Shown here: positions 1-64,000 of the stretch, in pieces
Layout of the letters: every line of letters starts with the position of its first letter
Position numbering within the stretch: position 1 is the stretch's first letter
DNA from: Fimbriimonadaceae bacterium
GTDB lineage: Bacteria > Armatimonadota > Fimbriimonadia > Fimbriimonadales > Fimbriimonadaceae
DNA: 64,000 nucleotides
Assembly: GCA_022843485.1 (NCBI GenBank)
Contig: JALHNM010000003.1
Span: 62,001-126,000 of the forward strand
Direction: 5' to 3'
Made by a program: the position numbers and the translations under genes
The notes under the pieces: generated by a model
Seen by the model: the letters and a program-made list of their open reading frames with translations, nothing else
What the model was told of the DNA's origin: nothing
Databases searched by the model: none

Positions 1-1
1 G

Positions 2-250
2 ACGCCCATGCTCATCGAGGGGGTCATCCAAGGCGCCTTCGGCGGGGCCCTCGCCACCCTCGTGCTCTGGTCGGCTCACAACGTCGTCCAACAGACCGTC
101 GTGCGCAACCTCACGGCGATCGGCACGATGCCCGCCTTCCCGACCGCGACCGCCCTCGCCTGGCTCATCGGGATCGGGGCGGCGTACGGGTTCGTGTGCT
201 CGTTCGTCGCCGTCCGCGAACCGATGCAGCCGCGGCGGAGGCCCGCGTGA
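2..250 (+). CDS. ftsX: Cell-division permease FtsX, C-terminal end (partial)
   Basis: The reading frame is open from the first base and carries the last two membrane segments of an FtsX-like permease. The stretch around LIEGVIQGAFGGALATLVLW matches the 'EG..xG..GA' loop and third helix typical of FtsX, followed by a short loop and a final helix (AWLIGIGAAYGFVCSFVAV). FtsX couples the cytoplasmic ATPase FtsE to activation of periplasmic murein hydrolases at the septum. The stop codon overlaps the GTG of the following M23 protein (GTGA), the classic FtsEX-EnvC arrangement. The rest of the gene lies upstream of the window, and the ATG at 8 is internal. Confidence 0.72.
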   Translation, partial: TPMLIEGVIQGAFGGALATLVLWSAHNVVQQTVVRNLTAIGTMPAFPTATALAWLIGIGAAYGFVCSFVAVREPMQPRRRPA

Positions 251-1383
251 GGGCCACGGCCCTTCTCGGGCTGGTCGCCCTCCTCCTTTCCGGCCCGCTC
301 GCCCAGAGCCAGACCCGACCCGCCACCCAACAGAAGCAGGCCGAGCTCCGCAAGAAGTTGAGCGGGGTCCGACATGAGACCAACGAGGTCCGCCAGGAAC
401 TGCGACAAAAGAAGCGCGAGGTGTGGGTCGTGTCCGAGGAGATGAAGGGCCTCGACACCCAGATCTCAAACCTCGACGAGAAGATCGACGACACCCGGAC
501 CCGGCTCCGGGAATCCCGCCGGCTCCAGGGTCGGCTCGCCGCGGAGTACGCCGAGGTGTCGCAGGAGCTCAAGAGTAAGCGAGAGGTGGCGGGGCGGCGG
601 ATCCGGTCGATGTACGTGGACGGGAACGAGTCGGTCCTGTCCGTCCTCGTCGGGGCTCGGGATCTGGCCGACTTCGCGTCCCGCAAGGCCCTCCTCGAAC
701 GCATCGCCGAACGAGACCGGACCCTCTTCGTCGAGGTCAAGGCCCTCCGAGACGAGGTCGCCTCGCGAAAGGCCAAGCAAGACCGGGTCGTCGCCGAGGT
801 CCAGGCCCTCGAAGCCCGGCAGCGCGAGCAGCAGGACACGCTCGACACAGCCATGGGACGGAAGGAGTCGCTCCTCGACCGCCTCCGTGAAGAGCGCGAG
901 ACCCTCGAGGAGGAGCTCGAGGCCATGCTCCAGGAGAGCCGCCGCATCCAGGCCCAGATCCAGGCCTTCCAACGGGCCAACGTCGGCCGCGGCCCGGTGT
1001 ACCGGGGCGGCTTCGCTAGCCCGCTCTCCGGCCGGTTGAGTAGCGGCTTCGGCTACCGGATCCACCCGATCTCACGGACCCGCCGGATGCACACCGGCAT
1101 CGACATCGCCGCCCCCACCGGGTCGCCGATACGTGCCGCCGGCTCGGGCACGGTCATCTCCGCGGGCTGGATGCGGGGGTACGGGCTCACCGTCATCATC
1201 GACCACGGCGGCGGCCGGTCCACCCTCTACGCCCATTGCTCCCGGGTCTTCGTCCGGGCGGGGCAACGGGTGGGCACCGGCGACCGTATCGCGGCCGTCG
1301 GGTCCACCGGGTTCTCGACCGGGCCCCACCTCCACTTCGAGGTCAGGATCGACGGCGTCCCCGTCGACCCCCGCGGCCGTTAA
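247..1383 (+). CDS. Secreted EnvC-like M23 murein hydrolase / activator
   Basis: A 378-aa exported protein. The GTG at 247 overlaps the ftsX stop and gives a clean signal peptide (RATALLGLVALLLSGPLAQS). Upstream in-frame ATG codons would lie inside ftsX and mask the signal. Residues about 25-235 are Glu/Arg/Gln-rich coiled coil. The C-terminal part is an M23 (LytM) domain with HTGID (His282, Asp286) and HLHF (His361, His363) present, so the zinc site looks intact, unlike E. coli EnvC, which lacks it. It probably acts at the division septum under FtsEX control, either cutting peptidoglycan directly or activating an amidase. Confidence 0.88.
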   Translation: MRATALLGLVALLLSGPLAQSQTRPATQQKQAELRKKLSGVRHETNEVRQELRQKKREVWVVSEEMKGLDTQISNLDEKIDDTRTRLRESRRLQGRLAAEYAEVSQELKSKREVAGRRIRSMYVDGNESVLSVLVGARDLADFASRKALLERIAERDRTLFVEVKALRDEVASRKAKQDRVVAEVQALEARQREQQDTLDTAMGRKESLLDRLREERETLEEELEAMLQESRRIQAQIQAFQRANVGRGPVYRGGFASPLSGRLSSGFGYRIHPISRTRRMHTGIDIAAPTGSPIRAAGSGTVISAGWMRGYGLTVIIDHGGGRSTLYAHCSRVFVRAGQRVGTGDRIAAVGSTGFSTGPHLHFEVRIDGVPVDPRGR

Positions 1384-1437
1384 GGCACGAGTGTTAAGGC
1401 CTGGAGGACAAGGGGCCTAATCGGCGGCGACCCCGTG

Positions 1438-1443
1438 TATACT
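1438..1443 (+). promoter_or_regulatory. -10 box of the riboswitch transcript
   Basis: TATACT is a near-consensus -10 hexamer 55 bp after the M23 stop codon and about 40 bp before the riboswitch core. No good -35 is visible at 17 bp. The RNA would begin near 1450 with a small hairpin (GTGGCC/GGCCAC arms, about 1451-1468). Confidence 0.5.
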
Positions 1444-1481
1444 TATGCCGGTGGCCTTTACGGGCCACTCCGAGGCCTAAT

Positions 1482-1583
1482 GCCGGGCGACCGGCAACGG
1501 GGGAACCGAGTCAAGGGGTGAATCGCGGCGCGAGTCGTGAAGGGTGGTTCTTGGCCCTAACCCGTCAGCTAACCTCGTCGGCC
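1482..1583 (+). promoter_or_regulatory. c-di-AMP riboswitch (ydaO/yuaA type)
   Basis: The conserved blocks of the ydaO/yuaA aptamer appear in order: ACGGGGGAACC (1497-1507), AAGGGGTGAATC (1513-1524) and CCCGTCAGCTAACCTCGTCGG (1561-1581; the hallmark CCGTCAGCTAACCTCG is intact). The 5' GCCGG..CCGGC segment (1482-1495) and the 3' CGTCGGC close the element. In this family c-di-AMP binding usually shuts off expression of cell-wall hydrolases or potassium transporters. Here the next coding signal is a 70-codon ORF with a strong ribosome binding site, not a recognisable hydrolase or transporter. A CCAGGC-TCT-GCCTGG hairpin (1594-1608) lies between the aptamer and that site and overlaps its first bases, so it could be the expression platform. 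Identification is from recalled consensus; a covariance-model search would confirm it. Confidence 0.85.
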
Positions 1584-1618
1584 GATGCAAGAACCAGGCT
1601 CTGCCTGGAGGAGGAATC

Positions 1619-1831
1619 GTGGGTCCCGTCGTCCGAACCGTCCCGTCGCGCTGGCACAACGAAGTGTCGATGAAGGCGTGCGTGTCGTTAGGCGCCGTCC
1701 TGCACCGTCTGCCCTTTTCTCCGCCGCCCTTCGTGGGCCAAGCGGGTCTCTCGGTCAGCGAAATCCCTCCTATCCCCCTCTCCGCCCGCCCGGCCCTTTT
1801 CCACCACGCGGGCCGTGGTCGGACGCCGTAG
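1619..1831 (+). CDS. Possible 70-aa protein downstream of the riboswitch
   Basis: A GTG start follows a strong Shine-Dalgarno (GGAGGAGGA, 1607-1615) placed directly after the riboswitch and its hairpin. The predicted product (begins MGPVVRTVPSRW, ends HHAGRGRTP) is rich in Pro and small residues and I do not recognise it. It has no signal peptide or membrane helix. An internal in-frame ATG at 1670 is an alternative start. The case for coding is the position behind an aptamer and a strong SD; the case against is the short length and unremarkable composition. It could be a decayed remnant of a former riboswitch-controlled gene. Confidence 0.35.
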   Translation: MGPVVRTVPSRWHNEVSMKACVSLGAVLHRLPFSPPPFVGQAGLSVSEIPPIPLSARPALFHHAGRGRTP

Positions 1832-1847
1832 GGGACCTCCGAAAGGC

Positions 1848-1881
1848 GCCCGGGGAGCTCGACGATGAGCCTCCCCCGGGC
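1848..1881 (+). terminator. GC-rich hairpin between riboswitch unit and fabI
   Basis: GCCCGGGGAG (1848-1857) pairs with CTCCCCCGGGC (1871-1881) with one bulged C. No T-run follows, so termination is uncertain. It separates the riboswitch transcript from the fabI promoter. Confidence 0.35.
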
Positions 1882-1901
1882 CGCTGTCTCCCCGGCAAGC
1901 G

Positions 1902-1907
1902 TACAAT
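1902..1907 (+). promoter_or_regulatory. fabI -10 box (probable leaderless start)
   Basis: TACAAT lies 7 nt before the ATG at 1915 with no Shine-Dalgarno between them. Transcription from it would begin at or next to the start codon. This supports 1915 rather than the ATG at 1906, which overlaps the box. Confidence 0.5.
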
Positions 1908-1914
1908 GCGCTCC

Positions 1915-2679
1915 ATGCTCCTGGACGGCAAGAAGGGCCTCGTCCTCAACGTCACCAACAAGAACTCGATCGGCTGGGCCGTCGCCCGGGCCGCCCACGA
2001 CCACGGGGCCGAGGTCGGGGTCGGCGCCCAAGACGCCCGGATGCGCGAGAAGGTCGAGGCCCTCGTCGCCGACCACCCCCGGATGCGGGCCCACACCGTC
2101 GACTTCAGCTTCGACGACCAGCTCGAAGCACTCGCCGACGAGGTCCGCGCCACCTACGGGAAGATCGACTTCCTCGTCCACTCCGCCGCGTTCGCCAAAC
2201 GCGAGGACCTCAGCGGCAGGTTCATCGAGACGAGCCGCGACGGGTTCCAACTCGCCATCGACGTCTCCGCCTACTCCCTCGTCGCCCTGTGCCGGGCCCT
2301 CGAAGGAGTGCTCGCCGACGACGCCAGCGTCATGGCGATGAGCTACCTCGGCTCCACCCGAGCGGTTGGCAACTACAACGTGATGGGCGTGGCCAAGGCG
2401 GCCCTCGAGTCCTCCGTCCGTTACCTGGCCGGCGACCTCGGCGTCCGCGGGATCAGGGTCAACACCGTCAGCCCCGGGCCGATCAACACCGTGGCCGCCC
2501 GCGGCGTGAAGGGACTCGGCGAGATGATCGACTACGTCCACTCACGGGCCCCGCTCAAGAGGCCGTTCGGTCAAGACGAAGTGGCCGGAACCTGCGTCTA
2601 TCTGATGAGCGACTTGAGCCGGGGCGTCAGCGGGCAGATCGTGTTCGTCGACGACGGCTACAACATCGTCGGGATGTAG
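1915..2679 (+). CDS. fabI: Enoyl-ACP reductase FabI
   Basis: A 254-aa short-chain dehydrogenase of the FabI class, which reduces trans-2-enoyl-ACP with NAD(P)H in the last step of each fatty-acid elongation cycle. The N-terminus (LLDGKKGLVLNVTNKNSIGW) has the FabI-specific nucleotide-binding pattern in place of the usual TGxxxGIG. The catalytic Tyr-x6-Lys (NYNVMGVAKAAL) and a preceding YLGS Tyr are present, as is VNTVSPGPI. The start at 1915 fits family length and the -10 box. It is followed with no gap by the formiminotransferase gene (TAG then ATG), so the two are probably co-transcribed although their pathways are unrelated. Confidence 0.93.
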   Translation: MLLDGKKGLVLNVTNKNSIGWAVARAAHDHGAEVGVGAQDARMREKVEALVADHPRMRAHTVDFSFDDQLEALADEVRATYGKIDFLVHSAAFAKREDLSGRFIETSRDGFQLAIDVSAYSLVALCRALEGVLADDASVMAMSYLGSTRAVGNYNVMGVAKAALESSVRYLAGDLGVRGIRVNTVSPGPINTVAARGVKGLGEMIDYVHSRAPLKRPFGQDEVAGTCVYLMSDLSRGVSGQIVFVDDGYNIVGM

Positions 2680-3564
2680 ATGCGCGTCCTCACCGTCCCC
2701 AACTGGTCCTTCGGCCGTGACCGGCGCCTCCTCCTCGCTTGCCGCGAGGCGCTTGACCGGTGGCCGCTCGCCGTCCACTTCTGTGAGAGCGACGTCGACC
2801 ACAACCGGACGGTGACCGCCTTCAGCGGCGAGCAAGAACCAGTCGAGGAAGCGCTCCTCGACCTCGCCCGCCTCGTGCTCCCCGCGATCGACCTCAACCG
2901 TCACACCGGCGTCCACCCGCGGATCGGGGGCCTGGACGTGTGCCCGTTCCTCCCCCTGGCGCCCCTCTCGACGAAGGTCCGGCGTGAGCGATTCCTCAGT
3001 TGGGTCGAGGGGGTCGGCGCAAGCCTCGCCGAGGCTTTCGAGATCCCTGTGTTCCTCTACGAGAAGTCCGAGCGGGGCCGGCACGAGAGCGATCTGCCGA
3101 CGTTGCGGTCAGGCGGGTTCGGCGGGCTGCTAGACCGCCCGCTTCGGCCCGACTTCGGCCCGACCCGCGCCCACCCCCACCTGGGGGCGACCGTCCTCGG
3201 TTGGCGCGACTTCCTCATCGCGATGAACGCCAACCTGCGCACCACGGACCTTAGCGCAGCCAAGCGGGTGGCCGGCGCGATCCGGCGACTGCGGGCGGAG
3301 GGCGACCCCCGGTTCCTCGGCGTCCGCTCCCTCGGGTTCCCGCTCGCCTCCCGCGAGTTGGTCCAGGTCTCGATCAACGTGACCATGCCCGACCTCACCC
3401 CGATCGACCCGATCCTCGAGTTCGTGGCCGGCCACGCCTGGGACATGGGGGTCGAGGTCGCCGAGCACGAACTCATCGGCGTGATCCGGGAGCAGGACCT
3501 CCCCACCGCCACCCGCCTCTACCCCCGCCCCGCCCAGATCGTCCGCCTCGAAGTCCCGGCCTGA
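2680..3564 (+). CDS. Glutamate formiminotransferase (FtcD-like)
   Basis: A 294-aa protein with the formiminotransferase N-terminal signature (DLNRHTGVHPRIGGLDVCPF), including the conserved His and Arg of the HPRxG loop, followed by the C-terminal subdomain (residues about 175-290, VSINVTMPDLTPI). It has no fused cyclodeaminase domain. The family transfers the formimino group of N-formimino-glutamate to tetrahydrofolate, linking histidine breakdown to one-carbon metabolism. No other hut gene is in the window, so the in vivo substrate is inferred. It is directly abutted to fabI, so translation is probably coupled. Confidence 0.85.
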   Translation: MRVLTVPNWSFGRDRRLLLACREALDRWPLAVHFCESDVDHNRTVTAFSGEQEPVEEALLDLARLVLPAIDLNRHTGVHPRIGGLDVCPFLPLAPLSTKVRRERFLSWVEGVGASLAEAFEIPVFLYEKSERGRHESDLPTLRSGGFGGLLDRPLRPDFGPTRAHPHLGATVLGWRDFLIAMNANLRTTDLSAAKRVAGAIRRLRAEGDPRFLGVRSLGFPLASRELVQVSINVTMPDLTPIDPILEFVAGHAWDMGVEVAEHELIGVIREQDLPTATRLYPRPAQIVRLEVPA

Positions 3565-3725
3565 CCCAGACACCGTCCTTCGACCCGCCCACGAAAGCCC
3601 CCGTACGAACAGGTTCAACCGCTTGGACGCCAGCGACTCCGACCACCAACCCAGCCCCGTCCACCCTCACGTATTTTTGCCTGCTTTCCAGCGACCCCTT
3701 GCCTTGCCCCTCGGGGAGGTGTAGG

Positions 3726-5003
3726 ATGGTGGATGCAATGTTCAGGCTTCGTACTTTGGTGGCGGTGTTGTGCGGAGGCGCTGCGCTGCTTGGTGGGGGC
3801 ATCGCCGAGGCGAACCTTCCCTATGGAGTGGTCGAGGTGGACTACCTAAGCAGCCTGCAGATCACGGACCGTCACCAGGCCCCTGCCCCCTACGACCCGA
3901 AGGAGTTCCCGGGCGGGGCCCCGGGAACGGCCTGGGTGCGTTCGGGTGGCACCAGACAGGTGAAGTACGTCTTCCTCAACCCCACGAACGTGGCGCACAC
4001 GGCGACCGTCACCGCCGAGAACGGGGTCTTCTACGGATTCTGCGCCTCCTACCCGGTGACGGCAACGCCGGACTCGCCGACCATCTCCTTCCCGGCTGGG
4101 GGCACGGCCGAGGTCACCTTCACCCTCTCTGGGTTCCCGAACCATGTCACACTTGGGGACTTGAGGGTGGATCTGACCGTCGAGTCCGCGTACGCGGGGC
4201 TGACCGGCGCCATCGAGGAGCGGCTCTACTTCACCGACGCCTACCCGCTGGGGGCTAGCCACGGCCACCAGATCCCGGTCTGGGCCGAAGTCCTCGAGGA
4301 CGCCTGTCGCTTCGCCTGTACCGCCGTCGGCCCGTCCGCCGTCCGGCAAGCCACGACCTACAAGCTCTTCCACTCCCACCGCGACTTCTGGACGACCGTG
4401 TTCGTCTACGAAGGAACTCAACTTCGCTGGGCGAGGCCCGCTCCCGGTGGCTCATCGGCCGTAACCAATTGGACGTTCAAGCTGAGCGAGTTCGCAGCCG
4501 CCAGGGAGGTCTCCCGTTACGTGAACGGGCAGTGTACGGACGTATCGATGTACCTGATCGTATTGACGAGCGCGCTGGGAGTACCCTTGCTGGGCGTTGA
4601 ACAGAGGCCGAACAGCCCCGGTTACCCCGTACCTTCGCTCTCGTTCGAGACACACCCTCTTGTGCCTATTGGGTCAGACTCCTCTGATCCTGGGCTCTAT
4701 CTGCCGACCACCTGGCAGTTTCATCAGCACAACCGCTACGGCCCCGATGTCTTCGACTCCTGCCTGGCGCTCCCGGTCGATCTCGGAGGAGCTGCCTGGA
4801 TGAACCCGATCTGGCAATGGCCGCTCGAGACCCCGCCGGCCCTCTCGTACTGGCAAACGGAGATCGTTCCAGCCCCGCCCTCGGGTTCAAAGTTCCGCGG
4901 CCTGGCGTTCCGATACGAAGGCCAGACCACTCCCCAAGGGTCGGTCGTCCAGCGAACGGTCAAGCAGGCCCGGCTGGTTGCACTCCAGTATCCCTCACCC
5001 TAA
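3726..5003 (+). CDS. Secreted protein with transglutaminase-like C-terminal domain
   Basis: The start at 3726 has GGGGAGGTG (3713-3721) just upstream; the ATG at 3738 is an alternative. The product (425 aa) begins with a signal peptide (FRLRTLVAVLCGGAALLGGG, cleavage near AEA). Residues about 70-165 look like an Ig-like beta domain (KYVFLNPTNVAHTATVTAEN). The C-terminal half carries GQCTDVSMYLIVLTSALGVP (Cys270), then WQFHQHN and VFDSCLAL, spaced like the Cys-His-Asp triad of transglutaminase/papain-fold proteins. This fold call is an inference from motif order. The 3' half has more A/T and less uniform codon use than its neighbours. It is probably co-transcribed with the next gene, 46 bp away. 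Confidence 0.6.
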   Translation: MVDAMFRLRTLVAVLCGGAALLGGGIAEANLPYGVVEVDYLSSLQITDRHQAPAPYDPKEFPGGAPGTAWVRSGGTRQVKYVFLNPTNVAHTATVTAENGVFYGFCASYPVTATPDSPTISFPAGGTAEVTFTLSGFPNHVTLGDLRVDLTVESAYAGLTGAIEERLYFTDAYPLGASHGHQIPVWAEVLEDACRFACTAVGPSAVRQATTYKLFHSHRDFWTTVFVYEGTQLRWARPAPGGSSAVTNWTFKLSEFAAAREVSRYVNGQCTDVSMYLIVLTSALGVPLLGVEQRPNSPGYPVPSLSFETHPLVPIGSDSSDPGLYLPTTWQFHQHNRYGPDVFDSCLALPVDLGGAAWMNPIWQWPLETPPALSYWQTEIVPAPPSGSKFRGLAFRYEGQTTPQGSVVQRTVKQARLVALQYPSP

Positions 5004-5049
5004 AGTTCCGAACCCCCGACAGTCCGCACGCATCAAACAGGATAGAACC

Positions 5050-5898
5050 ATGACAACCTTGAGCCAGTCTGTGACCACGTGGTTCGCGCGATATAGCTTG
5101 GTGGCCCTTTGCCTCGCGAGCCTTTCGCCGGTAACTGCCCAGTACGAGAACACGTTCAGCCCCGAAGCATACAATCGGGGAGTGTCCCGGATTGTCGTCC
5201 CAGAGCTTGACCTTCGCGCTAAGGGCTTAAAGGGTGCGAGTAACGGAGTCGACGTGCAAGCTTGGCGATCGCGGGACGGGGCCCGGCTGAACGTGTACGC
5301 GTACTCCCTCTCCGGCGCAAGCAAGGAGACGATGTTCTGGCCGGGGGGCGCCGATGCCACTCCGATTATCCAGGTCCTGCCCTCCGGGTTCCGAGTCTTT
5401 GGCGACGCAGTCGTACCAAGGGGCCGGGGGTCTCGGGTGGTCAGCCTCTTCTCAGGGGGCCATGTTGTCACGGCAGGTTTCGACTATCAGTACTCCGGCC
5501 AGCCGGGGCGCCCTTCGTGGCGTCTAGTTGATCCCGAGGCCGACGTTCTGTTGCTAGAGGCCGTCGCGCGGGCGGTGTTCTCCCAAATGCTTCTCGCAGA
5601 GACCGACCGGTCGGCCGCGGCGAGAATCTCCGGACGCGAGGTCGGTAGGCGGGTTGCGAAGTCTGGAGCCGGGCTCCTTAGCCTAGACGACTGGTGCGTG
5701 GCCAAGGGCGTCGCGCTGACGAAGAACCATGAGACCGGTTTCGGGCGTTTCACGATCGGGGGCGTGACAGTGATCGTGCCCCTTGCCGGCGACGAGGTCA
5801 AAGTGGGGTCGGAGAGGCGCCGCCTCACCGCCCCGATCGTACAGGACGACGGGGACTGGTTCGTGGACGAGGCGTTCTTGCGGTCGCTGAGCCGGTGA
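5050..5898 (+). CDS. Secreted protein with copper-amine-oxidase-N-like tail
   Basis: The ATG at 5050 follows AGGA and gives a signal peptide (MTTLSQSVTTWF..VALCLASLSPVTA) on a 282-aa protein. The middle region is not recognised. The last 55 residues (FTIGGVTVIVPLAGDEVKVG ... GDWFVDEAFLRSL) resemble the repeat often called the copper amine oxidase N-terminal domain, a surface-protein module with no oxidase activity of its own. Base composition is less GC-rich than flanking genes and includes TTG, GTA and AAG-rich stretches, as in the preceding gene, so the pair may have been acquired together. Confidence 0.55.
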   Translation: MTTLSQSVTTWFARYSLVALCLASLSPVTAQYENTFSPEAYNRGVSRIVVPELDLRAKGLKGASNGVDVQAWRSRDGARLNVYAYSLSGASKETMFWPGGADATPIIQVLPSGFRVFGDAVVPRGRGSRVVSLFSGGHVVTAGFDYQYSGQPGRPSWRLVDPEADVLLLEAVARAVFSQMLLAETDRSAAARISGREVGRRVAKSGAGLLSLDDWCVAKGVALTKNHETGFGRFTIGGVTVIVPLAGDEVKVGSERRRLTAPIVQDDGDWFVDEAFLRSLSR

Positions 5899-5907
5899 GC
5901 GGGGGCT

Positions 5908-6426
5908 TCAAGCGTGGCCGAACGGCAGGTGCCGACGGACGTGGGTCAGCGAGTGGGCGATCCCCTCGTAGAGCTCACTGAGCCTCCGGTAGGTCGCGGC
6001 CTCGGCGTCGTAGGGACGGTAATCGAAGGTACTCACCAGGTAGTAGCTCTCCTTCGCCTGCCGGGTGTAGTCGCACCGCAGTTCCCGCCCGTCCTGGAGC
6101 CGGAGCCGGCTCAGGTACGCCGGGTTGACCCCCGACCAGAACAGGATGTAGTCCCCGATGTGCTTGTGGACCTCCCGCTCCCGCTCGAAAGACCCGGCGT
6201 TCAGCCGGACGTCCCCCTCGGCGAGCATCTCGTAGACCGACGTCACCGGACGCCCGTCCGGCCCCCGGATCGAGTACACCCGGTCGGTCCGCATGAACTC
6301 GGTGAGGAGCCGGGAGACGTAATCGACGACGTCATCCACGTGGCGCTCGCGGAGTTCCACCGCGAGCGCCTCGTGCACGAGGTCGCGAAAGTGCATGAAC
6401 AGGGGGTCGTCGCCGGTTCGTGCCAT
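5908..6426 (-). CDS. Conserved hypothetical soluble protein
   Basis: A 172-aa protein starting MARTGDDPLFMHFRD. I do not recognise the family. It has no signal peptide or membrane helix. It is rich in charged residues, mostly predicted helical at the N-terminus (VHEALAVELRERHVDDVVDY), with a central part containing several Tyr and Arg. Longer in-frame extensions upstream have no supporting start signal. It is convergent with the secreted-protein gene on its left and divergent from the membrane-protein gene on its right. Confidence 0.6.
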   Translation of the reverse strand: MARTGDDPLFMHFRDLVHEALAVELRERHVDDVVDYVSRLLTEFMRTDRVYSIRGPDGRPVTSVYEMLAEGDVRLNAGSFEREREVHKHIGDYILFWSGVNPAYLSRLRLQDGRELRCDYTRQAKESYYLVSTFDYRPYDAEAATYRRLSELYEGIAHSLTHVRRHLPFGHA

Positions 6427-6558
6427 AGGGCCGTTATTCCACCTTTCCCCTAAGATGCGAGATCCGTCGGGGAAGTTCGCCCGACCCGCCAGGAACGGGT
6501 CTGCGGGCCAGGACGTCCTACGGTATGGGAGAATCGAGACCGCCTCGATGAGAACGCT

Positions 6559-7401
6559 GTGAACACCTCGCCCGACCCCTACGCAGGCCACGTCAAGAAG
6601 GAGCGCAACGCCCTCCTCGTAGCCTTGGCCGTCCTCGCCGTGGTGGTGGTCGTCGGGATCGGGGTGAGCGGCCTCCTCGCCCGGGGTCAGGGCCTCCCCA
6701 ACCCCGTCACCCAGGCCGACCTCCCGAGGCCTAGCAACGTGACCCAAGCGACCGGCCAGACGGCACCCGTGACCCGGGCCACCGCCCAGACGGCTCCCGT
6801 CACCCAGGCCGCCGCCGAAGTCCCGCCGGAGATGCCGCCGGACGTTCTCGAGTGGCTGAAGCACCTCGAACGGGTCGAGGGCCTGCGCAAGGACATGGCC
6901 ACCCGCCAGATCGCCGGGCTCCTCACGAGCCTCGCCATGCTCAGCGGGGTCGGAGGCACCGAGGAGATCATGCGGGGCCTCCTAGACGGTGACGACAACG
7001 CCCTCGAACAAACCCCGTCCCAAGAGGTCTCTGACCAGGCGTCGGTCAAACGGAACGAGTGGCGGCTCCTGATCGAGGACTTTGACTCCCTGCCCCCGCC
7101 CACCGAGTGCGTGCCCATCCGCAACGCCTACGCCCAGGCCATCGGCGAGACGAAAATCATGATCGTCGAGGTGCTCGACGCCATCTCCCAGGCCGGGGAC
7201 GACCCGAAGCTCGCGATCACCTCCCTCCAGAAGCTCAAGGGCACGAGCGCCGCCCGGATCGACACCGCCGCCCGCCAAACCGACGACCTGGTGCGGGAGA
7301 TCTGCGACCGATACCGGAAGCGGAAGTGGTTCGACGTCACCGCCGACATCGGCGGCAACATGGGCGGGGTTCTCGGGGGCCTCGGCGGCCTCGGCCGCTA
7401 G
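6559..7401 (+). CDS. Single-pass membrane protein of unknown function
   Basis: The GTG at 6559 opens a 280-aa protein. One N-terminal transmembrane helix (ALLVALAVLAVVVVVGIGVSG) is followed by a low-complexity linker with three near-repeats (VTQATGQTAP, VTRATAQTAP, VTQAAAEVPP). A helical extracytoplasmic domain (residues about 95-270) with two Cys follows, ending in Gly-rich GGNMGGVLGGLGGLGR. I do not recognise the family. The helix probably acts as a signal anchor with the bulk outside the cytoplasm. It is convergent with the TPR gene. Confidence 0.6.
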   Translation: MNTSPDPYAGHVKKERNALLVALAVLAVVVVVGIGVSGLLARGQGLPNPVTQADLPRPSNVTQATGQTAPVTRATAQTAPVTQAAAEVPPEMPPDVLEWLKHLERVEGLRKDMATRQIAGLLTSLAMLSGVGGTEEIMRGLLDGDDNALEQTPSQEVSDQASVKRNEWRLLIEDFDSLPPPTECVPIRNAYAQAIGETKIMIVEVLDAISQAGDDPKLAITSLQKLKGTSAARIDTAARQTDDLVREICDRYRKRKWFDVTADIGGNMGGVLGGLGGLGR

Positions 7402-7416
7402 GCTCGGAACCGGCGC

Positions 7417-8334
7417 CTACAGCCGCCGGTGTTTGAGCTCCTCGGCGGCGATGACCTGGTTGGGGTCGTGCCGTAGCGCCTCTCGGAACGCTTCGAGCGC
7501 CTCCTCTTCCTTTCTAGACCGACGCAGTGCCACACCGAGCAACGCATGGGCCTCGGCGTACTGCGGATTGATCGCGGTCGCCTCGCGGAACTGTTCGGCC
7601 GCCCGCTCGACCTGACCGAGCTCGAGGAGCGCCTGGCCGTTGCGGACGTGCAGGTCGGCGTACCCGCTCGCAGACTCCAGGGCCATCCGATACGCCTCCT
7701 CGGCGTCCGCGAACCGGCCCTGGGCCATCATCCGGTCACCCAACATAGCGAGGGCGTTCGGGTCGTCGGTCGCTTCCGGTCGGACCTGCCGCAGCCGGCG
7801 GGCCGCCTCGTCCCACTCCCCGGCGTCCGCAAGCCGAATCGCCTCGCGGAAGGTGTCCGTCTCGAGCCGCCGGTCTAGGGCCGCGGCCTGAACCGCCCGT
7901 ACGAGCCCGTTCGCGTGGTCCCCGTCCGCCATGGCCAAGCTCGCCTCCCAGAGCACGGCCAACCCGTATCGTGGGTTGAGCCGCAGGGCCACCGCGACCT
8001 CCTCGTTCCGCCGGGCCCACTCCCCGACCGCGTCGTGGCACATCGCGAGCGCCATGTGGAGGTCGGCGTAGCGGGGCCGCAGGGCCACGGCGTCGCCTAG
8101 GTGCTGGATGGCTTGGGCGAAGTCGCCTGCCGCCATCGACTGGCGCCCGAGCCTCCCCAACGCCCCCGCCAAGTACGACCGGGCCCGTTGACGCAGCGTC
8201 AAGTCGGGCTCGGTCGTCGACGCGACGCGGAACTCTTCGACCGCCGCCTGGAAGTCGCCCTTCTCGTAGGCCCGGACGCCCGCGTCCAGGTGGGCGTTCC
8301 GCCCGAAACCGAACCATTTGCCGACGAACCCCAT
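7417..8334 (-). CDS. Tetratricopeptide repeat protein
   Basis: A 305-aa protein built of TPR-type helical pairs: AGVRAYEKGDFQAAVEEFRV near the N-terminus, AGDFAQAIQHLGDAVALRPR, and three clear C-terminal repeats (QGRFADAEEAYRMALES, LGQVERAAEQFREATAINP, RRSRKEEEALEAFREALRHD). It has no signal peptide; the N-terminus (GFVGKWFGFGRNAH) is short and aromatic. TPRs make protein-protein contacts; the partner is unknown. It lies 63 bp after the GGDEF gene on the same strand, with TAAGGT 9 nt before its ATG as a possible own promoter. Confidence 0.8.
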   Translation of the reverse strand: MGFVGKWFGFGRNAHLDAGVRAYEKGDFQAAVEEFRVASTTEPDLTLRQRARSYLAGALGRLGRQSMAAGDFAQAIQHLGDAVALRPRYADLHMALAMCHDAVGEWARRNEEVAVALRLNPRYGLAVLWEASLAMADGDHANGLVRAVQAAALDRRLETDTFREAIRLADAGEWDEAARRLRQVRPEATDDPNALAMLGDRMMAQGRFADAEEAYRMALESASGYADLHVRNGQALLELGQVERAAEQFREATAINPQYAEAHALLGVALRRSRKEEEALEAFREALRHDPNQVIAAEELKHRRL

Positions 8335-8397
8335 CGCTTCGTGACCTTACGCTCCAGTGGCCTGGACTGTCCGGGTGGGCCGGGACCCCCCCTCCCG

Positions 8398-10341
8398 TCA
8401 GGCTGCCGTCTCGAACCCGCCGATCGCCGAGACGAGGCTCGGGTCGAACCGGCCCGGGTCGCTCTGGAACGGTATGCCCCGCTCCAGTGTCATCGCGACG
8501 ATGGCGGACAGGACTCGGGGCAAGAGGGGGATCCGCTCACCCGCCAGCCCCCGCGGGCCGGTCCCGTCGAACCGCTCGGACAGGTCTGCCAGACAAGGCG
8601 CGACCGCCCGCATCTCCGAGTCCTTTCGAAGGGCCTCGAGCGCCGCCTCGTCGGACGTCCTCTGCCATCGCCACCATGCGGGGACAAGCAGGCACGCCGC
8701 CCCGAGGATCTCGACCTGCCCGTCGCTCAGCCCGATCTCGGCCGCGAGGTGGAGGATGAACGGCCGGCACTCCGACAGGTAGGAGAGGCTCGCCTCGCGC
8801 ATGTCTTCGGGCAGATGGTCCTTGGCGGCCGTGAGCAACCTCTCCGTCCTCGCCGAGCCGTCCGTGAACTCGCCCTCGAACATAACCGTCCTGTTCCGGC
8901 CAGACCGTTTCGCCTCGTACAGGGCGGTGTCGGCCGCCTTGAGGACGGTCGCCGACTCTGTGGCGTTCATCGGGAACACGGCACAGCCGAGAGATGCCGT
9001 CACGTGCCGGACCCGTCCGCTCGAGGCCACCAACTCCAGCTTCTCGATGCTCGCCCGGATCCGTTCGGCCACGGCGAGGGTCGTCTCGACCCCGGCGCCC
9101 GGCATCACCACCGTGAACTCCTCGCCCCCGTATCGGGCCGCCAAGTCGTACGGCCTCACCGTCGCCTTGAGGACGTCCGCCACCATCCGCAAGACCTTGT
9201 CGCCTGCGTCGTGGCCCTCCTCCTCGTTGAAGCTCCGGAAGTGGTCGACGTCCACCATGATCACGCCGAGGGTCGTCTCGTTGCGTTGCGCCTCGATGAC
9301 CCGCTTGAGCAGGAACTCCTGCATCGTCCGGTGGTTCGCGATCCCGGTGAGCGGGTCGTAGGCCGCGAGCCGCTCGACGTTCTCGAACATGATCGCCGAG
9401 TTGAGCGCGAGCGCCAGGTGCTCGGCGATCGTCGCGAAGAGTTCCTGGGCCTCGAGGAACGTCTCGTCGTCCTGGCGGGCGATGACCTCGAGCAACCCGA
9501 CGAGCTTGCCCCCGACGACGAGCGGGAACACCATAAGCCCCCCCGGCTTGAGGTAACAGAACTTCCCTTCGAGGTCTGCGGTCACCGGGTTGTCGTCGAC
9601 CCGCCGGAGGACGAGCGGCTCTTGGCGGACGGCCGCCAACTCCGCCGCACAGCTCACACCCTTCTGGGTGTCGAGCTCGCTGAGCACGGCGATCCCGGCC
9701 CGGTTCGCGCCCACGCTCGCGACGAGGGCCATCTCGTCCTCGTCCGACGTTCGGACCCAGAGCAGCACCGCCGCCAACTCCCCTGCCGAGTTGATCGCGT
9801 GGACGGCGGCCACCGCCATCGGCTCGAGGGTCTGGTTCATCGTGAGGGCTTTGCCCAGCCGCTTGAGGGCGTCGGCCTTGCGCTCGTTGAGGCTGGCGTC
9901 CTTACGGGCCCGGCCCTCGTCCCGTGCGTCGACGACCAGCAGGAGTACGGCGTCCGACCCATTTGACCGGATCGGGGCGGCGTAGTAGCGGAGGTCGTCG
10001 AGGTGCAGCGACCCGCCGATCCCCCGCCACGCCCCCCCGACGAGCCGGGCGAGCGGAGTCTCGGTCAAGGAGCCCACCGCTCGGAAGTAGGGGACGTCCC
10101 GGCCGAGGCCCCACGTCCGCCGGACGAACCCGGCCGCATCGACCAGCGCGAGTCCCACGTGCGTCTCGTCGAACTGCCCGAGCACGCCCGGCTCCGGGAG
10201 GTCTAGAGTCAACGACTCGCCGCCCGACAGCCGGACCGAGACCGGGAAGCCCTCCAGGGCCTCGTCCGGACTCTCGATCGCTTTCACTCCGACCCGCCGG
10301 AGCGCGTCGAGCAGGGCCGCGTGCGGACTCGGAGTACTCAA
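8398..10341 (-). CDS. GAF-GGDEF diguanylate cyclase with degenerate HD-GYP tail
   Basis: A 647-aa protein from a TTG start (GATAAT lies 10 nt before it). Residues about 60-150 look PAS-like, and 165-320 form a GAF sensor domain. A GGDEF domain follows (YDPLTGIANHRTM; metal Asp in VDVDHF; active-site RYGGEEF; C-terminal YEAKRSGRN), and all catalytic positions look intact, so c-di-GMP synthesis is likely. The last 150 residues resemble an HD-GYP domain (LSERFDGTGPRGLAGERIPLLPRV), but the HD metal ligands are missing, HHE is replaced by LSE and GYP by GTGP, so phosphodiesterase activity is not expected. A sensory or regulatory role for the tail is inferred. Confidence 0.85.
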   Translation of the reverse strand: MSTPSPHAALLDALRRVGVKAIESPDEALEGFPVSVRLSGGESLTLDLPEPGVLGQFDETHVGLALVDAAGFVRRTWGLGRDVPYFRAVGSLTETPLARLVGGAWRGIGGSLHLDDLRYYAAPIRSNGSDAVLLLVVDARDEGRARKDASLNERKADALKRLGKALTMNQTLEPMAVAAVHAINSAGELAAVLLWVRTSDEDEMALVASVGANRAGIAVLSELDTQKGVSCAAELAAVRQEPLVLRRVDDNPVTADLEGKFCYLKPGGLMVFPLVVGGKLVGLLEVIARQDDETFLEAQELFATIAEHLALALNSAIMFENVERLAAYDPLTGIANHRTMQEFLLKRVIEAQRNETTLGVIMVDVDHFRSFNEEEGHDAGDKVLRMVADVLKATVRPYDLAARYGGEEFTVVMPGAGVETTLAVAERIRASIEKLELVASSGRVRHVTASLGCAVFPMNATESATVLKAADTALYEAKRSGRNRTVMFEGEFTDGSARTERLLTAAKDHLPEDMREASLSYLSECRPFILHLAAEIGLSDGQVEILGAACLLVPAWWRWQRTSDEAALEALRKDSEMRAVAPCLADLSERFDGTGPRGLAGERIPLLPRVLSAIVAMTLERGIPFQSDPGRFDPSLVSAIGGFETAA

Positions 10342-10426
10342 ACCGTTTTGAATTATCGGGAGGCCAAGGGCCGGAACTGTCGGGTTGACCCGTGCATTTT
10401 GGGCCCCGGCGTGCGTCTAATGCGTG

Positions 10427-12259
10427 ATGGGTCGTTCGAGACTCGGTTGGATCGCTGTCGGAGCCGCCTTGGCTGCGCTTGTGATCGGGTGTGGCGGAGG
10501 CGGGGGCGGGGCCACCGTCGTGACCCGGCAATTGGGAGATCGGTGTACACCGAACTCTCCCTTGGGCCGAATAGACTATCGGACGGTGTGGCCGGCCGAC
10601 CTCCCGCCGTCCGGGTCCCAGCTCCTCGAGGTCCTCGACGCCGCCGGGGCCGTGCTGCGGGTCGACTCGATCGACCGGAACGGGGCCAGCGTGTCCGAGG
10701 CCCGACTCCCGAGCCTCCCCGCCGGGGTCCACGAGCTCCGGGCGACGACCTATGCGGGGCCAGGTGTGACGGGCGGCGCCGTCGCCCGGACGAGCACGGT
10801 CGTGGACCTGTGCGGCAACGGGATCGACCCACCCGCGGTCGCGGTCGGGACGACGGGGGCCGAGGGACCCGTGCGGGCCGATGTGGCCCCCAAGCCGGTC
10901 CGGCTCCTCGAGCAGCGCTCCGCCCGGTTCGTACCCCTCACCCCGACCCGGACCGGCTCGTCCGCGTTCGTGCCGGTGGGGTCCGTTGGGTGGTCGGTGG
11001 AGGGAGGGGTCGGCACCGTGACTCCGGCCGGGGTCTTCACAAGCACCGCGGCCGGGAGCGGAGCCGTCGTAGCGACCGTCTCTGGAGTCGGAACGGCTCT
11101 CGCCCCCGTCCAAGTCGACCGGTTCGAGGTCAGACGGGGCAAGTGGACGGTCATGGTCTTCATGAACGCCGCGAACGACCTCTACCAGTACAGCGACCTT
11201 AACGTGAACCAGATGGAGCTCGTGGCCCAAAACCCGGACGTCCGGTTCGTCGTCCAGTGGAAGCAGGACAAGCGGTCTTGGCCGGACTCGAGCTTCGACG
11301 GCGTGCGCCGGTATCTGGTTCGGCCCGACTCCGACCCCCGGACGCTCGCGAGCGAGCTCTTGCAGTCAGACATGGTCGACGCCGACGGGCACCCGGTCGA
11401 TATGGGCAACCACCGGACGCTGAACGAGTTCGTGGCCTGGTCGAAGCAGTACTTCCCGGCGGACCGGTACGCCCTCGTAGTCTGGAACCACGGCAACGGG
11501 TGGCTCCGACGACCGGAAGACGACGACGGACGGGCCTTCAGCTACGACGACCAGCGGGGCACGTCGATCAAGGTCTGGGAGATCGACCAAGCGTTCGCCG
11601 GGCACCGGTTCGACGTCCTGGCCTGGGACGCGAGCCTCATGCAGATGCTCGAGGTCGCCTACGAGGCCCGTTCGTACGCTGACTACATCGTCGGGAGCGA
11701 GGAGAGCCCGCCCGGCGAGGGCTACCCCTACGACGCCGTGTTCGGCCCGTTCCGCGACCGGCCCGACTCCCCAACCCGCGAACTGACCAAGTCGTTCGTC
11801 GACGGCATGCTGAACGACCCAAGGTACGGCGGGCGCAAGATCACCCAGAGCGTGATCGACACCTCCCGGCTCGAGGCCCTCGCCCAGGCCCTCGACGGGC
11901 TCGGCCTGGCCCTCTTCGCGAACCGGCTCAACTTCGCCCCCGCTATCGCCGCCTCCCGCCAGGAGGCCCAATCGTACAGTCCCCGGCCGTTCCGGACGTA
12001 CCGCGACCTCGTGGATCTGGGCGACCGGTTCGTCGCGAACGGACTCCCGTCCGCCGTCGTCGACGCCACGAGGGCCGTCCAGACCGCCGTACGCGACGCA
12101 ATCGTCTGGGAGGGCAGTAACGCCCAGTCCCCTCGCAGTCACGGCGTGTCGATCGACTTCTCGGACGGGAGTTCGTTCCAGGACAACCGGCTCGACTACC
12201 TCCGAATGAAGCTCGCCCAGGACACGTCGTGGGACGAGTTCCTGAGCATTGCCCCCTGA
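10427..12259 (+). CDS. Clostripain-family (C11) lipoprotein with catalytic Cys replaced by Ser
   Basis: The ATG at 10427 (GTG at 10424 is an alternative) is 5 nt after TCTAAT. The 610-aa product has a lipoprotein signal (ALAALVIGCGG). After an Ig-like region, a C11 peptidase domain begins at KWTVMVFMNAANDLYQYSDL and contains the catalytic-His motif LVVWNHGNGW (His355). The motif normally reading FDACLMG is here WDASLMQMLEVAYEA (Ser403), so the nucleophilic Cys is absent. The domain continues with EESPPGEGYPYD, typical of the family. Known C11 enzymes cut after Arg/Lys; this one may be inactive or use Ser. Start and signal support surface anchoring. Confidence 0.85.
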   Translation: MGRSRLGWIAVGAALAALVIGCGGGGGGATVVTRQLGDRCTPNSPLGRIDYRTVWPADLPPSGSQLLEVLDAAGAVLRVDSIDRNGASVSEARLPSLPAGVHELRATTYAGPGVTGGAVARTSTVVDLCGNGIDPPAVAVGTTGAEGPVRADVAPKPVRLLEQRSARFVPLTPTRTGSSAFVPVGSVGWSVEGGVGTVTPAGVFTSTAAGSGAVVATVSGVGTALAPVQVDRFEVRRGKWTVMVFMNAANDLYQYSDLNVNQMELVAQNPDVRFVVQWKQDKRSWPDSSFDGVRRYLVRPDSDPRTLASELLQSDMVDADGHPVDMGNHRTLNEFVAWSKQYFPADRYALVVWNHGNGWLRRPEDDDGRAFSYDDQRGTSIKVWEIDQAFAGHRFDVLAWDASLMQMLEVAYEARSYADYIVGSEESPPGEGYPYDAVFGPFRDRPDSPTRELTKSFVDGMLNDPRYGGRKITQSVIDTSRLEALAQALDGLGLALFANRLNFAPAIAASRQEAQSYSPRPFRTYRDLVDLGDRFVANGLPSAVVDATRAVQTAVRDAIVWEGSNAQSPRSHGVSIDFSDGSSFQDNRLDYLRMKLAQDTSWDEFLSIAP

Positions 12260-12278
12260 GATCGACACCGGAAGAAGG

Positions 12279-12317
12279 ACGAAGGCCGGCCCTGGGGGGA
12301 GGGAGCCGGCCGTTCGT
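12279..12317 (+). terminator. Hairpin after the C11-like gene
   Basis: ACGAA-GGCCGGC (12279-12290) pairs with GCCGGCC-g-TTCGT (12305-12317), 20 bp after the stop codon. A short T-rich end (GTTCGTTAG) follows rather than a long T-run. Confidence 0.55.
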
Positions 12318-12571
12318 TAGGGGGGGCTATGGCTGCGGGGGCTTGGGGCGGGCCCTCCGCTTTTTCGGGCTGAGAGGCTGGGCGGGCCTCTGTGGGGTGT
12401 GTTCCCGCTCCGACCCGGGTTCGACCACGTCATTTGGACGAGCCTCCCCTCGCCCTCGCCCAAAACCGACAAGAGTCCGCGGGTGAGGTTGGCAGGGGGG
12501 ACCCTCGGGCCCGGCCCAAGAGGCTGTCATACTGCGGGATCGCCAGGCACCTCGGTGCCCAATTGAGACCA
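12318..12571. other. GC-rich gap before rpsR; no gene seen
   Basis: No coding frame or RNA family is recognised here. It holds an AGAGGC/GCCTCT hairpin near 12371-12389, a possible -10 (CATACT, 12528-12533) and a GGCAC-CTCG-GTGCC hairpin (12546-12559) ending 12 nt before the rpsR ATG, which may influence rpsR translation. Confidence 0.4.
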
Positions 12572-13006
12572 ATGAGCGATACCATCCGAACCCCCGGGAT
12601 CGACCCGTTCGCCGAGAAAGCGGCGGCGGACGACGGGCGTGGCGAAGGCCGGCTGCGGCGCAAAGGCCGCCGCAAGGTCAGCTACCTCACCGTCAACAAG
12701 ATCGAGTTCGTCGATTACAAGGACGTGGCCATCCTGCGCCGCTTCCTCACCGACCGCGGCAAGATCCTCTCCAGCCGCCAGACGGGCAACACCGCCAAGC
12801 AGCAGCGGATGATCACCCGGGCCATCAAGCGGGCCCGAGAGATGGCGCTGCTCCCGTTCGTCGTGACCGACCTCACCGACGAGCCCCGCAGCCGGGCCCC
12901 GCGCGGCGACCGCTACGACCGTGGTGATCGAGGCGACAGGGGCGACCGAGGCGGCTACGGCGGCGATCGGGCCGAGCGGGCCACCGCCGAGACGGCCTCC
13001 GAATAG
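12572..13006 (+). CDS. rpsR: 30S ribosomal protein S18 with long acidic/RGD tail
   Basis: The central region ([52 protein letters not shown]) is unmistakable S18, which binds with S6 on the 30S platform. The protein is 144 aa against about 75-90 usually: a 35-residue N-terminal extension and a C-terminal tail of [10 protein letters not shown]-type repeats are added. rpsR normally lies between rpsF/ssb and rplI; none of these is adjacent here. It is followed by a strong terminator, so it seems to be a single-gene unit. Confidence 0.93.
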
Positions 13007-13027
13007 CTTCCCACTACCCCCAACCGA

Positions 13028-13062
13028 AGACGGGCCGGCTCTCACGAGTCGGCCCGTCTTAC
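13028..13062 (+). terminator. Intrinsic terminator after rpsR
   Basis: AGACGGGCCG (13028-13037) pairs exactly with CGGCCCGTCT (13050-13059); the inner CTC/GAG extends the stem. TTACTTT follows. Confidence 0.85.
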
Positions 13063-13158
13063 TTTGCGATGTTCGGCGCAACGTCCTAGGTCTCAGAACT
13101 CTACGTCTTTTCCTACAAGTAGGATTCGTCCAGGCCGCCGGTGGCGACCGGACAGACG

Positions 13159-13392
13159 ATGGACGTTGAAAAATGCTTCTACGGCTCGACGACGGTAGGG
13201 GAACGGGGTCAGGTCGTGATCCCCGCTGAGGCCCGCGCCGAACTCGGGATCAAGGCGGGCGACAAGCTCATGGTCATGCGGGACCCGATGGTGAAGGGCA
13301 TCGTCCTCGCCAAGATCGAGGCCTTCCAGACGTTGCTGGAAGACATCAAGGGCAAGCTCGAGCAGGCCCAGAAGCTGGAGGGGGCCGAGTGA
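13159..13392 (+). CDS. AbrB/SpoVT-type DNA-binding regulator
   Basis: A 77-aa protein with a swapped-hairpin AbrB domain (GSTTVGERGQVVIPAEARAE ... IKAGDKLMVM) and a short helical C-terminus (TLLEDIKGKLEQAQKLE). Such proteins bind DNA as dimers and regulate nearby genes or act as antitoxins. Its stop overlaps the GTG of tolC (GTGA), placing it first in the efflux operon, so autoregulation of the pump is a fair inference. TAGGAT (13120-13125) is a plausible -10. A GTG at 13141 is an alternative start. Confidence 0.85.
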   Translation: MDVEKCFYGSTTVGERGQVVIPAEARAELGIKAGDKLMVMRDPMVKGIVLAKIEAFQTLLEDIKGKLEQAQKLEGAE

Positions 13393-14708
13393 CCGCCTGG
13401 GTCGTCCTCGCGGGGCTCGGGCTCTTCGGCGCCGACCCGCTGAGCCTCGACGACGCCCTCCAAATCGCCCGGCAGAACTCCTTCGCCGTTCGGACCGCCC
13501 AGGTCCGGGTCGATAAAGCGAACGACCTCGTCCGGGCTGCCCGTGGCGCCCTCGGTTTCAACTTGAGCGTGAACGCCGCGTACTCGCGGTTCGAAGGGTC
13601 TGTCGGAGGCGGCTCCGGGTCAGGCTCGACCAGCGGGAGCACGACCCGAGAGAACGGGTCTTCGTCCTCCGCCCCGACGGTCAACGACTCGAAGACCGCG
13701 AGCGTCACGCTCTCCCAAGTGTTCGATCTCGGCCGGGGCCTCCGCAGTGCGGTGGAGGCAGCCCGGTTCTCCCTCTCGGCGGAGCAGGCCGGCCTCGACT
13801 CGGCCTCTAGCGACCTCGACCTCGCCGTCCGCAACGCCTATCTCGACGTCCTCCTCACCCGCGCCCTCGTCCGCGTCCAGCGAGACGCGCTCAAGGCCGA
13901 ATCGGCCCGGCTCGAGAAGGCGAGGCTACGCCAGCGGGCGGGCGCGATCCCGCCGTTCGACGTGCTGCGCCTGGAGAACGAGGTCAAGCAGACCGAGCGG
14001 GCTCTCGTCGAGGCCGAAGGCGCGTTCGAGACGAGCAAGCAGGCCCTCAACAACGCCCTCGCCCGCGCCATCGAGACTCCGTTCGAGCCGGTCGAACTCG
14101 CGGCCGTCCCCGCGGTGCCGCCCGACCCGACCCCGCTCGTCGCCATCGCAGTGCAGCGTCGAGGCGAGGCCCGCCAGGCCGAGTTCCAGGTGCGGTCACT
14201 AGGCAAGGTCGCGGACACGAACCGGCGCGGGCTCGACCCGAGCCTCGTCGTCAGCGCGACCCACAACCGCGTCATCGACCCGTTCCCCGGCCAGAAGGAC
14301 AACGGGACGATCGGCACGATCGCCGTGCAGTGGCCCATCTTCGACTCGGGCGTGACCCGGGCACTCGTCCAGTCCGCGCTCCGGGATCAGACCGCGGCCG
14401 AGATCGGCCGCGAGCAGCTCGTCCTGGGGATCGCGCTGGAGGTCCGCTCCGCCCATACCCGCCTCGTCACCGCCCAAAAGTCGCTGGCCGTCGCCGAGGA
14501 CGGCCTGAAACTGGCCCGCGAGGCGCTCCGGCTCGCCGAGCTGCGCTACGACGAAGGAGCGGGCATCCTCATCGACGTGACCCAGGCCCAAGCCGACGTC
14601 ACCGCCGCGGAAGGGGGCGTCGAGAACGCTCGCTCCGAGTACTTCAAGGCCTACGCCGCCCTCCAGCGCGGGGTCGGCTCCGACTCACTGGAATCCCCTG
14701 CCCCATGA
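13389..14708 (+). CDS. TolC-family outer-membrane efflux protein
   Basis: A 439-aa protein from a GTG overlapping the regulator stop. The N-terminus (TAWVVLAGLGLFGA) serves as a short signal sequence, followed by LSLDDALQIARQNSFAVRTA, the typical opening of an outer-membrane efflux protein. Two long alpha-helical halves follow (residues about 130-225 and 330-430, rich in Ala/Glu/Arg heptads) with beta segments in between (SLVVSATHNRV, VQWPIFDSG). A Ser/Gly/Thr-rich insert at residues about 72-95 is unusual. It forms the exit duct for the adaptor and RND pump encoded next; its stop overlaps the adaptor ATG (ATGA). Confidence 0.9.
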   Translation: MTAWVVLAGLGLFGADPLSLDDALQIARQNSFAVRTAQVRVDKANDLVRAARGALGFNLSVNAAYSRFEGSVGGGSGSGSTSGSTTRENGSSSSAPTVNDSKTASVTLSQVFDLGRGLRSAVEAARFSLSAEQAGLDSASSDLDLAVRNAYLDVLLTRALVRVQRDALKAESARLEKARLRQRAGAIPPFDVLRLENEVKQTERALVEAEGAFETSKQALNNALARAIETPFEPVELAAVPAVPPDPTPLVAIAVQRRGEARQAEFQVRSLGKVADTNRRGLDPSLVVSATHNRVIDPFPGQKDNGTIGTIAVQWPIFDSGVTRALVQSALRDQTAAEIGREQLVLGIALEVRSAHTRLVTAQKSLAVAEDGLKLAREALRLAELRYDEGAGILIDVTQAQADVTAAEGGVENARSEYFKAYAALQRGVGSDSLESPAP

Positions 14709-16189
14709 ACTCGATCCGCAAGGCCCCCACGCTGGCCGCTCTCGGCCTCGGCATGCTCGTGCTCGCCTCCATCGGCGGCTGTGTCAACCGGGCTGCCCAA
14801 GAGCAGTCCAAGAAGACCGAGGCTCTCGTCCGGGACACGACCGTGCCCGTTCGGACCGCGAAGGCCACCGCCCGCGACCTCCCGGAAATCGTCGACGTGA
14901 GCGGTGCGATCACGACGTCCGAAGAGGCGGCCGTGGGGCCCGCCGTGCCGGGGCGGCTCATCGCGGTGTACGTGAAGGACGGGGACCAGGTCTCGCCAGG
15001 CCAGGCCATCGCGCAGCAGGAGACCCAGAACTCGTCGGCCCAGCTCCGTCAAGCCCAAGCCCAGGTCGCCTCGGCCAGGTCTGCGCTCGACCAAGCTCGG
15101 ACCGACGCCGTCACCACCCCTCAAAAGACCTCCGCGGGCCTCCGGGCCGCCGAAGCCCGGCTCGCCCAGGCCCGGTCGCAGCTCGAGAAGGCGCAGCGCG
15201 GGGCCCGGGACGAGGAGCGGTCACAGGCCGAGTGGGCCGTCCGCCGGTCGAAGTCTGACCTCGACACGGCGAAGGCCGCGCTCGACCGCGCGAACCGGCT
15301 CTTCGGCGAGGGGGCCATCGCCCTCGTCGAGGTCGAGGCCGCCCAAAACCGGTACGACAACGCGCTCACCGCCTACGAGTCGGCCCTCCAGAGCCAGATG
15401 CTCGTCAACAACGCGACCCGACCGGAAGACCTCGCGTCAGCCCGGCAGGAGGTCCGCGCCGCCGAGGAGGCCGTCCGGATCGCCCGGGCGGACCGCAGCA
15501 ACGACCAACTCGCCCGCGACCGCGTCCGCTCGGCCCAGGCCAACCTCGACGCCGCCCTCCAATCGGTCACCCTTGCCCAGAAGGCGCTTAGCGACGCCAC
15601 CGTGCGATCCCCGTTCGGGGGCCGGGTCTCAGGGCGACCGCTCCAGCCGGGCACCTACGTCGCCCCCGGTGCCGTGATCGCCACGATCGTCGGCGGCGAC
15701 GGCCAGTACTTCGAGGCGAACGTCGCGGAGACGAGCATCCGCCGGATCGAGCCAGGCGCCTCGGTCGACGTCTCCCTCACCGCGCTCCCCGACGTCCGCC
15801 TCACCGGCTCGGTCATCGCGATCAACCCGCAGGCCTCCGGCCCGGGCAGGCTGTTCACGGTCCGGATCGGGTTCACCGAGCGGCTCGCGCAGGTGAAGAG
15901 CGGGATGTTCGCCCGAGGCAAGATCCTGGCCGGTGTCCGCCGAGGTGCGGTCGTCGTGCCGATCGACGCGGTCGTCCGGGACGGGGAGCGGGCCTACCTG
16001 TTCGTCGTCGCGGACGGTGCCGCGGTCCGGCGCGACGTGAAGCTCGGCATCGAGGGCGAAGGCGTCGTCGAAGCGAACGGAGTCAGGCTCGGCGAAGACG
16101 TCGTCGTCTCCGGCCAGACGGGCCTCACCGAGGGCACGAAGGTCCGAATCGAGACCGGCGCCCCCGCCACCGGGCAGAAGGGGGCCTGA
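14705..16189 (+). CDS. RND periplasmic adaptor (HlyD/AcrA family) lipoprotein
   Basis: A 494-aa lipoprotein (signal ending ASIGGCVNR). It has the adaptor order: a barrel-sandwich half-motif (ITTSEEAAVGPAVPGRLIAV), a long alpha-hairpin (residues about 100-300, Ala/Gln/Arg-rich, much longer than AcrA), the second lipoyl half (SPFGGRVSGRPLQPGTYVAP), a beta-barrel and a membrane-proximal C-terminus (VVVPIDAVVRDGERAYLFVV). The long hairpin suggests extended reach toward the TolC partner. It lies between tolC (4-nt overlap) and the pump (3-nt gap). Confidence 0.9.
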   Translation: MNSIRKAPTLAALGLGMLVLASIGGCVNRAAQEQSKKTEALVRDTTVPVRTAKATARDLPEIVDVSGAITTSEEAAVGPAVPGRLIAVYVKDGDQVSPGQAIAQQETQNSSAQLRQAQAQVASARSALDQARTDAVTTPQKTSAGLRAAEARLAQARSQLEKAQRGARDEERSQAEWAVRRSKSDLDTAKAALDRANRLFGEGAIALVEVEAAQNRYDNALTAYESALQSQMLVNNATRPEDLASARQEVRAAEEAVRIARADRSNDQLARDRVRSAQANLDAALQSVTLAQKALSDATVRSPFGGRVSGRPLQPGTYVAPGAVIATIVGGDGQYFEANVAETSIRRIEPGASVDVSLTALPDVRLTGSVIAINPQASGPGRLFTVRIGFTERLAQVKSGMFARGKILAGVRRGAVVVPIDAVVRDGERAYLFVVADGAAVRRDVKLGIEGEGVVEANGVRLGEDVVVSGQTGLTEGTKVRIETGAPATGQKGA

Positions 16190-16192
16190 CGC

Positions 16193-19100
16193 ATGGGATT
16201 GACCAAGCTCTCGATCGTCCGCTCGATCTTCATCTGGATGTGCATGGCCCTCATCGGGCTGTTCGGGTTCATCGCGTACAACAGCATGCGCGTCGAGCTG
16301 AACCCGGACGTCAGCTTCGGCGTGGTCACGATCACGACCGTCTACCCCGGGGCGGGCCCGGACGAGATCAACACCCTCGTCACGCGACCGATCGAGGAGC
16401 AGGTCTCCGGCGTCGCGAACCTGCAAGAGATCATCAGTTCCTCGCAGGAGGGCGTCTCCGCAGTCGTTCTCCAGTTCGAGGTGGGCTCCGATCAGGAAGC
16501 GGCCCTCAACGAGGTCCGCGCCCGGGTGGACCGGGTCCTGAACGAACTCCCCCGGGAGGTCGAGAAGCCCCTCGTCGAGAAGATCGACACGGCGGCCGAT
16601 CCGACGCTCACGATGAGCCTTCGGAGCGACACGCTCAGCAACCGTCAGCTCCGCGACATCGCCGACAACAAGCTCAAGGACCGCTTCGCGCGGATCAAGG
16701 GGGTCGCGAGCGTGAACGTGGCCGGAGGCGAGCAGCGCGAGATCCAGGTGCGACTGCGCCGCGAAGCCCTGGACGTCTACAAGATCGGCATCTCGGACGT
16801 CCAGCGGGCTGTCCAAGCGGCTTCGGTCAACGTCCCCAGTGGGCGGGTCGTGGCCGGGGACGAAGAGTTCACCGTCCGGCTGCTCGGCGAGTGGAAGACC
16901 CCCGAGCAGGTGGGCGAGACGTGGCTGAGCTTCCAAGACCGCAATCAGCCGAACAGCCCGATCAAGTCGGTCCGGCTTAAGGACATCGCGTCGATCGTCG
17001 ACGCGAACGCGGAGCGACGGCAGTACAGCCGGCTCGACGGGGCCGACGCAGTGACCCTCGTCGTCCAGAAGGCCAAGGCCGGCAACGCGGTCGAGATCTC
17101 GAAGGCCATGAGACAGCCGCAAGGCCCAGGCCAGCCCAGCCTCTTGGAGGAACTCGAACAGCAGTACGGCCTCAAGTTCGTCGTCACGCTCGACACCTCG
17201 ACGCAGATCAGCGAGTCGCTCTTCGACCTCCAGTTCGCCATCGCCTTCGGGATCTTCCTCGTGATGGTCACGATGTGGCTCTTCCTGCACAACCTGCGGG
17301 GCACGTTCATCGTCGCGATCTCGATCCCGCTCTGTATCTTCGCCACGTTCATCGTCCTCTGGGTGTTCGGGTTCACGATCAACAACCTCTCGATGCTGGC
17401 CATCTCTCTGGCCATCGGCGTCATGGTCGACGACTCGATCGTCGTCATCGAGAACATCTACCGGCACCTCACCATGGGCGAGTCGCCCGAGGAGGCTGCG
17501 ATCAACGGGCGCGCCGAGATCGGACTCGCCGCCATCGCCATCACCCTCGCCGACGTTGTGGTGTTCATCCCCATCGGGGTGATGGGCGGCGTCGTCGGGC
17601 AGTTCTTCCGCCCGCTCGGCATCGGCTACGCCGTGGCCGTGCTCTTCTCCCTCCTCGTCTCGTTCACTGTGACCCCGATGCTCGCGAGCAAGTGGTACCG
17701 GGCGGGCGAAGACTGGGAGCACCCGAAGGGTCGGTTCGCTCAATGGTTCGAGCGCGGCTGGGGACGAGTGGCCCTCGCCTACCGCTCCATGCTCGGCTGG
17801 GCCCTGGCGCACCGGTGGTTCGTGTTCACGGCCGGCTTCGTCGTCCTGTTCGCCCTGTTCATCTTCATCGGCGGGAGCTTCGCACCGTCAGCCCAGGCCG
17901 CGGTGACGGGTCAGATCGGGCTCGTCGTCTTCTCAACCATCGTCGGGGCGCTCGTGTTCGTCGTCAACCTCTTCCGGCGGTACTTCAAGCCCCAGTTCAT
18001 CCTCTACGGCGCTCTCTTCGGGCTCGTGTTCCCGCTCGCGTCGTTCGTCGGCTACCAGTACCGGGCGTGGAAAGGGGAGGCGGTGTTCAAGTTCGCCTTC
18101 TTCCCGCCTAGCGACGCGGGCACGATCAGCATCCTCGTCGACCTCCCCTCCAGCGCGAGCCTTGCCGCGACGGAACGCGTCGTCCGACAGATCGAAGAGA
18201 CCGTCTCGAAGCACCCCGAGGCCCACTACGTCACCGCGAGCCTCGGTTCGCGGAGCTCCGGCTTCAGCGCCTCCCAGCAGGGCACGAACTACGCCGCGAT
18301 CACGGTCACGCTCTACGAGAAGGCCGCCCTCCTCGACGCGCTGCCCTGGGCCGAGCACGAGGAGAAGCTCCGCTACGTGAGCGACACCCAGGTCGCGGCC
18401 GAAATGCTCGAGCGGGTCGGCAAGATCGCGGGCGCCCGTGTGACAGTGAGTGCTGGCTCGAACTTCGGCTTCGGCGCCCCGATCCAGATGTCGTTCCGGT
18501 CGGACGACCGCGACAAGCTCCTCGCGACCGCCCGCGCTGTCTACGACGGCCTCGCCGCAGGCAAGGTCAAGGGCGTCATCACGCCGGACCTCTCCGCCAA
18601 ACCGGGCAAGCCCGAGCTCCGGGCGATCCCCGACCGGGCCCGGCTCGCCGACGCCGACCTCACCGTCGCCGAGATGGGGGCCGCGCTGCGCGTCATGTAC
18701 GAAGGCGACACCCAGACGAAGTTCCGCGTGGGCGGCCAGGAGTACGACGTCCGCGTCATGCTCGACACGATCGACCGCAACGACCCGGCCGCGCTCGGGA
18801 GCGTCCCGGTCGCCTTCCGCCAGAACCAGCCGATCTACCTCTCCGAAGTCGCCCGCATCGAGCGGGGCCAGGGCGTCGACAAGATCGACCGGCGCGGCCG
18901 CCAAGAAGAGGTCATCGTGAGCGCAGACCTCCTCCCTGGGTTCGCCGCGGGTACCGTCCAGTCCGAGATCGACGCCTGGATGACGGCCGAGGGCCTGATC
19001 CAAGACGGTGTCCGCTACCTGCCGCTCGGTCAGGCGGACGTCCAGGCCCGCGAGTCCGGGTTCCTCCTCGGCGCCCTGGGCCTTGGGTTCCTCCTGGTCT

Positions 19101-19582
19101 ATATGGTGCTCGCCTCGCTCTACAACAACCTGCTCTACCCGTTCATCATCCAGCTCGCGCAGCCCCAGGCCATGGTCGGGGCCATCCTGGCCCTCGTCAT
19201 CACCGACAAGACCCTCAACATCGTCGGTTTCATCGGGATCGTGTCGCTCGTCGGCCTCGTCGGCAAGAACGCCATCCTGCTCGTGGACTACGCCAACACC
19301 CTCCGCGAGCGGGGCGAGGACCGGTTAACGGCGCTGCTCGATTCGGGCCAGACCCGACTGCGGCCGATCATGATGACCACCCTCGCGCTGATCTTCGGCA
19401 CCCTCCCCGTCGCGCTCGCGATCGGCCGGGGGTCGGAGTTCCGGGAGACGATCGGGATCACGATCATCGGCGGAACCATCCTGAGTACCGTCCTCACCCT
19501 CCTCATCATCCCGTGCTCCTACACGATCTTCGACGACGTCTCCGTCGGGTTGGCGCGGCTGCTCCACCGCAAGAAGGCCTAA
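16193..19582 (+). CDS. RND efflux pump, HAE1-like, with extra membrane segments
   Basis: A 1129-aa inner-membrane proton-driven exporter. The N-terminal helix and first porter loop (GFIAYNSMRVELNPDVSFGVV), the TM4 proton-relay Asp pair (GVMVDDSIVVIENIYRHL) and the C-terminal half (GLVGKNAILLVDYANTLRER) are all present. Between the usual TM7 (residues about 540-563) and the second porter loop (FFPPSDAGTISI, about 636) there are about 70 additional residues with two further hydrophobic stretches (GLVVFSTIVGALVFVVNLF and ILYGALFGLVFPLASFVGY), predicting 14 rather than 12 helices. It is the last gene of the AbrB-tolC-adaptor-pump operon. The substrate is unknown. Confidence 0.92.
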   Translation: MGLTKLSIVRSIFIWMCMALIGLFGFIAYNSMRVELNPDVSFGVVTITTVYPGAGPDEINTLVTRPIEEQVSGVANLQEIISSSQEGVSAVVLQFEVGSDQEAALNEVRARVDRVLNELPREVEKPLVEKIDTAADPTLTMSLRSDTLSNRQLRDIADNKLKDRFARIKGVASVNVAGGEQREIQVRLRREALDVYKIGISDVQRAVQAASVNVPSGRVVAGDEEFTVRLLGEWKTPEQVGETWLSFQDRNQPNSPIKSVRLKDIASIVDANAERRQYSRLDGADAVTLVVQKAKAGNAVEISKAMRQPQGPGQPSLLEELEQQYGLKFVVTLDTSTQISESLFDLQFAIAFGIFLVMVTMWLFLHNLRGTFIVAISIPLCIFATFIVLWVFGFTINNLSMLAISLAIGVMVDDSIVVIENIYRHLTMGESPEEAAINGRAEIGLAAIAITLADVVVFIPIGVMGGVVGQFFRPLGIGYAVAVLFSLLVSFTVTPMLASKWYRAGEDWEHPKGRFAQWFERGWGRVALAYRSMLGWALAHRWFVFTAGFVVLFALFIFIGGSFAPSAQAAVTGQIGLVVFSTIVGALVFVVNLFRRYFKPQFILYGALFGLVFPLASFVGYQYRAWKGEAVFKFAFFPPSDAGTISILVDLPSSASLAATERVVRQIEETVSKHPEAHYVTASLGSRSSGFSASQQGTNYAAITVTLYEKAALLDALPWAEHEEKLRYVSDTQVAAEMLERVGKIAGARVTVSAGSNFGFGAPIQMSFRSDDRDKLLATARAVYDGLAAGKVKGVITPDLSAKPGKPELRAIPDRARLADADLTVAEMGAALRVMYEGDTQTKFRVGGQEYDVRVMLDTIDRNDPAALGSVPVAFRQNQPIYLSEVARIERGQGVDKIDRRGRQEEVIVSADLLPGFAAGTVQSEIDAWMTAEGLIQDGVRYLPLGQADVQARESGFLLGALGLGFLLVYMVLASLYNNLLYPFIIQLAQPQAMVGAILALVITDKTLNIVGFIGIVSLVGLVGKNAILLVDYANTLRERGEDRLTALLDSGQTRLRPIMMTTLALIFGTLPVALAIGRGSEFRETIGITIIGGTILSTVLTLLIIPCSYTIFDDVSVGLARLLHRKKA

Positions 19583-19591
19583 ACCCACGGC

Positions 19592-19617
19592 CAGGGCGAC
19601 CGCTAGCGGTCGCCCTG
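19592..19617. repeat. Perfect 26-bp palindrome between pump gene and metal ATPase
   Basis: CAGGGCGACCG (19592-19602) and CGGTCGCCCTG (19607-19617) flank CTAG, so all 26 bases are self-complementary. No T-run follows. It begins 9 bp after the pump stop codon, so it could end that transcript. It also covers the expected -35 position of the promoter at 19630, so it could be an operator for the ATPase. Confidence 0.7.
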
Positions 19618-19629
19618 TGTCCGACCTGC

Positions 19630-19635
19630 TATGCT
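19630..19635 (+). promoter_or_regulatory. -10 box for the metal-ATPase transcript
   Basis: TATGCT sits 6 nt before the ATG at 19642, the same spacing seen before many start codons in this window. Confidence 0.45.
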
Positions 19636-19641
19636 CAGGGT

Positions 19642-19674
19642 ATGGGAGCCAACCGGACTCTCCGGAGGTGCTGA
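19642..19674 (+). CDS. Possible 10-codon leader peptide of the metal ATPase
   Basis: ATG GGA GCC AAC CGG ACT CTC CGG AGG TGC TGA encodes MGANRTLRRC. The ATG is 6 nt behind TATGCT, so it could be read as a leaderless start. The stop codon is 2 nt before the ATPase GTG and the ATPase Shine-Dalgarno (GGAGGTG) lies inside the last codons, a layout suited to translational coupling. Its terminal Cys is noteworthy before a metal pump. Nothing else supports translation. Confidence 0.3.
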   Translation: MGANRTLRRC

Positions 19675-19676
19675 CC

Positions 19677-21614
19677 GTGAACCTGCGGACGGTTCAGACC
19701 GCGCTGACCGCCCTTTGCGGGCTCGCCCTTCTCGGGGCGATGCTCGGCCTCCACCCCACCCTGGCCTACGTGTCCTGCGTCGCTGGGTCGTGGTTCGCCC
19801 TCCGAGCAGCCTGGCGCTCAGTCGCGCGGCGGTCGGTGGACGTGAACGTCCTCATGCTCGTCGCCGCCGTCGGTGCCGTGCTCCTCGGGCAACCGGTCGA
19901 GGCCGCCGTACTCCTCTTCCTCTTCAGCCTCTCGAACACGCTCGAGGAGTACGCGATGTCCCGCACGCGGTCCGCTATCGAAGGGCTGATGAAGCTCCGA
20001 CCGGACGAGGCCATCGTGGTCGAGGGCGACGTCGATGTCCGCCGGCTCGTCCGCGACGTCGTGGTCGGGGACACGGTGCGGGTCCTGCCGTTCGACCAGA
20101 TCCCTCTCGATGGGCGGGTCGTGAGCGGCGAGACCAGCGTCGACCAGGCCGCCATGACCGGGGAGTCCGTCCCTGTCCCGAAGTCCAGCGGCGACCAGGT
20201 GCTCGCCGGGACGCAGAACCAGGATGGGATGATCCTCGTCCAGGTCGAGCGCGCGGCGGGGGACACGACCCTCGAGAAGATCGTCTCGCTCGTCCGCGAC
20301 GCCCAAGAGAACAAGGCGAGCGGCGAACGGGTCAGCCAGTGGTTCGGATCCCGCTACACCCTGTTCGTGATCGGCGCGGCCCTGCTTTCGGTCGCCATCC
20401 GCTTCGCGCTCGGCGAGGACGCCGAGCGGGCCCTCTACGCCTCGCTCACGCTCCTCGTCGCCCTGAGCCCTTGCGCCCTCGTCATCTCCACCCCGGCGAC
20501 CACCCTTTCGGCCCTGGCTTGGGCGGCGCGGAACGGGATGCTCGTCCGAGGCGGCGAGTTCATCGAGGCCGTGGGGCGGGCGGACGCCTTCGCCTTCGAC
20601 AAGACGGGCACCCTCACCCGAGGGCGCCCAGAGCTGGCCGAGGTCTGCGTCTGCCACGGTGTCGCCGCCACCCATGGGGCCCGGCCCGACTGCGACGAGG
20701 CGAACGGGTGCTGGGCGGGCGACGGCCCGATGTCCGACGAGGCGGCGGGAGCCCTCCGACTCGCCGCGGCGGCCGAGCAGTACAGCACCCACCCGATCGC
20801 AGAGGCCGTCGTCCGCGCCGCCCGCGACCGGGGCCTCGACGTACCCGAGGCGACGAGCCAGCGAGTCTTGGCCGGGCTCGGGGTCGAGGCCGAGGTCGAT
20901 GCGTCTACGGTCCGGATCGGCCAACGCCGGTTCTTCGAGGGCGACACCGCGCTTCCCCCCGACTTCGACGCCCACGTGAGTCGCCTGGTGTCCCAAGGGA
21001 TGACGATCGCGGTCATGGAGGCCGGGGGCCGCTACACCGTGCTCGGCCTGCGCGACGAGCCGCGCCCGGAGGCCCGCGCCGTGATCGAAGAGCTCCGACG
21101 GCTCGGGGCCCGGTCGGTCTCGATCCTCACCGGCGACAACCCCCAGACCGCCGCCACCGTCGCCGCCCGTCTGGGCGTCGAGGACGTGCGCGCGGGGCTC
21201 ATGCCCGCCGACAAGGAACAGGCCGTGAGCCGACTCGCCCAGGAGAACAAGGCGCTCGTCTACGTCGGCGACGGCGTGAACGACGCCCCGGGCCTCGCCC
21301 GGGCGCACGTGGGGGTCGCGATGGGCGGGCTAGGGAGCGACGTCGCCCTCAACGCCGCCGACGTGGTCCTCATGCAGGACACCCTCTCGCGCCTGCCCAT
21401 GCTCGTTCGACTCGGCCGCAAGACCAACGCCGTGATCTGGGCGAACCTCGTCTTCGCCGGGCTCGTGATCGGCTGTCTGACCATCGCGACGGTCCTCATC
21501 GACGCCCTGCTCCCGGACGCAAGGCACCTCATCCTGCCCATCGCCGTGGTCGGGCACGAGGGATCGACCGTGCTCGTGATCCTCAACGGCCTGCGGCTCC
21601 TGCGCGGCCCCTAG
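19677..21614 (+). CDS. P1B-4-like heavy-metal-transporting ATPase
   Basis: A 645-aa P-type ATPase. The GTG at 19677 is chosen because GGAGGTG lies 6 nt upstream. The phosphorylation motif is DKTGT (Asp308), with TGES in the actuator domain and GDGVNDAP in the P domain. The TM6 motif is SPC (264-266), not CPC, and the last helix begins with HEGST (627-631). This pair is typical of P1B-4 pumps (CoaT/CtpD/ZosA type) that move Co, Ni, Zn or Fe(II). There is no N-terminal metal-binding domain. Just after DKTGT the ATP-binding domain contains a Cys/His-rich insert (VCVCHGVAATHG, DCDEANGCW; about residues 321-346). Confidence 0.9.
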   Translation: MNLRTVQTALTALCGLALLGAMLGLHPTLAYVSCVAGSWFALRAAWRSVARRSVDVNVLMLVAAVGAVLLGQPVEAAVLLFLFSLSNTLEEYAMSRTRSAIEGLMKLRPDEAIVVEGDVDVRRLVRDVVVGDTVRVLPFDQIPLDGRVVSGETSVDQAAMTGESVPVPKSSGDQVLAGTQNQDGMILVQVERAAGDTTLEKIVSLVRDAQENKASGERVSQWFGSRYTLFVIGAALLSVAIRFALGEDAERALYASLTLLVALSPCALVISTPATTLSALAWAARNGMLVRGGEFIEAVGRADAFAFDKTGTLTRGRPELAEVCVCHGVAATHGARPDCDEANGCWAGDGPMSDEAAGALRLAAAAEQYSTHPIAEAVVRAARDRGLDVPEATSQRVLAGLGVEAEVDASTVRIGQRRFFEGDTALPPDFDAHVSRLVSQGMTIAVMEAGGRYTVLGLRDEPRPEARAVIEELRRLGARSVSILTGDNPQTAATVAARLGVEDVRAGLMPADKEQAVSRLAQENKALVYVGDGVNDAPGLARAHVGVAMGGLGSDVALNAADVVLMQDTLSRLPMLVRLGRKTNAVIWANLVFAGLVIGCLTIATVLIDALLPDARHLILPIAVVGHEGSTVLVILNGLRLLRGP

Positions 21615-21621
21615 GCGCCTT

Positions 21622-22263
21622 CTAGCGGGCGACGATCGTCAGCCTCGGCCGGAGGTCGGGGTCGTTGTGGCGGGAGTAGAACTTGTAGATCGACGACTCC
21701 CCCGCGCCTTCTGGAGAAAGGCGCGTGGTGAGGGCCAGCACGAGCGTGCGGTTCGGACTCTCCGCCGCGGCGGCGAGCGCCTTCCGGAAGTCGTTCGGCC
21801 CGGCGAGGAGATCGACCTCCACAGCGAACGGCTTCTCAGCGTCCCCCGGGTACGCCCAACCCGTGCCGAACACGGTCCCATCGTCGGCCACCGGGTGGCA
21901 GGTCTTCGCCATGACGGCCTCCCAGTTCGCTTCGTCGAACCCCGACGTCGCGGGACGGGCCTCGACCGGGTTGGCTTTGGCCGTCTCCGCGTCGAACCCG
22001 GGCTCGGCGGTGTGCACGAGCCGGAGCGTCGCCTTCCCCACCTCCGGCAGGTCTTTGGGCACCGTGAACTTGAGCAGGCTGTACGAGAACCCCATGTGGT
22101 CCGCGCCGACCTCGCCGACCGCCCGCCCGTCTGCCCCCCAGGCCCGGAGGTACGGGTCGCTCGTCTGATCCTGGGCGAACTGGTAGACCCACACGTCGTC
22201 GGTGGGTTCGATCACGACGGGAGTGGCCCCAACGGCCAAGGCGAGGGCGAGGGCGGACACCAT
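21622..22263 (-). CDS. Secreted DNRLRE-type domain protein
   Basis: A 213-aa protein with a signal peptide (VSALALALAVGATP). The remainder forms one beta domain of the DNRLRE kind: VVIEPTDDVWVYQF at the start, SYSLLKFTVPKDLPEVGKATLRL in the middle, and LVLALTTRL...LRPRLTIVAR at the end. Such domains occur alone or appended to surface enzymes; the function is unknown. A related domain opens the protein at 38719. It converges on the ATPase gene with only 7 bp between them. Confidence 0.7.
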   Translation of the reverse strand: MVSALALALAVGATPVVIEPTDDVWVYQFAQDQTSDPYLRAWGADGRAVGEVGADHMGFSYSLLKFTVPKDLPEVGKATLRLVHTAEPGFDAETAKANPVEARPATSGFDEANWEAVMAKTCHPVADDGTVFGTGWAYPGDAEKPFAVEVDLLAGPNDFRKALAAAAESPNRTLVLALTTRLSPEGAGESSIYKFYSRHNDPDLRPRLTIVAR

Positions 22264-22331
22264 GAATCCATCTCACCTACGGGGTCCCCGGGGCCCCTGG
22301 GCCCTCTAGGTCTTCGCCGGGCTGGGCTCTG

Positions 22332-22358
22332 GGCCGAGCCCGGGCCCTGGGCTCGGCC
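22332..22358. repeat. Perfect inverted repeat abutting the mutS2 -10 box
   Basis: GGCCGAGCCC (22332-22341) and GGGCTCGGCC (22349-22358) form a perfect 10-bp stem around a 7-base loop. The right arm shares its last base with the -10 box CACAAT (22358-22363). The flanking genes diverge here, so it is not a 3'-end terminator for either. Confidence 0.6.
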
Positions 22359-22369
22359 ACAATGGGCCC

Positions 22370-24730
22370 GTGCACGCCCTCCGCGTGATCGAGTACGACG
22401 CCGTCCTCCGGGCGCTGGCCGAGGCCTGCGACACGCCCGGGGGCCGGGCGATGGCCGAGCGCCTCCTCCCTCGCTTCGACGAGGCCGGGGTGGCCTTCGA
22501 ACTCGAGCGAACCCGGGAGGCCGACTCCGTCCTCGCCGTCGACCCGTTCTCGATGCGCGGGGCGTGGGACGTCGGGCCGAAGGTGCAGGTCGCCGAGAAA
22601 GGGGCCGCCCTGGACGGCGAGACCCTCCACAAAGTCGGCGAGTCGCTTCGAACGATGCGGACCGCGGGGCAGTTGCTACAGCGAAAGCGCGAGACGGCCC
22701 CCACCCTATGGCTCCTCGGCGAGAGGCTCCCCGACCTCCAACGGCTCGAGAACCGCCTCCTCGACAGCTTGGACGGCGACGGGTCCGTACGCGACGAGGC
22801 GAGCATCGAGCTCGCCGCCCTCCGCAAGCGGGTCGCGTCCGCCTCGCAACGGATCCTCGAGCGCATCCAGTCCTACGTCTCCGGGCGGACCCGCGACCTG
22901 CTGAGCGACCCGCTCTACACCGTCCGCGACGGGCGGTTCGTGCTGCCGCTCAAGGCCGAGAACCGGGGCAAGATCAAGGGGATCGTCCACGATACGAGCG
23001 GTAGCGGGGCGACCATCTACCTCGAGCCCGACGACGTCGTGGCCCTCGGCAATCAGCTCCGCGAAGCCGAGGCCGCGGAACGCGCCGAGGTGGCCCGGAT
23101 CCTCCGCGAGCTGAGCGAGAAGGTCGGCGCCGTCGGGCCCCAGGTGCGGGACGGGCTCGACGCAGCCGCCGAACTGGACCTCGTCCTCGCCAAGGTCCGC
23201 CATGGCTGGGCGAGCGGCGGGTGCCTTCCCGAGCGGGCTTCGGGGCCTTACGTCAAGGTGGTCGAGGCTCGCCACCCGCTCCTTCCGCGCGAGAGCGTCG
23301 TCCCCTTGAGTCTCGACCTCGGCGACTCGGGATCGGGCCGGGCCGCGATCGACGTCGTCCTCATCACCGGCCCCAACACCGGTGGCAAGACGGTCGGAAT
23401 CAAGACGGTCGGGCTTTGCGTGGCGATGGCCCAGGCCGGGCTCATGCCGCCCGCCAAAGCCGTGACAGTCGGGTGCTTCAGCCAGCTCTGGGCCGACATC
23501 GGCGACGAACAGTCCCTCCAGCAAAGCCTTAGCACGTTCAGCGGCCATATCCGCAACATCTCCGAGGCCCTCAAGGACCTCAAACCGGGGGCGCTCGTGT
23601 TGCTCGACGAGGTCGGAGCCGGGACCGACCCCGACGAGGGGGCCAACCTCGCCCGCGCGCTCCTCTTACGGTTTCAGTCCGGCGGGGCCAAGGTGCTGGC
23701 GTCGACGCACTACGGGGAACTCAAGATCCTCGCCACGAACGCCCAGGGGTTCATGAACGCCTCGATGGAGTTCGACCCGAAGTCGCTGCGCCCGACTTAT
23801 CGGCTTCTCGTAGGCGTCCCCGGCTCGAGCCACGCGATGAAGATCGCTGAACGGTACGGCGTGCCGAGGGACGTGATCGACGAAGCCCTGACCGGCGTCA
23901 GCGCCGAGCAGCAGGACGTCGCCCGCATGATCGAACGGCTCGAACAGGCCCAGAAGCAGGCGCAACGGGCGCAAGGCGAGGCTGATCGGCTCGCGAGCCG
24001 ACTCCGTGAGGTCGAACGGGAGGCCGAAGTGAAGGTCCGGGCCGCCGAAGAGGCCCGGACCAAGGTGCGCGAGCGGGCGGTAGAAGAACTCGAGTCGCTC
24101 CTACGCGAAATCCGGCTAGAAGCGTCAGACTTGTTCGAAGAGCTCAAGCGTGACCCCACCCAGCGGGGCTTCGACCAGGCCCGCGAGCGGCTCCGACAGC
24201 TCCAGGACGTCGGAAAATCGTTCGTCGACGAAGCCCGGCCCAAACCGAAGAGCCCCGAGAAACCGGCCGTCGCCCCAGGCCCGATCGTCCGCGGGGCCAC
24301 CGTCCGTGTACGCGGGCTAAGCCAGACCGGGGTCGTGCTCGACGACCCGAAGGGCAACCAGGTCGCGATCCAAGTCGGCCCATTGCGGATGACGGCCAAG
24401 CTCGCGGACCTCACCGCGGTCGAGGCGCCCAAGGCCCCGACCGACAAGTCCCGGCTCAACCAGACCCGTCTCCAGAAGGCGATGACCGTAAGCCCCGAGC
24501 TCCACCTGCGCAACATGCGGGCCGAGCTGGCCCAAGAGGCCCTCGAGAAGTTCGTGGACGACGCCCTCCTCGCCGGCCTCGCGAGCGTACGGATCGTCCA
24601 CGGTAAAGGCGAAGGCGTGTTGCGCAAGTTGGTCCAGGACTACCTGCGCAAACACCCGGACGTGCGGTCGCACCACCTGGGCGACGCGAACGAGGGCGGC
24701 GAGGGCGTCACCGTGGCGGTGCTGAAATAG
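22370..24730 (+). CDS. mutS2: Endonuclease/ATPase MutS2
   Basis: A 786-aa protein from a GTG, 6 nt after CACAAT. The core and lever helices occupy residues 1-320. The ABC-type ATPase has Walker A GPNTGGKTVGIK, LLDEVGAGTDPDEGA as Walker B/D-loop and ASTHYGEL as the switch His. A long coiled coil follows (residues about 510-620), then a KOW-like region and a C-terminal Smr domain (SVRIVHGKGEGVLRK). It lacks the mismatch-recognition domain of MutS. MutS2 proteins suppress recombination or, in Bacillus, split collided ribosomes (RqcU). In the Smr domain the usual DLHG reads ELHLRN. Confidence 0.93.
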   Translation: MHALRVIEYDAVLRALAEACDTPGGRAMAERLLPRFDEAGVAFELERTREADSVLAVDPFSMRGAWDVGPKVQVAEKGAALDGETLHKVGESLRTMRTAGQLLQRKRETAPTLWLLGERLPDLQRLENRLLDSLDGDGSVRDEASIELAALRKRVASASQRILERIQSYVSGRTRDLLSDPLYTVRDGRFVLPLKAENRGKIKGIVHDTSGSGATIYLEPDDVVALGNQLREAEAAERAEVARILRELSEKVGAVGPQVRDGLDAAAELDLVLAKVRHGWASGGCLPERASGPYVKVVEARHPLLPRESVVPLSLDLGDSGSGRAAIDVVLITGPNTGGKTVGIKTVGLCVAMAQAGLMPPAKAVTVGCFSQLWADIGDEQSLQQSLSTFSGHIRNISEALKDLKPGALVLLDEVGAGTDPDEGANLARALLLRFQSGGAKVLASTHYGELKILATNAQGFMNASMEFDPKSLRPTYRLLVGVPGSSHAMKIAERYGVPRDVIDEALTGVSAEQQDVARMIERLEQAQKQAQRAQGEADRLASRLREVEREAEVKVRAAEEARTKVRERAVEELESLLREIRLEASDLFEELKRDPTQRGFDQARERLRQLQDVGKSFVDEARPKPKSPEKPAVAPGPIVRGATVRVRGLSQTGVVLDDPKGNQVAIQVGPLRMTAKLADLTAVEAPKAPTDKSRLNQTRLQKAMTVSPELHLRNMRAELAQEALEKFVDDALLAGLASVRIVHGKGEGVLRKLVQDYLRKHPDVRSHHLGDANEGGEGVTVAVLK

Positions 24731-24762
24731 CGGCCCGCCGCCGAGTAGAGTCTCGGGAGGCG

Positions 24763-25155
24763 ATGGAAGACCTCGTCCGAGCCGCTCTCGATGCCCGGAG
24801 CCGGGCCTACTGCCCGTACAGCGGGTACGCCGTCGGTGCCGCGCTCCTCGGGTCGGACGGGCAGGTATGGACAGGCTGCAACGTCGAGAATGTCTCGTAC
24901 GGGGCGACCGTCTGCGCCGAACGGACCGCGCTCGTCACGATGGTGGCGGCCGGAGAGCGACGGTGGCGGACCCTCGCTGTCGCTACTCGGGACGGGGGGA
25001 CGCCCTGCGGGGTCTGCCTCCAGGTCCTCGCCGAGTTCTGCGAGGACCCCGCGACGGCCACGGTCGTCTGCCTGGACGAGGAGGGCGCAGGCCCGACCCG
25101 GACGTTCCTCGAACTTTTCCCCTTCGCGTTTCGGACAGACTTGGGACAGACATGA
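24763..25155 (+). CDS. cdd: Cytidine deaminase
   Basis: A 130-aa homotetrameric-type cytidine deaminase for pyrimidine salvage (cytidine/deoxycytidine to uridine). The zinc site is complete: VCAERTA (Cys ligand and catalytic Glu) and PCGVCLQVL (two Cys). The N-terminal AYCPYSGYAVGAALL and GCNVENVSYGAT are family signatures. It is preceded by GGGAGG and a more distal TAGAGT. Its stop overlaps the ATG of the next lipoprotein gene. Confidence 0.93.
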   Translation: MEDLVRAALDARSRAYCPYSGYAVGAALLGSDGQVWTGCNVENVSYGATVCAERTALVTMVAAGERRWRTLAVATRDGGTPCGVCLQVLAEFCEDPATATVVCLDEEGAGPTRTFLELFPFAFRTDLGQT

Positions 25156-25934
25156 AGTACGCGGTCCTCCTTGTGGTGGTGGTGAGTGTCCTCGCCGGAC
25201 TCTTCGGGTGCGGCGGAAGCGGCGGCTCGGGAGGCGGCGGGACCGGTGGCGGGACTGGCCTTGCCCCCGTGCCCGGGCAGTACCTTGAGTTCGCGGGCAT
25301 CACGCGACCGGGCAACCTCGACCCGCTCCAGCTCGTCCCGGGGGACCGGGTGCGGCTGGTGGTAGCGAACTATGACCCCGCTGGGGTTCGGTCGGAGCTC
25401 CCAGCGACGTTCGAATGCAGCGCCGACCCGTCCCAAGTCACGGTCGGGACGGACGGCACGCTGCGAGTGCTCACCGGCACGCCCGGCGTCTTCCGGGTGA
25501 CCGGGCGTTACACCCTCGTCGGAGCGGCCCGGGTCGTGAGGTCGGACGCCCAAGTCCCCGCGGGGAGCGCGACCGTCTTGACCGGCCGGGTCGTCGGCCA
25601 GAGCACCGGCACGGGCATCGTCTACTCCCAGGTGATCCTCTTCAGCGCCAGCGGCGAGGTCGTCGCCGGGGCCCGGGCGTTCGCGGACGGGACCTTCCGA
25701 GTTCAAGTCCCGGCGAACGCGACCAAGATCTCCGTCCGGGCGGAGACCATCCCGGTGCCCCTGTACTTCCGGTCGATCCGGTACCTCGGGGAGATCTACA
25801 CGATGGACGACCCTGGCTGTGCCGTCCCCCTGCCCGTCCTGAACCTGGGTCGGGAGAACGCCCTTCCTGGCACGATCCAGGTGCCGCTCCAGGCCGACGG
25901 TCCCCCCCCTCCCCCGACTGGATGTATTCCTTAG
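25152..25934 (+). CDS. Lipoprotein of unknown function
   Basis: A 260-aa protein with a lipoprotein signal (VVVVSVLAGLFGCGGSGG) and a Gly-rich linker of about 20 residues. Two beta domains follow: an Ig/BIG-like part (LQLVPGDRVRLVVANYDPAG ... GVFRVTGRY) and a carboxypeptidase-regulatory-like part (LTGRVVGQSTGTGIVYSQVI ... DGTFRVQVPANATKISVRAE). The C-terminus is Pro-rich with a final Cys. ATGA overlap with cdd implies co-translation, though no functional link is evident. Confidence 0.7.
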   Translation: MKYAVLLVVVVSVLAGLFGCGGSGGSGGGGTGGGTGLAPVPGQYLEFAGITRPGNLDPLQLVPGDRVRLVVANYDPAGVRSELPATFECSADPSQVTVGTDGTLRVLTGTPGVFRVTGRYTLVGAARVVRSDAQVPAGSATVLTGRVVGQSTGTGIVYSQVILFSASGEVVAGARAFADGTFRVQVPANATKISVRAETIPVPLYFRSIRYLGEIYTMDDPGCAVPLPVLNLGRENALPGTIQVPLQADGPPPPPTGCIP

Positions 25935-25976
25935 GCTCCCATTCCCTTCCGGGCGCAACCTGAGGGCCCACCCAAG

Positions 25977-25982
25977 TAGAAT
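25977..25982 (+). promoter_or_regulatory. -10 box of the cyclase-like gene
   Basis: TAGAAT ends 8 nt before the GTG at 25991 with no Shine-Dalgarno in between, consistent with a leaderless or nearly leaderless transcript. Confidence 0.5.
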
Positions 25983-25990
25983 CTAACAGA

Positions 25991-27214
25991 GTGAGCCTGA
26001 CGAACGAGGTGGCCGTCGACCACCGTGGGGAGTTGGACAGCGCCTTTCGCGAGATCCAACAGCTAGCGGCCCGACTCCGTACGGAGCTCGGGGAACTCGA
26101 CGACGCCGCGATCCAGGCGGTCTCAGAAGCGACCGGGGCGCCCGAGGACTACGTCCGGCTCGCCGTCCGATCGGCCCCGACCGAGACCAAGACCACGCCG
26201 ATCGAGCGGGTGCGCAGCGCCTTCCTCGCCTTCGACCCGGCGATGCGGCGGTACACCATGGCGGGTGTCCTTGGGGCCGGGTTCGGCCTCACCCAGGCGA
26301 TCGCCGGGGCTCTTCGGGACGGCTCAGGGTTCATGGGCTCGCTCGCATTGCTAGCGACGCTGGGCGCCGTGTGGAACTGCGCCGTCGCGAAGGACGCCAA
26401 GACGGCCGTCGCCTCGGGGGCGCTGTACGGCGGGGCCGGGTTCCTGTTGCTGACTCTCTTCGCCTTCATCCTTCGCTTCGTGCCCGGCGCGGCCGCGGGG
26501 GGCATGGCGCCAGGACTCCTGCTCGCCTTCATCGGCGGCGGGGCCTTGGTCGGGCTGCTCGCCCAAACGATCTTCCAACAGAACCGGGCTAAGCTCGGAG
26601 TGAAAGACCCGGTAGCCGAGCGACAGTTCCTCCTGGAACAGCTCCAGGACATCCAGACCAAACTTCGGTCAGACGAGCGGCTCGTGACCTTTCTGAGCGT
26701 CGATATCGTGGGCTCGACGCGGATGAAGGCCGAGGCAGACCCGCTCGACGTGGAGTTCACGTTCAACGAGTACCACCGCTTCGTCGCCACCATCGCGGAG
26801 CGGCACGGCGGGGTGCTCCACTCGACCGCGGGCGACGGCGTCACCTGCGTGTTCGAGGAACCGGTGAGGGGCTACGCGGCGGGGCGCGAGATCCTGGCCA
26901 GGCTTTTCGAGTTCAACGCGGCCCGGAACAAGATCGGCCGCCAGATCGAGGTGCGAGCGGGTGTCCACACCGGCAGCGCCCTCGCCCCGGGCCAGAGCGC
27001 CGTTAACGTCAACTTCGCGCACGTGATCGACGTGAGCGCCCACATGCAGAAGGCGGGCGAGCCGGGGACGCTCGTCGTGAGCGAGTCCACCGCTCGCTAC
27101 GTCCCGGGCGGAATGCCGGGCATCGGCGAGGACCGGCTGCAGGTTCACGACCTCGAGGCCGCCGTCTGGCGCCCCCGCTCTCGGGTCGTGCTCCCAACGG
27201 CCGGTTCGCTCTGA
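25991..27214 (+). CDS. Membrane class III nucleotidyl-cyclase-like protein, altered active site
   Basis: A 407-aa protein. Residues 1-75 are soluble, with a helical start (LDSAFREIQQLAARLRTELG). About 85-195 hold four transmembrane segments, then a class III cyclase homology domain runs from about 232 to 400. Both metal Asp are present (Asp238 in SVDIVGSTRM, Asp282 in AGDGV). However the substrate Lys position is Ser278, and the transition-state Asn and Arg of the usual VNxAAR motif are Asp347 and His351 (VIDVSAHMQ). Activity is therefore doubtful or of changed specificity. Confidence 0.8.
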   Translation: MSLTNEVAVDHRGELDSAFREIQQLAARLRTELGELDDAAIQAVSEATGAPEDYVRLAVRSAPTETKTTPIERVRSAFLAFDPAMRRYTMAGVLGAGFGLTQAIAGALRDGSGFMGSLALLATLGAVWNCAVAKDAKTAVASGALYGGAGFLLLTLFAFILRFVPGAAAGGMAPGLLLAFIGGGALVGLLAQTIFQQNRAKLGVKDPVAERQFLLEQLQDIQTKLRSDERLVTFLSVDIVGSTRMKAEADPLDVEFTFNEYHRFVATIAERHGGVLHSTAGDGVTCVFEEPVRGYAAGREILARLFEFNAARNKIGRQIEVRAGVHTGSALAPGQSAVNVNFAHVIDVSAHMQKAGEPGTLVVSESTARYVPGGMPGIGEDRLQVHDLEAAVWRPRSRVVLPTAGSL

Positions 27215-27230
27215 CCCCGCCCCCTGCCGG

Positions 27231-28448
27231 TCAGAGCGTCCCTTCCAGCACCGTGTCCGGCGTCAAGCCCGACTCGTCGCTGTCCCCACCGTCGTCCCGC
27301 CCGTCCGCTCCGACAGAGTAGGCCCGGAACTCGGGGCCGCTCGCCGTATACGCAAGGTCGAGCCCGTTGTACGGATCGAGCCGCACAGTCGGAGGGAGCG
27401 GCCCCAGACCCTTCGGCGCGACCCCCGCCTTTGCCACGGCCGTCCTTGCCCAGGCACCCACGGCGAACAGCCTCGTCCTCGCGATCGCCCGGTCGTGGAT
27501 ATGAAGGAGCACCGTCGATCCTGTGAAGTAGTGCCGGGCGAACCGTTTCCAGGGCCGTTCCTCGTCCGGCGGCACGAACTGACGCCGGTCACGTGCGGGG
27601 AGCCGCGCTGCCTCTTGGTCGAACGCCGTCTTGGCCAGCGCCTCGTCCCGCAGCCCGGTGAGGAACTCGAGCGCCGCGGACGGCGACAGGCCGGCGAGGT
27701 AGCTCACGGCGGGACGGACGTCCCGACCCAGGGTGTCGCGCAGCGAGTCCAGCCGCTTGGTCCGGTACGCGTCGGCGACGGTCTGGACTCCTACGAGCAT
27801 CGTCTGACCCTCGTTCCGCAAGGCACCTTCGGCCGTCCCCACCCGACGGAGGCGAACCGCAAGGCCCGCGTAGAGTCTCTGGGCTTGGGGGGCGGGGAGT
27901 GCGGCGAGGCTCGGGGCCAGGGCCGCCCTTGTGTCGTCGAGGAACGCCGCGCCGAGGCTGGCCGACGCCGCGTCCCCGTCGAGCAGATCGAACCCGACCT
28001 TGTGGGCCACCAGGGTCCACCCTACGGCAGGCGCCCAGTCCCCTTCAGCCACCGCACGTTCGACCCGCCACGCCACCGCCCGGCCAAGGAGGCGCACGCC
28101 GACCTCCCACTCCTCGGGCGTCGTGCCCTGCCGGGGGCGGTACTCGTAGCGGCACTCCAACCGGGAGGCCCGCTCCAGCGCGGCCAGGGCGGGCCCCAGA
28201 CGGGCGACGAGGCGCTGCCGCTGCTGGGGGCCGAAGCTCACCCGGCGGGACTCTTGGGGGGCGTTCTCGACCGCCAGGCGGCCCGCTAGCACGTAGCCGT
28301 CGAACGCGTTGCCCGACCCGGCGACGGGCGCGTACGGCTCGACGGCGGGGGCAAAGGTCGGGAACGCGACGGGAGGCTCGGGGCGACACCCCCCCAAGAC
28401 CAAGCCCACCAGGCCCCCTACCCCAACGACGAGTGACCTCCCTGTCAC
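27231..28448 (-). CDS. Lipoprotein of unknown function
   Basis: The GTG at 28448 is 6 nt after TACCAT (minus strand) and yields a lipoprotein signal (LVVGVGGLVGLVLGGCRPEP); longer upstream extensions lack this logic. The mature 385-residue part is mostly helical and Ala/Arg-rich, with RLECRYEYRPRQGTTPEEWE and FVPPDEERPWKRFARHYF as notable stretches and an acidic C-terminus. I do not recognise the family. It is divergent from the nucleotidyltransferase gene, 42 bp apart. Confidence 0.65.
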   Translation of the reverse strand: MTGRSLVVGVGGLVGLVLGGCRPEPPVAFPTFAPAVEPYAPVAGSGNAFDGYVLAGRLAVENAPQESRRVSFGPQQRQRLVARLGPALAALERASRLECRYEYRPRQGTTPEEWEVGVRLLGRAVAWRVERAVAEGDWAPAVGWTLVAHKVGFDLLDGDAASASLGAAFLDDTRAALAPSLAALPAPQAQRLYAGLAVRLRRVGTAEGALRNEGQTMLVGVQTVADAYRTKRLDSLRDTLGRDVRPAVSYLAGLSPSAALEFLTGLRDEALAKTAFDQEAARLPARDRRQFVPPDEERPWKRFARHYFTGSTVLLHIHDRAIARTRLFAVGAWARTAVAKAGVAPKGLGPLPPTVRLDPYNGLDLAYTASGPEFRAYSVGADGRDDGGDSDESGLTPDTVLEGTL

Positions 28449-28490
28449 TCTCCCATGGTACCGGGGCGTGTCATCATTCCGACCGCGACC

Positions 28491-29423
28491 ATGAAAGGCG
28501 TCATCCTCGCGGCCGGGAAGGGGACCCGGCTTTACCCAGTCACCAAAGCCGTCCCCAAGCCGTTGCTCCCGATCGCGAACCGGCTCACGCTCGAGTACGC
28601 CTTCGACCGACTCAAGGAGTGCGGGATCCACGACGTCTGCCTAGTCGTCGGCGAGAACGAGCCTCAGATGCGCGACGCCCTCGGGGACGGGGGCGCACAC
28701 GGCATCTCCCTGAGCTACGTGCGCCAGGTCGAGCCGAAGGGCCTGGCCCACGCCGTGGGGTTCGCTAAGGACTTTGTGGCGGGAGACGACTTCGTCCTCT
28801 ACCTGGGCGACGCGATCTACAGCGAGGGGTTCGAGGCGCACGTAGCCCGGTTCCGGGAAGCGGGCTGCGCCAACCTGAACCTCGTCAAGCCCGTCGAGGA
28901 CCCCCGGCGGTTCGGGGTGGCGAACGTGGACGGGGAGCGGATCGTGAAGCTCGTCGAGAAGCCTCAGGAGCCGGAGTCGAACCTGGCCATGGCCGGGATG
29001 TACGTGTTCGGGCCCCAGATCTGGGACGTGCTGCCCGGTCTCCAGCCGAGCGGCCGAGGGGAGTACGAGATCACGGACGCCATCCAGACCTTGGTCTCGA
29101 ACGGCGAGACCGTCCTCGCGGGGGTCTACACCGGCGACTGGTTCGACACGGGCACCTTGGACTCGTTCCTCGATACGACGCGGTACCTCATCGACGGGGG
29201 CACCCTGGTCGGGTCAGGTACGGAAGTCGTCGCCGAGCTCGGTGAGAACGTCGTGGTCGGTGACGGGGCTCGAGTCGACCGCGCGGTCCGCATCGAGGAC
29301 TCAGTGATCCTCCCTGGTGCGAGGGTGTCGGTGTCGGGCACCGTCCGGCACTGCCTGCTTGGCGGGGACGTGACGGTCGAGGGCGACCTCGTAGGCGCGA
29401 TCCGGTACGGCGACCTCGAGTAG
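28491..29423 (+). CDS. Glucose-1-phosphate thymidylyltransferase (long RmlA type)
   Basis: A 310-aa sugar-phosphate nucleotidyltransferase: LAAGKGTRLYPVTKAVPKPL (nucleotide-binding loop and catalytic Lys), YLGDAIY, VEKPQEPESNLAMAGMYVFG and DWFDTGTLDSFLDT. A left-handed beta-helix tail follows (GENVVVGDGARVDRAVRIED ... GTVRHCLLGGDVTVEG), typical of the long StrD/GraD-like forms. It makes dTDP-glucose (or another NDP-sugar) for deoxysugar or surface-polysaccharide synthesis; no rml partners are adjacent, so substrate choice is inferred. Confidence 0.85.
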   Translation: MKGVILAAGKGTRLYPVTKAVPKPLLPIANRLTLEYAFDRLKECGIHDVCLVVGENEPQMRDALGDGGAHGISLSYVRQVEPKGLAHAVGFAKDFVAGDDFVLYLGDAIYSEGFEAHVARFREAGCANLNLVKPVEDPRRFGVANVDGERIVKLVEKPQEPESNLAMAGMYVFGPQIWDVLPGLQPSGRGEYEITDAIQTLVSNGETVLAGVYTGDWFDTGTLDSFLDTTRYLIDGGTLVGSGTEVVAELGENVVVGDGARVDRAVRIEDSVILPGARVSVSGTVRHCLLGGDVTVEGDLVGAIRYGDLE

Positions 29424-29495
29424 GCCGCTCCCCCCGAAGCCGCCCGAAAGGCGCGGGCGTGGGGGGTCACCACGGTAAAGGGGCTGACATAGAGA

Positions 29496-29521
29496 GGGCC
29501 CAACCGCACGCGGTCGGGCCC
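29496..29521 (-). terminator. Hairpin terminating the small lipoprotein transcript
   Basis: GGGCCC-AACCG (29496-29506) and CGGTC-GGGCCC (29511-29521) form a stem that is fully paired (one G-U) only in the minus-strand RNA, 21 bp beyond the stop codon of the small lipoprotein gene. Confidence 0.6.
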
Positions 29522-29542
29522 AGAGTCGTTGAGACCTAGTCC

Positions 29543-29704
29543 TTACTTGGTCTCGCCGCCGGTAGCACCGGCGGTCTCGCCGCCAGCCGTGGCGCCAGCG
29601 GTCGCACCGCCGGTCGTCTCGCCACCCTCAGCGGCCGGGGCACAGCCCGCCACCACGTAGCCCAGCACGCTGAGCGCCATCACGATCATCATGAGCTTCT
29701 TCAT
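29543..29704 (-). CDS. Small 53-aa lipoprotein with GGET repeats
   Basis: This short gene encodes a lipoprotein signal (KKLMMIVMALSVLGYVVAGC) followed by a 33-residue tail made almost only of Gly, Glu, Thr and Ala (APAAEGGETTGG..., ending TGGETK). A strong Shine-Dalgarno (GGAGGAGG) precedes the ATG, a near-consensus sigma-70 promoter lies about 100 bp upstream and a hairpin follows, so it is well supported as a discrete and probably highly expressed gene. After lipidation only a short flexible acidic peptide would remain; the function is unknown. Confidence 0.75.
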   Translation of the reverse strand: MKKLMMIVMALSVLGYVVAGCAPAAEGGETTGGATAGATAGGETAGATGGETK

Positions 29705-29802
29705 TGTTCTTGGAACCTCCTCCGAAAGGTCTTGTCCACCCCGAAAGGCGGACGGTCGCCGTGCCCTCCCAGCGGGATCGCCAGGTGAGCCGTGCTCCGA
29801 TC

Positions 29803-29831
29803 ATTATAAAGGGACGGACGGCCCCGCGCAA
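29803..29831 (-). promoter_or_regulatory. Sigma-70-type promoter of the small lipoprotein gene
   Basis: On the minus strand TTGCGC (29831-29826), a 17-bp spacer and a perfect TATAAT (29808-29803). Transcription would start near 29796, giving a leader of about 90 nt. The spacer contains a copy of the GACGGACGGCCCC repeat. Confidence 0.7.
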
Positions 29832-29940
29832 GGGTTGCGCGAAAAGTTGGGCCCGCCGAAGCGAATTCTCTGGCTGGTTCGACCCTAACGCGTAGCGGGG
29901 CCGTCTGCCGATACTCTTTCTAGGGTCGACGGACGGCCCC
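29813..29940. repeat. Two direct and one inverted GACGGCCCC motifs in a divergent gap
   Basis: GACGGACGGCCCC occurs at 29813-29825 and again at 29928-29940. An inverted copy (GCGGGGCCGTC, 29895-29905) pairs with GACGGCCCCGC (29817-29827). A GCGCAA-GGG-TTGCGC hairpin (29826-29840) lies inside. One copy fills the -35/-10 spacer of the lipoprotein promoter; another sits just before the divergent gene at 29952. Confidence 0.65.
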
Positions 29941-29951
29941 AGCGAGACCGT

Positions 29952-31490
29952 ATGCCGCGGGCCAAGACGAAGCCGACTGAAGCAGAAGGAGGTGTGCGCC
30001 CGACCCCGGCCCGTGCCCGGGAGGACCGGCTCCTTGACGCCATCGAGGCCCTACGGTCCGAGATCCAACTCGTTCGATCGGAGGTGGCCACGCTCCACGA
30101 GGACGTCACCCGGGCCCGAGCCGAGGCAAGCTCCGCGAGTCCGGTGGGCACGCTCCCATCCCTCACAGACGAGGGCTTGGAGATTCCGGTTGCGGCCGAC
30201 GCCCCCCCCGACGAGGTCGAGCCAAACGTCCCGCTCCCAGAACAGCCAGTCGCCGAAGAGGACAACGTCCCAGGCCCTACGGAAACACTCGTCCCCACCG
30301 AAGTCCTCTCGTCGGCCGCCGAGGCGGGCGCCGAACCAGAGACGAGGTTCGAGCCGAACCTACCCTCGCCCGAGGCCGACGTGGAGAGCCAGGCTGAGGC
30401 CGTCATGGGCGCCATCGTCGACCAGATCGTCCCTAGTGGGGAGTTCGACGCCTCGCAGTTCGCCGCTGACTTCGATCTCGCCGTCGCGAACCCCGAACCG
30501 GTGGTCTGGAGCGCCGACGAGGCCCCTGACCCCGAGCCCGAGCCCGACGAACCGATCGATCCTGAACTCGAGTCCCAACTCATCCAACAGATCCACGAGA
30601 AGTTCCCGGACCTCGCCGCCGAAATCGACCGTTTCAACGCGGACGCCGACCCGATCCCGACAGAGCCCGGGGCAACCGCCGCCACGATCACCGATGAGGA
30701 GATGGCGGCGCTTACGGAGGGGATGGCGTTCCTCAGCGAGCCGGAACAGCCCACCATGGACGCTGGACCGGAGGCCGAGGCGGACACCCCGGTCGGCATG
30801 CCCGACCCACACTCTGAGCCCGAACCGGTCCAAGCCGACGTGGACGACGGCAGGCAAGCCCTGAGCGCCGCCGAAATCGCCCTGCTGATCGCCCAAGCTA
30901 GCCCCGATCCTGCCCCAGAGGCCCAGACCGAGGTTCCAGCGGCCGTCCCAGACGACCCGACCCCACCCGCGAAGGCGTCGTCCGTCGTCTCGGCCGACGA
31001 GATCGAGAAGATGCTAGGGCTGCGGAACGACCCCGTCGTCCCCGCAGGGCCCACCCCGCAGGAGTTGGCCGCCGCCGAGGCCGCTGCAGCGGCGACCGAG
31101 CCAGCCGACCAACCGGAAACGGTCCAGGCCCTCGCCGAGCCCGAGACCGAGTCGGACGGCGGGGCCGAGCCCGTCACAGATCTCCTGCCGTCGTTCGAGG
31201 CTTTGGACCGCGTCCCTGGTCGAGTCGCCGCGGCGGCCCTCGTTCTGCCGCTCGCCGTAGAGGGCGACACCCTCGTCTGCGCCGCCGCAAGCCCCATCGA
31301 CCCCGCCGCCCTCGACGAGGTCGCCCAAGCGTCAGGGCTGACCGTCGAGCCGCGGGAGGCCGAGATCGGAGCGGTCGTCGCCGCGATCCGGCATTGGTAT
31401 GTCGGCGAGATCGATTCCCGCCGGGCCGTGACCGAGACGCGCGACCCTTTGGCCGCCGTGAAGGCCCTCGTCCGTAGGAAGGCAGCATGA
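29952..31490 (+). CDS. Acidic low-complexity protein with FliM-like peptides and MshEN-like C-terminus
   Basis: A 512-aa protein. Residues about 20-55 form a short coiled coil (DRLLDAIEALRSEIQLVRSE). About 60-400 are an acidic Pro/Glu/Ala linker in which short helical motifs recur: TDEEMAALTEGM (about 247-258), LSAAEIALLIAQ (304-315) and SADEIEKMLGL (347-357). These resemble the FliM N-terminal peptide LSQSEIESLL encoded at 48388. Residues about 413-500 match the second half of the type II secretion/PilB N-terminal (MshEN) domain (LVLPLAVEGDTLVCAAASPI); the RLGxxL c-di-GMP-binding half was not seen. Its stop overlaps the ATG of the MinD/FlhG-like gene. A role in positioning or signalling for flagella or pili is inferred. 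Confidence 0.65.
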   Translation: MPRAKTKPTEAEGGVRPTPARAREDRLLDAIEALRSEIQLVRSEVATLHEDVTRARAEASSASPVGTLPSLTDEGLEIPVAADAPPDEVEPNVPLPEQPVAEEDNVPGPTETLVPTEVLSSAAEAGAEPETRFEPNLPSPEADVESQAEAVMGAIVDQIVPSGEFDASQFAADFDLAVANPEPVVWSADEAPDPEPEPDEPIDPELESQLIQQIHEKFPDLAAEIDRFNADADPIPTEPGATAATITDEEMAALTEGMAFLSEPEQPTMDAGPEAEADTPVGMPDPHSEPEPVQADVDDGRQALSAAEIALLIAQASPDPAPEAQTEVPAAVPDDPTPPAKASSVVSADEIEKMLGLRNDPVVPAGPTPQELAAAEAAAAATEPADQPETVQALAEPETESDGGAEPVTDLLPSFEALDRVPGRVAAAALVLPLAVEGDTLVCAAASPIDPAALDEVAQASGLTVEPREAEIGAVVAAIRHWYVGEIDSRRAVTETRDPLAAVKALVRRKAA

Positions 31491-32296
31491 AGAGCATCGG
31501 GGTTCTGAGCGGGAAGGGCGGGGTCGGAAAGACGACGGCGGTTGCGGCGCTCGCTTGGGCGTGGGACGCCCTGGGGACATCGGTTCTCGTGATCGACGGG
31601 GATTGGGCCCTGGGCGACCTCGACGTCGTGCTCGGAGTCGAACCCAGCGAGGGACTCGGGCACCGGGTGCTGTCCGGTCGGCCCGTCACCGGACTGGCCA
31701 AGGCGGTCGGCGGCAAGGTCTCGCTCATCGCCGCCGGAAACGGGGACCCGCGCCTCGCGAAGCTCGACGAACAGGCCCTCGCCCTCGGGCTCCAGGACGC
31801 CTTCGTCGAGGCGGAAGGCACCGACGTGGTCGTCGTGGACGGGCCCTCAGGCATTGGCCCCGGGGCAAGAGCCGTGGCACGCTCGGTCGGCGAGCTGCTC
31901 GTCGTCCTTGAACCGACGTCCTCAAGCGTGGCAGACGCACTGGGGTGCCTGACGGCCGTGCGCGACGTGCTGCGGCGGTCGGAGGTATGGGCCCTGGTCA
32001 ACCGGGCGGCGGGGCCAGCCCAAGGGAGGGCCACCCTCGAGGCCTTCCGGCAAGAGGCAGGTCGGTGCCTGGGCCTCACGGTCGAACCGGTCGGAGTCTG
32101 GACTGAGTCGAGCACCCTGGCGAAGGCCGCGCGGAGGCGAGCTGTCCAGGGCGTGGCCCAAGGGAAACTGCCGCTCGCCCGAACCCTCGCCGCCTCCGCA
32201 AAGTGCCTGGCCGGCGCCTTACCCCAGCCCCTCGGCCGCCCCATCCTCGCGGGCCTAGGCGGATCTGCCCCGGTCGAAGAGTCGAAAGCCGCGTAG
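31487..32296 (+). CDS. MinD/ParA-type ATPase, FlhG-like
   Basis: A 269-aa P-loop ATPase with a deviant Walker A (LSGKGGVGKTT), switch I DGDWALGDLDVVLGV and Walker B region VVVVDGPSGIGPGA. The ALGDLDVVLG stretch and overall length resemble FlhG/YlxH and MinD. No clear C-terminal amphipathic membrane-targeting helix was seen. Such proteins position or count flagella, pili or other polar machines. The 4-nt overlap with the acidic protein before it suggests the two act together. TadZ/CpaE-like pilus proteins are an alternative. Confidence 0.8.
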   Translation: MKSIGVLSGKGGVGKTTAVAALAWAWDALGTSVLVIDGDWALGDLDVVLGVEPSEGLGHRVLSGRPVTGLAKAVGGKVSLIAAGNGDPRLAKLDEQALALGLQDAFVEAEGTDVVVVDGPSGIGPGARAVARSVGELLVVLEPTSSSVADALGCLTAVRDVLRRSEVWALVNRAAGPAQGRATLEAFRQEAGRCLGLTVEPVGVWTESSTLAKAARRRAVQGVAQGKLPLARTLAASAKCLAGALPQPLGRPILAGLGGSAPVEESKAA

Positions 32297-32334
32297 GCGG
32301 CACCCGACGGGCCGCGGCTACGTAGTGAGGGCGA

Positions 32335-33015
32335 GTGCGCCGCGCGTTCACCCTCATCGAGCTCCTGGTGGTCGTCGCGATCATAGCGATCCTGGCGGCG
32401 ATCTTGGTGCCTGTGTTCGCCCGGGCCAAGGCGGGCGCCCAGCGGGCGGGTTGCCTCGGCAACATGCGCCAGATCGGCCTCGCTTCGGGGCTCTACCTGG
32501 GCGACGGTGACGATCGGATGCCCGACCGGCGCGACCTCAAGCGTTCATTGCCTGGGGGCTATCGCCCGTGGGCCGGGTGGCCCCGCTCGGACCCCCGGTC
32601 GGGTTGGGCGTTGATGGTGTACGACCTGTACGTCCGTGAACAAGCCGTCTGGACGTGCCCGTCGGTCTTCGGGCTCTTCGCCCGGCGCACCGAGGTCGAG
32701 CAAGAGACTCCGATCGGCACCGCCCGCTATTGGATGTGGCGGTTCGACCGTACGGACGACCCGGTGCCGCTCGACAACTTCTGGGGCAAGACGCCTGACC
32801 AAGCGACGAACGATCTCTACCAGTTGAACGACCCGATCACCGGGCGGCCAGAGGGACCGAGCGAGGTCGAGCTCCTCGTAGACCCCTACTTCCCCGCCAC
32901 GATCCCGACGGTGCCGGACGAACTTAAGGGGAGGTCTGCGCACCCCGGCGGCCGGAACCGGCTGTTCCTCGACGGGAGCGCGAGGTACCTCACAGACCGA
33001 CGGACCCAACGATAA
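32335..33015 (+). CDS. Prepilin-like secreted protein with HX9DG motif
   Basis: A 226-aa protein from a GTG. The N-terminus is a type IV prepilin leader ([20 protein letters not shown]) with the F-T-L-I-E-L-L cleavage/methylation signature. The C-terminus holds [17 protein letters not shown], the H-x9-DG motif common in pseudopilin-like proteins of Planctomycetes and Armatimonadota. The globular middle has several Trp and two Cys pairs. It needs a prepilin peptidase and an assembly ATPase encoded elsewhere. It lies 38 bp after the FlhG-like gene. Confidence 0.85.
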
Positions 33016-33028
33016 GCCCAGGTCTGTT

Positions 33029-33054
33029 GGGGGGCACCCGCCTGGGCGCCCCCC
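33029..33054. terminator. Hairpin between convergent genes
   Basis: GGGGGGC (33029-33035) pairs with GCCCCCC (33048-33054), extended inward by CCC/GGG. It can serve the prepilin gene; on the minus strand a G-U pair makes the stem continuous and it would serve transcripts arriving from the left. Confidence 0.6.
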
Positions 33055-33061
33055 GTACGGG

Positions 33062-36000
33062 TCAGGGCTTGGCCCCGCCGCCGAGCAGCATCTCGAGCAG
33101 GCTAGGCGTGGCCTGCTGCTGGCTCCCCAGGGTCTCTTGGGCGCTGAGGGCCCGATCGATCCGCATCGCGCACTCGGCGAGGTGGATCTTGGTCGTCTCG
33201 TCGGTCGTCCGGGCTTGGGCGTTCTTGATGCGCCCAGTGAGCGTCCGCAGGCTGTTCCAGGCGAGCATGCGCCCGTCGGCGGGCAGGCCGTTCGGCGGCC
33301 GCAGCATATAGCGCATAAGGAGGTCGACGTGCCGGCGCTGGAGCTCGCGACGGAGCTGGCCGACGGCCTTCGCCGTGCCCAACTCACTCCAGACGGCCCC
33401 ATCGACGGCCCGGTAGACCTCGACCAGCGTGAGCGCCCCTGGCCCCTGGGTCTTGAACTCGTTGTTCGCGACGCGGGCGAGCCGTGGGGGGGCCATGAGG
33501 CTGCTGAGCACCCGGCCCTGGAGGTTCGCGATCGCGTCGAGAATCGGGAACGAGTTCTGACCGCTCAAGAACGCTTCGACGAACCCAGTGTTCGGGTTGT
33601 CCGCGAGCTTCGTGAAGAGGCTCTTGGGCAGGTCGAACGCGCTTTCGCTGAAGACCCGGCGCGTTAGGGTCTGGAGCGCCAGGCGCTGCTCGTCGCCGGG
33701 GAGCGGGGCGAGCGGGGGGCGCTGGCCCGGGTCGCCCTTGTGGTTGGCGAACCGGCGCATCCCACCGACCCACCGGACCAGCTGGCTCGCCCCCTGGCCG
33801 TGGACGGCGAGGAGGAGGTTGAAGTCCCTAGTGAGCTCCCAGTAGCTGCGGCCCGACTTCGGCTGTCGCTGTTCGAGCGAGTCGATCAGCGAACGGGTGA
33901 GGCCCATCATCGTCGTCCAGTAGTTGAGCGGGTCGGCGGCAAGGTCGAACCGGGTCACGTACGGGTCGAACCCATCGGCCACCTCGTCGGACTGGTAGCC
34001 CAGCCCGGCCGAGTTGCCCTTACTGGCGAGGGCGGCGAGCGAGGCGGCCTCCCCCTCGGCCGTGCGGCGGCCAAAGTCGCGGTAGCCGTACTCGATGGCC
34101 CAGTGGTCGTACTTTCCGAGCACCGGTCCGAAGAACGGCACCCCGGCCCGACCCAGCGCGGACGGGTTGAAGGCGACGTAGTCCATGACCGACGCCGAGG
34201 TCCCGGCCGCCTCGACCTTGGCCTTGTCCTTCAGGTCCGCCATCGAGAGTTCGGTCGAGGCGACGAAGTTGTGGCGGAGGCCAAGGATGTGCCCGAACTC
34301 GTGGGCGACCACCCACTGGACGAACTGCCGGACGTACTCCTTCTCGTCGACGAGGCCGCCCATCGCCTGGAGGGCGATGAGGCCGGTCCGAGCCATGAGG
34401 GCCCCGTCCTCGGCGGCCCGGCAGCGCGCTGGGTCCGTGCAGACGTGGTCCTTGTGCTCACCCTCGATCTTCACCCGGTTACCCGGATCGACGACGCCCT
34501 GGTACTCCTGGGCGAAGAAGCGGACGATCCCCGCGTCGACCGTGATGCTCGCGTTGAGGATCTCCCCGGTGAGCGGGTTCGAGCGGAAGAGCGCGACGGC
34601 GTAGGCCGATTGGGGCGACGTCACCCAGCGGACGACGTTGTAACGCATGTCCCCCGGATCGACGTTGTCATCCTTGGTGAGCTGCTTCACCACGACCGCG
34701 TCCTTGAACCCGGCCTGCTCGAACGGTCGGTTCCACATGAGCAGCGCCTCCCGGACCGGAGCACGGTACTCCTCGGGGACGGTGGTGTCGATCCAGAACG
34801 TGATCGGCTTGACCGGGGCCGACAAGGCCGCAGCCGGGTCTTGCTTGCGCAGGTCCCACCGCAGGATCTTCTGGACGAAGTTATCGACCTCCCGGTTCTG
34901 CGAGAAGTCCGTGAAGCCCACCGTGAAGTAGCCGACGCGGCCGTCGAAGGCCCTCGCGCGGTAGCCGTTTTCGGTCGGCAGGGGGAACAGGTTGTAGACG
35001 ACGCGGACGACGATGCTGCGGGGGTCGCCCGAGGTGCCACCGCCGCCCAAGAGGTCGGCCAGACCGCCAGGCCCGGCGCCGCCCGTAAAGTTGTAGGTCG
35101 TCTCCGCCACCAGGTTCGTGGGGAAGTTCTTGAGGCTCGAGACGAAGGTCTTCTCGCGGTCGAGCGAGTACGACCGTCCTCCACCGAGCCCGGGGATCGG
35201 TCCGCCGCCGCCCTGGAAGAGGGCGTTCACCCTCGCGATGTCCCCGCGGAAGAAGTCGGTGACCTCGATGAGCAGGCTGTCCCGGTCGGGTTGCCGGGCC
35301 TCGATGTTGAACTGCTCGACGAACGAGTCGGCGAAGCTCCGGCGGACGGCCTCGCCGATCGGCGTGCCGAAGTCGGCCCGGAAGTTGAAGTTCGGGACGA
35401 CCATCGTCAGTCGGTCTTTCTGGAGCTCCTCGAAACGGAAGACGATGTCGTTGATCGGGTTCCCCGCGACGACCTGTTCGGAGTTGCCCGTCCCGGCGGT
35501 CGCCTGGAGCATCATGAGCTTGCCGAGTTGGTCCTTCTTGAGCTCCATGTAGAGCTGCTGGCGGCCAGAGGTGACCTTCCGGTAGAGCGTGACGGCCCCG
35601 TCCAGCTTCTCGAAGCCCTTGACGACGTCGTCGATCTTCTTCGGCTCAGGTTCGGCGCTCGCCTCGGGGCCGGTGCCCTTCACCGGGCCGCCCGCGGTCC
35701 GCTCGGAGATCCCCTTCGCCTTGCCCATCAGGGGGCCAGTGGGTCCAGGCAACGGGATGTTCTCCACCGAGAACTCCGACTTCACAACGTCGCCGGAGGC
35801 GATCTCTACCCAGAGCGTGGCCTTTCCCGAGACCCCGTTCGCGCCGGACTCTTGGTAGGTCATCACGATCTTCGCAGTCTTCGCCGTGCCGACGTCCTCG
35901 AACGCGGTGAGCTCGTAGCTGGACGTCGCGCCGCGGGCCCCTTCGGGAGTCTCGGCCGTGTGCTGATGGGTCCAGGTGTCGCCCACGCCGACCGCCTGGT

Positions 36001-36445
36001 CGCTAAAGACGGGCTGCTGGGAGAGGAACAGCCTCAGCGAGACCTTCTCCGGGTCGGGCTGCTGCGACTCGGCCTTGAAGGAGAGCAGGCTCCCGTTCGG
36101 GGCCAGAACGTAGGTGGAAGAGTCGGGCGACTCGCCCTCCGATGGGATCTTCTGACCGTTCACCGTCTGCTCGGAGCTCTCCGTGACCCGTTCGATCGTG
36201 ACGTTGCCGTTCTCCGCAACGTCGGCGACCGTCGCCCGGGAGGTCTCCTTGATGTTGACCGTGATCTTCTGGCCCATGGCCTCGAGTTCGATGTCGGCGT
36301 TGCCCTTGTAGCGAGCGATCTGGCCCTTCTCGCCCTTGGCGCGGAGGGTGACCTTCTCTTGGGCGAGGGCGGCCCCGGTGAGCGCCAGGGCGGCCAGGAC
36401 CACAATGGCCCGTGCCAACACCGGCAGGATGCGTGTCTGCCTCAT
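33062..36445 (-). CDS. Very large secreted zinc metalloprotease (HEXXHxxGxxH)
   Basis: A 1127-aa protein with a signal peptide (ILPVLARAIVVLAALALTGAALAQ). Residues about 25-250 form a separate beta-rich N-terminal domain. The remainder resembles bacterial zinc-dependent metalloproteases with DUF5117/DUF4953-type regions: VDTTVPEEYRAPVREAL-like segments, then VAHEFGHILGLRHNF (His715, Glu716, His719, His725), the extended metzincin site, with a downstream Met (SVMDY) as the expected Met-turn. The family is secreted or periplasmic with unknown substrates. TAAAGT lies 9 nt before the ATG. Confidence 0.85.
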   Translation of the reverse strand: MRQTRILPVLARAIVVLAALALTGAALAQEKVTLRAKGEKGQIARYKGNADIELEAMGQKITVNIKETSRATVADVAENGNVTIERVTESSEQTVNGQKIPSEGESPDSSTYVLAPNGSLLSFKAESQQPDPEKVSLRLFLSQQPVFSDQAVGVGDTWTHQHTAETPEGARGATSSYELTAFEDVGTAKTAKIVMTYQESGANGVSGKATLWVEIASGDVVKSEFSVENIPLPGPTGPLMGKAKGISERTAGGPVKGTGPEASAEPEPKKIDDVVKGFEKLDGAVTLYRKVTSGRQQLYMELKKDQLGKLMMLQATAGTGNSEQVVAGNPINDIVFRFEELQKDRLTMVVPNFNFRADFGTPIGEAVRRSFADSFVEQFNIEARQPDRDSLLIEVTDFFRGDIARVNALFQGGGGPIPGLGGGRSYSLDREKTFVSSLKNFPTNLVAETTYNFTGGAGPGGLADLLGGGGTSGDPRSIVVRVVYNLFPLPTENGYRARAFDGRVGYFTVGFTDFSQNREVDNFVQKILRWDLRKQDPAAALSAPVKPITFWIDTTVPEEYRAPVREALLMWNRPFEQAGFKDAVVVKQLTKDDNVDPGDMRYNVVRWVTSPQSAYAVALFRSNPLTGEILNASITVDAGIVRFFAQEYQGVVDPGNRVKIEGEHKDHVCTDPARCRAAEDGALMARTGLIALQAMGGLVDEKEYVRQFVQWVVAHEFGHILGLRHNFVASTELSMADLKDKAKVEAAGTSASVMDYVAFNPSALGRAGVPFFGPVLGKYDHWAIEYGYRDFGRRTAEGEAASLAALASKGNSAGLGYQSDEVADGFDPYVTRFDLAADPLNYWTTMMGLTRSLIDSLEQRQPKSGRSYWELTRDFNLLLAVHGQGASQLVRWVGGMRRFANHKGDPGQRPPLAPLPGDEQRLALQTLTRRVFSESAFDLPKSLFTKLADNPNTGFVEAFLSGQNSFPILDAIANLQGRVLSSLMAPPRLARVANNEFKTQGPGALTLVEVYRAVDGAVWSELGTAKAVGQLRRELQRRHVDLLMRYMLRPPNGLPADGRMLAWNSLRTLTGRIKNAQARTTDETTKIHLAECAMRIDRALSAQETLGSQQQATPSLLEMLLGGGAKP

Positions 36446-36515
36446 GACACCGATACTTTACCGGTCTCGGTGAAGGAAGGTTGCCGCCTGGGCACCCGCG
36501 GGGTCTCGTGGGCCG

Positions 36516-37034
36516 TCACGCCCGGTCGAATTCGGCGGGCCGGGGCTGGGGTTCGAAGGCCAGGAGCCACCGTCCCTGCGCCGTCACCGCTCCGTAGGCC
36601 CCTTCGCCGATGGCCTGCGAGAGAGCGGGGTCCGTTCGGTACTCGACCCGCCGGCCGTCGCGGTGAAGGACTCGGACATAGCAGTCCACGTCGTCCGGCT
36701 CGGCGTGCTCGAGTTCGAACACCGGCCTGCCGTCCTTGGTCTGGAGCAGGATCGACACGACGGACGACGCCTCGAGACGGACGATCGGCGCGCGGTGGTC
36801 GGGTCGGTAGCCCTCCCGGAGCCCCAAAGCCGCCCCCGCGACCGCGAGCACGGCCCCGACACCGGACAGCCAAATCGGCGCCCCTGTCCAGTCGGTGACC
36901 CCCGGCACCCCGACGAGCGAAGCCCCTGCCGCCAGCCACGTCGCCCCCACCGTGCCCACGACGCCGAGCACGATGAGCGCGACGCCGCCCACGATCAGCA
37001 AGGCCACGAGCTTGTCAAGGGGGATTCGATCCAT
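36516..37034 (-). CDS. Small membrane protein of unknown function
   Basis: A 172-aa protein starting MDRIPLDKLVALL after a GGGAGGG Shine-Dalgarno. It has two transmembrane helices (LIVGGVALIVLGVVGTVGAT and IWLSGVGAVLAVAGAALGL) and a C-terminal cytoplasmic beta-rich part (IVRLEASSVVSILLQTKDG ... YVRVLHRDGRRVEYR). I do not recognise the family. It lies 70 bp upstream of the metalloprotease on the same strand and may share a promoter with it. Confidence 0.6.
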   Translation of the reverse strand: MDRIPLDKLVALLIVGGVALIVLGVVGTVGATWLAAGASLVGVPGVTDWTGAPIWLSGVGAVLAVAGAALGLREGYRPDHRAPIVRLEASSVVSILLQTKDGRPVFELEHAEPDDVDCYVRVLHRDGRRVEYRTDPALSQAIGEGAYGAVTAQGRWLLAFEPQPRPAEFDRA

Positions 37035-37102
37035 CGGCCCTCCCTTATATGACGCCCGGACCCGGCGCAAAGCGTGCACCGAGGCTAGGGCAGAATAGGG
37101 GG

Positions 37103-37972
37103 ATGACCTCGCCCTCTGCCCTCCGGGCGGTCCAGGAGACGGTGGAGACCCGTCTGGGCATGATCCTTCCACCCGCGACGGCCCCGCACCGGCTGCACGA
37201 AGCGATGCGTTACGCCGTCCTCGGAGGGGGCAAGCGGCTACGGCCCGCGATGGCGATGGCCGCATCGGTGGCGGCAGGCGGGGCGCCCGAGGACGCCCTC
37301 GATGCCGGGTGCGCCGTCGAACTGGTGCACTGCTTCTCGCTGGTCCACGACGACCTGCCCGCTCTAGACGACGACGATCTCCGCCGGGGGCGGCCGACAG
37401 TCCACCGGGCCTTCGACGAGGCCACCGCGATCCTGGCGGGGGACGCCCTCTTCGCGCTCGCCTTCGAGACGTTGGCGGGATTGCCGGAGGCGGTCGCGGC
37501 CCGGTGCCTGGGGCTGCTCAGCCGAGCGACCGGGAGCGACGGGCTCGTGGGCGGGGAGGTCATGGACCTCGAGTCCGAGGGGCAGGAGGTCACCCTCGAG
37601 ACGGTCGAGACGATCCACCGCCGAAAAACGGGCAGGCTCATCGCGGCGGCTTGTGCGGTGGGCGGGGCATGCGCCGGAGGCTCACCGGCCACGATCGAGA
37701 CGCTGCGCCTCTTCGGGGAGACCATCGGGCTAGCGTTCCAGATCGTCGACGACGTGCTCAACGAGACGTCGACCGCCGAGGAGTTAGGCAAGGCGGCGGG
37801 CTCGGACCGTGAGCGGGCGAAGGCCACCTTCCCCGCCGTGATCGGGGTCGAGGCGTCTCGGGCACGAGCGGAGGCCCTGGCCACGGAGGCGGACCGACTG
37901 CTCGCTGGGCTCCCCGGCGACCCTGGGCCGCTGCGCGACCTCGCCCGGATGTGCGTCGACCGCCGGGCATGA
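37103..37972 (+). CDS. Polyprenyl diphosphate synthase (farnesyl/geranylgeranyl type)
   Basis: A 289-aa trans-isoprenyl diphosphate synthase: GGGKRLRPA, first Asp-rich motif (SLVHDDLPALDDDDLRRGRP, two extra residues as in bacterial FPP/GGPP synthases) and second motif FQIVDDVLNETS. In the second motif the last Asp of DDxxD is Asn, which some family members tolerate. It condenses IPP with DMAPP/GPP to C15 or C20 chains for carotenoids, quinones or undecaprenyl carriers. CAGAAT lies 6 nt before the ATG. Its stop overlaps the next ATG. Confidence 0.88.
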   Translation: MTSPSALRAVQETVETRLGMILPPATAPHRLHEAMRYAVLGGGKRLRPAMAMAASVAAGGAPEDALDAGCAVELVHCFSLVHDDLPALDDDDLRRGRPTVHRAFDEATAILAGDALFALAFETLAGLPEAVAARCLGLLSRATGSDGLVGGEVMDLESEGQEVTLETVETIHRRKTGRLIAAACAVGGACAGGSPATIETLRLFGETIGLAFQIVDDVLNETSTAEELGKAAGSDRERAKATFPAVIGVEASRARAEALATEADRLLAGLPGDPGPLRDLARMCVDRRA

Positions 37973-38706
37973 GCGCCTTCGGCCCGATCGCCGCCCACTA
38001 CGACCTCCTCATGCGGAGGGTGCCGTACGACACGTGGGCGTCCTACTACCAACTCCTGCTCGCCCAGATGGACGTCGCCCCCGTCAGCCTCCTCGACGTC
38101 TGCTGCGGGACGGGCACCGTTGCCGAGATGCTCGCGGACGAAGGCTACGTGGTCACCGGGTTCGACCTGAGCGAGCCGATGGTCATCGAAGCCCGTCGCA
38201 AGGCCGCCGAGAGCGGGCGCCCGATCGGTTACGAGGTGGCCGACGCCCGCACCTTCGACCTGGGGCTGCGGTTCGACGGGGCCTTCTCGTTCTTCGACAG
38301 CCTCAACTACATCGTTGAGCCCGAGGGGCTCCGCGCGGCGGTGGCCCGGGTCGCCGCCCACCTCGTCCCCGGCGGGTCGTTCGTGTTCGACCTCAACACG
38401 GCCTTCGCGTTCGAGGCCAAGATGTTCGACCAGCGCGAGACCCGGTCGACGGCACCGATCCGGTACTGGTGGGAGGGCCACTACGATCCCTCGTCGCGGC
38501 TCATCCGGGTCGATATGGAGTTCGAGCGCGATGGCGAGCGGTTCTACGAGACCCACGTCCAACGGGCGCACCCGGACGAAGAGGTCCGCGAGGCGCTCGA
38601 GGCGGCGGGCTTCGTCGAGGTCCGGGCGTACGACAGCTACACGCTCGACCCCCCGCGCAAGCGTAGCGACCGGGTCCATTACACGGCCCTGGTCCCCGAG
38701 GGCTAG
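37969..38706 (+). CDS. Class I SAM-dependent methyltransferase
   Basis: A 245-aa Rossmann methyltransferase: motif I LLDVCCGTGTVAEML, motif II VTGFDLSEPMVIEAR, ADARTFDLGL and the SFFDSLNYI loop after strand 4. The C-terminal part (residues about 150-245) has beta-rich insertions typical of small-molecule methyltransferases. It overlaps the polyprenyl synthase by 4 nt, so an isoprenoid-related substrate is possible but not shown. Confidence 0.82.
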   Translation: MSAFGPIAAHYDLLMRRVPYDTWASYYQLLLAQMDVAPVSLLDVCCGTGTVAEMLADEGYVVTGFDLSEPMVIEARRKAAESGRPIGYEVADARTFDLGLRFDGAFSFFDSLNYIVEPEGLRAAVARVAAHLVPGGSFVFDLNTAFAFEAKMFDQRETRSTAPIRYWWEGHYDPSSRLIRVDMEFERDGERFYETHVQRAHPDEEVREALEAAGFVEVRAYDSYTLDPPRKRSDRVHYTALVPEG

Positions 38707-38718
38707 ACTGGGGCTGCG

Positions 38719-40812
38719 ATGGTCGCGGCCGTGCTCCTCTTCGCCCTCGGCGGTCATTCCGCCCCGACAGCCGAGCCCGTCGTCGTGGGCAGAGGCTTCG
38801 ACACCGTCCTCGACCGCCAGGCCCCGAAAGTGAACTTCGGGCGCGAGGCCGTCCTCCGTGGCGGGCCCGACACGGCCATCCTCGTCCGATTCCCGCTCGT
38901 CGGGGCGAACCTGGCCGGAGACGTCGAGTCGGCCGTCCTCGAGTTGACGCCGACAGCTGGCGGCGAAGTGCGGCTGAAGTCGGTCTCGGTCGTCGGGCAA
39001 GCGTGGTTCGAGGGCGGCGGGCGCCGGGACCTCCCCGATCTGGGCGAGAACCCACTGGCCAAGGGCGCGAGTTGGGAAGCGGCCATAGACGGGCCGCGGG
39101 CAGTACCGTGGACTCAGGGGGACACGCCGATCGAGGGCGCCCGAGGAGTGCTCGAAGGCGGCCGGTTCACGGTCGTCGGGCTGGCACCCGCGGTTCGGGC
39201 CTGGCTGCGCGACCCCGCCTCCAACCAAGGCTTGCGGCTCGAGTTTGAGACACCGTGCACATTTTGGAGCTTCGATTCAGCGGAGCGAGGCCCCCGCTTG
39301 ACCCTCAAGGCCGAAGGCGTGCCCACCCCGCCGGGGCTCGAGGTGAGCGAGCCCGTCCCCGTCGGCCGTGAATGGGTCGCCACCGTGACGAACCGCTCGC
39401 TCCCCCCGTCCGGGCTCGAGTTCGAGTGGCGGCTCGATGGGCGGACGCTGGGGGTCGGGCAAAACCGGCCCGGGCCGGACGCCGGCGGGCAAGTCGTGTT
39501 GCGCCAGGAGATCGAGCCCGGGGACCGGCGCGACCCGCGGTACGGCCGGCTCACCCTGACGGTCTCCATGGGCGGCCAGACCCGGACAGCGGCGACCTAC
39601 ACCCTTGGCGTCCCCATCGACGAGGAGGTCCCGGCGACGACGCTCGCCCGCCTCAACGACGTCGTGTTCCCTTCGAGCCGCGCCTCGTTCGCGCCGGGCG
39701 GGGTGCGGGAACGGGTGCGGCGGGCGGGGTCGGGCGAGACCGGGCTCAGCCTTGCCCAACTCACCGAGTGGGTTCTCGGCTACCTTGGGACCCGCGAGGC
39801 CACGCTGGCAGCCGAGGGGGCCCCATCCCTCGACGTGCGCCCGGACGGGAAGCGCCTCCTGGACACCCGCGACGAGTCGGGGTGGCTGCCGGGTGTGCCC
39901 CTCCCCGCCTTCCCGGGGGGGACGCCGGGCCCCGACTTGCCCATGTTGCCCCGGACGCAGGGGCTCCCGATGTGGGTCGTCGCGCGGCTGGAGGGCACGC
40001 TCGGCCAGTCGCTCGCCGAGCGCTCGGGATGGCGGCCCCAGGCCCCGCCCGTCATGCTTCTGCGGGTGACGGACGACAGCGGGCAGCCGGTCGCGAACGC
40101 CGCGGTCGAGCTTCGGCAGACTTCGGCCGGACAGGTGGCCGATCCCCCCGTGTTCAAGGGCCAAACGAGCGACCGCGGGTCGATCCTGGTTCCGAGCAAA
40201 GAGGGGCAGGGACCGTTCGGGGCCCTGCTCCCGGACGGGTCGAACGGCTGGATCGAGGTCCGCGTGACCCGGAACGGGGGGACGGCCTCGACGTGGCTGG
40301 CCGCGACGACGCTGGTGGTCGAGCGAGCGCGGGGGAACACGGCCCCGACCGTGGAGGTTCGCGTCTCCCTTTCCAGCGGCCCCATCCGCCCAAACCCCGA
40401 GCACGCCGCTGGCCGGCCGGTGACGGACAGCGAAGGACGCCTGCCCGCCGCCTTGGCCCCGCTGACCGCCCCCGGTCGAACAGACCAGGTCCGGCTGGCC
40501 GAGCGAGGGTGGGTCGAGGTGGACCTCGGGCGCGACCGGCTGATCGGCGAAGTCGCCCTCCTGGCCCCAGAGGGCAGGTCGTTCAAGGAGCCCGCGCTCC
40601 TGCGGGTGCTCGTGCGGTCTACCGGCGACCCGGCGGAGCGAGGGCGCCCCTGGGCGGTGGTCGCCGAGCCGCGCGAGGTGGCCGAGGGGTCGCTGCTTGC
40701 TCTGCGGGCGACCGCGACCCGGGCCCGGTACGTCCGGGTCGAGTGGTCGGGCCGGGCCGCCTTCGACCTGGCCCGCATCCAGGTCCGCGGGGTCGAGGCC
40801 CCCGGCGGTTAG
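38719..40812 (+). CDS. Secreted multidomain protein with N-terminal DNRLRE-like domain
   Basis: A 697-aa protein with a short signal peptide (VAAVLLFALGGHSAPTA). Residues about 20-195 look like a DNRLRE domain (GFDTVLDRQAPKVNFGREAV ... VRFPLVGANLAGDVESAVLE). A CARDB/Ig-like domain spans about 205-295, a Pro-rich linker region and a carboxypeptidase-regulatory-like domain (LLRVTDDSGQPVANAAVEL) follow, and a C-terminal discoidin-like domain (WVEVDLGRDRLIGEVALLAP ... ARYVRVEWSGR) ends it. These modules suggest surface binding to glycans; no catalytic domain is seen. TAGACT lies 9 nt before the ATG. Confidence 0.7.
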   Translation: MVAAVLLFALGGHSAPTAEPVVVGRGFDTVLDRQAPKVNFGREAVLRGGPDTAILVRFPLVGANLAGDVESAVLELTPTAGGEVRLKSVSVVGQAWFEGGGRRDLPDLGENPLAKGASWEAAIDGPRAVPWTQGDTPIEGARGVLEGGRFTVVGLAPAVRAWLRDPASNQGLRLEFETPCTFWSFDSAERGPRLTLKAEGVPTPPGLEVSEPVPVGREWVATVTNRSLPPSGLEFEWRLDGRTLGVGQNRPGPDAGGQVVLRQEIEPGDRRDPRYGRLTLTVSMGGQTRTAATYTLGVPIDEEVPATTLARLNDVVFPSSRASFAPGGVRERVRRAGSGETGLSLAQLTEWVLGYLGTREATLAAEGAPSLDVRPDGKRLLDTRDESGWLPGVPLPAFPGGTPGPDLPMLPRTQGLPMWVVARLEGTLGQSLAERSGWRPQAPPVMLLRVTDDSGQPVANAAVELRQTSAGQVADPPVFKGQTSDRGSILVPSKEGQGPFGALLPDGSNGWIEVRVTRNGGTASTWLAATTLVVERARGNTAPTVEVRVSLSSGPIRPNPEHAAGRPVTDSEGRLPAALAPLTAPGRTDQVRLAERGWVEVDLGRDRLIGEVALLAPEGRSFKEPALLRVLVRSTGDPAERGRPWAVVAEPREVAEGSLLALRATATRARYVRVEWSGRAAFDLARIQVRGVEAPGG

Positions 40813-41948
40813 GCGCTCCAGGCTCGCAGGAAGGCCTCCCGGGCCGCCTTGACCTCGGCCAGGGCGTCCGGGCCGACCGCGTTGATGTGCCCCATCTTGC
40901 GCCCCGGGCGGCTCTCGGTCTTGCCGTACCAGTGCACCCGGGCCGAGGGGACCGCCTCCAAGGCCGCCCGCACCCCCGCCCGCCAGTCGCCGATCGTCGC
41001 GCCCGACTGGCCGGGGGCGGGCCCGGCAAGGCCGAGCAGGTTCGCCATCGCCGCCGGCCGACCCTCCGGCCGCACGCACGGCAGCCCGAGCGCGAGCCGG
41101 ACGTGCTGTTCGAACTGGCTCACACCGCCCCAGTCCAGCGTGTAGTGACCCGAGTTGTGCGGCCTCGGCGCGATCTCGTTCACCTGGAAGGAACCGTCTT
41201 CCAGCTCGAATAGCTCGACCCCGAAGAGCCCGTAGCCCTCCACCGCCTCGACCGCGGCGATCGCGATCTCGCTCGCGTCGACGTCGGCCGGGTAGACGAC
41301 GTCGCACACATGGTCGACCTGCTCGGTGACCATGGTCGGGAAGGTCCCCGTCTCTTGCGGCGAGCGGTAGACCATGACGGCGAGCTCGCGGCGGAACGGC
41401 ACGAACGCCTCGGCGAGCCAGCCCCCGCCCTCCCAGAGCCCCCGGTAAGACTCGAGGTCCCCCGGCGTCCTGACGGTGCGGGTGCCCTTCCCGTCGTAGC
41501 CCCCGTAGCGGGCCTTGATGACAATGGGCAACCCGAGGGCGAGGACGTCGGGGTCGTCGGCCCGAGTCAGGGCGACGGCGGGCGGCGACGGGACCCCCGC
41601 CCGGGCAAGGGCCTCCCGCTGGGACAGCTTGTCGTTGATCGTGCCTAGGGTGCTGGGCGACGGGCGGGCCAACGTAGGGTCGTGCCCCGCGGCCTCGAGG
41701 GCCGAGCCGAACGCCCGGGCGTCGAGGAACTCGTTCTCGAGGGCGAACGCCTCGCACTGGCCCAAGAACCCGGCCATCGCCTGCTCGTCGTCGAAAAAGC
41801 CCTGCACCGGCGGGGCGACCTGGGACGCCGGAGTATCGAGCCCGGGGTCGAACGATGCGCACCGCAGGCCCATGCGCTGGGCCACCATGATCGACATCCG
41901 AGCCAACTGCCCCCCACCGAGGATCCCTAAGTCGAACCGTGCTCGCAC
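40809..41948 (-). CDS. purK: N5-carboxyaminoimidazole ribonucleotide synthase PurK
   Basis: A 379-aa ATP-grasp enzyme that carboxylates AIR with bicarbonate in purine synthesis. It shows LGILGGGQLARMSIMVAQRM at the N-terminus, ATP-grasp residues in VIKARYGGYDGKGT, and NEIAPRPHNSGHYTLD, the PurK-specific stretch. The GTG start is 6 nt behind GATAAT on the minus strand. Its stop codon shares TTAG with the stop of the convergent gene. No purE is adjacent. Confidence 0.93.
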   Translation of the reverse strand: MRARFDLGILGGGQLARMSIMVAQRMGLRCASFDPGLDTPASQVAPPVQGFFDDEQAMAGFLGQCEAFALENEFLDARAFGSALEAAGHDPTLARPSPSTLGTINDKLSQREALARAGVPSPPAVALTRADDPDVLALGLPIVIKARYGGYDGKGTRTVRTPGDLESYRGLWEGGGWLAEAFVPFRRELAVMVYRSPQETGTFPTMVTEQVDHVCDVVYPADVDASEIAIAAVEAVEGYGLFGVELFELEDGSFQVNEIAPRPHNSGHYTLDWGGVSQFEQHVRLALGLPCVRPEGRPAAMANLLGLAGPAPGQSGATIGDWRAGVRAALEAVPSARVHWYGKTESRPGRKMGHINAVGPDALAEVKAAREAFLRAWSA

Positions 41949-41972
41949 GCCCCCATTATCGCAGGAGCCCGC

Positions 41973-42995
41973 TCACACGAGCCCGAGCAACCGGCTCAGG
42001 CCGAACGCGACGACGCAGAGGAACCCCCACTGGCCGAGCCCGGCGAGGATCGGGAGCCAGCCGGCCTTGGCCAGGTCCCGCACCCCGGTCTTAAGCCCGA
42101 CCCCGGCCATCCCCACGCAGAGCAGCAGCACCACGAAGGTGTCCAGCGGCTTGCGCACCTCCGGGGTCAGGCCGATCTGGGGCCCGATCGAGTTCACCGC
42201 CGCGAGCGCAACGAACGCCACGAGGAACCAGGGCACGGGGGCCACTTTCGCCTCGCCCGCCCCGCCCCGGAAGCGGAGCAGCCACCAGGCCAGGAACAGC
42301 ACGATCGGGGCGAGCAGGGTGATGCGGGCGAGCTTGACGACCGTCGCGACCGTCGCCGCCTCGTCGCTGAACCCCTGCGCTCCGGCCACGACCTGCGCCA
42401 TCTCGTGGAGGGTGGCCCCGGCGAACACGCCGTACCCGAAGTCGCCCATCCCCAGCGCATGGCCCAGAGCCGGGAACGCAAAGATCCCGACCGTCCCCCA
42501 GAGCGTGATCACCCCGAGGCTCACCGCCGCGTGCTCGCCCTCGGCTTGGACCACAGAGTCGGCCGCGACGACCGCCGAGGCCCCGCAGACCGAGCCGCCC
42601 ACGCTCAGCAGGATCGCCAGCTTCTCCGGCAGCCCCATCCGCACCGCGAGCCACCATCCGAACGCGAGCGAGGCCACCGTCGACACCGCGACCACGAGGA
42701 GCGAGGGGCCACCGATCTTGAGGATCTCCGGCACGCTCAGTCGCAGCCCCAGCCCGGCCACCCCCCACCGCAGCACGCCCTTCTGGGCCACCGCCATCCC
42801 CTCGCCGAGCGACTTGGGCAGGCGCACCACCGAGGCCACCGCGATCCCGAGCAGGATGACGACGAGCAGGGGGCTGAACCGGACGGTCTGCTTGAACCAG
42901 GGCTGCTCGGCGAGCAGGACCGACCCGGCGGCCAGGCCTACGCACAGGGCCAACCCTGGCACCCAGGCCGGGGCCCAAGCCCGCCCTGGGCTCAC
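41973..42995 (-). CDS. YeiH-family putative sulfate/sulfite exporter
   Basis: A 340-aa protein with about ten transmembrane helices. Family features include KSLGEGMAVAQKGVLRWGVA, LSVGGSVCGASAVVAAD and FAGATLHEMAQVVAGAQGFS, typical of YeiH (UPF0324, Cons_hypoth698). The GTG at 42995 overlaps the stop of the cysteine dioxygenase gene (GTGA), so the two are translationally coupled. Since dioxygenase catabolism of cysteine ends in sulfite/sulfate, export of that product is the likely role. Confidence 0.85.
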   Translation of the reverse strand: MSPGRAWAPAWVPGLALCVGLAAGSVLLAEQPWFKQTVRFSPLLVVILLGIAVASVVRLPKSLGEGMAVAQKGVLRWGVAGLGLRLSVPEILKIGGPSLLVVAVSTVASLAFGWWLAVRMGLPEKLAILLSVGGSVCGASAVVAADSVVQAEGEHAAVSLGVITLWGTVGIFAFPALGHALGMGDFGYGVFAGATLHEMAQVVAGAQGFSDEAATVATVVKLARITLLAPIVLFLAWWLLRFRGGAGEAKVAPVPWFLVAFVALAAVNSIGPQIGLTPEVRKPLDTFVVLLLCVGMAGVGLKTGVRDLAKAGWLPILAGLGQWGFLCVVAFGLSRLLGLV

Positions 42996-43567
42996 GGGGT
43001 GTAGCTCAGTTCGCGCCGCACCCGCTCGTACCCGCCCTCGACCGGTTGGAAGACGTGGCACCACGTGAGTTCCTCACCGTAGACGTGGACGGTGACGGTC
43101 GGCCCGTCGAGGGCGTTCGCGATCGTGTGGTACTCGAACGGAGGGATCAGGGCCCCGGCCTCGCCCACGCCCGCCAGAACGGTCTTCTCCTGGCGGAACT
43201 GGACGACCCCGGCCTCCTCGTCGCCCGAGACGAGGTCGTAGGAGGTCACGCTGATCGTGCCGCTATAGACGCACTCGACGCACCACTGCCCGGCGTGGTC
43301 GTGGATCGCGGTGCCTTGCCCCTTGCCCCAGACCATCGCGACAACGCTGTAGCGGCCGGCGGGGTCGCGGTGGACCAGTCGCCGGGCGTAGCGCTCGGGG
43401 TCGGGCTCCAGGAACTCGGGTGCCAGGAACGGCTCGCCCGAGCGGAACACGTCCTCGAGGATCGCCTTGACCTTATCACAGCGTCCGTGGACGCAGTCGG
43501 TGTCCACCGCCTCGTCCAATCTGCGGACGAGTTCGTCCGTCCGCCCCGTTGCGGTCTCGTGTCCCAT
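42992..43567 (-). CDS. Cysteine dioxygenase (type I)
   Basis: A 191-aa cupin that oxidises L-cysteine to cysteine sulfinate with O2 and Fe(II). Iron ligands are His89 and His91 (WGKGQGTAIHDHAGQW) and His147 (PPFEYHTIAN). Cys96 and Tyr163 fall where mammalian CDO forms its Cys-Tyr cofactor, and the YxRRL stretch (about 60-64) matches the carboxylate-binding Arg region. TACAAT is 12 nt before the ATG. It is coupled to the downstream exporter. Confidence 0.88.
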   Translation of the reverse strand: MGHETATGRTDELVRRLDEAVDTDCVHGRCDKVKAILEDVFRSGEPFLAPEFLEPDPERYARRLVHRDPAGRYSVVAMVWGKGQGTAIHDHAGQWCVECVYSGTISVTSYDLVSGDEEAGVVQFRQEKTVLAGVGEAGALIPPFEYHTIANALDGPTVTVHVYGEELTWCHVFQPVEGGYERVRRELSYTP

Positions 43568-43632
43568 ACTGCCCGCCCCATTGTACACGAGCCCGCGTCC
43601 CCCGCGGAACCCGGCGAACGTGCGGGAGCGGG

Positions 43633-44037
43633 TCACCCGAGGAGGGCGGCCTGGAACTGCTCCCACGCCTCCTCGGTGGCCGGCCCGAGCATGAGGAGGG
43701 CCGCCCGGGGGCACCACGCGGCGACGCGGCCGCCCAGAACCTCCGCCCAACCCTCCCCACTCGCGGTGAAGGTCGTCGCGGCCCGGCTACGGGGTACCAG
43801 TCCCTCGAGGTCACCCGCCTCCAAGACGACGACGGCCACCTTCGCCCCGTCCGCGTCGGCCTCGGTCAACCGCCGCCACCCCTCGACTCCACCGAGCGAT
43901 GGAGGGCCCAGTCCGAGGAGCAACCCGTCCCACGACTCGACCGCGAGCGGGGCCCCCGCGAGTGACGCCCCGCGAAGGGCACTGGGCGGCACAAACCCCC
44001 GGACGACCTCGGTGCGATAGCCCTCGCGCCAGAGCAC
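43633..44037 (-). CDS. Hypothetical protein, 134 aa
   Basis: The GTG start lies 3 nt after the stop of the AIM24-family gene, so it is the second gene of that unit. The product (starts MLWREGYRTEVV) has no signal or membrane helix. A central VAVVVLEAGDLEGLVP strand and VAAWCPRAALLMLGP suggest a small alpha/beta domain. The family is not recognised; coding support is position and lack of any alternative frame. Confidence 0.55.
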   Translation of the reverse strand: MLWREGYRTEVVRGFVPPSALRGASLAGAPLAVESWDGLLLGLGPPSLGGVEGWRRLTEADADGAKVAVVVLEAGDLEGLVPRSRAATTFTASGEGWAEVLGGRVAAWCPRAALLMLGPATEEAWEQFQAALLG

Positions 44038-44040
44038 CGG

Positions 44041-44706
44041 TCAGCCCCGAGGCAGCAGCCCACCGAGCCAGGCTGCGAACCCGCTCGGCGTGCGGGTCTG
44101 GATGTGTACGATCCCCGGCCCCGTGAGTTCGACGACGATGCCTTCCCCGCTCGTGACGGTGCCGAGCAGGCTCTTCGCCGCCTTGCGGAGTTGGTAGCCC
44201 ATCCCCTCGCTGAAGGCGACGAGGTGGCCACTGTCGACGATGTACGGCTGGCCGGGCTGGAGCTGGAGGGTGTGGATCGCGCCGAAGGAGGCGACGAGCA
44301 TCGTGCCCGCCCCGTAGGCGCGCATGAGGAAGAGACCTTCGCCGCTGAAGAAGCCCCGCCCGCTCGCGACGGTCTGGAGGTCGATCTGCGGGTCGCAGGC
44401 CAGGAAGCACCCGCTCGTCACCATCATCGGGTGGGCGCTCACATCCACGGCGGCGATGTCCCCCGGGGCCGCGGGAGCCAGGATCACCTCACCGGGGCCA
44501 CCGGTGGCCGTGAACGTGGTCTGGAACAGGCTTTCGCCCGTGAGCAGCCGTCCGAACATCTTCCCGAGCCCCCCCGACTTGGACTCCATCGTGACCGAGG
44601 GCGACATGCTCACCATCGCGCCGCTCTCGGCCCGAATGGCTTGGCCCGGTTCGAGCAGGACACGGGCCACCGAAAAGGAAGGTTGGTAGAGGAGCTCGTA
44701 GCGCAT
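44041..44706 (-). CDS. AIM24/TIGR00266-family protein
   Basis: A 221-aa all-beta protein. Signatures are QAIRAESGAMVSMSPSVTME near the N-terminus, GGLGKMFGRLLTGESLFQTTF, the strand pattern through AAVDV, GRGFFSGEGLFLMRAYG and the final GPGIVHIQTR. The family is widespread in bacteria and in mitochondria (AIM24) and its biochemical role is unknown. TACGAT lies 8 nt before the ATG. It is divergent from the MATE gene. Confidence 0.85.
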   Translation of the reverse strand: MRYELLYQPSFSVARVLLEPGQAIRAESGAMVSMSPSVTMESKSGGLGKMFGRLLTGESLFQTTFTATGGPGEVILAPAAPGDIAAVDVSAHPMMVTSGCFLACDPQIDLQTVASGRGFFSGEGLFLMRAYGAGTMLVASFGAIHTLQLQPGQPYIVDSGHLVAFSEGMGYQLRKAAKSLLGTVTSGEGIVVELTGPGIVHIQTRTPSGFAAWLGGLLPRG

Positions 44707-44730
44707 ACCCCGCTATCGTACTCTGGGGGC

Positions 44731-44760
44731 CCCTCCGTTCGACGGGGGTCGAACGGAGGG
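44731..44760. repeat. Perfect 13-bp inverted repeat between AIM24-like and MATE genes
   Basis: CCCTCCGTTCGAC (44731-44743) and GTCGAACGGAGGG (44748-44760) flank GGGG. It lies between two divergent -10 boxes, so it is not a normal 3'-end terminator. Confidence 0.7.
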
Positions 44761-44790
44761 CGACCCCGGGACTCGCGGGACCGGGGTCGC
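44760..44790. repeat. Second inverted repeat, abutting the MATE -10 box
   Basis: GCGACCCCGG (44760-44769) and CCGGGGTCGC (44781-44790) form a perfect 10-bp stem; TAGACT begins at the next base (44791). Confidence 0.7.
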
Positions 44791-44796
44791 TAGACT
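44791..44796 (+). promoter_or_regulatory. MATE gene -10 box
   Basis: TAGACT is 6 nt before the GTG at 44803, with no Shine-Dalgarno. The -35 region would fall inside the second inverted repeat. Confidence 0.5.
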
Positions 44797-44802
44797 AGGC
44801 GG

Positions 44803-46197
44803 GTGGGGACGGGCGGCGGGACGGCGGGACGGGCCGGGGGCGAGGAGAACGCCTCCCGCGTCGTCTGGGACCTCGCCTGGCCCGCGGTCGCCCTGAACGC
44901 CCTCCAGACGCTGAACTCGCTGCTCGGGGCCGTGTTCCTGCAGCAGATGCCACAGGCGCACCTCACGGCGCTCGGCTCGTCGACGACGGTGGTCTTCCTC
45001 TTCGTGAGCCTGAGCTTCGCCATCGGCACGGCCGCGACCGCCCTCGTGAGCCGGGCTTATGGCGCCCGCGACCCGGTCGCCTACACCGAGGCCAACCGGC
45101 GGTGCCTCGGGCTCTCGCTCTCGCTGGGCCTCGCGTTGGGCGTCCTGTGCGCCGTGTCGGCCCCCGGCTTGGCCGCCGGGCTCGCCCCGCCCGGCAACAC
45201 AGACGCCCGGGGCCTGATGGTGAGCTACCTCGGGGTGTTCGCCTTCGGGATCCCGGCCTACTTCGTGATCCAGGTGCTGGCCGGCTCGCTGAGGGGGATC
45301 GGCGACACGCGGAGCCCGATGGTCATCAGCGGGCTGCAGATCGTGCTCCACATCGCGCTGAACTACGCCCTGATCTTCCGCGAGGTCCGGATCGGGCCGC
45401 TCGTGTTGCCGGGGGCGGGGCTCGGGCTGGTGGGTGAGGGGATCGCTCTCTCGGTCAGCGCCTGGGCCGCGGCGGGCGTGTACTTGGTCTGGGCCCGGAA
45501 GACCCCCTTCGCGGAGACGGGACGGCTCCTTTGGCCGGGATGGGAGTGGGCGCGACGGATCCTGCGGATCGCGGTGCCCGCTGGGATGATGTCGCTTGTG
45601 CGGGTGACCTCCCTCATGGGCCTCACCTGGGCGCTGAGTCGGGTGCCGGAGTCGGGGGCGGCTCTCGCGGCGTTGCGGCCGGCGTTCGCGATCGAGTCGC
45701 TCGCGTTCATGCCCCCGTTCGGGATCTCCATTGCCGCCTCCGCCCTGGTGGGGCAGAGCCTCGGCATGGGCGACGCCGACCGGGCCCGGCGGCTCGGCTG
45801 GACGGCGGCCCACCAGGCGGCCTGGATCAGCGTGGCCGTCTCGGTGGCGTTGATGGCGTTCGCCCACCCGGTCTCGTCGCTCGTCCTGCCCGGGCAGCCG
45901 GACGTCGCGGCGATCGTGGCCCGCTACATCCTCTTCATCTGCGCCACCGAAGTCATGTTCTCGTACGGGATGGTGCTGGTGGGGGCGATGCAGGGGGCGG
46001 GCGACACCGTGCGGCCCTTCTGGATGACGCTGGGGGCCATGTGGGGCCTTCGGGTGCCGCTCGCGGTAGCGCTGGCCCTCGGGGCAGGTATGGGCTCTGA
46101 CGGCGTGTGGCTCGCAATGAGCATCACCCAGGTCGTCCAGGGCGCGGCGGCCATGCTCCTGTTCAAGGCCGGGGGATGGGCGAGGGTGAACGTCTAG
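44803..46197 (+). CDS. MATE-family multidrug/toxin extrusion transporter
   Basis: A 464-aa protein with 12 predicted helices in two homologous halves. Family marks are [20 protein letters not shown] in helix 1, the VSRAYGARD loop, [17 protein letters not shown] and in the second half [19 protein letters not shown] and [19 protein letters not shown] pumps exchange cationic drugs or metabolites for Na+ or H+. The N-terminal 20 residues are Gly-rich and probably disordered. The start is set by the -10 box. Confidence 0.9.
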
Positions 46198-46250
46198 AAG
46201 GGCCCGCTCCCGGGAACCCTCGTGTCGGCTGGTACGCTTGGGGCACTCGT

Positions 46251-47186
46251 ATGGTGCACAACGTCATCGTCGTCGGCAGCGGCCCCGCGGGCTACACCGC
46301 CGCCCTCTACGCGGCCCGGGCCAGCCTTCAGCCGCTGGTCTTCGCCGGGCCAGAGCCAGGGGGCCAGCTCATGATCACGACCGACGTCGAGAACTACCCA
46401 GGGTTCCCGGAGGGCGTCATGGGCCCGGAGATGATGGAGCTGTTCAAGGCCCAAGCGGTGCGGTTCGGGTCGGACGTCCGGAACCAGACCGTGACGAAGG
46501 TCGACCTGAGCGAGCGGCCGTTCCGGGTCTGGACCGAGGACGAGGAGCACCGGGCGAGCACTGTGATCGTGAGTACCGGGGCGGTGGCGAAGTGGACGGG
46601 AGCCCCCGGCGAGCAGGAGTTCGGCGGCTACGGGGTGAGCGCTTGCGCCACGTGCGACGGGTTCTTCTTTCGAGGGAAGGAGGTCGTCGTGGTCGGCGGC
46701 GGGGACACGGCGATGGAGGAGGCCAACTACCTCACGCGGCACGCGAGCAAGGTCACCGTCGTCCACCGCCGCGACAGCCTGCGGGCCAGCAAGATCATGC
46801 AACAGCGGGCGTTCGACAACCCCAAGGTCGAGTTCGTCTGGAACGCGGCCGTCGACGAAGTGCTCGGTGTGACCGAGCCGCACCGCAAGGTCACCGGCGT
46901 CCGGCTCAAGAGCACCCAAGACGGCTCCGTCTGGGAGGTCCCCGTGGACGGGGTGTTCGTGGCGATCGGGCACAAGCCCAACAGCGAGGTGTTCGCGGAC
47001 TGGCTCGACCTGGACGAGCTGGGCTATATCCGGGTCGAGCCGTACTCGACTCGGACGAAGATCCCGGGGGTCTTCGCCTGCGGCGACGTCGCGGACAAGG
47101 TCTACCGCCAGGCCGTGACCGCAGCGGGCACGGGGTGCATGGCCGCCATCGACGCGGAGCGGTTCCTGGAGGCCGAGGGGCACTAG
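46251..47186 (+). CDS. trxB: Thioredoxin reductase
   Basis: A 311-aa low-molecular-weight flavoprotein that uses NADPH to reduce thioredoxin. FAD motif [20 protein letters not shown], redox pair [10 protein letters not shown] (Cys132, Cys135), NADPH motif [16 protein letters not shown] with HRRDSLRAS, and [20 protein letters not shown] at the C-terminus are all present. The ATG at 46251 matches family length; TACGCT lies 12 nt upstream. Its stop overlaps the next GTG by one base. Confidence 0.94.
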
Positions 47187-48304
47187 TGCCGCTCGCGGTC
47201 CTCGCCAGCCTCGCGCTGGCCGGCCTCGGCCAGCCGACGCAAGACCGGCCCACCCTGCGTGGGTTCCACCGGCTCGAACTCGCGAGCGCCCTGGACGGCG
47301 AGCGCCGGCTCTACCTGCGGATCCCCGACCACAAACTCGACCCCCCGAAGGTCTCGCCGAAGCACGATTGGACCTTCGAGTGGATCGTGAACGGGATGAT
47401 CGTCACCGCGAAGCAGGAGGAGCCCCGTTTCCGAGTCTTCAGCCAGTTCCGCCGGGGGAGCCTCGCCGAGGACCCAGCCGTGGGGGTCACCCGGATGCTC
47501 TTGCGGATGTGGGACCTCAACTCGACCTGGCTGCGGCTCGACCACAGCCCGATGTTCCTGCTCCGTTCGGTGGACGTCTACCTCTGCTACGGCGGCAAGG
47601 CGGGCGGCGAGCACCTGTTCGACTGGGACGTGCACCAGCCGGGCCCGGACGGGCAACCGACCCGGGTCAACACGGTCTACATCTACCAGATCACCGAGGT
47701 CACGAGCCCGCTAGAGTTCGCCCGCGAGGTCGCGCACGAGTACGGCCACGCCACGCTGCCGCCGGTCAAGGTCCCCGGTGGGCGCGAGGACTGGGCGAAC
47801 GGCGACGTCGGCGAGCGCGTCTTCCTGCGCTGGCTCCGCGACCTGCTGGTGGAGGGCAAGCTCACGCCCTCGGACACCCTCGGCGCCACCCCCGAGGCGA
47901 TCCAGGGGTACCTCGACCGCCAGGTCGTGCCCCTCGTCACCCGGGTCGCCACGAAGGGCCCCGACCGGAAGGCCCTGGCCGAACAGTCCGACCGCGGGTT
48001 CGACGAGTACGTAGCCCTTGTCTGCACCGCCCAATGGACCTTGCCACTCGGCGTCTTACGGCGGTCGCTCGTGCTTACGAACGGCCAGGCGCCGCTCGAC
48101 TACGAGAAGGCCCTCCGGGAGGCCTTCGCCGAGAGCCCGACCGTGCCGGTCACGATCCCGCCTTTCCTGCGCGGCCAGGCGATCTGGATCCCACTCGGCG
48201 AGGGCCGTGTGACCGGGGGCAAGGTGCTGGCCCGAAGGGACGGCTGGGCGAAGGTCCAGCCCACGGGAGCCCTGACGGTTACCAACCCGACCCCCAAGGA
48301 CTGA
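47186..48304 (+). CDS. Secreted HEXXH protein, putative metallopeptidase
   Basis: A 372-aa protein from a GTG overlapping the trxB stop (TAGTG). It begins with a short signal (PLAVLASLALAGLGQ). A zinc-type motif is present (FAREVAHEYGHATLPPV), with possible downstream acidic ligands in DVGERVFLRWLRD. The N-terminal 150 residues are beta-rich with two Trp-containing strands (HDWTFEWIVNGMIV). No family is recognised. It is apparently co-transcribed with trxB. Confidence 0.65.
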   Translation: MPLAVLASLALAGLGQPTQDRPTLRGFHRLELASALDGERRLYLRIPDHKLDPPKVSPKHDWTFEWIVNGMIVTAKQEEPRFRVFSQFRRGSLAEDPAVGVTRMLLRMWDLNSTWLRLDHSPMFLLRSVDVYLCYGGKAGGEHLFDWDVHQPGPDGQPTRVNTVYIYQITEVTSPLEFAREVAHEYGHATLPPVKVPGGREDWANGDVGERVFLRWLRDLLVEGKLTPSDTLGATPEAIQGYLDRQVVPLVTRVATKGPDRKALAEQSDRGFDEYVALVCTAQWTLPLGVLRRSLVLTNGQAPLDYEKALREAFAESPTVPVTIPPFLRGQAIWIPLGEGRVTGGKVLARRDGWAKVQPTGALTVTNPTPKD

Positions 48305-48387
48305 CGGGCCCCTCCTCCAGTCCGCCGCGTGCCCGCCGATACTCCAACTGACGGGCCGCACTAGCGGTCTTGCTAGGTGGACGCGCC

Positions 48388-49419
48388 GTGTCGGAAATCC
48401 TCTCGCAGTCTGAAATCGAGTCTCTCCTGAGCTCCCTGTCGGGCGATGGCCCCTCGGAGGTCTCAGATCAGGGCGCCAAGGCCAAGACGACTCAGCCCAC
48501 CGGCCAGGGCGACACCCCGACCCCCCGCGTCACCCGGCCGACCTACGCTTACGAGGTCTACGACTTCCGGCGGCCGGACAAGTTCAGCAAGGAACAGTTG
48601 CGGACGCTGCAGATGCTCCACGAGACGTTCGCGCGACTGGCCGGCTCGTCCCTGTCGGCCTACCTCCGCTCGCCGATCAACATCGACCTGATCTCGCTGG
48701 AGCAGATCCCCTACGAGGAGTACCTCCGGAGCATCAACCAGTCGGTGTTCGCGATCATGTCGATCCCGCCGCTCAACGGACAGGCCGTCCTGGAGATCGA
48801 GTTCTCCGTGATCTTCACGATCATCGACCGTCTCCTCGGCGGGCCTGGTCGGCCGATCGAGCGAGGCGTCTTGACGGAGATCGAGGCCCCCCTTGTCCGC
48901 TCGCTCATCGAGCGCACGTTCGGCGCCCTCAAGTCAGCGTGGGAAGGCGTCGTGATCGTCAACCCGGGCATCGAGGGCCTAGAGACGAGCGCCCAGTTCG
49001 TGCAGATCGCCCCCCCGAGCGACATCGTCATCAGCGTGCTCTTCGAGGTCCGGGCGGGCGACATGCGAGGGGCGATGAGCCTCTGTATCCCGTACATGGT
49101 TCTCAAGCCGGTGACGGCCAAGCTCAGTGCCCAGAAGTGGTTCGCCAGCAGCAGCCGCAAACAGAACCCGCTCCACCGGCGGTTCTTGAGCGCCCACGTC
49201 CACGCGACTCCGGTCGAGTGCACCGTGACCCTCGGTCAGTGCCGGCTTTCGGTTCGCGACTTCATGGGCCTCAAGGCGGGGGATGTCCTCCGGCTTAACC
49301 AGCGGGCCGACCGCGACATCTTGATGCACGTCGCCAAGCAACCGAAGTTCGAAGGGCGGCCCGCGCTCAACGGCAAGAAGCTCGTTTACAACGTGACCGG
49401 CCCCTACATTGAGATCTAA
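48388..49419 (+). CDS. fliM: Flagellar motor switch protein FliM
   Basis: The GTG at 48388 has AGGTGG 7 nt upstream. The 343-aa protein starts with the CheY-P binding peptide (ILSQSEIESLLSSL, residues 4-17), a linker, then the CheC-like middle domain (YDFRRPDKFSKEQLRTLQML, FARLAGSSLSAYLRSP, LGGPGRPIERGVLTEIE) and a C-terminal SpoA domain (CTVTLGQCRLSVRDFMGLKA). It forms the C-ring torque and switching layer. It is first of seven tightly spaced flagellar genes. Confidence 0.94.
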   Translation: MSEILSQSEIESLLSSLSGDGPSEVSDQGAKAKTTQPTGQGDTPTPRVTRPTYAYEVYDFRRPDKFSKEQLRTLQMLHETFARLAGSSLSAYLRSPINIDLISLEQIPYEEYLRSINQSVFAIMSIPPLNGQAVLEIEFSVIFTIIDRLLGGPGRPIERGVLTEIEAPLVRSLIERTFGALKSAWEGVVIVNPGIEGLETSAQFVQIAPPSDIVISVLFEVRAGDMRGAMSLCIPYMVLKPVTAKLSAQKWFASSSRKQNPLHRRFLSAHVHATPVECTVTLGQCRLSVRDFMGLKAGDVLRLNQRADRDILMHVAKQPKFEGRPALNGKKLVYNVTGPYIEI

Positions 49420-49421
49420 CC

Positions 49422-50324
49422 ATGCCCGCGATCCCCAACGAAGTCTCGACGAAGCTCACCAACCTGCAGCACCAGGTCTGGCAGACCGTGACCCTGACCG
49501 TCTCCGAGGCGGCGGGCTGCGACGTGATGTTCGGGGACGGCGAGGCCGGCACGGTCTCGACGAACGACGTTTACGCGGACGCCGGGACCCCTCGGCTTGT
49601 CATCCAATTCTCGTTCGCGGACATGCCAGAGAACTCGATGATGCTGCTCATGTCCCCCGAGACCGTCTCGGGCCTCACGGGCGCGATCCGGGGCACTCCC
49701 GCACCCCCGGCGGACGAGAACATGGTGGCCGAACTCCGGCCTCTGCTCGAGGCCATCGTACAAGGCACGTGCCTTGCGATCGGCAACTCGAAGAACGAAC
49801 CGACCGTGGCGAGCGGCCTGAGCATCCGGTTCCACATCCCAAGCTTCCCCCCGAACCTCCAGAAGACGGACGAGATGGTGCGCGTCACGGCGAACGTGAC
49901 GTGCGACGCGTTCAGCGGCCCGGTCACCTGGCTCATGGACGCTGAGGTCGCCCACCACATCACCGGCGTCGAGATACTGAACGAGGAGCAGCTCGCCTTC
50001 AAGACCGTGGCCGGAGGCGCGTTCGGCGGCGGGAGCCAGGGGAGCATCTACGAGGACTCGAGTCTCGAGATCATCATGGACATCCCGCTCGAAGTAAGCG
50101 TCGAGCTGGGGCGGGTCAAGATGCAGGTCAAGGAGGTCGTCGAACTCGGCGCGGGGTCGATCGTAGAGATCGACAAGGCGGCGGGCGAGCCGGTCGACGT
50201 CTTGGTGAACGGCCGGATGGTGGCCCGCGGCGAGGTCGTCGTCATCGACGACAACTTCGGCGTTCGGATCACGGAGATCCTTAGCCTGCAGGAGCGCCTG
50301 CAGAAGCTGAACGAGGCGGCCTGA
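49422..50324 (+). CDS. fliN: Flagellar switch protein FliN, FliY-like with CheC-type N-terminal domain
   Basis: A 300-aa protein 2 nt after fliM. The last 80 residues are the SpoA/FliN domain (IPLEVSVELGRVKMQVKEVV, INGR-like VLVNGRMVARGEVVVIDDNFG). Residues about 10-200 form a CheC-like domain, as in FliY of Bacillus and Thermotoga (about 370 aa there). The CheY-P binding peptide at the start of Bacillus FliY is not present. Clear CheC phosphatase motifs were not identified, so catalytic function is uncertain. Overlaps fliO by one base. Confidence 0.88.
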   Translation: MPAIPNEVSTKLTNLQHQVWQTVTLTVSEAAGCDVMFGDGEAGTVSTNDVYADAGTPRLVIQFSFADMPENSMMLLMSPETVSGLTGAIRGTPAPPADENMVAELRPLLEAIVQGTCLAIGNSKNEPTVASGLSIRFHIPSFPPNLQKTDEMVRVTANVTCDAFSGPVTWLMDAEVAHHITGVEILNEEQLAFKTVAGGAFGGGSQGSIYEDSSLEIIMDIPLEVSVELGRVKMQVKEVVELGAGSIVEIDKAAGEPVDVLVNGRMVARGEVVVIDDNFGVRITEILSLQERLQKLNEAA

Positions 50325-50917
50325 TGAAGCGATCGCTCGTCTTCGTGGGCCTCGCCCCGTCGATCGCCCTCTCCCAGGGGACGCTCCTCGGAAGCCGCCA
50401 GGATCCGGCCGCTCGGCCAGAGCCCTCTCGCGGCAGCTCACCCATGGACGCCTTAACCCCGCTCGTCGTCTGCGCGCTGATCCTGCTCGCAGCCCGGTGG
50501 GTGCTCCCCAGGGTCGCGAAGGCGTTCGGGAAGCCCGCGGCGGCCACCGGGCGGTTGGTCACCGTCGAAGAGACCGTCCCGTTCGGACCGGGCACGCTCA
50601 GCGTCGTGACCGTCGAGGGGCGTCGGCTCCTTGTCGGGACCTCGCCCTCGTCGATCGCGCTCGTCTCCGACCTGACTCCGGCGCCTGGGGTCCCGAAGCC
50701 CGCCGAGTCCCCCGCGTTCTTCGAGATGCTGGACGAGGCCATCGCGTCGCCACCCGCGTCAGCCCCTACCTCGGCGCCGCTCACGTCAGAGCCCGACGCG
50801 GAGGCGATGTCCATGGACGACGCACTTCGGCTGCTTCATGGGGCCAAGAGCCGCCTCGCGGTCCAGCCCGAGTCGGCGACCGCCACGACCCGCCTGGAGC
50901 GACTGCTGAAGGGATGA
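50324..50917 (+). CDS. fliO: Flagellar biosynthesis protein FliO
   Basis: A 197-aa protein whose position between fliN and fliP and architecture identify it: one transmembrane helix (ALTPLVVCALILLAARWVL, about residues 42-60) followed by a small beta domain (GRLVTVEETVPFGPGTLSVV, RRLLVGTSPSSIALV) and a variable Pro-rich tail. An N-terminal signal-like stretch (SLVFVGLAPSIALSQG) precedes the helix. FliO helps assemble the FliP ring of the export gate. Confidence 0.82.
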   Translation: MKRSLVFVGLAPSIALSQGTLLGSRQDPAARPEPSRGSSPMDALTPLVVCALILLAARWVLPRVAKAFGKPAAATGRLVTVEETVPFGPGTLSVVTVEGRRLLVGTSPSSIALVSDLTPAPGVPKPAESPAFFEMLDEAIASPPASAPTSAPLTSEPDAEAMSMDDALRLLHGAKSRLAVQPESATATTRLERLLKG

Positions 50918-51708
50918 AACGGCCGACCGGGACGAGGACGGCCTGGGGCCGAGTCCTCCTCTTCCTCGCCCTGATCGGCGGGGCGGGGGTGGCCGCGGCC
51001 CAGGCCGCCCAAGCGACGCAGGGCGCCATCCCGATCCCGACGATCCAACTCGGGGTGGGCAACGGCAAGGGCCCCGAGGATCTGAGCACGTCGCTCCAGA
51101 TCCTCGCCCTGCTGACCGTCCTGAGCCTCGCCCCGGCGATCCTCATCCTCACGACGGCCTTCACCCGCATCGTCATCGTTCTGAGCTTCGTCCGAACCGC
51201 GCTCGGCACGCCCACCATTCCCCCCAACCAGGTCCTCGTCGGCCTCGCCCTCCTCCTCAGCTTCTCGGTGATGGCCCCGACCTACGATCGGATCAACAAA
51301 GAGGCGATCCAGCCCTACGTCCGGGCCGAGCGGCCGATCACGTTCCAGCAGGCCGTCGAACGGGCCCAGGTGCCGCTCAAGGACTTCATGCTGAAGCACA
51401 CCTACGAGAGCGACCTCAAGATGTTCGTGGAGATGCGGGGCCAGAAGCCGACCTCCCGCGAGGACCTTGACTTCCTCACGCTGCTCCCCGCGTTCGTGAT
51501 CAGCGAGCTCAAGACCGCCTTCGTGATCGGCTTTTACATCTTCGTGCCGTTCGTGCTCATCGACCTCATCGTCGCGAGCGTGCTCATGGGCATGGGCATG
51601 ATGATGATGCCGCCCACGGTAGTCTCACTCCCCGCAAAACTGCTGGTCTTCGTGCTCGCCGATGGGTGGGCGGTGCTCGCGAAGGCGATCATGGGAGGGT
51701 TCGGTTGA
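50914..51708 (+). CDS. fliP: Flagellar export gate protein FliP
   Basis: A 264-aa protein overlapping fliO by 4 nt (ATGA). A signal peptide (GRVLLFLALIGGAGVAAAQ) and the family blocks ILILTTAFTRIVIVLSFVRT, LLPAFVISELKTAFVIGFYI and VASVLMGMGMMMMPP are present. Five FliP subunits form the core of the type III export pore with FliQ and FliR. Confidence 0.95.
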   Translation: MKRPTGTRTAWGRVLLFLALIGGAGVAAAQAAQATQGAIPIPTIQLGVGNGKGPEDLSTSLQILALLTVLSLAPAILILTTAFTRIVIVLSFVRTALGTPTIPPNQVLVGLALLLSFSVMAPTYDRINKEAIQPYVRAERPITFQQAVERAQVPLKDFMLKHTYESDLKMFVEMRGQKPTSREDLDFLTLLPAFVISELKTAFVIGFYIFVPFVLIDLIVASVLMGMGMMMMPPTVVSLPAKLLVFVLADGWAVLAKAIMGGFG

Positions 51709-51974
51709 ACGAAGCGGCGGCGATGGACGTGGCCCGCCAGGGCCTCCAACTCGCCCTCTCGATCACGCTCCCGCTGCTGGGCGTCGCGCTCGCCGTCGGC
51801 CTTGCCGTCTCGGTGATCCAGGCCGTGACCCAGGTGCAGGAGGCCACCCTCACCTATGTCCCGAAGCTGGTCGGGGTCTCGGCCGTGCTCGTCGTGATGG
51901 GCACCTGGATGATCGGGCAGATGGTCAAGTTCGCCCAGTTCTGCCTCGAACAAGCGTCGAGGATGTCGCCGTGA
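51705..51974 (+). CDS. fliQ: Flagellar export gate protein FliQ
   Basis: An 89-aa protein with two transmembrane helices (LQLALSITLPLLGVALAVGL, LVGVSAVLVVMGTWMIGQMV) and the conserved loop QAVTQVQEATLTYVPKL. The TTG at 51705 overlaps the fliP stop and has GGGAGGG just upstream; the ATG at 51723 is an alternative and would still give a nearly full-length protein. Confidence 0.92.
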   Translation: MNEAAAMDVARQGLQLALSITLPLLGVALAVGLAVSVIQAVTQVQEATLTYVPKLVGVSAVLVVMGTWMIGQMVKFAQFCLEQASRMSP

Positions 51975-52717
51975 GCCTCGATGGGCCGCTGGTGTTCGCC
52001 GGGCTGTGCGTGTTCGTACGCTGCGCCGCGCTGATGCTGACGGCCCCGATCTTCGGCACCGTCGTCCCGGTCAACGTCCGCGTCCTCCTTTCGGCCGTCA
52101 TCGCCTTCGCCCTGGCTCCGGCGGTGCAGCCCCATGTGGGTCCCCTGCCCCAGGAGACCGTCTCGCTGATCCTCGCCGTCGGGCGGGAGGTCCTCGCGGG
52201 GGTAGTGATCGGGGGCGCGGTCCAACTCGTGGTGAGCATGTGCCAGTCGGCCGGGGCCTTCTTGGACATCCAGGTCGGTACGGCGGCGTCGCAGGTGTTC
52301 AACCCGCTCTTCGGCGGGGCGGCGACCCCGATCGCCCAGTTCAAGCTCATGCTCGGTATCGTCATCGTGTTCCTCGCGGACGGGCACCTGGCCGTGCTTC
52401 GGGCGTTCGCCCTCAGCTTCTCGGCCGTCGGGCCAAGCCCAGGGCACACGCCCGGCGAACTCCTCGTCCTCATCGGCCAGTTGGGGGTGCTCGGGATGCA
52501 GATCGCGGCCCCCGTGGTCGCCACGACGGTCATCCTCGACGTTTCGGCCGGCCTCATCAACAGGGCTGTGCCCCAGACGCAGCCGTTCATGTTGTCGCTC
52601 CCGATCAAGCTCACGCTCGGAGTGGGGACCCTCGCTATCGGGCTCCCTGCCCTGGTGACGGCCGTCCACTTGGGCCTCGACCGGGCGATCGAGGCGATCG
52701 GGTTGGCCCTGAGGTAA
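51971..52717 (+). CDS. fliR: Flagellar export gate protein FliR
   Basis: A 248-aa membrane protein from a GTG overlapping the fliQ stop. It shows FVRCAALMLTAPIFGTVVPV, VREVLAG-type VGREVLAGVVIGG, the AGAFLDIQVGTAASQVFNPL segment and the final LPIKLTLGVGTLAIGLPAL, all FliR features. One copy completes the FliP5-Q4-R1 gate. Confidence 0.94.
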   Translation: MSLDGPLVFAGLCVFVRCAALMLTAPIFGTVVPVNVRVLLSAVIAFALAPAVQPHVGPLPQETVSLILAVGREVLAGVVIGGAVQLVVSMCQSAGAFLDIQVGTAASQVFNPLFGGAATPIAQFKLMLGIVIVFLADGHLAVLRAFALSFSAVGPSPGHTPGELLVLIGQLGVLGMQIAAPVVATTVILDVSAGLINRAVPQTQPFMLSLPIKLTLGVGTLAIGLPALVTAVHLGLDRAIEAIGLALR

Positions 52718-52720
52718 CGG

Positions 52721-53788
52721 ATGGCCGAACAGCAGTCCGGCGAGAAGACTGAACAGCCGACTCCGAAACGGCGCCAGGACGCCCGCAAGAAGGGCACCGT
52801 GGCGCGGTCGACGGACCTCGTGGGGGCCCTGGGACTGCTCGCCTCGACCTTCATCGTGCCCGTGGCGGCGGTGACCCTGACCGAGGGGGCGTTCAAGGCG
52901 TTCTCCAACGGCTTGGCACGGATCCCCGGCACGGGAGAGATGGGCGACGTGGTGCGCTTCTCGCTCCAGATGGGGGCGCCGCTCGTGCTGGGCCTGCTGC
53001 CGATCATGGCGACGATGATCTTGGTCGGTATCGTTGCGAACCTCGTCCAGGTCGGCTTGATGGCCACGCCGGAGTCGATCGCGCCGAAAGCCGAGCGGAT
53101 CAACCCCCTCGCCGGGTTCAAGCGGCTGTTCTCGGGCCGATCCTTCGTAGAGGCCCTCAAGGCGATCTTCAAGATGTTCCTGTTCGGTTGGATCGCGTGG
53201 ATGGCGATCCGCGAACGGTGGGACGTGCTGGTGAACCTGATGAACCTGCCCGCCGGGCTCGCCGCCCGGGAGGTAGGGTACTTGGCCCACACGATCCTCA
53301 TCCGCATCGGCATCGCGTGGCTCGTGCTGGCGGTGCTCGACTACGCCTACCAGCGGTGGGAGGTCGAGAAGCAGCTCCGCATGACCCGCGACGAGCTCCG
53401 GCGGGAGATGCGGGAGCAGGAGGGCTCTCCAGAGGTCAAGATGGCGCAGATGCAGCGGCGCCGACGGCTGGCCAAGGGCAGCCTGGCATCGCAGGTGAAG
53501 GACGCCGACGTCATCGTCACGAACCCGACCCACTTCGCCGTGGCCCTGAAGTACGAGCGGAGCCGGATGCACGCGCCGATGGTCGTGGCGAAAGGGCAGG
53601 ATCTGATCGCACTGCGGATCAAGGAGCTCGCTCGGGGGGCCAAGGTGCCCGTGGTCGAGAACAAGGTCCTCGCGCGCGCTCTGTACAAGAAGTGCGAGGT
53701 CGGTTCGTTCGTACCGCGCGACCTCTTCGCGCCGGTCGCTGAAGTCCTCGCCTACGTCTTCCAGAGCGTCGAAAAGGCCCGGCGGTAG
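52721..53788 (+). CDS. flhB: Flagellar export switch protein FlhB
   Basis: A 355-aa protein 3 nt after fliR. The N-terminus (EKTEQPTPKRRQDARKKGTV) and four helices are typical, followed by the cytoplasmic domain with the self-cleaving NPTH motif (Asn268) in DVIVTNPTHFAVALKY and the KVPVVENKVLARALYKKCEVG block. Cleavage switches export from hook to filament substrates. It is the last gene of the cluster; flhA, which often follows, is not here. Confidence 0.95.
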   Translation: MAEQQSGEKTEQPTPKRRQDARKKGTVARSTDLVGALGLLASTFIVPVAAVTLTEGAFKAFSNGLARIPGTGEMGDVVRFSLQMGAPLVLGLLPIMATMILVGIVANLVQVGLMATPESIAPKAERINPLAGFKRLFSGRSFVEALKAIFKMFLFGWIAWMAIRERWDVLVNLMNLPAGLAAREVGYLAHTILIRIGIAWLVLAVLDYAYQRWEVEKQLRMTRDELRREMREQEGSPEVKMAQMQRRRRLAKGSLASQVKDADVIVTNPTHFAVALKYERSRMHAPMVVAKGQDLIALRIKELARGAKVPVVENKVLARALYKKCEVGSFVPRDLFAPVAEVLAYVFQSVEKARR

Positions 53789-53876
53789 TCCCGAACTCAG
53801 CGGGGAGGGCCCAGAGAGGACCCGGGCGGGCGAACTTCGCCCAGGTGGGTCACGTCCACTACGGCGATCAAGCAAG

Positions 53877-53918
53877 AAAAAACGCTGGTCGGCAGAGAGG
53901 TACAAGCACCGACCAGCG
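53877..53918 (-). terminator. Strong minus-strand intrinsic terminator with no gene directly before it
   Basis: In the minus-strand RNA a perfect 10-bp stem (CGCTGGTCGG/CCGACCAGCG, 53883-53918) is followed by TTTTTT. The nearest minus-strand gene already has its own terminator at 54091-54120. Confidence 0.75.
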
Positions 53919-54090
53919 AACGACGCTGACACTGAGCGTGGCTCGTTGCCCACGCACTTGGTCTCGGGGCCGTTCCCGCGTGAACGGGGCGGCTCCTACA
54001 AAGCGTTATTGACGGATCAGGAGGCGGATGTGACACGGGGCTTGAAGCATTTTTCTCGGCGGTGGCCGAGAGGGCCCGTCCCCGGGCACG
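53919..54090 (-). ncRNA. Candidate small RNA gene between two minus-strand terminators
   Basis: No coding frame is convincing here. On the minus strand it contains CCGTTC-ACGCGG-GAACGG and ACGCT-CAGTGTC-AGCGT hairpins before the terminator at 53877-53918. A promoter is not obvious. It matches no RNA family I can recall (not SRP, tmRNA or RNase P). The rest of the flhB-sigma gap (53789-53876) holds a weak GGGCG/CGCCC hairpin and nothing else. Confidence 0.28.
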
Positions 54091-54120
54091 AAAAAGGCGC
54101 AGAGGGGATGCCTCCGCGCC
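54091..54120 (-). terminator. Intrinsic terminator of the sigma-factor gene
   Basis: In the minus-strand RNA GGCGCGGAGG pairs with CCTCTGCGCC (one G-U) and is followed by TTTTTC. It starts 27 bp past the stop codon of the sigma factor. Confidence 0.75.
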
Positions 54121-54146
54121 CTGATCTGACCGACTCCCGCCGGTCT

Positions 54147-54713
54147 CTAGTTGACGAAACCCAGCTCCTGACGGAGCTCCCGGTTGCGCCGGAGGGCTTC
54201 CATGGCTCGCGACACCCGCTTTCGGGCGTTGACCGGAGTCAGCCCGACGGCGGAGGCCGCCTCTTCGAACGAATAGCCGTGGCCGAACCGGAGTTGGAGC
54301 AACTCCTTGTCCAGGTCCGACAGGTCTTCGAGGGCCGCCTCGAGCACGCCACTAGCAGAGAGGTCGACCGGCTCCGGTTCGACCGCCTCCGGGACGCTCT
54401 CAAGCGGTGTCTCGGACGACCGCCGGGAGTAGGCGCCCCGCCACCACGTGCGGGCCACGTTCCGGGCGAACCCCGTCAACCACGCGTCGATCGACCCTCG
54501 CGATGGGTCGAACTCTCCAAGTGAGTCGAAGACCTTCGCCATGCAGTCCTGGACGAGATCGTCCGCGTCCTGCGGTCTCAGGCCAAAGTTCAAGAGCCGG
54601 CGCCGAAGCACCGACCGAACGTGTTCGGCCAGTCTGTCGGCCGATCCACGGTCACCTCTCGAGTACTGATCTATCCACACGGCCGAAAGGCCGTGCTCTT
54701 GCACTCCTATCAT
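54147..54713 (-). CDS. ECF-type sigma-70 factor
   Basis: A 188-aa sigma factor with region 2 (RPQDADDLVQDCMAKVFDSL, GSIDAWLTGFARNVARTWWR) and region 4 (LSDLDKELLQLRFGHGYSFEEAASAVGL, then KRVSRAMEALRR). A linker of about 30 residues joins them, with no region 1 or 3. It probably directs RNA polymerase to a stress or envelope regulon. A divergently transcribed zinc-finger protein 278 bp away is the likely anti-sigma. The start is uncertain: ATG 54713 or the GTG three codons later. Confidence 0.88.
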   Translation of the reverse strand: MIGVQEHGLSAVWIDQYSRGDRGSADRLAEHVRSVLRRRLLNFGLRPQDADDLVQDCMAKVFDSLGEFDPSRGSIDAWLTGFARNVARTWWRGAYSRRSSETPLESVPEAVEPEPVDLSASGVLEAALEDLSDLDKELLQLRFGHGYSFEEAASAVGLTPVNARKRVSRAMEALRRNRELRQELGFVN

Positions 54714-54991
54714 GTTTTAACCCCACAAGCAAGAACCCAAGCCAGTCGCGTCGTGCGCGTCCGGCCCGCTTGAGTATTGACTCTGGAGCAGCCTGAAGTG
54801 ACGCTCCGAAACGTGAGTTTTCGAACACTCGTATTTCTGCCTGTCACGCGCAATCAGACCCACTCGCAGCGTCTAGAAGGGAAAGGGTCCGCCTCTCATG
54901 TCACAACGAGACGTCGTGGGTGCAATACACTATCGACCGTCTCGCCTGAGACTAGACAAAGTCTTCCCCAGGGGCCGGTCAGGAGACACCC
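54714..54991. other. Divergent promoter region between sigma and anti-sigma genes
   Basis: No gene seen. It holds TACACT (54926-54931) as a possible -10 toward the anti-sigma, an imperfect palindrome CACAACG-AGA-CGTCGTG (54902-54918) upstream of it and a GTCTC-GCCT-GAGAC hairpin near 54939-54952. The sequence is less GC-rich than average. Confidence 0.35.
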
Positions 54992-55231
54992 GTGGTCGAA
55001 AACGCCTACCGACTCATGAACCAAATCGACTCGCTTGAACCGGACGACTCGAACCTGTGCGACGAGGTCCGGGACCTCCTCTACCTGTACGCTTGCGAGG
55101 AGCTCGCCCCGGAAGAGGTCGAGGTCGTGGAGGCCCACCTGGCCACCTGTCAAGGGTGCCAGGCGGCGCTCCACGAGCACCAGGTGCTAGCCGCCTCCCT
55201 TCCTTCCGCCTTCCTAGACAGATCGCAGTAG
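54992..55231 (+). CDS. Putative zinc-finger anti-sigma factor (zf-HC2)
   Basis: A 79-aa protein from a GTG preceded by AGGAG. The core YLYACEELAPEEVEVVEAHL followed by ATCQGCQAAL gives H49-x3-C53-x2-C56, the HC2 zinc finger of anti-sigma factors; Cys23 or Cys35 could be the fourth ligand. It has no transmembrane helix, so it would be a soluble regulator (RsrA-like in layout). The divergent ECF sigma gene is the probable partner. Confidence 0.78.
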   Translation: MVENAYRLMNQIDSLEPDDSNLCDEVRDLLYLYACEELAPEEVEVVEAHLATCQGCQAALHEHQVLAASLPSAFLDRSQ

Positions 55232-55269
55232 TCGGCCAGTCAGCGCAAGTAGGTCTTTTGGCCTCAACC

Positions 55270-57669
55270 TCAGGTGCCGGTGGTACCCGCAAGTCCCCAA
55301 TCGCCGTCGAAGAACCCTGCCTCCAGGACGGCGCGTGTCCCCGAACTGGCCGTAGAGGGGTCGATGACCAGGTAGTCCGGCAGGTGGACCCCCGCCGCGA
55401 AGAGGGGCACCCGCTCGACCGCCCGGCGCGACTTAGGCCCCGTCGCCGCCACCACCGCGACCAGCCTCCCCTCCCGAGGGCGGACGAACAGGCAGCCGAA
55501 ATCGCCCCGGCGCACCCGCTCGCCGACTCGCACCTCCCCGGCCCCGACCCCTACCGGGCCTTCGCCGACGAGGGACGGGTAGGCGCGGTTGGAGCCCGCA
55601 TGGCCGTAGAGGATGACGTTCCGACCAGCCGCGGCCGCCTCGTCGAACTCCGTGTCCAGTACGACGTCGACCGAGCCGTTCCCTCGGTACCACCACGTCT
55701 CCGCGTCGTAGACCGCCTTCGAGAGGTTCCACGCGTCCTCTTCGGCGTCGCCGGCCGTGCCCACGACGAAGAGCATGCGGTGGCGGAAGGCGTCCTTGAA
55801 CGGGCCGTACGCCTCCGGGCCTTTGCCGGCCCACATTCCGGTCGCCTCGGCCCACGTCCCGTCCCGGCGCTCGAGGCGGACTGGGCCGAGCCCTGGGAGG
55901 ACGGTGAGCGCCGTCCCATCGATCTCGACAGCGAGCGGGACGCCGGGGGCGAGGCCCGCGGGGTCGATCTCGAGGCGGTCCACGTTCTCGGTCGAGCCGG
56001 ACAGTCGGGGTAGCGGCCGCGACAGGGTCAGGTCGATCCGGCTCGGCTCGAGCGACCTCGCCTGGCGCACGACCCTGGCCCAGTGGCAGCGACCGTTCAC
56101 TGCCGGCGAGACCGTCGTGAACTCGACGTGGGCCACTGCGCCGGACTCCCGAACCCGGCGTCGGTCGAAGAGGTCGAACAGCGGTCGATAGTCGACGCAG
56201 TCCGCCCCCGGCTCGGGGGTGGTGTCGTACCAGTGCCCGCCGCCCGGCTGTTCGTGCCAGTCGAGGTCGCGGTGGAACTCGCCGAGCCGCCGCCGCATCT
56301 CCCGGGCCTCCGTCACGGGGACAGTCTCGTCCGCGTCGCCGTGGAGTACGAACACCCCGAAGTGGAGGGCGTTCCGCACGAGAAGGAGCGTGTCGCTCAG
56401 GTTCGCGGCCCGACGCAGCTCGCGCTCGACCGGAGTCGGGTTGGGGTACTCGACGGCCCCAGCGTACGACCAGACGGAGACCCACCCCGCGGCCGGGGCG
56501 ATCGCTCCCCAGCGGTCTGGGTCGGTGAACCCGAGGTACCAGGTTCCGTGGCCCCCCATGGAGTGCCCGGTGAGGTACGTACGGGTCGGGTCAGTCGCGA
56601 GGGTGCGCTGGGCATGAGCCAGCACTTCGAGCGCGTCGAGGCGACCCTGGTCCTCCCAGTTGAACCCGTATGGCCGGCGGTTCGTGGGGCAGACCACGTG
56701 CGCCCAAGGCTTCGCCCCGTAGGCCCCGGCCTGGCCGGAGGCCTCCACGCTCGCCCCGTGCAGGCTCAGCACGAGGGCCTTCCCCGGCCCTGGCTCGCTC
56801 GCCGGGTGGACGGCGTAGTACTGGACACTCCCATCGACCTCGCTCACGAAGGTGACGCTCCGGGGTTGCCGCGGGTGCTTGACGGCAAGCCGGAAGCCCG
56901 CGCTCGCCCGGGCCTCGCCTGAGCGGTCCAGGAGTTCGACCGTGAACGGGACTGGGGCGAGGTCGCTGGCGGTGACACCGGGAAGGCTGACCCGGACTTT
57001 CCGGAGCGTCATGGGCGGCACCTTGGCTGGCCGCGCCGGGCCGACCGAATCGCCGACGCGAGCCCGGACGTTCGCGTCCATCCAGGCCTCCGTCGCGTTG
57101 AGGACGAGGATCGAGGCCTCGGGAGCTTGGGGCTCCCCCACGACGAGGTCCGGAAGCGTCGGGTCTTCCGTCGAGACCGACCAGCCCGACTCGACGGGGT
57201 GGACCTTGATCGACGCCCGCCCGTTCGCGACCGTCATCAGGAGGTCGTTCCGCCCGGCCCGCAAGGCGACGGGGAGCTTGGCGTAGCCGTACCCGTAGAC
57301 GTCGCCCACCCGGGGTCTGCCGTTGACGTAGACCATGCCGTTCCCGCGGACCTCGAGGAGGGCGGGGCGGGCTTCGGGCGAATCGACCGACGCCGCGAGG
57401 TAGCCGCCCTGCAGGGCCGGGCCAGAGAAGCTCCCGTCCTCACCCGCCGTGACCGGGGTCCATGTCACCGTCCGACCGTCCGGCGTTCGGAGCGAGGTGC
57501 CGGTAGCGGGGGCCTTGCCGTCGTTCTCGACCCACCAGGCGAGCACCGGGTCGAGGGAGAACGGGGCCCGCTCCCGACGCAGAACGGGCCCGATCGCGAG
57601 GCCCTCTCGGACGATCAGCGGGTCGGCGGTCGTGAGGAGCAAGGCCAAGGTCGCGGTCGTGAGCGGCAC
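55270..57669 (-). CDS. Secreted alpha/beta hydrolase (prolyl-oligopeptidase/esterase family)
   Basis: A 799-aa protein from a GTG (CAGAAT lies 5 nt upstream). The signal is short (PLTTATLALLLTTA). Residues about 15-280 are beta-rich, with a PA14-like GNGMVYVNGRPRVGDVYGYG. The hydrolase core has the nucleophile elbow LTGHSMGGHG (Ser370), an acid in FVLHGDADETVPV and His in QPGGGHWYDT. A further C-terminal 270 residues are probably a second alpha/beta-like domain (RHRMLFVVGTAGDAEEDAWN, VILYGHAGSNRAYP). The substrate is unknown; an ester or peptide of the environment is likely. Confidence 0.82.
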   Translation of the reverse strand: MPLTTATLALLLTTADPLIVREGLAIGPVLRRERAPFSLDPVLAWWVENDGKAPATGTSLRTPDGRTVTWTPVTAGEDGSFSGPALQGGYLAASVDSPEARPALLEVRGNGMVYVNGRPRVGDVYGYGYAKLPVALRAGRNDLLMTVANGRASIKVHPVESGWSVSTEDPTLPDLVVGEPQAPEASILVLNATEAWMDANVRARVGDSVGPARPAKVPPMTLRKVRVSLPGVTASDLAPVPFTVELLDRSGEARASAGFRLAVKHPRQPRSVTFVSEVDGSVQYYAVHPASEPGPGKALVLSLHGASVEASGQAGAYGAKPWAHVVCPTNRRPYGFNWEDQGRLDALEVLAHAQRTLATDPTRTYLTGHSMGGHGTWYLGFTDPDRWGAIAPAAGWVSVWSYAGAVEYPNPTPVERELRRAANLSDTLLLVRNALHFGVFVLHGDADETVPVTEAREMRRRLGEFHRDLDWHEQPGGGHWYDTTPEPGADCVDYRPLFDLFDRRRVRESGAVAHVEFTTVSPAVNGRCHWARVVRQARSLEPSRIDLTLSRPLPRLSGSTENVDRLEIDPAGLAPGVPLAVEIDGTALTVLPGLGPVRLERRDGTWAEATGMWAGKGPEAYGPFKDAFRHRMLFVVGTAGDAEEDAWNLSKAVYDAETWWYRGNGSVDVVLDTEFDEAAAAGRNVILYGHAGSNRAYPSLVGEGPVGVGAGEVRVGERVRRGDFGCLFVRPREGRLVAVVAATGPKSRRAVERVPLFAAGVHLPDYLVIDPSTASSGTRAVLEAGFFDGDWGLAGTTGT

Positions 57670-57838
57670 GTCCCATTCTGGCCCGGTAACCCTAACTGAA
57701 GCCGCTGCGGGGGGCTCCGGAGTCGAACTTGGGTGGGACGAGACTCGTCTTTGTTGTGAGAGAGGCGACGTTGCCTCCCCCCCGAGAGGGGTCTCGAGGG
57801 CGAGACCTGACCGCTCGCGCGAGTTCTTTGCGCAAGTG

Positions 57839-57868
57839 ATGACAACCGGGGAACTCCCAAGCTACAAT
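57839..57868 (+). promoter_or_regulatory. Sigma-70-type promoter of the histidine kinase gene
   Basis: ATGACA (57839-57844), an 18-bp spacer and TACAAT (57863-57868). Transcription near 57875 leaves a leader of about 40 nt without a clear Shine-Dalgarno. Confidence 0.65.
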
Positions 57869-57913
57869 TCGCGTTGGAACCTAAGACTTAAGTCCCATAA
57901 CACTGTGTTGACC

Positions 57914-59215
57914 ATGACCCGAGCCGAATCGTCCCGACTCCTTGAGGCCGTCCACCTGGCGACCCGTACTCTTGCGAGTGCGGCCGACGTGGACGCCGTG
58001 CTCCGGGACGTCCTGGAGATCTGCGTCCAAGCCGTGGGCGCGGAGGGCGGCACGATCTACACCCACGACCCCGCCAACCGGAAGCTCCGGTTCGCGTTCG
58101 TCTTCCCAGAAGAGGTCGCCCAGCGCCTCGAACGGCTCGACGTGCCGGACGACTACGGCGTGGCAGGCCGGGTGTTCCGGTCGGGCCAGGCCGAGACCAG
58201 TAGCTTCCCGCGCGAGGGCGACCCGAACCGGATCCGCATCCAGAAGAAGACGGGCATCACGGTCCGGACGATGATCACGCTCCCGCTCGGCATCCCGGGA
58301 ATGGACCCGATCGGCGTGATCCAGCTCGTCAACAAGCGCAACGGGAACTTCAACGAGAACGACGAGGCCGTCCTCGAGACGGTGAGCTCGGTCTCGACCA
58401 TGGCCATCCAGAACTCGCGGCTGCTGGCGCAGCAGACCCGGGTCGCCTCGCTCGAAGGGATGGGGCGGGCCGCCCACGACCTCGCGAACAAGGCGGGCGT
58501 GCTGACCACGTTCATCGCAGACTTCCGGCGGAACCTTGAGGGTCTGCGGGAGGCGGTGTGCGACGGGCAACCGAACCCGCAGGCCAGCTTCTACCTCGAG
58601 ATGCTCGAGGGGGCGTTCGAGGACGTGTTCGCGCCGTACACCGAGCGCGTGTTCCGGTACGCCCGGCTCATCAACGACCTCGCCGCCGGGAAGCGGCTCA
58701 CAGCCAAGCTCAAGCGGGCGTCGCTCGGGGTCGTGGTCCGCGAGAGCTCCGAGTACCTCGAACCGCAGGGCCGGGCGACGAAGGTCAAGATCGAGTACGC
58801 GATCGACGACGACCTGCCGGACTTCGAGTTCGACGACCTGTTCGTGATCCGGATCGTCGAGAACCTCGTGGGGAACGCGATCCGGGCCGTCGGCGAGACC
58901 GTCACCGACGAGTGGCTCGCGGAGAACCGGCACGACGAGGACGCCACCTTCGGCACGGTGACGGTGCGAGTGACGTGCGAGGACGGGCACCAGGTCCTTG
59001 AGGTCACCGACACCGGGCCCGGGATGTCGCCCGGGGCAATCCGCGCCGTGCTCGCGGGCACTGCCGGGTCGAACTGGCAGCGGACGGTCGGGAGCGGGAT
59101 GGGCACCAAGGTCGTCCTCGAGCTGGCCCAGGCCCTCGGGGCTCGGGTGAGCGTCAAGTCGCTGCTCGGCGAAGGGGCTACCTTCCGCATCGACTTCCCT
59201 CAGGGCTGCTGCTAA
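57914..59215 (+). CDS. Soluble GAF-domain sensor histidine kinase
   Basis: A 433-aa protein. Residues about 10-165 are a GAF domain (LEICVQAVGAEGGTIYTHD ... GVIQLVNKRNGNFNENDEAV). The phospho-acceptor motif is GRAAHDLANKAG (His188), followed by a long helical region and HATPase_c motifs (ENLVGNAIRAVGE N-box, VTDTGPGMS G1, GSGMGTKVVLELAQ G2). It has no membrane helix. No response regulator is adjacent, so the partner is unlinked. In-frame GTG 57905 and TTG 57908 are alternative starts. Confidence 0.88.
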   Translation: MTRAESSRLLEAVHLATRTLASAADVDAVLRDVLEICVQAVGAEGGTIYTHDPANRKLRFAFVFPEEVAQRLERLDVPDDYGVAGRVFRSGQAETSSFPREGDPNRIRIQKKTGITVRTMITLPLGIPGMDPIGVIQLVNKRNGNFNENDEAVLETVSSVSTMAIQNSRLLAQQTRVASLEGMGRAAHDLANKAGVLTTFIADFRRNLEGLREAVCDGQPNPQASFYLEMLEGAFEDVFAPYTERVFRYARLINDLAAGKRLTAKLKRASLGVVVRESSEYLEPQGRATKVKIEYAIDDDLPDFEFDDLFVIRIVENLVGNAIRAVGETVTDEWLAENRHDEDATFGTVTVRVTCEDGHQVLEVTDTGPGMSPGAIRAVLAGTAGSNWQRTVGSGMGTKVVLELAQALGARVSVKSLLGEGATFRIDFPQGCC

Positions 59216-59293
59216 AGCGGAGCGCGGAGCTCCAGCTCCGGAGGATCCCCAAGGCCACGACCCCGATCCCGGCGATTTATGCCACCCTAGGCT

Positions 59294-60508
59294 ATGACCG
59301 CCACCGCCCCGACCGTCGAGGCCGCCCGCGCCTGGTTCCCTTCCCTCGCCTCCGGATTCGCGTACCTCGAGAACGCCGGCGGCTCCCAGCTCCCTGGCTG
59401 CGTGATCGAGGCGATGACCCGGTTCATGCGCGAGAGCTACGTCCAGACGGGCGCCGGCTACCCAGCGAGCGACCGGGCCACCGAGACCGCGAGCGCCGCC
59501 CACGCCTTCTGCGAACAGCTGATGGGAGCGGAGGACAAGGGCCGGGTCGTCCTCGGGGCCTCTACGACCCAGCTCTGCCACATGCTCGCCGGCTGCTACT
59601 CCCGGCTGCTCCAGCCGGGGGACGAGGTCGTGGTCTCCGTGGCGAACCACGAGGCCAACGCCGGGCCCTGGGCGATGCTCGAGCGCTTCGGGATCGTGGT
59701 GAAGTGGTGGGGCGTCGACCCGGATACGGGGCTCTCGGACCCCGCTGCCCTCCAGGCCCTTCTCACCGAGCGCACGAAGATCGTCGCCTTCCCGCATACG
59801 TCGAACCTGCTCGGCGACGTCGCCGACGTCCCGGCCCTCACTCGGATGGTCCATGACGCCGGGGCCCGGGTCGTCGTGGACGGGGTCGCCTTCGCCTCGC
59901 ACGGGTTCATGGAGGTCGCCGCGTGGGACGTCGATTTTTACGTCTTCTCGACGTATAAGGTCTACGGACCCCACATGGCCGCGCTCTACGGGCGGCACGA
60001 CGCGTGGGCCGAGCTGCAGGGCCCGAACCACTTCTTCATCCCCCATGACGAGGTCCCGCGAAAGTTCGAGCTGGGCTGCCTGAGCTACGAGGCCTGTGCC
60101 GGGCTTGTCGAGCTCGGCGAGTACCTCCAGTTCTTGGCCGGCCGTACGGCGATGGACCGCGAGACCGTCCGCCTAGCCACGGCCAGGATGCGCGAGTTCG
60201 AGGCCCCCCTGATCGCCCGTCTGTTCGACGTCCTCGAGTCGAAACCAGGCGTCCGGGTCCTCGGCCCGGGGCGGACAGGCCGGGTGCCGACCGTATCCTT
60301 CCTCAGCCCGCGCACCCCGTCGCCCGACGTGGCGGCCCACGTTAACCGGGAGGCGATCGGGATCCGCCACGGTCACATGTACTCGTACCGCCTGTGCGAA
60401 GCGGTCAGGATCCCGACGGACACGGGCGTCGTCAGGGTGAGCGCGGTGCACACGAACACGGTTGAAGAGATCGACCGGCTCGCCGCGGCCCTGAACCCCG
60501 TCCTCTAG
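59294..60508 (+). CDS. Cysteine-desulfurase-like PLP aminotransferase (class V)
   Basis: A 404-aa fold-type I PLP enzyme. The PLP Lys is Lys222 (FSTYKVYGPHMAAL), with VDGVAFASHG supplying the Asp and SVANHEANAGPW the stacking region. It fits the TIGR01976 group (cysteine-desulfurase-like, VC1184 type), which is related to SufS/CsdA but of unproven activity. A conserved Cys loop like that of SufS is not evident. No suf or isc genes are adjacent. Its stop shares CTAG with the convergent gene. Confidence 0.83.
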   Translation: MTATAPTVEAARAWFPSLASGFAYLENAGGSQLPGCVIEAMTRFMRESYVQTGAGYPASDRATETASAAHAFCEQLMGAEDKGRVVLGASTTQLCHMLAGCYSRLLQPGDEVVVSVANHEANAGPWAMLERFGIVVKWWGVDPDTGLSDPAALQALLTERTKIVAFPHTSNLLGDVADVPALTRMVHDAGARVVVDGVAFASHGFMEVAAWDVDFYVFSTYKVYGPHMAALYGRHDAWAELQGPNHFFIPHDEVPRKFELGCLSYEACAGLVELGEYLQFLAGRTAMDRETVRLATARMREFEAPLIARLFDVLESKPGVRVLGPGRTGRVPTVSFLSPRTPSPDVAAHVNREAIGIRHGHMYSYRLCEAVRIPTDTGVVRVSAVHTNTVEEIDRLAAALNPVL

Positions 60509-61245
60509 CCGCCGGTCTCCGTCGCCCGCACCCGCGAGCCGCGGGGGGCGTTGAAGCCGAACTCGACGTTCTCGGGCAGCGTTCCCGCCTCGATCGTCGC
60601 GTACCATCCGGTCGAGCCCTGGCTGCGACCGGACGTCAGCGACGTCTGGAAGGTCGCGCCGACGAGGTCGTAGCCCATGTCGGGGTCTCTCTCTAGCCAG
60701 TACTTCGTCTCGCTCGGGCTGGGCGTGACGGCGCGGGCGACGACGGCCTTGTCCGTAAGGTCGAGCTTCGAGGTAGGGATCCATGGGAGCCACGCCTTCC
60801 CCGCCAGCGCGCCCGGTCCGTATGCGTCGGCCACGAGCCGCACGACGAACGATGCCGCGCCCGACGTTTGCGACCCGAGCACCCCGAAGACTCGCTCGCG
60901 CCAGTTCGGGGCCAGCCCTTCCTCCGTGCTGTAGCTCCGGCTCAGGTAGGTGTTGCCGACCGCCTCCCACGCCCAGACCCGCTTCCCGTCGGCGGCGATC
61001 CGGTGAGTCAACCGTCCCCCTTCCTCGACGATCAGTTCGAGCCGTACGTCGCCCAGGCCCGGACGGTGCACCATCCCGAAGGTCACCTTCTGGCGCCGGG
61101 TCTGGCTCCCGCGGATCTCCTCGGAGGTCGCCGTGACGGTCAGAAGTTCGCTCCCCGCGAGGCGGAGGTTGGCCGAGCGCATCACCTGGCCCGGGTCTGA
61201 GATCGACCCGAAAAGTCCCAAAGGCGCGAGCAACACTGTCGTCAT
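60505..61245 (-). CDS. Secreted or periplasmic LolA-like protein of unknown function
   Basis: A 246-aa protein with a short signal-like start (TTVLLAPLGLFGS). The beta-strand pattern resembles LolA/LolB-like or DUF2092 folds: LAGSELLTVTATSEEIRGSQ, VRLELIVEEGGRLTHRIAAD, GKRVWAWEAVGNTYLSRSYS and YDLVGATFQTS. Assignment is tentative. It is divergent from thrS. Confidence 0.55.
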   Translation of the reverse strand: MTTVLLAPLGLFGSISDPGQVMRSANLRLAGSELLTVTATSEEIRGSQTRRQKVTFGMVHRPGLGDVRLELIVEEGGRLTHRIAADGKRVWAWEAVGNTYLSRSYSTEEGLAPNWRERVFGVLGSQTSGAASFVVRLVADAYGPGALAGKAWLPWIPTSKLDLTDKAVVARAVTPSPSETKYWLERDPDMGYDLVGATFQTSLTSGRSQGSTGWYATIEAGTLPENVEFGFNAPRGSRVRATETGG

Positions 61246-61335
61246 CAGCGCCTTAGACCGGCCCGATCAGGTCGCGGGTTCCCGGCGGTAGACTCCGTCG
61301 GACAACATTTCCGCATCGTTCGCGGGGGTTTCACC

Positions 61336-63126
61336 ATGAGCTACGAAGACTCCAGACTCTACCGATTGCGCCACTCCGCCGCCCACCTCATGGCGCAGGC
61401 GGTCGCCGAACTCTACCCCGGCGCCAAGCTCTCGATCGGCCCGCCCATCGAGAACGGCTTCTACTACGACATCGAGTTCCCCGCCTCGATCAAGGAGGAA
61501 GAACTCGAGCGAATCGAGCAGAAGATGAAGGAGCTGGCCAAGTTGAAGCAGCCCATCGTCCGGCGCCTCGCGGCCGACCGGGACGAGGCCCGGCGCATCA
61601 TCCTCGAGGAGACGACCAACGGGGAGGGGGCGGAGAACGCGGTCTATAAGCTCGAGCTCCTCGACGCGATCCCGGGAGGCGAAGAGGTGAGCTTCTACGA
61701 GCAGCGGGCGACCGACAAGCAGGGCCAGGAGCACGTCTTCATCGACCTGTGCCGAGGGCCGCACCTCGAGAACACGGGCGAGATCCAGCACTTCAAGCTC
61801 ATGAACATCGCCGGAGCGTACTGGCGCGGCGACGTCCGGAACAAGATGCTCACCCGGCTCTACGGGACGGCGTTCGAGACGAAGGAAGAGCTCGAGACCT
61901 ACCTCCACAACCTGGAAGAGGCCAAGAAGCGCGACCATCGCGTGCTCGGCAGGGAGCTCGGGCTGTTCATGTTCTCGCCGCGGGTGGGGCCCGGCCTCGC
62001 GCTCTGGCTACCGAAGGGGGCGACGCTGCGCAACGTCCTCTGCGACTTCCTCCAGGCCGAGCAGCTCAAGCGGGGCTACCAGCCCGTCGTCACGCCCAAC
62101 ATCGCGAGCATCCGGCTCTACGAGAAGAGCGGCCACATCCTGACTTACCGCGACAAGATGTTCCCCTTCATGGAGGACGAGGAGAAGGAGACGTTCGTGC
62201 TCAAGCCGATGAACTGCCCCTTCCACATCGAGATCTATGCCTCGAGCCTTCGGAGCTACCGCGAGCTGCCGGTCCGGTACGCCGAGTTCGGAACGGTCTA
62301 CCGGTACGAGCAGAGCGGCGAGCTCGCAGGGATGCTCCGGGTGCGGGGGTTCACCCAGGACGACGCCCACCTCTTCGTCCGGCCGGACCAGTTGCTCGAC
62401 GAGTTCAAGGGCGTCGTCGATCTGATGCTCACCGTGCTCAAGAAGCTTGGGCTGAGCGAGTACCGCGTTCGGGTCGGCACCCGCGACCCGGGGGAGACCA
62501 AGTACGTCGGCCACGACGAGAACTGGGAGTTGAGCGAGTCGGCGATCAAGCAGGCCTGCGAACAGTTGGGTCTCGAGTACGAGCTCTCGCCTGGGGACGC
62601 CGCGTTCTACGGCCCGAAGCTGGACCTGATCATCAAGGACGCCCTCGGTCGCGAGTGGCAGATGGGTACGGTGCAGGTCGACTACAACCTTCCGGAGCGG
62701 TTCGAGCTCGAGTACATCGGGGAGGACAGTAAGCCTCACCGGCCGATCATGATCCACCGGGCCCCGTTCGGGTCGCTGGAGCGGATGATCGGGCTCCTCA
62801 CCGAGCAGTACGCCGGGGCGTTCCCGCTCTGGATGGCGCCGGTGCAGGTAGCCGTACTGCCGATCGCGGACCGCCACAACGACGCGGCCGAGGCCCTCGC
62901 GGCCCGGTTGCGGGGGCAGGGGCTGCGAGTGGAGGTCGACGACCGACGCGAGACCCTCGGCAAGAAGATCCGCGAGAACCAGCGGCAGAAGCTGCCTTAC
63001 ATGCTCGTCCTTGGGGACCGGGACATCGAGGCGGGCACGGTCGGCGTCCGCTCGCGCACCGAGGACCTCGGGGCCATGGCCGTCGACGAGTTCGTCGTCA
63101 AGGTCACGGCCGAACTCGCGGGGTGA
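61336..63126 (+). CDS. thrS: Threonyl-tRNA synthetase lacking the TGS domain
   Basis: A 596-aa class II synthetase. It begins directly with the editing domain (LRHSAAHLMAQAVAELYPGA with the HxxxH pair; DLCRGPHLENTG), with no N-terminal TGS (E. coli ThrRS is 642 aa). The catalytic core holds Zn ligands in KPMNCPFH, FTQDDAHLF and IHRAPFGSLER, plus motif 2 (RYAEFGTVYRYEQSGELAG). The anticodon-binding domain follows (VAVLPIADRHNDAAEALAAR). TAGACT at 61289-61294 is a likely -10, leaving a leader of about 35 nt. A strong terminator follows. Confidence 0.95.
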   Translation: MSYEDSRLYRLRHSAAHLMAQAVAELYPGAKLSIGPPIENGFYYDIEFPASIKEEELERIEQKMKELAKLKQPIVRRLAADRDEARRIILEETTNGEGAENAVYKLELLDAIPGGEEVSFYEQRATDKQGQEHVFIDLCRGPHLENTGEIQHFKLMNIAGAYWRGDVRNKMLTRLYGTAFETKEELETYLHNLEEAKKRDHRVLGRELGLFMFSPRVGPGLALWLPKGATLRNVLCDFLQAEQLKRGYQPVVTPNIASIRLYEKSGHILTYRDKMFPFMEDEEKETFVLKPMNCPFHIEIYASSLRSYRELPVRYAEFGTVYRYEQSGELAGMLRVRGFTQDDAHLFVRPDQLLDEFKGVVDLMLTVLKKLGLSEYRVRVGTRDPGETKYVGHDENWELSESAIKQACEQLGLEYELSPGDAAFYGPKLDLIIKDALGREWQMGTVQVDYNLPERFELEYIGEDSKPHRPIMIHRAPFGSLERMIGLLTEQYAGAFPLWMAPVQVAVLPIADRHNDAAEALAARLRGQGLRVEVDDRRETLGKKIRENQRQKLPYMLVLGDRDIEAGTVGVRSRTEDLGAMAVDEFVVKVTAELAG

Positions 63127-63159
63127 GGGCTGGGGGCCGGGTTGGGTAGGTGAAAGAGC

Positions 63160-63190
63160 AACGGCCCCCCGGATTGGGGGGCCGTTTTCG
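63160..63190 (+). terminator. Intrinsic terminator of thrS
   Basis: AACGGCCCCCC (63160-63170) pairs perfectly with GGGGGGCCGTT (63176-63186) around GGATT and is followed by TTCGTT. The stem could also end the convergent minus-strand gene. Confidence 0.88.
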
Positions 63191-63211
63191 TTCGGTGGGC
63201 TTCGGTCGGTT

Positions 63212-64000
63212 TTAGCTGCCGATCGTCCAGCGGACGAGGGTCGTTTCCTTGCAGACGTTCGGGTTCGGCACCGGGCCGACGATGCGGATCGTCTGCTTGG
63301 CGCGCAGGGCCCCGGCCGGGCCGACGAGCCGGCTCAGGGTGCCGGTGCCGTTCACGGTGCGGGTCGTGAGCGTCGTGTTGAGGTTGACCTGGTTGAAGTC
63401 GGTCGTGTCGAAGGCGTTGGTCTGGTAGTTGAAGACCTGGAGGGTCTGCTGGACCAGGCCGCCGACCGTCGAGCGGCTGCGGACGTCGAGCTTGAAGCTG
63501 CTCGGCGAGGCGACCGTGGTCGAGCCGAGGTAGTCGACCTCGATGATGCGGGCCGGGTCGTTCGGGACGATGAACCGGCACACGCGGAGCCGGTTGTTGT
63601 CGTCGCCGCGCAGGCTGTTCACGTCACCGGCGTCGACGCGGCCGCGGAGGCGGTTGAAGCTGGTCGGGAAGATCTCTTCGGCCGCCGGGCGCGGGATGAA
63701 GGAGAGGCCCCGGAACCGGGTGTTGGTCGCGGCAACGGCGACGACCGTCCACGCGGCGAACGAGGTGCCGCTGTCGGTCGTCTTCAGGAGGTCGACGCCG
63801 TTCGAGCGGGTCGCGTAGACGTCGTTGCCGACCACGGCCAGGCCGCCGACACCGATGCCGCCGAGCTGGTACTGGAGGTCGTACGCGCCGGTGCCCGCGT
63901 TGCGCCGGAGCTTCATGAGGCCCTGGGCGCCGGTCGAAGTGGCGAGGTACATAGTGTCGCCGATGACGACCCAGTTGCGGCTCGACGCCCCGTTCGGGGT
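63212..64000 (-). CDS. Secreted repeat/propeller protein, C-terminal part (partial)
   Basis: The frame is open to the window edge (codons read TPNGASSRNWVVIGDT before MYLATS), so the 5' end lies outside. The first part looks like beta-propeller blades (GVGGLAVVGNDVYATRSNGV, LLKTTDSGTSFAAWTVVAVA). The last 120 residues form a separate beta domain (VDAGDVNSLRGDDNNRLRVC ... LQVFNYQTNAFDTTDFNQVN, ending ETTLVRWTIGS) that resembles a tail I recall from many large secreted Armatimonadota proteins. The function is unknown. Confidence 0.75.
   Translation of the reverse strand, partial: TPNGASSRNWVVIGDTMYLATSTGAQGLMKLRRNAGTGAYDLQYQLGGIGVGGLAVVGNDVYATRSNGVDLLKTTDSGTSFAAWTVVAVAATNTRFRGLSFIPRPAAEEIFPTSFNRLRGRVDAGDVNSLRGDDNNRLRVCRFIVPNDPARIIEVDYLGSTTVASPSSFKLDVRSRSTVGGLVQQTLQVFNYQTNAFDTTDFNQVNLNTTLTTRTVNGTGTLSRLVGPAGALRAKQTIRIVGPVPNPNVCKETTLVRWTIGS

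Follow-up and report, generated by a model that had tools for sequence, protein, structure and literature searches.

A proposed terminator hairpin, a candidate -10-only promoter and an accidental-looking mini-ORF ahead of a heavy-metal ATPase gene in a Fimbriimonadaceae genome

In the genome of a Fimbriimonadaceae bacterium (Armatimonadota), the 88 bases running into the start of a heavy-metal ATPase gene would hold two ordinary signals, a terminator and a -10-only promoter, together with an accidental-looking and probably translated mini-ORF, a reading that we consider reasonably probable. Every element named in the initial annotation of this DNA (the 26-bp palindrome, TATGCT, the 10-codon ORF, GGAGG and GTG) was found as described. 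The features are listed below by their positions in the window, which is the whole stretch of 64,000 nucleotides that was analysed.

13389-19582, + strand: TolC-MFP-RND run; the two genes ahead of the RND permease match the TolC and RND_mfp models
16193-19582, + strand: RND efflux permease, final gene of the TolC-MFP-RND run (NF033617, 1.1e-210, under the curated cut-off)
19592-19617, no strand assigned: perfect 26-bp palindrome, proposed terminator without a T-run; as RNA, an 11-bp stem with a CUAG loop, 9 nt past the RND stop
19630-19635, + strand: TATGCT, proposed -10 element of a -10-only promoter (from the sequence, the genome-wide TANNNT profile and orthologues)
19642-19674, + strand: mini-ORF MGANRTLRRC, putative leaderless uORF, unconserved (from the sequence and genome-wide statistics)
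19664-19668, + strand: GGAGG, Shine-Dalgarno-like, 8 nt 5' of the ATPase GTG
19677-21614, + strand: heavy-metal P1B ATPase, P1B-4-like, with SPC and HEGST motifs (TIGR01525, 2.2e-162)

The ATPase opened by GTG 19677 is 645 residues long and carries SPC in the membrane as LVALSPCALV and HEGST as HEGSTVLVILN, motifs that we take to be marks of the P1B-4 (Co/Zn/Fe) subgroup, hence the designation P1B-4-like. The mini-ORF runs from ATG 19642 to TGA 19672-19674 and is followed by CC and the GTG, so that its stop lies 2 nt before the ATPase start and the GGAGG of the ATPase Shine-Dalgarno (SD) sequence falls within it. As a separate observation, a Cys-rich insertion of the form [IV]CVC...C...CW follows the phosphorylation motif (past DKTGT) in the ATPases of this family, at about 20610-20790 in the window. 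From 40 full-length family proteins, five of which did not suit the search pattern, 34 of the 35 scored have at least three Cys in this insertion; outside the family, at least three Cys were found at the same place in 17 of 65 loci, all 17 being of the CPC type. The insertion may possibly be a family-specific cytosolic metal site.

The two halves of the palindrome (CAGGGCGACCGCT and AGCGGTCGCCCTG; 13+13 bp, 19592-19617) are 100% complementary with no spacer. When the 97 nt from 19583 to 19679 were dinucleotide-shuffled 2000 times, no shuffle reached a half-length of 13, the best attaining 9, and the palindrome is beyond chance; the window holds four perfect even palindromes with a half-length of at least 8, the runner-up having a half-length of 8. 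The RNA of 19583-19630 has a folding energy of -28.3 kcal/mol (z -4.68), and the palindrome hairpin, with its 11-bp stem and CTAG loop, obtains a score of 31. It has the character of an intrinsic terminator in being a GC-rich hairpin placed right after a stop codon, starting 9 nt past that of the RND permease, and departs from it in being followed by TGTCC where a T-run would be expected, a lack shared by most gene-end hairpins of the genome. When 135 intergenic gaps were scored, with strong hairpins defined by a score of at least 26, these were found in 9 of the 19 convergent gaps, 10 of the 81 tandem ones and 3 of the 35 divergent ones (shuffles: 0.35, 1.3 and 1.35, respectively), a distribution that is as expected of terminators and not of operators. 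The strong hairpins mostly lie a few tens of bases past a stop codon, and the T-run is absent in most. Since many genes of this genome are followed by GC-rich hairpins of this T-run-less kind, the palindrome is best read, from its sequence and position, as most likely the terminator hairpin of the RND operon. A consensus scan for promoters and terminators found nothing, because it demands a -35 element and a T-run. Counting against the terminator reading, a hairpin scoring at least 30 is missing in 16 of the 20 RND-syntenic orthologues (the window counted), figures that carry no shuffle control; a strong hairpin in the gap between the RND and ATPase genes is present in the window, G030, G062 and G089, with unrelated sequences. 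Further strong intergenic hairpins, mostly without a T-run, occur in the window at about 13027-13060, 33028-33055, 63160-63186 and 44731-44760, the one near 44.7 kb lying in a divergent gap ahead of a TANNNT-N6-GTG start. Such GC-rich palindromes past stop codons call for caution before operators are named.

The promoter profile of the genome was drawn from the window together with 760 kb of the same genome (contig C1:1-760000), genes being called by our own dicodon ORF caller with the start taken from the longest ORF; an earlier 424-kb sample agrees. A gap of exactly 6 nt between TANNNT and the start codon, the modal value, was counted at 33 of 634 first starts as against 14 of 8894 internal start codons, and gaps of 7-12 are also raised at first starts. 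The alignment of 67 TANNNT promoters revealed no -35 consensus, and a G precedes the element in 72% of them. At the present locus, TATGCT-N6-ATG has the form of a -10-adjacent promoter, with the start codon about 6 nt downstream, although that preceding G is missing and its letters at positions 3 and 4 are among the less common ones. These data suggest that -10-only promoters are common in this genome, where they would yield leaderless or near-leaderless mRNAs. The earlier claim that the palindrome covers the expected -35 holds in its geometry, as a spacing of 16-18 nt puts the -35 inside the palindrome; because the aligned promoters of the genome are without a -35 consensus, this overlap carries little weight.

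Among the orthologues, the ATPase was found at E <= 1e-150 in 64 of 85 family genomes, and usable upstream DNA was available from 63 (62 analysed first and G034 added, with G036 left out as its match is without the N-terminus); the relatives compared are at most about 65% identical to the window in this protein. In 24 of these 63, a start codon within the family start zone has TANNNT 5-9 nt ahead of it; control windows of the same 5-nt width gave four each at all five gap classes from 10-14 to 30-34 and nine at gaps 0-4, which suggests that the ATPase itself is often leaderless in the family, judged by sequence. The only other member of the genus among the 85 family genomes searched is G001, in which TAGAAT-N5-ATG is placed 45 nt upstream and adds 15 in-frame codons, giving a protein that begins MAAGCCDTGQRAPESS; in the window, TANNNT-N6-ATG lies 35 nt upstream of the ATPase start and is out of frame. 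A scan for uORFs was positive in three of the 63 orthologues, namely the window (G000), G019 (one codon, M-stop) and G097, where an in-frame ATG behind the same promoter could take the place of the mini-ORF. The closest proteins, those of G083, G082 and G016 (64-65% identical), are preceded by neither mini-ORF nor extension. A leaderless coupled uORF is not a conserved architecture among the 63 orthologues, and the mini-ORF appears to be a single, unconserved case. Its disruption in close relatives that keep the ATPase had been named in advance as evidence against the proposed leader, and the mini-ORF is indeed absent from the relatives examined that keep the gene, the nearest being about 65% identical in protein.

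Leaderless initiation is likely, and the mini-ORF is probably translated if TATGCT is the promoter. The leaderless start put forward in the initial annotation receives indirect backing from the modal gap and from the like promoter in 24 of the 63 orthologous ATPases. A TANNNT promoter with an ATG at the commonest gap renders plausible a leaderless mini-ORF coupled to the SD-led ATPase, and such coupling is geometrically possible given the 2-nt distance from stop to GTG and the SD inside the mini-ORF. The competing explanation that the mini-ORF is a chance frame, the mRNA starting elsewhere or the ATG being unused and the ATPase simply being SD-led from GTG 19677, is a tentative possibility of some standing. 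Shuffles of 19583-19679 contain TANNNT alone in 39% of cases and, out of 5000, TANNNT-N5..7-RTG in 5.2%, in keeping with chance; the stricter TANNNT-N6/7-ATG appears in just 0.86%, and the combination of promoter and mini-ORF start is only moderately unlikely as a coincidence. The lack of conservation also favours a chance frame, as does the genome-wide count of small ORFs that are out of frame, end close to a gene start and lie behind TANNNT at gaps 5-7, which came to 10 against about 6.3 expected (the mean over 31 gaps) and, in a smaller sample, to 3 against 2-6 at control gaps, so that no leaderless-uORF class clearly above chance emerges. Against it stand the modal gap, the same promoter type in orthologues and in the sister species, and the upstream terminator hairpin, which would call for a separate ATPase promoter. 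Another account, in which the mini-ORF derives from a G001-like N-terminal extension whose 5' end was split off by a frame change (mutation or assembly error), is quite improbable. In G001, the leaderless ATG is joined in frame to the ATPase by 15 codons (with CC), and in the window the frame of the ATPase is open well upstream of the GTG, as such an origin would have it; the ATG and ATPase residue 1 are, however, separated by 35 nt in the window and by 45 nt in G001, for which a single one-base indel is insufficient. The leader DNA resembles that of G001 only weakly, its score being matched by 10% of shuffles, and GTG 19677 occupies the start position usual in the family and has a good SD. 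A candidate origin of the mini-ORF by tandem duplication of the ATPase 5' end was rejected, since 19% of shuffles reach its best local score. A second candidate leaderless mini-ORF was observed at C1:144183 on the minus strand (TAAACT-N6-ATG, MEENPFAR), ending beside a possible gene start.

Two regulatory readings had also been offered in the initial annotation. The reading of the palindrome as an operator for a metal-responsive repressor, covering the ATPase promoter, draws on its exact symmetry, its end 12 nt upstream of the -10 element, the nature of the ATPase as a heavy-metal pump and the lack of any other perfect palindrome this long in the window; we nevertheless regard it as very improbable. 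Its position and form fit the terminator hairpins described above, different sequences occupy the same place in relatives, some of which have other hairpins there, and, as far as the copies checked go, the site does not recur at other promoters of the genome. A genome search that allowed up to three mismatches gave 154 matches in the forward direction, as compared with 91 when the pattern was read backwards, among them only one exact copy and one with a single mismatch; the three near copies checked, the 1-mismatch site and two 2-mismatch sites, all lie within open frames. A scan of neighbouring genes revealed no DNA-binding regulator (TolC, MFP, RND, a peptidase C11 protein, S18, an unmatched ORF, MutS2, a cytidine deaminase and a cyclase-domain protein). 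Control of ATPase translation by a regulatory leader peptide that senses Cys or metal is hardly credible. The last codon of the mini-ORF is indeed Cys, the SD lies inside the ORF and a predicted hairpin pairs bases beside it; MGANRTLRRC nonetheless has one Cys in place of the run of Cys codons expected of a Cys attenuator, the leader RNA has no significant fold (z -0.74 over 59 nt, -1.50 over 100 nt), and the peptide is absent from the other orthologues. Any regulation by the mini-ORF is unsupported.

Returning to the combination of terminator, -10-only promoter and mini-ORF, the anatomy of the sequence, the genome-wide promoter and hairpin statistics and the absence of conservation are observed, and from these we infer that termination, transcription start, uORF translation and re-initiation could proceed as follows. 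The palindrome would end transcription of the TolC-MFP-RND operon upstream as a terminator hairpin, being of the GC-rich, T-run-less kind common past genes here, and TATGCT would serve as a -10-only promoter from which the ATPase mRNA starts at or beside A19642. In relatives with a recognisable promoter, the element usually stands right before the ATPase start codon, which should give a leaderless mRNA; in the genus of the window, it appears to sit 35-45 nt farther upstream. In the sister species G001, the presumed leaderless ATG runs in frame into the ATPase, and here it would open the 10-codon ORF with its stop 2 nt before the SD-led GTG. Ribosomes loading at the 5' end may translate the mini-ORF and then start again at the GTG, or ribosomes recruited by the SD may join them. 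The bolder proposal, that a leaderless pump gene has been moved, in one genus, behind a leaderless 10-codon uORF whose termination-reinitiation feeds the SD-led start, is unlikely; if true, the locus would offer a snapshot of a leaderless gene becoming a leadered, translationally coupled one.

In comparison with known systems, the polycysteine leaderless uORF attenuators reportedly described in mycobacteria by Canestrari in 2020 resemble the present locus in having a leaderless short ORF ahead of an operon, and differ from it in that the mini-ORF here has one Cys and no Cys run, and is followed by a metal ATPase in place of a Cys operon. The promoter profile suggests that the high-GC Fimbriimonadaceae can be likened to Deinococcus and mycobacteria in having -10-only promoters right before start codons, which matters for the annotation of start codons and promoters in the little-studied Armatimonadota. 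A literature search of limited depth gave no report of leaderless expression in this phylum, and the term "Armatimon" is absent from the main texts of both PMC12340547, on -10 regions adjacent to ORFs and leaderless expression in Deinococcus-Thermus, and PMC3160421, on leaderless genes in bacteria generally. The systems of these two papers and the present locus are alike in having TANNNT a few nucleotides ahead of the start codon with no requirement for a -35; the locus differs in its phylum and in that a mini-ORF, and not the gene, begins at the first ATG. In mycobacteria, leaderless small ORFs are found upstream of or coupled to annotated genes, and the coupled uORFs of PMC4633059 share with the present locus a leaderless RTG and a short ORF ending at the start of the next gene. 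The mycobacterial arrangement is described there as over-represented and ribosome-profiled, whereas that of the locus is unconserved and not clearly above chance, with stop and start 2 nt apart and without overlap. Set beside these systems, the locus is an ordinary one with a modest evolutionary twist.

Follow-up and report, generated by a model that had tools for sequence, protein, structure and literature searches.

The locus at positions 29952-32296 of the window, the 64,000-nucleotide stretch that was analysed (G000 contig C3, 62001-126000), raises the question of what is served by an acidic protein that carries several FliM-like peptides and is encoded next to an FlhG-like ATPase. A short peptide region at the FliM N-terminus is read by both FlhG and CheY; a multi-copy version of it that occurs in nature, encoded beside an FlhG-like ATPase, would give direct access to the choice between its use in switching and in assembly.

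Architecture and inheritance of the gene pair

Both open reading frames of the pair, described in the earlier note from the letters alone, are present on the plus strand and overlap by 4 nt, through ATGA. The first (29952-31490) encodes the acidic protein of 512 amino acids, hereafter called the scaffold (protein family B), which we delimited from its ORF, Pfam, orthologue alignment and an AlphaFold model; its start codon is backed by an orthologue with a like beginning (MPRATK..). The second (31487-32296) encodes an FlhG/FleN-like ATPase of the MinD superfamily, 269 amino acids long, with an intact deviant Walker A motif, GKGGVGKT. On the minus strand, a Ser-rich open frame of 592 amino acids (29885-31663) runs antisense across the scaffold gene; it is probably no gene of its own, but a shadow cast by the GC-rich gene on the plus strand.

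Every one of the 24 genomes sampled from one clade (nine genera) carries the scaffold family; the search covered 85 genomes of the bacterial family, and outside that family the order yielded weak matches to the MshEN part only. The gap between scaffold and ATPase genes stays between -4 and +19 nt in all 17 measured pairs. A FliM tree built from 36 genomes groups the 19 carriers as a single clade (97/98), and one gain with vertical inheritance thereafter is the simplest reading. In two carriers, one member of the pair appears broken: the ATPase gene of G033 has an internal stop, and the scaffold of G102 is split over two frames. The gene pair is real and conserved and, as far as the searched literature shows, undescribed. 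Long open frames of about 950-1030 amino acids also match the family profile, at G004:C15:95494-97566, G033:C1:2493007-2494974 and G089:C153:9232-9720; G004 and G033 hold such frames at two places each.

The genes around the pair vary between genomes, and no flagellar or pilus assembly gene adjoins the scaffold gene, save for a lone pseudopilin-like gene found 3' of the pair in three genomes (the window, L062 and L067). In the window it lies directly downstream (32335-33015), with an N-methylation motif and a borderline DUF1559 match.

From its N-terminus onwards, the scaffold has a predicted coiled coil (residues 19-62), several conserved helices within residues 140-231, a long disordered stretch of acidic character and, at residues 411-486, its C-terminal domain. 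The coiled coil (30006-30137) is modelled as a helix in a block with pLDDT up to about 90, and Pfam returns LPP and ZapB matches for it below cut-off only. Within the conserved helices, a hairpin of residues 204-231 (30561-30644; pLDDT about 90) contains the motif PDLxxxIxxFN, which is kept in most aligned members of the family.

The C-terminal domain (31182-31409; pLDDT about 97) had been read as half of an MshEN domain, with an unrelated fold as the alternative to be checked. It does have the MshEN fold (Pfam PF05157, E 9.5e-12), and superposes on residues 64-145 only of MshE, that is, on the MshEN_C half alone (5htl; Z 11.0, rmsd 2.1, across 79 residues). As was also claimed, no assembly ATPase is attached: the chain stops 26 residues past the domain, with no secretion ATPase core behind it. 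MshEN is the sole Pfam match above cut-off, and neither a FliM middle domain nor FliMN_C is found in the scaffold. By its domain content, the scaffold is neither a pilus assembly ATPase nor a C-ring protein. The chain closes with a predicted basic helix of residues 499-511 (..AAVKALVRRKAA; 31446-31484). Basic tails are common among orthologues and, together with the predicted helix, made a conserved membrane anchor a candidate; we rejected it, as amphipathicity, measured by the hydrophobic moment, is mostly not above that of shuffled tails.

Among solved structures, the nearest to the ATPase are FleN (5j1j, E 6.5e-21) and FlhG (4rz2, 1.4e-17), with MinDs behind; 4rz2 and 5j1j are also the nearest folds to the model of a related fusion ATPase. 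With 63.1 bits, it does not reach the NCBIfam MinD cut-off of 212.9. It starts with MKSIGVLSGKGGVGKT, too short a beginning for the DQAxxLR enhancer helix that defines the FlhG N-terminus (PMC12826062), and this motif is absent. FlhF is likewise missing from bacterial family f1: TIGR03499 scores above cut-off in 14 of 61 genomes, all outside f1. Since the ATPase lacks the DQAxxLR helix and the bacterial family gives no FlhF match above cut-off, the pair as encoded is not a canonical FlhG system, despite the FlhG/FleN-like sequence and fold of its ATPase. Across the order, FlhF matches above cut-off come mainly from family f2, in which the query with the FlhG-like ATPase matches nothing; in families f1 and f5, MshEN-linked ATPases are found while no FlhF passes the cut-off, so that the two distributions nearly complement each other.

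The window ATPase has no clear amphipathic C-terminal tail; some relatives have helical basic tails. Its catalytic motifs are intact, whereas 6 of 18 aligned family members are degenerate at the P-loop lysine or the DxD motif. Because of these degenerate members, ATP cycling would not always be needed, and in part of the family the ATPase may be a binding partner rather than an enzyme.

FliM-like peptides of the acidic linker

FliM of the same genome (48370-49419, plus strand; PF02154, 1.9e-55) has the N-terminal peptide LSQSEIESLL. The LSxxEIxxLL type of peptide, a FliM/FliY feature, recurs in the scaffold: the three copies pointed out in the earlier note are all there, although TDEEMAALTEGM is a weaker match than the other two. 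This looser copy is motif 1, ITDEEMAALT (residues 246-255; 30687-30716). Motif 2, LSAAEIALLI (304-313; 30861-30890), and motif 3, VSADEIEKML (346-355; 30987-31016), both follow the strict pattern, [LMIV][ST]xx[DE]Ixx[LM][LIFVM]. AlphaFold places a short isolated helix at each, over residues 248-259, 306-315 and 348-354, respectively. Unlike FliM and FliY, the scaffold carries several mid-chain copies, and neither the FliM middle domain nor FliMN_C accompanies them.

Shuffling the window linker gives on average 0.001 strict and 0.004 loose motifs, and none of 20,000 shuffles reaches the observed counts. Taken over the window protein and six orthologues, the linkers contain 13 strict copies, where shuffling predicts 0.0065. 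Across 22 orthologues we counted 39 strict motifs (0.05 expected) and 69 broad ones (0.72 expected), with no match to the reversed pattern; on these counts, the peptides are not a product of chance. In 134,866 amino acids of called genes, 17 strict matches were found: 13 in the scaffold family, one in FliM and three elsewhere.

The motifs are thus kept across orthologues, as the earlier note had asked to be checked, in numbers that range by the broad pattern from none (G022) to eight (G030); G088 and G030 have near-identical tandem copies. Their consensus, [LM]S[DA][DE][ED]IAA[LM][LF], matches LSQxEIEALL, the peptide of FliM in the same order. A text search of the literature for the peptide letters returned unrelated text only.

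MshEN domains and FlhG-like ATPases across the order

The coupling of MshEN to FlhG-like ATPases reaches beyond this pair and is, in the genomes compared, well supported. The same order has operons of a stand-alone MshEN protein and an FlhG-like ATPase, with or without a further kinase-like region; one such second pair is found in the window's own genome (L061:8527-10558, on G000 contig C11). The L061 MshEN protein has two RLG repeats of c-di-GMP type, of which one is degenerate, plus an extra region at its C-terminal end; the related protein of L076 has a weak kinase-like score. In seven genomes we found eight ORFs in which MshEN_C and the ATPase are fused in a single chain, with the ATPase C-terminal (L069, L072, L161, L162, L163, L164 with two, and L175). 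We found no description of this fusion architecture, and among the papers listed by a literature search for MshEN together with MinD, no such pairing came up.

Since fusions and operons couple MshEN with FlhG-like ATPases across the order, a partnership of MshEN_C and ATPase is likely, and the link to the ATPase suggested by the earlier note is strengthened by both operon conservation and gene fusion. In a tree of MshEN_C, from which we used the main split alone given its few columns (about 75), the window family sides with the fusions, apart from stand-alone MshEN proteins and PilB (95/88).

The proteins known to carry MshEN (MshE, PilB, PilF, GspE, NfrB) share with the scaffold the MshEN_C fold of MshE 64-145. 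The scaffold differs from them in lacking the MshEN_N half with its two RLG c-di-GMP motifs, and has no assembly ATPase or glycosyltransferase attached. CpaE/TadZ-type MinD proteins join a small docking domain to a MinD-type ATPase. The MshEN_C-ATPase fusions do so as well, with MshEN_C in place of a receiver-like domain; in the window the docking domain is a separate gene. MshEN domains are known from glycosyltransferases and from the ATPases of secretion and pili; the cases seen here suggest a wider class in which they have FlhG-type ATPases as partners.

The c-di-GMP receptor motif of MshEN consists of two copies of RLGxx..LxxxLxxQ (PMC5013675). One or two relaxed copies occur in 13 of 16 stand-alone MshEN proteins, in none of the eight fusions and in none of the 22 scaffold-family members. 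The proposal that the scaffold receives a c-di-GMP signal therefore finds no support for the window protein, whose binding half is missing; judged by the known motif, it is no c-di-GMP receptor. For bacteria without FlhF, the stand-alone members may point to a positioning ATPase that is controlled by c-di-GMP.

Candidate partners of the FliM-like peptides

We put at about even the chances that the pair is a scaffold with its dedicated FlhG-like ATPase, and that the FliM-like peptides bind a partner of the FliM N-terminus, of which a CheY-type regulator would be the likeliest. The coiled coil would dimerise the scaffold, the basic tail at its C-terminus may keep it membrane-bound, and MshEN_C, which the fusions and operons make a likely docking piece, would dock on the ATPase. 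The peptides would bind whatever takes the FliM N-terminus, an established CheY-P site: most likely a CheY-type response regulator, with the FlhG-like ATPase as the second candidate. The scaffold would then compete for that partner in multivalent fashion or serve as its reservoir, which would tie localisation of the ATPase to motor switching or C-ring assembly.

A FliM-type peptide is a known ligand of this class of ATPase. FlhG binds FliM through the FliM N-terminus (PMC12826062); FliY is the FlhG-binding counterpart in Bacillus and Geobacillus (PMC12826062, PMC12327844), and its first 36 residues are both needed and enough for FlhG binding (PMC12327844). Here the peptide sits in a separate scaffold and in several copies, with which the scaffold should compete with FliM for FlhG and/or CheY-P. 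A response-regulator link of this kind is possible, and the pair may have a role in the placement of flagella or pili. Several findings count against the regulator-binding scaffold: four well-assembled genomes have kept the scaffold family although they lack CheA, FliM retains its peptide in genomes without CheW, the orthologue of G022 is devoid of any motif, the ATPase is degenerate in part of the family, and the C-terminal tail of most members shows no significant amphipathicity. In a more specific and rather tentative version, the scaffold may act as a decoy, a multivalent FliM mimic tied via MshEN_C to its own ATPase, which would buffer CheY-P or FlhG and link chemotaxis output to flagella number or position, as part of a wider undescribed MshEN-FlhG class with c-di-GMP motifs in some members.

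The peptides might instead bind the neighbouring ATPase, which would be kept off the C-ring and freed on signal, a partner switch encoded in one operon. The known binding of FlhG to FliM-N and FliY-N, nucleotide-independent in the case of FliY (PMC12826062, PMC12327844), argues for it, as do the universal pairing of the scaffold and ATPase genes and the motifs retained despite a degenerate ATPase P-loop (L067, L079). On the other hand, no such motifs occur in the sequences that we read of the order's other MshEN-ATPase pairs and of the fusions, so the ATPase needs none for its MshEN partner; the FliY-binding residues of FlhG, K177, R207 and F215, have no confident map onto the ATPase, as the numbering of paper and chain could not be matched. 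We hold this arrangement possible, though clearly behind the regulator-binding scaffold; between CheY and the ATPase as peptide partner, the data lean slightly to CheY and do not decide.

A generic amphipathic helix, made for self-association, phase separation or docking on MshEN_C and resembling FliM by convergence with no common partner, would explain why the motifs sit as predicted isolated helices in acidic disordered repeats and vary freely in copy number. The likeness spans the whole L-S-x-x-E-I-x-x-L-L pattern of FliM, however, and among the genes examined few strict matches lie outside the scaffold family and FliM; we regard this explanation as unlikely. Less probable still is an adaptor for type IV pili or secretion, in which MshEN_C would dock a PilZ- or GspL-like protein, the pair would control pilus assembly or polarity and the downstream pseudopilin would belong to it. 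The matching part of PilB does fall within the region solved with PilZ (7lkm, 7lko), and the pseudopilin-like gene follows the pair in the three genomes named above; it is not beside the pair in the remaining genomes examined, no PilB, PilC or PilT neighbour was recognised, and the family's MshEN_C groups with the ATPase fusions, not with PilB.

Four well-assembled family-B genomes without CheA (G082, G089, G105 and G106) hold 1, 0, 0 and 0 strict motifs, whereas CheA-positive members have a median of 2 (p 0.004, not corrected for kinship); this is a weak hint in favour of CheY as the partner. CheW is found in 23 of 24 family-B genomes (Fisher p 1.6e-5 per genome, 0.018 per genus). We do not take this co-occurrence as proof of a CheY link, nor as independent evidence, because the carriers form one clade in the FliM tree and count as a single event.

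FliM itself keeps its motif in 9 of 9 readable CheW-negative genomes, which rules out that the motif is retained only with chemotaxis. As the scaffold outlives the loss of CheA and the FliM peptide is kept without CheW, the CheA-CheY pathway cannot be the sole reason for the peptide. In three of the CheW-negative genomes with a FliM motif (G014, G023 and G027), no FlhG-like ATPase was confirmed: the window ATPase query has no match, and with the stand-alone-type query the best matches of G014 and G027 are Mrp/ApbC proteins, G014 has a second, weaker match and G023 one weak match. The CheW-less flagellated loci L092, L096 and L098 of these three genomes retain a FliM peptide of the LSQxEIEALL type, as do the CheW-less flagellated loci L084, L087, L089, L091, L103 and L105; two of the CheW-less flagellated genomes have the variant LSPEEIEALL.
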